Positions 1 to 9,283 of a stretch of 9,283 nt of DNA are shown one piece after another. Position 1 is the stretch's first letter; every line of letters starts with the position of its first letter. The notes under the pieces are model-generated. The model ran no database searches, was not told the DNA's origin, and was given only the letters and a program-made list of their open reading frames with translations. The DNA lies in the NCBI GenBank assembly GCA_024275095.1, contig JAJRZV010000051.1, positions 1-9,283 on the forward strand, written 5' to 3'. The stretch is from a bacterium (lineage in GTDB: Bacteria > JAJRZV01). The position numbers and the translations under genes are program-made.

Positions 1-130
1 GAAGAAGCGAGCCCGGAATTTTCACTCCCATTGTAATAAGCTGTGCAGCAAGTGAAGGTTTTGGTGTGCTGGTGTCATCCTGTGATGATGCTGGAATGTC
101 GCCCCCTGAATTTGTCAAACGAACGGTCAA
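1..130 (-). CDS. Possible N-terminus of an unidentified protein (3' end outside window)
   Basis: From a TTG at 130 the minus strand stays open to the window edge for 43 codons. The predicted product starts MTVRLTNSGGDIPASS, has a polar Ser/Thr/Asp-rich stretch, then SLAAQLITMGVKIPGSLL, which could be an amphipathic helix or the beginning of a folded domain. A Shine-Dalgarno-like AAGGTGA lies 5 nt upstream of the TTG. It follows the DctP-like pair by 109 nt with no convincing terminator between, so it may be the next gene of that operon. I do not recognise the family. A chance open frame of this length is possible. Confidence 0.4.
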   Translation of the reverse strand, partial: MTVRLTNSGGDIPASSQDDTSTPKPSLAAQLITMGVKIPGSLL

Positions 131-135
131 TAAAA

Positions 136-142
136 TCACCTT
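136..142 (-). promoter_or_regulatory. Possible Shine-Dalgarno for the edge gene
   Basis: The minus strand reads AAGGTGA, then TTTTA and a TTG codon at 130. The spacing is good for initiation and is the main reason to propose a gene starting at this TTG. Confidence 0.4.
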
Positions 143-239
143 TTTTCTTTATTTTTCCGCATATTATCAATATAGCACCAAAAGCCAACCCGGGCAATTC
201 GGAAGTTATTAAATTAGGTGTGAGTACTTCTGGTTTCGT

Positions 240-1262
240 TTATTGTGCGCTGGAGTTGTAATGTGCGTTTGATTTACGTATTCGGGATAGTTTCTCCTTA
301 ACCATGGTTACAATTTTACTACTCAACAGGGAACCAGAAACCTTCTTCCACACCTCTTTCCCACGTGCGAGAAGCTGGTTATACACGTTTTCCTTTAATT
401 CAAGAGGTTTGAGCCCCCGATTGAGCATTTCCTGGTATGCGGTGCGGTTGTCTCTTCGAATAATTTTCATGAGAGGTTTTTCAAATTTTTTCCAGCACTC
501 CTTTAACACCTTCTGTTGTTTTGGATCGAGTTTGTTGTAGGCCCAGGTGGATACGAGTACAGCTGCGGGGGTGTAGGAGAAAAACCACGGAGTAATGTAC
601 TTGAGCTGGGTAAACCACTGGAGGCCCACCACTGCGTAGTCCGTGCCGTATACTCCCTCCACCATGCCTGTCGATAGGGCCGTGTACACATCAGGTAATT
701 GAAGAGGCACAATATTTGTGAAACCGAATCCCTTTAACGCTTCCAGGCCAATGGGATCTCCTGTCCAGTAGAACATGCGGGTATTGAGAAAGTCCTGGAG
801 TGTTTCTATTTTCCGGGTGAAGTAAAATCTTACGAGCCCTACTTCCAGGAATCCAAGAAGCTCAAAACCTTTCTGCCTGAACATTTCGCTGAACTCTTCC
901 TGCATGCTTTCGAGCAGATAATCCACTTCCTTTTCATTTTGGAAAAGAAAGGGCAGTTCCAGAACTCGAATATCAGGCGTAATTAATCCCAAGCCCACGA
1001 GCGTAAAGGCGGCACCGTGCAGTTGCCTTAGCCGGACCTTTTTAAGTTCCGCGGGCTCGTCGCCCATTGTTCCACCGAGGAACCACTGGATCCTCAGCTT
1101 ATCTGATGTCTCTTCGGCTACGCATTGTGCAAATCGTTTCCCGTAATCCGCCCACGAAGAATCTTCAGGAGAAATGGCCGCCAGCTTCAAGGTGATAGCA
1201 AAACCTGGCGTTGAAAAAAGAAAAAGGTTGGTCAATAAAACCTTGATAATTTTTCCGATCAT
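240..1262 (-). CDS. TRAP-type solute-binding protein, DctP-like (second of tandem pair)
   Basis: This 340-residue paralogue of the preceding protein has a signal peptide (about 1-22, cleavage after GFA) and the same blocks: LKLAAISPEDSSWADY (25-40), FLGGTMGDEP (61-70), LHGAAFTLVGLGLITPDIRVLELPFLF (81-107), and DVYTALSTGMVEGVYGTDYAVVGLQWF (191-217). The ligand-arginine segment reads NTRMFYWTGDP (160-170), with F164 at the usual Arg position. Arg162 sits where a lysine normally precedes it, so a shifted charge cannot be excluded. The ATG overlaps the upstream stop by 4 nt and has no good Shine-Dalgarno, so translation is probably coupled. Binding proteins of this sort deliver ligand in the periplasm to a DctQM permease, not seen here. 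The C-terminal 30 residues are basic and helical. Confidence 0.87.
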   Translation of the reverse strand: MIGKIIKVLLTNLFLFSTPGFAITLKLAAISPEDSSWADYGKRFAQCVAEETSDKLRIQWFLGGTMGDEPAELKKVRLRQLHGAAFTLVGLGLITPDIRVLELPFLFQNEKEVDYLLESMQEEFSEMFRQKGFELLGFLEVGLVRFYFTRKIETLQDFLNTRMFYWTGDPIGLEALKGFGFTNIVPLQLPDVYTALSTGMVEGVYGTDYAVVGLQWFTQLKYITPWFFSYTPAAVLVSTWAYNKLDPKQQKVLKECWKKFEKPLMKIIRRDNRTAYQEMLNRGLKPLELKENVYNQLLARGKEVWKKVSGSLLSSKIVTMVKEKLSRIRKSNAHYNSSAQ

Positions 1263-2311
1263 TGGGTATTTGACGTGTGCTCTTTCCTCTGACGATATTC
1301 GTTGAGGAGCGTGACAATTTCCTGATAGAGCTTTTCCCCCTTAATCATTTTTGCAATGCGGCGGTTAAGTTCTTCCGAACGCTTTTGGAGTTCTAAAAAG
1401 TCTTCTTTTCGACGGAAATTCACGGGTTTCAATCCTGACTTGATAAATTGCTCATATGTTTTCTGATTGAGTTCTCGTACACTGTCTCTCAATATGGGGA
1501 AATATTTCTGCCAGGCTTCCTTGATAATGTTGCGAAGATCCGGAGGGAGCATGTTGTATATTCTTTTTGTCAGTACAATTCCCCCGGACGTATAACCGGC
1601 GATCATCTGAGATACGTACTTTGCTTCTCTGTACCACTGGAGCCCGAGTGCTGCATAGGGTGGACAGTAGAATGTATCAACCATTCCTGTCTGGAGGCCT
1701 GGCAGTACTTCTGTGATATTGAGAATTACCGGGGTAACTCCAAGACCCTCACGAGCCATGATTTCCGCGAAGGGGTCTCCAGACCAGACCCACACACGGG
1801 CTTTTTTGAAAGCGTCAAAAGTATCCAGTTTGTATTTAGAAAAAAACCTTACCCCCCCGACTTCGGTCCACCCTATCAGTATGAAATTGTTTTTTTCCGC
1901 AATGGCTGCAAATTCATTAAACAAACGCTCACGGATATAATCCCACTCACCGTAATTCCGGTAAAAGAGCACAAGGTTGAGCAGGCGCACCTGAGGAATG
2001 ATGCTGGTCAATCCGAATTCTGTGAGTGCTGCTCCCTGGAGCTGATTTAATTTCATCTTTCTTACAATATTGGGTTCGTCCCCCATAACTCCACCAGGGT
2101 AGTGGATGATTTTCAGGCGCCCCTGGCTGCGTTCCTCCACCTCTTTTTTAAACATCCGGTAAATTTCACCCCACTGGCTATCTTCCGGCGCAATGGAAGC
2201 TATTTTGAGTATTATGGGAGATTCGGCGAATGCCGTTAGGGTAAAAGCCAGGTATGCACTACACCATATTAACGCTTTGAACTTTGATTTAAAAATTGTA
2301 AATAATGCCAT
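1259..2311 (-). CDS. TRAP-type solute-binding protein, DctP-like (first of tandem pair)
   Basis: I start this 350-residue protein at the ATG at 2311, which follows AAGGGG and gives a clean Sec signal peptide (hydrophobic core about 12-26, cleavage after AFA at 29). The mature protein has the DctP pattern: ILKIASIAPEDSQWGE, GRLKIIHYPGGVMGDEP (64-80), LQGAALTEFGL, and EVLPGLQTGMVDTFYCPPYAALGLQWY (201-227). In typical DctP proteins the segment LKGLKIRVP supplies an arginine that clamps the ligand carboxylate. Here the segment is KKARVWVWSGDP (169-180) and the aligned residue is W174. The pocket is therefore predicted to be aromatic and perhaps to bind an uncharged or hydrophobic ligand. The stop overlaps the next gene as ATGA. 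No DctQ or DctM permease is in view. Confidence 0.87.
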   Translation of the reverse strand: MALFTIFKSKFKALIWCSAYLAFTLTAFAESPIILKIASIAPEDSQWGEIYRMFKKEVEERSQGRLKIIHYPGGVMGDEPNIVRKMKLNQLQGAALTEFGLTSIIPQVRLLNLVLFYRNYGEWDYIRERLFNEFAAIAEKNNFILIGWTEVGGVRFFSKYKLDTFDAFKKARVWVWSGDPFAEIMAREGLGVTPVILNITEVLPGLQTGMVDTFYCPPYAALGLQWYREAKYVSQMIAGYTSGGIVLTKRIYNMLPPDLRNIIKEAWQKYFPILRDSVRELNQKTYEQFIKSGLKPVNFRRKEDFLELQKRSEELNRRIAKMIKGEKLYQEIVTLLNEYRQRKEHTSNTQ

Positions 2312-2324
2312 ATCCCCTTTTTTT

Positions 2325-2353
2325 CTTTTACTATTTTGCCGAAAGGATGTCAA
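2325..2353 (-). promoter_or_regulatory. Candidate promoter for the DctP-like pair
   Basis: The minus strand carries a perfect TTGACA (2353 to 2348), a 17-nt spacer and TAAAAG (2330 to 2325; 4 of 6 bases). This predicts a very short leader containing AAGGGG before the ATG at 2311. The location argues against the upstream TTG at 2353 as a start, because that codon lies in the -35 box and has no Shine-Dalgarno. Confidence 0.45.
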
Positions 2354-2472
2354 AGCTTTTTTTGCGATTTTTTCTCAAACCTCCGGGGCCTGGTCTCAAC
2401 ATTGGACATTCGCTATTTCATACTAAGGTTTTATGTGGGGTTTGGCACGTGGTTGGAGATCGCTTTATAAAA

Positions 2473-2505
2473 ATTGCTTCGGTCGTTTCACTTCCTCGCA
2501 ATGAC
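2473..2505. repeat. Dispersed-type short repeat with ATTGC/GCAAT ends
   Basis: Read on the minus strand, 2505 to 2473 begins GTCATTGCGAGGAAGTGAAA and ends CGACCGAAGCAAT. It closely resembles a short interspersed element I know from many bacterial genomes (GTCATTGCGAGGAGCGAAGC, then GACGAAGCAATCTC). The ends form a 5-bp inverted repeat. A trailing GATCTC occurs about 12 nt further on (to 2456), as if the copy had a small insertion. Only one copy is in this window, so the repeat status rests on recollection. It sits in the largest non-coding gap. Confidence 0.5.
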
Positions 2506-2580
2506 TGGGGTGGTATGCACGTAAAACTCCTTGAAATTTTGAAGGATCGTTGAAGGTGGGGGAAGAGTAGCTTCAGGATT

Positions 2581-3267
2581 TTAAAGAATAATGTGTACCT
2601 TCCCGCGGATGTAACGACGCCTGTATGTCCAGCGGGTAATGAGTAAACCAGCGATGAATCCGCCCACATGTGCTCCAAAAGCTACCCCTGTGGGTACCGG
2701 AGACGTGAGCCCGAAAAATTGATACATAAACCAGAATATCAAATAAATGGACGCCGGAATTTCGATGATTTCGATGAATATAAAAAAGAAGAATAAGGTT
2801 CTAACCCGTGCGTGGGGATAGAGATAGAGATATGCTCCGAGAACTCCAGATATGGCGCCACTTGCTCCCACCATGGGAACAGTGGAGGAGGGGTCAAGAA
2901 CGGCTTGAGTTAAGGCAGCAGCAGTTCCACACGTAAGATAAAATATCAAGAATTTAATATGACCGTAGAAGTCTTCCACATTATCTCCGAATATCCACAG
3001 AAAGAGCATGTTTCCGATAATGTGAAGGAATCCTCCATGCATGAACATTGATGTGAAGATGTTTATTATCGGGGAGTACCCTGTATAGGGTGGGAGTTCA
3101 TGGTAGAAAAGTTCGAAAGGAATAAAGCCCCATGCGTATATAAAATTCTGGGCCTGTTTGCCAGCGGCCAATTCTAATAAAAAAACCAGCACGTTCAGTG
3201 TAATAAGCCCGAAGACAACGAGAGGCAAACGTGATGAAGGATTTACATCGCGGAAAGGCAACAGCAT
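2581..3267 (-). CDS. Rhomboid family intramembrane serine protease
   Basis: The 228-residue protein is a polytopic membrane protein with about six hydrophobic segments. The catalytic dyad is visible: Ser136 in the GASGAISG motif and His200 in GAHVGGFIAG. The oxyanion-side His and Asn of the family are in HGGFLHIIGNMLFLWIFGDNVED (H82 and N86). After the serine the AYLYLYPHARV segment and a run rich in Phe and Ile follow, as in the bacterial group that begins MLLPFRD with P-x-V..L-I-x-x-N. Rhomboids cut transmembrane substrates in the inner membrane. The substrate here is unknown. No cytoplasmic zinc-finger or ankyrin extension is present. Its neighbour purH is functionally unrelated; co-transcription is likely from spacing alone. 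Confidence 0.94.
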   Translation of the reverse strand: MLLPFRDVNPSSRLPLVVFGLITLNVLVFLLELAAGKQAQNFIYAWGFIPFELFYHELPPYTGYSPIINIFTSMFMHGGFLHIIGNMLFLWIFGDNVEDFYGHIKFLIFYLTCGTAAALTQAVLDPSSTVPMVGASGAISGVLGAYLYLYPHARVRTLFFFFIFIEIIEIPASIYLIFWFMYQFFGLTSPVPTGVAFGAHVGGFIAGLLITRWTYRRRYIRGKVHIIL

Positions 3268-3271
3268 TTAT

Positions 3272-3277
3272 ACCTCT
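3272..3277 (-). promoter_or_regulatory. Shine-Dalgarno for the rhomboid gene
   Basis: The minus strand reads AGAGGT, then ATAA and the ATG at 3267. It lies in the 41-nt gap after purH, which shows no terminator, so the gene is probably read from the purH message. Confidence 0.7.
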
Positions 3278-3308
3278 GTTTCAGCAGGTGTTACAGATGC
3301 AGGCACCT

Positions 3309-4856
3309 TCAGTGTTTAAAATGACGAATCCCGGTAAATACCATGGCCATATTGTGTTCGTCCGCCGCCCGTATTACTTCTTTGTCTCTCACAGAACCAC
3401 CGGGCTGAATAACCGCTCTGATACCTGCTTCGGCAAGCACATCTATAGAATCCCGAAAAGGGAAGAATGCGTCAGATGCAGCCACGGCACCCTCGGTGGA
3501 TCTGAGAGACTTTGATATAGCGATTTTAACAGAGTCCACGCGGGACATCTGCCCAGCACCGATACCGATGGTGGATGTACTGTCTGTAATGACAATGGCA
3601 TTGGATTTTACGTGTTTGACAACTGTCCAGGCAAATTTGAGAGCAGAAAGTTCCTTTTTGGTGGGCTGGCGCTTTGTTACGACTTTAATATCGGAACTTT
3701 TAAGAAGGTGCGTATCCCTTTCCTGTACTAGAAGTCCTCCTTCTACACTTCGGTGGTCATAAGGTGCGTATTTTAATCCTTCAAATGGGATTTTCAAGAT
3801 GCGGAGGTTTTTCTTTTTCTTGAGAATTTCAAGTGCACCTTCATCGTAGTCAGGTGCTATCACCACTTCGAAAAAATGCTCTGACATGAGCGTGGCTACT
3901 TCTTCTGTCACCTTCTTGTTAAAAGCCACAATTCCTCCAAAGGCGGATTGAGGATCGGTTTCAAGAGCCTTTTTGTAAGCATCGGTTACGCCCTTGGTAG
4001 AGATGGCCACGCCACAGGGATTCGTGTGTTTGACAATAGCAACGGCGGTTTTCTGGAAATCTTTGACAATATTGAGTGCCGCGTCTGCGTCCAGGTAGTT
4101 GTTATACGAGAGTTCTTTCCCGTGGAGTTGTTCTGCACGGGCGATAAATACACCCGGTGGCATGGGAAGCTCGTAGATGGCTGCTTTTTGGTGGGGATTT
4201 TCTCCGTATCGAAGAGATGCCTTTTGAGAAAGGGTGAGCGTAATCACACGCGGCATTTCTTTTTGTTGAATTTTTGAATTGAAGAACTGAGAAATGTGAG
4301 TATCATACCACGCGGTATGGTTGAACGCTTTTGCTGCAAGTGCAAATGACGTCTTTTCAGACACAAATCCCTTGTTCTGTAACTCGTGAAGTACAAGCTG
4401 GTAATCGGTAGGGTCAACGATTACCACTACGCCTTTAAAATTCTTGGCTGCCGCTCTAAGAAGAGACGGCCCACCTATATCTATCATTTCAAGGATGTCA
4501 TCCAGTGTGGCCGTAGGGTCACTTGCTGCATCGGTGAATGGGTAAAGATTTACTGCCACGAGGTCAATAAATGAAATGTTGTGTCTGCGAAGTTCGTCCT
4601 CGTGTATTTTGGAACCTCTTATCGCAAGAATTCCTGCAAATATTTTGGGATTAAGGCTTTTTACACGTCCGCCAAGCATTTCAGGAAATCCCGTGTATGC
4701 TGAAATCTCAATCACGGGAATTCCGCTTCTCTGGAGAATTTCCGCTGTTCCTCCAGTGGACAGTATTTCCACTCCCAGTTCCATGAGTCCACGCGCGAAG
4801 TCGTCCACATAGGTTTTGTCATAAACACTGATAAGGGCTCTCTTGACTCTTGGCAC
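3309..4856 (-). CDS. purH: Bifunctional AICAR transformylase / IMP cyclohydrolase PurH
   Basis: PurH carries out the last two steps of IMP synthesis: formylation of AICAR using 10-formyl-tetrahydrofolate, then ring closure. At 515 residues it is family length. The N-terminal cyclohydrolase (about 1-150) has ALISVYDK, LSTGGTA, VNLYPF (102-107), DIGGPSLLRAAAKN (126-139; K138) and GGRVK with K66. The C-terminal transformylase has SLRYGENPHQ (214-223), LSYNNYLDADAAL (249-261), the catalytic K276-H277 pair in IVKHTNPCG, SAFGGIVAFN (304-313), FAWTVVKHVKSNAIV, and the ending FFPFRDSID...GSVRDKEVI. One oddity: the normally strict K-T-L-H-P-K-x-H-G-G motif reads KSLNPKIFAG (66-75). The start is GTG behind AGGAGG. 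The rhomboid gene follows after 41 nt. Confidence 0.97.
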   Translation of the reverse strand: MPRVKRALISVYDKTYVDDFARGLMELGVEILSTGGTAEILQRSGIPVIEISAYTGFPEMLGGRVKSLNPKIFAGILAIRGSKIHEDELRRHNISFIDLVAVNLYPFTDAASDPTATLDDILEMIDIGGPSLLRAAAKNFKGVVVIVDPTDYQLVLHELQNKGFVSEKTSFALAAKAFNHTAWYDTHISQFFNSKIQQKEMPRVITLTLSQKASLRYGENPHQKAAIYELPMPPGVFIARAEQLHGKELSYNNYLDADAALNIVKDFQKTAVAIVKHTNPCGVAISTKGVTDAYKKALETDPQSAFGGIVAFNKKVTEEVATLMSEHFFEVVIAPDYDEGALEILKKKKNLRILKIPFEGLKYAPYDHRSVEGGLLVQERDTHLLKSSDIKVVTKRQPTKKELSALKFAWTVVKHVKSNAIVITDSTSTIGIGAGQMSRVDSVKIAISKSLRSTEGAVAASDAFFPFRDSIDVLAEAGIRAVIQPGGSVRDKEVIRAADEHNMAMVFTGIRHFKH

Positions 4857-4862
4857 GGCATC

Positions 4863-4868
4863 CCTCCT
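4863..4868 (-). promoter_or_regulatory. Shine-Dalgarno fixing the purH GTG start
   Basis: The minus strand reads AGGAGG, then GATGCC and GTG. An ATG within this spacer is out of frame with PurH, so the GTG at 4856 is the start. Confidence 0.8.
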
Positions 4869-4895
4869 GAAAATCAGGGTTAAATCAGCATGCGC

Positions 4896-4924
4896 ATATT
4901 ATTACAATCCCGCATTTGACTCAA
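4896..4924 (-). promoter_or_regulatory. Candidate sigma70-type promoter for purH
   Basis: In the 136-nt gap upstream of purH the minus strand has TTGAGT (4924 to 4919), a 17-nt spacer, then TAATAT (4901 to 4896). Each box matches 4 of 6 consensus bases. Transcription would begin about 30 nt before the GTG, leaving room for the Shine-Dalgarno. The -35 lies in a 9-base near-palindrome (TTGAGTCAA), which might bind a regulator. I see no PurR operator that I can identify. Confidence 0.45.
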
Positions 4925-4992
4925 TGGTAAGTTGTAATTTCTGATCCCGGTTTTTACCACCCAGCCGCAGGATTTTTGGAGAAAATCAGTTT

Positions 4993-5424
4993 TCAGTACT
5001 GTGTTTCCGCCGGGGGATCTCCGATAACTTTCACAATGACAGTACGACGTCGCGGTCCGTCGAGTTCATAAAGAAATATTCCCTGCCATTGTCCAAGATC
5101 CACCCGCCCTTCGCTGACGGGAATAACCACGCTTGAACCAACGAGAAGCTGTTTGAGATGGGCCGAGGCATTACCTCCGCCGTGCTGGTTGTGCAAATAC
5201 GAGGGTTTGTTGGGGATCTGTTCTTCTAAAAAATTATCTATATCAACAGGCAGGAAACGGTCCGTGTTGCCCAGGTAGATACCCGCGGTTGTATGGCCTG
5301 TGAATACGAGCACCATTCCATCGTGTATTCCACTTTTGTGAACAATAGATTCAACCTGTCCAGTGATATCAAGACTTCCTGACTTCCGTGTTGTTTTCAA
5401 CAGTATTTCACTTGTGTAGACCAC
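4993..5424 (-). CDS. yjbQ: YjbQ family (UPF0047) protein
   Basis: This 143-residue protein spans the whole YjbQ fold. Recognisable blocks are VFTGHTTAGI (40-49), YLHNQHGGGNASAHL (76-90), the LLVGSSVVIPV strand (93-103), and LGQWQGIFLYELDGPRRR (110-127), which carries the family's Gly-x-Trp-Gln and Asp-Gly-Pro-Arg signature. The family is widespread; weak thiamin phosphate synthase activity has been reported for some members, but the physiological role is unsettled. The segment after HTTAG, usually containing an Asn-Glu pair, here reads YLGNTDRFLPVD, a moderate departure from the common pattern. It starts with GTG behind AGGAGG and overlaps the lipoprotein gene by 17 nt, making it the last gene of the dapA unit. 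No clear terminator follows it. Confidence 0.92.
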   Translation of the reverse strand: MVYTSEILLKTTRKSGSLDITGQVESIVHKSGIHDGMVLVFTGHTTAGIYLGNTDRFLPVDIDNFLEEQIPNKPSYLHNQHGGGNASAHLKQLLVGSSVVIPVSEGRVDLGQWQGIFLYELDGPRRRTVIVKVIGDPPAETQY

Positions 5425-6262
5425 TGGCTCCCTCCTGTGGAATTTTTATATTAAGGATTCTTGTCCAACCTGCGGTTCTCAAAGAAGGAATAAATATTTT
5501 TACCCATCTTCCTTCTCGTGCGAGTGGAACCACTCGCACACCTCTTTCAAAAGCCCCTGCCACCCGACAGCGAATTGAAGGACATGTTCTTATGACCCCC
5601 TTCCGCTGGGTTATAAGAAGTTTCGGACGTGGAGGGGTAGACCAGCTGGGTTTCATTTTCGTTGCAGACGGTACAGGTGCAGCACACCCCAGCCTGGTAA
5701 GAATGCTTTCTCCTGTTTGCAATTTCTGGGCTGTAATGATTGCTCCTGTTTCTACGTTTACGGCCTTCACAATAATTTCGAGCCCGTTTTTCAATTTGTA
5801 GTACTTACCAAGTAAAACCACGTTAACTCCCAAAAGTTTCCCGGCTTGGGGTGCAGATGATTCATCTATCAGTCCTGAAATAGAGAACTTTTGTTCTTTG
5901 AGAACAGCGCTTACCTGCGTGCGCTCTACAATTGTAAACTCAGGATACCTGGTGAGTATGGTTGATAAATTATCAGCCAGGTAATCACCAATTGGACATT
6001 CCTTCTCGAGAGGCCCGGAAAATGAAAGCACAGCGATTCTCTTTTCCGGCAGTGTTCTGAGTTTTTCCACCAGTGCGCTGATGACTGAGGGGAATGTCTG
6101 TTCTTTTTCAGGAACAGGAGAAGTAATTGTTCTTTTCTCGGGCGGAAAAGGAAGAGGTCCGGCAGAAGGTCCTGGTGCACATGCGGAAATGGTAAGTGTC
6201 AACATGAGGGAACTAATTGAAAAGATTGTACCTGAAATACAAACAGTACCGTCGGTTTTCAT
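5408..6262 (-). CDS. FlgO/CsgG-like lipoprotein with C-terminal SH3-like domain
   Basis: The 284-residue product begins with a lipoprotein signal: hydrophobic core at about 9-27 and lipobox I-S-A-C with the modified cysteine at 28. A Pro/Ser-rich linker follows (29-55). Residues 75-180 resemble FlgO/CsgG-type periplasmic domains: RIAVLSFSG, IGDYLADNLS, FTIVERTQVSAVLKEQK, SGLIDESSAPQAGKLLGVNVVLLGKY, and VNVETGAIITAQK. Residues 215-272 look like a bacterial SH3 domain (LLITQRKGVIRTCPS...GRWVKIFI...GWTRIL), often used to bind peptidoglycan. I chose the ATG at 6262 because it forms ATGA with the dapB stop and directly precedes the signal peptide; the frame is open upstream only because it lies inside dapB. 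Its last 17 nt overlap yjbQ. It probably sits in the envelope; no partner is visible and the precise role is unknown. Confidence 0.78.
   Translation of the reverse strand: MKTDGTVCISGTIFSISSLMLTLTISACAPGPSAGPLPFPPEKRTITSPVPEKEQTFPSVISALVEKLRTLPEKRIAVLSFSGPLEKECPIGDYLADNLSTILTRYPEFTIVERTQVSAVLKEQKFSISGLIDESSAPQAGKLLGVNVVLLGKYYKLKNGLEIIVKAVNVETGAIITAQKLQTGESILTRLGCAAPVPSATKMKPSWSTPPRPKLLITQRKGVIRTCPSIRCRVAGAFERGVRVVPLAREGRWVKIFIPSLRTAGWTRILNIKIPQEGASGLHK
5431..5436 (-). promoter_or_regulatory. Shine-Dalgarno for yjbQ embedded in the upstream gene
   Basis: The minus strand reads AGGAGG, then GAGCCA and GTG. The site lies in the final codons of the lipoprotein gene, so yjbQ initiates while the upstream message is still being translated. 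It supports the GTG start at 5424. Confidence 0.8.
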
Positions 6263-7065
6263 CGGGTGTCCCCGTGAATTGATATGCCCAGTACATCCAC
6301 CATGGAGTAAATTCCTGGTTCGCGCCCCTGCACCCATTCGGCTCCTTTCACAGCTCCTCTTGCAAAAACCATGCGTGAGTGAGCTCTGTGAGTAATTTCG
6401 AGTCTTTCATCTGGTCCGAGAAAATAGACGGTGTGGTCGCCCACAACATCTCCACCTCTCAACGCCATTACACCGATCTGATTTTGAGGTCGTGGACCTG
6501 TCCGTCCCGAACGTCCGAACATCCCGGAAGACTGAACCGTCATTCCCCGTGCTTGTGCAAGCACATCGAGAAGTTTGAGAGCTGTGCCACTGGGTGCATC
6601 AACCTTGTTGCGATGATGTATTTCTGCAATTTCTATATCAAATTCAGGCCCCAGAGCTGAAGCAATAATTTTTGCAACGGCGAACAGCATGTTGACCCCT
6701 GGAGACATGTTGGGGGACTGGACTACAGGAACTTTTTGTGAAAGGGCCTCTATTAATCTGAACACATCTTCACCGAGTCCTGTTGTACCTGTAACAAGGG
6801 GAATGCTGTGCGTTTCACATTCTTTGACGGCTGTAGCGGTTCCATCCGGAGTCGAGAAGTCTATAACCACGTCGGGCTTTTCCGGAATATCGCTTATAAA
6901 TGAGCGTATGGGAATGATTTTTTCGTGATGGGAGGTAATATATGTATTGCACATCGAGTGATCCGGGCGCTCAAGCCCACCAACTACCACGTGTCCGGCT
7001 TCTTCCGCAGCCTGGATAACCATGCGGCCCATGCGGCCGCACGCGCCGACTACAATAATTTTCAC
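6259..7065 (-). CDS. dapB: 4-hydroxy-tetrahydrodipicolinate reductase DapB
   Basis: DapB reduces the DapA product with NAD(P)H to tetrahydrodipicolinate. The 268-residue protein starts with the Rossmann motif VVGACGRMGRM (5-15; the third glycine-motif residue is Cys rather than the common Ala). It continues with DFSTPDGT (69-76), GTTGL (93-97), SPNMSPGVN (117-125) and the catalytic signature EIHHRNKVDAPSGTA (148-162), where H150 and K154 match the catalytic His and Lys of the family. The C-terminus has the usual HRAHSRMVFARGA and PGIYSMVDVLG segments. The start is GTG, overlapping the dapA stop by 4 nt with only a weak Shine-Dalgarno, so translation probably depends on dapA. The stop overlaps the next gene's ATG as ATGA. 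Confidence 0.97.
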   Translation of the reverse strand: MKIIVVGACGRMGRMVIQAAEEAGHVVVGGLERPDHSMCNTYITSHHEKIIPIRSFISDIPEKPDVVIDFSTPDGTATAVKECETHSIPLVTGTTGLGEDVFRLIEALSQKVPVVQSPNMSPGVNMLFAVAKIIASALGPEFDIEIAEIHHRNKVDAPSGTALKLLDVLAQARGMTVQSSGMFGRSGRTGPRPQNQIGVMALRGGDVVGDHTVYFLGPDERLEITHRAHSRMVFARGAVKGAEWVQGREPGIYSMVDVLGISIHGDTR

Positions 7066-7940
7066 CTTACGACTACCCCGTAGCGCTCGAGTGTTTTCTT
7101 AAGCCTGGCCCTGTTTTCTTCACTCATGGGTGTGAGCGGGAGGCGGAATTCGGCATTCATCCTGCCCATAATTTGTAGAGCCGTTTTCACCGGAATAGGG
7201 TTGGTTTCGATAAAAAGTGATTTGTTGATCTCGGCCAGGTCGAAATGAATCCGGCGTGCAGTTTCCCAATCGCCGTCAAGTGCACTTTTGACCATCATTG
7301 AGACTTTGTCGGGAAGGATGTTTGCGGTAACAGAAATGACGCCTTTACCTCCGAGTGTGAGGATGGAATATGTGAGACCATCATCGCCCGAAATGACTGC
7401 AAACGAAGGGTCACACAACCTGATAATTTCTGAAATTTGAGCAAGATTCCCTGAGGCTTCTTTGATTCCCACAATATTTTTAAATTCAGCGACCTTCGCT
7501 ACGGTTTCAGGAAGCATGTTCACGCCTGTGCGGCCTGGTACATTATAGAGAATGATAGGAATGTTTACTGATTCTGATACGGCTTTGAAATGTTCGATCA
7601 GTCCTTTTTGTGTTGGTTTGTTGTAATAGGGTGTTATGACCAGAGCACCATTTGCACCTACCTTCTCGGCAAAGCGTGTAAGGTGTACAGCTTCGCGTGT
7701 TGAGTTTGAACCGGTACCCGCAATGACCGGTACGCGACCTGCCACATGATCGACCGTAATTTCAATAAGGCGTTGATGTTCTTCGTGGGAAAGGGTGGCA
7801 GATTCTCCTGTTGTTCCGCATGGAACAACAGCAGAAACCCCGTTATCAATAACCCAGTCTATGTGCCTTTTAAATGAGGGAATATCAATTTCCCCGTTTT
7901 TAAAAGGGGTGACGAGTGCTGGAATTGCGCCTTCAAACAC
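7062..7940 (-). CDS. dapA: 4-hydroxy-tetrahydrodipicolinate synthase DapA
   Basis: DapA condenses pyruvate with aspartate semialdehyde, the first committed step of diaminopimelate and lysine synthesis, in the cytoplasm. At 292 residues it is family length. The whole active site can be read: GTTGES (42-47; T43 and T44), Y106 in YYNKPT, Y132 in LYNVPGRTG, R137, and the Schiff-base lysine K160 in VGIKEASGN. The lysine allosteric residues known from E. coli DapA also appear conserved (S47, A48, H52, H55, N79, E83, Y105), so feedback inhibition by lysine is likely. The start is GTG behind a strong Shine-Dalgarno. The stop overlaps the dapB start as GTGA, indicating coupled translation of consecutive pathway enzymes. 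Confidence 0.97.
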   Translation of the reverse strand: MFEGAIPALVTPFKNGEIDIPSFKRHIDWVIDNGVSAVVPCGTTGESATLSHEEHQRLIEITVDHVAGRVPVIAGTGSNSTREAVHLTRFAEKVGANGALVITPYYNKPTQKGLIEHFKAVSESVNIPIILYNVPGRTGVNMLPETVAKVAEFKNIVGIKEASGNLAQISEIIRLCDPSFAVISGDDGLTYSILTLGGKGVISVTANILPDKVSMMVKSALDGDWETARRIHFDLAEINKSLFIETNPIPVKTALQIMGRMNAEFRLPLTPMSEENRARLKKTLERYGVVVR

Positions 7941-7945
7941 CTGGT

Positions 7946-7952
7946 ACCTCCT
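7946..7952 (-). promoter_or_regulatory. Shine-Dalgarno site fixing the dapA GTG start
   Basis: The minus strand reads AGGAGGT, a near-perfect anti-16S match, followed by a 5-nt spacer (ACCAG) and GTG. It supports the unusual start codon, and the protein then begins MFEGAIPALVTPF as DapA proteins normally do. Confidence 0.85.
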
Positions 7953-7970
7953 GTGAAATGTTTTTATTCA

Positions 7971-7999
7971 GTTTTCCCCAAAGGTTGAAGCTGTGTCAA
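7971..7999 (-). promoter_or_regulatory. Possible weak promoter for dapA
   Basis: In the 72-nt gap before dapA the minus strand carries a perfect TTGACA (7999 to 7994). At 17-nt spacing the -10 position reads GAAAAC, a poor match to TATAAT. It may be a weak or regulated promoter, or chance; the gene may instead be read through from ligA. Confidence 0.25.
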
Positions 8000-8012
8000 C
8001 GAAAATGACCTG

Positions 8013-8906
8013 TCACCCTAAAGTGGACTCGCCGATTGCAGCGCGGGCCAGTTCGTACGCTCTGCTCGCATCTGCCAGAGCGGTTTCCGCATCCTGACGT
8101 GTAAAAAGATTTTTCTTTTTATTTGTCCATTCATCGGTATAGAAACTGAAATCCCACTCGTTGTGCAAGCCTTTGAATATCCCCGCGAGCTCGGTGATCT
8201 GGTTACACGCTTTACCGTGAAATCTGTGAGTAATGGTTTTTAAAAATGTGGCGGTGGTCACGTGACCCGGAATTTCAATTCCGTAGGCACGCAGGAGTGC
8301 CCGGATAGAAAAGGTTATGCTTTCAATGGCTTCTCTCACTACTACGTTCCAGAACTGGTCCTGAAGTGCGCGGCGGCCCTGTTCAAGGTGATACCGTGAC
8401 TGTTGAAGGCTCGCTGGTGCGTATTCCACCACATGCGGCGCTTTCCAGTACCATAACCGGCCGATCCACACGCGCTGAGCCCCTTTTTCTTTCAGATACG
8501 AACGAAGTTTCGCGATTTTGTTGGTGAAGAACCAGTCCTTGTCGTAAAGCACCACAGCGTCTTCGGTCATGTCCAGATAAAGGGGTGAAAATGTATCAAG
8601 CTCGTTCACACTTTTTACAAGAACAATTACGTCCGTAAGGATGCCTTCTTCATGGTAAAGGATTTCAACATCACGATTGAGTGAACGCAGGGCTTTCTCC
8701 ACGAGTGAGTACCTCTCTCTCCGGGCTTCCGGCAATTCATTGAAAACCGCGAGGATATTGATGTCTGAGCTTTCGTGACAATCACCGCGTGCCACTGAAC
8801 CGTAGAGGACAACTGAAACAATACGCTCGCGGTAAAACTCCAATAGGTCATCCCGTACTCTTTCGGCAAGAGATAGCAGTTTTTGACGCAGAGGTTGTTC
8901 GTTCAT
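8013..8906 (-). CDS. Nucleotidyltransferase-HEPN fusion protein, atypical metal motif
   Basis: This 297-residue protein has an N-terminal MNT-type nucleotidyltransferase fold: [11 protein letters not shown] (residues 32-42; G36-S37 is the nucleotide-binding turn), then SSDIN (46-50) and a possible third acidic position at D92. The usual metal pair is D-x-D; here it reads D48-I-N50, so the second aspartate is asparagine. A helical region from about 165 to 290 ([20 protein letters not shown] and onward) looks like a HEPN domain. Its usual R-x4-6-H RNase motif is not apparent; the equivalent segment reads [13 protein letters not shown] and HEPN are often separate proteins in toxin-antitoxin or antibiotic-modifying systems; here they are one chain. 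The ATG overlaps the ligA stop (ATGA), with an AGAGGA Shine-Dalgarno inside ligA. The substrate is unknown, and weak or absent transferase activity is possible. Confidence 0.8.
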
Positions 8907-9283
8907 AGCGGTTGTCCTCTTTTGACCATGTCCAAGAATTCCTGCTCGGAAATAATTTTTACCCCGAGTTTGCGGGCTTTGTCATATTTTGATCCCGGGT
9001 CTTTACCTGCCACCACATAATCAGTTTTGCGACTGACACTAGACGAGGCCTTGCCGCCCATCTGTTCTACCAACCTTTTTGCCTCGTCTCTCGTCATGGT
9101 CTCCAGTGCTCCTGTGAATACGAATGTTTTACCCTTAAAAGGCCCTTCGGCGATAGCTTTTTCGGATTGGGGACTGACACCAGCTGCGAACATCCTTTCG
9201 ATGCTGCGCAGGTTTTCTTCGTTGCTGAAGAACCTGACAATGGATTGTGCCACCTCAGGCCCTATTCCTTCGATCTCCAGCAA
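8903..9283 (-). CDS. ligA: NAD+-dependent DNA ligase LigA, C-terminal part (5' end outside window)
   Basis: The 126 visible residues are the C-terminus of bacterial DNA ligase, which seals nicks in replication and repair using NAD+. They start inside a helix-hairpin-helix element ([13 protein letters not shown]) followed by a helix typical of the HhH domain. From about residue 46 comes a BRCT domain: [15 protein letters not shown], then the conserved MGGK, the KTDYVVAG strand, [12 protein letters not shown], and the terminal helix around EQEFLDMV. LigA proteins are usually about 670 residues, so roughly the first 540 residues (adenylation and OB domains, zinc finger) lie beyond the right edge. 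The leftmost codon shown is an internal leucine, not a start. The stop TGA shares bases with the ATG of the next gene (ATGA), so the two are probably co-expressed. Confidence 0.95.

Follow-up and report, generated by a model that had tools for sequence, protein, structure and literature searches.

The DctP-family proteins A and B, encoded in tandem within the window (the whole stretch of 9,283 nucleotides that was analysed), are probably orphan receptors of the TPAT type which, together with five paralogues, serve as alternative receptors sharing one lipid-type TatT/DctQM importer. What is unusual about the pair is the surplus of receptors over permeases in its genome and not the substitution of an arginine in the binding pocket.

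The gene pair and its products

Both genes lie on the minus strand, gene A at positions 1259 to 2311 and gene B at positions 240 to 1262, and an ATGA stop/start overlap (1259 to 1262, minus strand) couples A to B, just as the initial annotation had described for two overlapping DctP-family reading frames. Gene A starts with an ATG preceded by AAGGGG; the frame can alternatively be read from a TTG at 2353, and the pocket residue of A discussed below is Trp174 when counted from the ATG or Trp188 when counted from the TTG. By inspection, each protein begins with a Sec signal peptide, and both are presumably exported. A scan for promoters and terminators around A and B gave a result no better than chance.

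Both proteins match the DctP profile PF03480 (E = 1e-31 and 1e-36) as well as the NCBIfam family TRAP_S1. Structure models were built from a thin alignment of five sequences. In the case of B (pLDDT 77) all structural matches were DctP structures, with Tp0957 of Treponema pallidum in third place (Z 30.7) within a tied top group. The model of A is poor (pLDDT 64) and matched Tp0957 first (Z 20.2), tied with others. The models support a DctP fold, not any ligand. By profile match and two-lobed fold, A and B classify as DctP-type TRAP receptors.

The clamp position of the binding pocket

When A and B were compared with solved DctP/SiaP proteins, pairwise and multiple alignments paired the K-x-R-V motif with R-V-W-V in A and with R-M-F-Y in B. 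Arg147 of SiaP aligns with Trp174 of A and Phe164 of B, with no gap between the 'W-x-E-x-G' segment and the motif, and Arg172 of A and Arg162 of B fall on the lysine of K-x-R, not on the clamp arginine. Similarly, the alignment of 4xfe with A and B contains zero gaps between the motif and the W/F-x-E-V-G segment upstream of it, and a two-residue shift placing Arg172 or Arg162 on the clamp position would therefore need an insertion or deletion. Judged from the gap-free alignment, these two residues are ruled out as the clamp. The second canonical pocket arginine, Arg127 of SiaP, is a valine in both proteins, each of which keeps an arginine one residue past that position. The alignments thus agree with the earlier proposal that the carboxylate-clamping arginine is replaced by Trp in A and by Phe in B, and neither protein falls among carboxylate-specific DctP receptors, which have arginine at the SiaP Arg147 position.

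The replaced residues lie in the sequences RVWVWSGDP of A (1772 to 1798, minus strand) and RMFYWTGDP of B (753 to 779, minus strand), which align as versions of the motif K/R-x-W-x-W-x-G-D, the first aromatic residue being Phe in the case of B. TPAT-specific positions are kept in both proteins, for example W61, T111, G114, E136, W190, D193, Q239 and W240 (numbering of A from the TTG), and the proteins therefore do not look decayed.

Among 6142 DctP/SiaP sequences, the SiaP Arg147 position is arginine in 96.8%, and the commonest replacement in those that lack it is Phe (PMC4646407), so that loss of the arginine as such is not new. The SiaP variant R147A still coordinates its ligand, via water molecules, and when substrate is abundant the transporter functions even if Arg147 is missing (PMC4646407). 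These properties of SiaP, as well as the arginine next to the Arg127 position in A and B, would be compatible with receptors for an ordinary organic acid whose carboxylate is bound through a different arginine or through water. We consider such a ligand improbable, as both canonical arginines are gone and the aromatic replacement, unlike a simple loss, is conserved across the TPAT clade. Fatty acids also carry a carboxylate, so the missing Arg147 does not exclude them, and the 'non-carboxylate' ligand suggested in the initial annotation is not to be concluded.

Relationship to TPAT receptors

TatT was searched for in 386 genomes and was present in 92 of them, and 60 TatT loci from genomes of many families, the locus of the present genome included, were compared. 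The usual gene order was T-P-Q-M or T-P-QM, and the order T-P-P-Q-M was encountered only in the genome that carries A and B. At the Arg147 column, the 58 DctP proteins encoded near TatT in the other genomes have Trp (47), Phe (8), Tyr (2) or His (1), and none has Arg; all seven DctP proteins of the present genome have Trp or Phe. As a control, DctP proteins from the surveyed genomes with low TPAT-profile scores were inspected, and 19 distinct ones have Arg at this column, with Cys, Ala, Pro, Gly or Glu in a few others. The exception is one Arg-type control DctP that adjoins a weak TatT match (G375:C18).

In the phylogenetic tree, the TatT-linked DctP proteins and all seven DctP proteins of the present genome form a clade of 66 sequences (support 100/100), apart from the Arg-type proteins. 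Within it, A and B form a moderately supported sister pair (83/92), C6a groups with C108 and C69, and C6b groups with C120. Pairwise identities among the seven paralogues range from 26 to 48%, and the duplications therefore look old. A search of genome contigs for close relatives of A and B returned only distant Arg-type DctP proteins, the plasmid records among the matches listed contained only distant DctP proteins (22-27% identity), and no relatives were found in a search of viral sequences.

The earlier suggestion of a link to TPAT-type P components is strongly supported by the 100/100 clade, by the absence of Arg in all 58 TatT-near DctP proteins and by a TatT-DctP-DctP-DctQ-DctM operon in the same genome. 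A and B group with TatT-neighbour DctP proteins and have Trp and Phe, respectively, at the Arg147 position, as expected for TPAT P components. Across the aligned sequences, K/R-x-W-x-W-x-G-D reads as a signature of the TPAT P component and not as a peculiarity of this pair, and the alanine of Treponema is the divergent case. TatP homologues have been described as having mostly alanine at the Arg147 position (PMC5812351), a statement with which our sample (Trp in 47 of 58) disagrees. Arginine loss is the rule in the TPAT family and is less remarkable than the initial annotation assumed.

Genomic context, receptor surplus and proposed function

Position 1 of the window lies at the end of contig C12. 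Positions 1 to 141 recur once in the assembly, at C96:1-141 in reverse orientation and with 100% identity, and this unique 141-bp overlap argues for a join of C12 to C96, which fits a break in the assembly graph. Beyond this join, genes in the same direction encode a fusion of an MSMEG_0568-like radical SAM protein with a GNAT domain and then an AIR-synthase-like protein. A second MSMEG_0568-type radical SAM gene (L130:2496-3596), which adjoins an AIR-synthase-like gene, is split by an in-frame TAA and may reflect a pseudogene, an error or readthrough. Within the window, the minus strand also encodes a protein that contains a CsgG-like domain but matches no NCBIfam family (5408 to 6337) and a protein in which a nucleotidyltransferase domain is followed by a HEPN domain (8013 to 8906), resembling fused parts of a MntA/HEPN toxin-antitoxin system.

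No TatT, DctQ or DctM gene was found near the pair, no lipid-metabolism genes lie beside it, and no DctQM was detected to its left across ~15 kb of the joined contig C96. A normal C4-dicarboxylate DctQM just past the left edge is rejected, as C96 carries the radical-SAM and AIR-synthase-like genes instead. Neither the window nor the initial 15 kb of C96 encodes TatT or DctQM, and we therefore class A and B as orphan paralogues of TPAT P components and not as a complete TPAT locus.

The assembly (136 contigs, 97% complete) contains seven DctP, one DctQ and one DctM, and its TatT matches comprise a strong and a marginal one. A single operon on contig C6 (L009:4028-8937) holds the only DctQ, the only DctM and the strong TatT of the genome. 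Its order is TatT-DctP-DctP-DctQ-DctM, and from the first DctP up to DctM neighbouring genes overlap by four bases. The absence of permease genes noted in the initial annotation therefore stands locally, ~15 kb leftward included, but the seven receptors go with a single distant DctQM. A second, dedicated DctQM or another membrane partner might lie in the part of the genome missing from this fragmented assembly; this is very improbable, since the left edge is joined to C96, with other genes beyond, and no second DctQ or DctM was found in the assembly, even as a fragment.

A surplus of receptors over permeases recurs in unrelated genomes. G150 has 12 DctP, all of the Trp type, and one DctM above the cut-off, and four of its DctP genes follow in a row directly after TatT (G150:C20, L161:609-5187). 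G289 combines seven DctP, six with Trp and one with Phe, with a single strong DctM, and G375 has ten DctP matches and two DctM, whereas most other genomes with TatT have one or two DctP.

Given seven receptors for one QM and a joined region in which no permease gene lies close to A and B, it is conceivable, if unlikely, that the orphan receptors feed no permease and act as ligand sensors or periplasmic lipid carriers, a role proposed for excess Bug proteins in the TTT family; a signalling role has been suggested for surplus TTT receptors (PMC5812351). However, no sensor kinase or regulator gene was seen next to the pair, and most of the TPAT signature positions are retained.

Two other orphan DctP genes of this genome (L011:5962-12558 and L010:7180-9004) have FadB/thiolase genes and a gene for a MaoC-like hydratase in their vicinity, a hint of a link to lipids. 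Beta-oxidation genes occur at only 2 of the ~60 TatT loci surveyed, which makes the argument from lipid context weak and leaves such a context unsupported as a general TPAT feature.

We favor the shared-importer reading, in which each receptor, presumably exported, folds as a two-lobed DctP clam-shell whose pocket wall is, by alignment, rebuilt with aromatic and aliphatic residues, Trp or Phe for Arg147 and Val for Arg127. By analogy with TatP of Treponema, the ligand would most likely be lipid-like or otherwise largely apolar. The TatT lipoprotein may hand it to the receptors, which would pass it to the genome's only DctQM, encoded with TatT on C6 and served in turn by A, B and the five other paralogues as alternative receptors. 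As the initial annotation proposed, A and B might also differ in their ligands or act as a relay or heterodimer. A TRAP receptor usually has a permease of its own, which counts against shared use of one DctQM. If true, such sharing would be an uncommon arrangement among TRAP transporters and a testable route of lipid uptake in poorly studied bacteria. More tentatively, TPAT systems of several unrelated lineages might be many-receptor importers, in which divergent Trp-type receptors, some of them in tandem, share one TatT/DctQM and serve several apolar ligands; TPAT genomes point to a recurring excess of receptors over permeases, and the aromatic signature, unlike the Treponema alanine, makes orphan members of the family recognisable.

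The closest known system is the TPAT of T. pallidum, formed by TatP(T) (Tp0957) and TatT (Tp0956) (PDB 3u65, 4di3, 4di4). Like Tp0957, which is among the best structural matches of the models, A and B have a DctP fold and no equivalent of Arg147, and their genome also holds a TatT homologue. In contrast to the Trp and Phe of A and B, Tp0957 has Ala at the Arg147 column (PMC4646407), and it is a single receptor, a lipoprotein encoded in its own operon (PMC5812351), whereas A and B have plain signal peptides and neither TatT nor QM alongside. With canonical DctP/SiaP receptors, A and B have in common the fold and PF03480, but not the arginine at the SiaP Arg147 position. The surplus Bug/TctC receptors of Bordetella likewise combine many receptors and orphan genes with few membrane partners (PMC5812351), although they belong to an unrelated transporter family (TTT).
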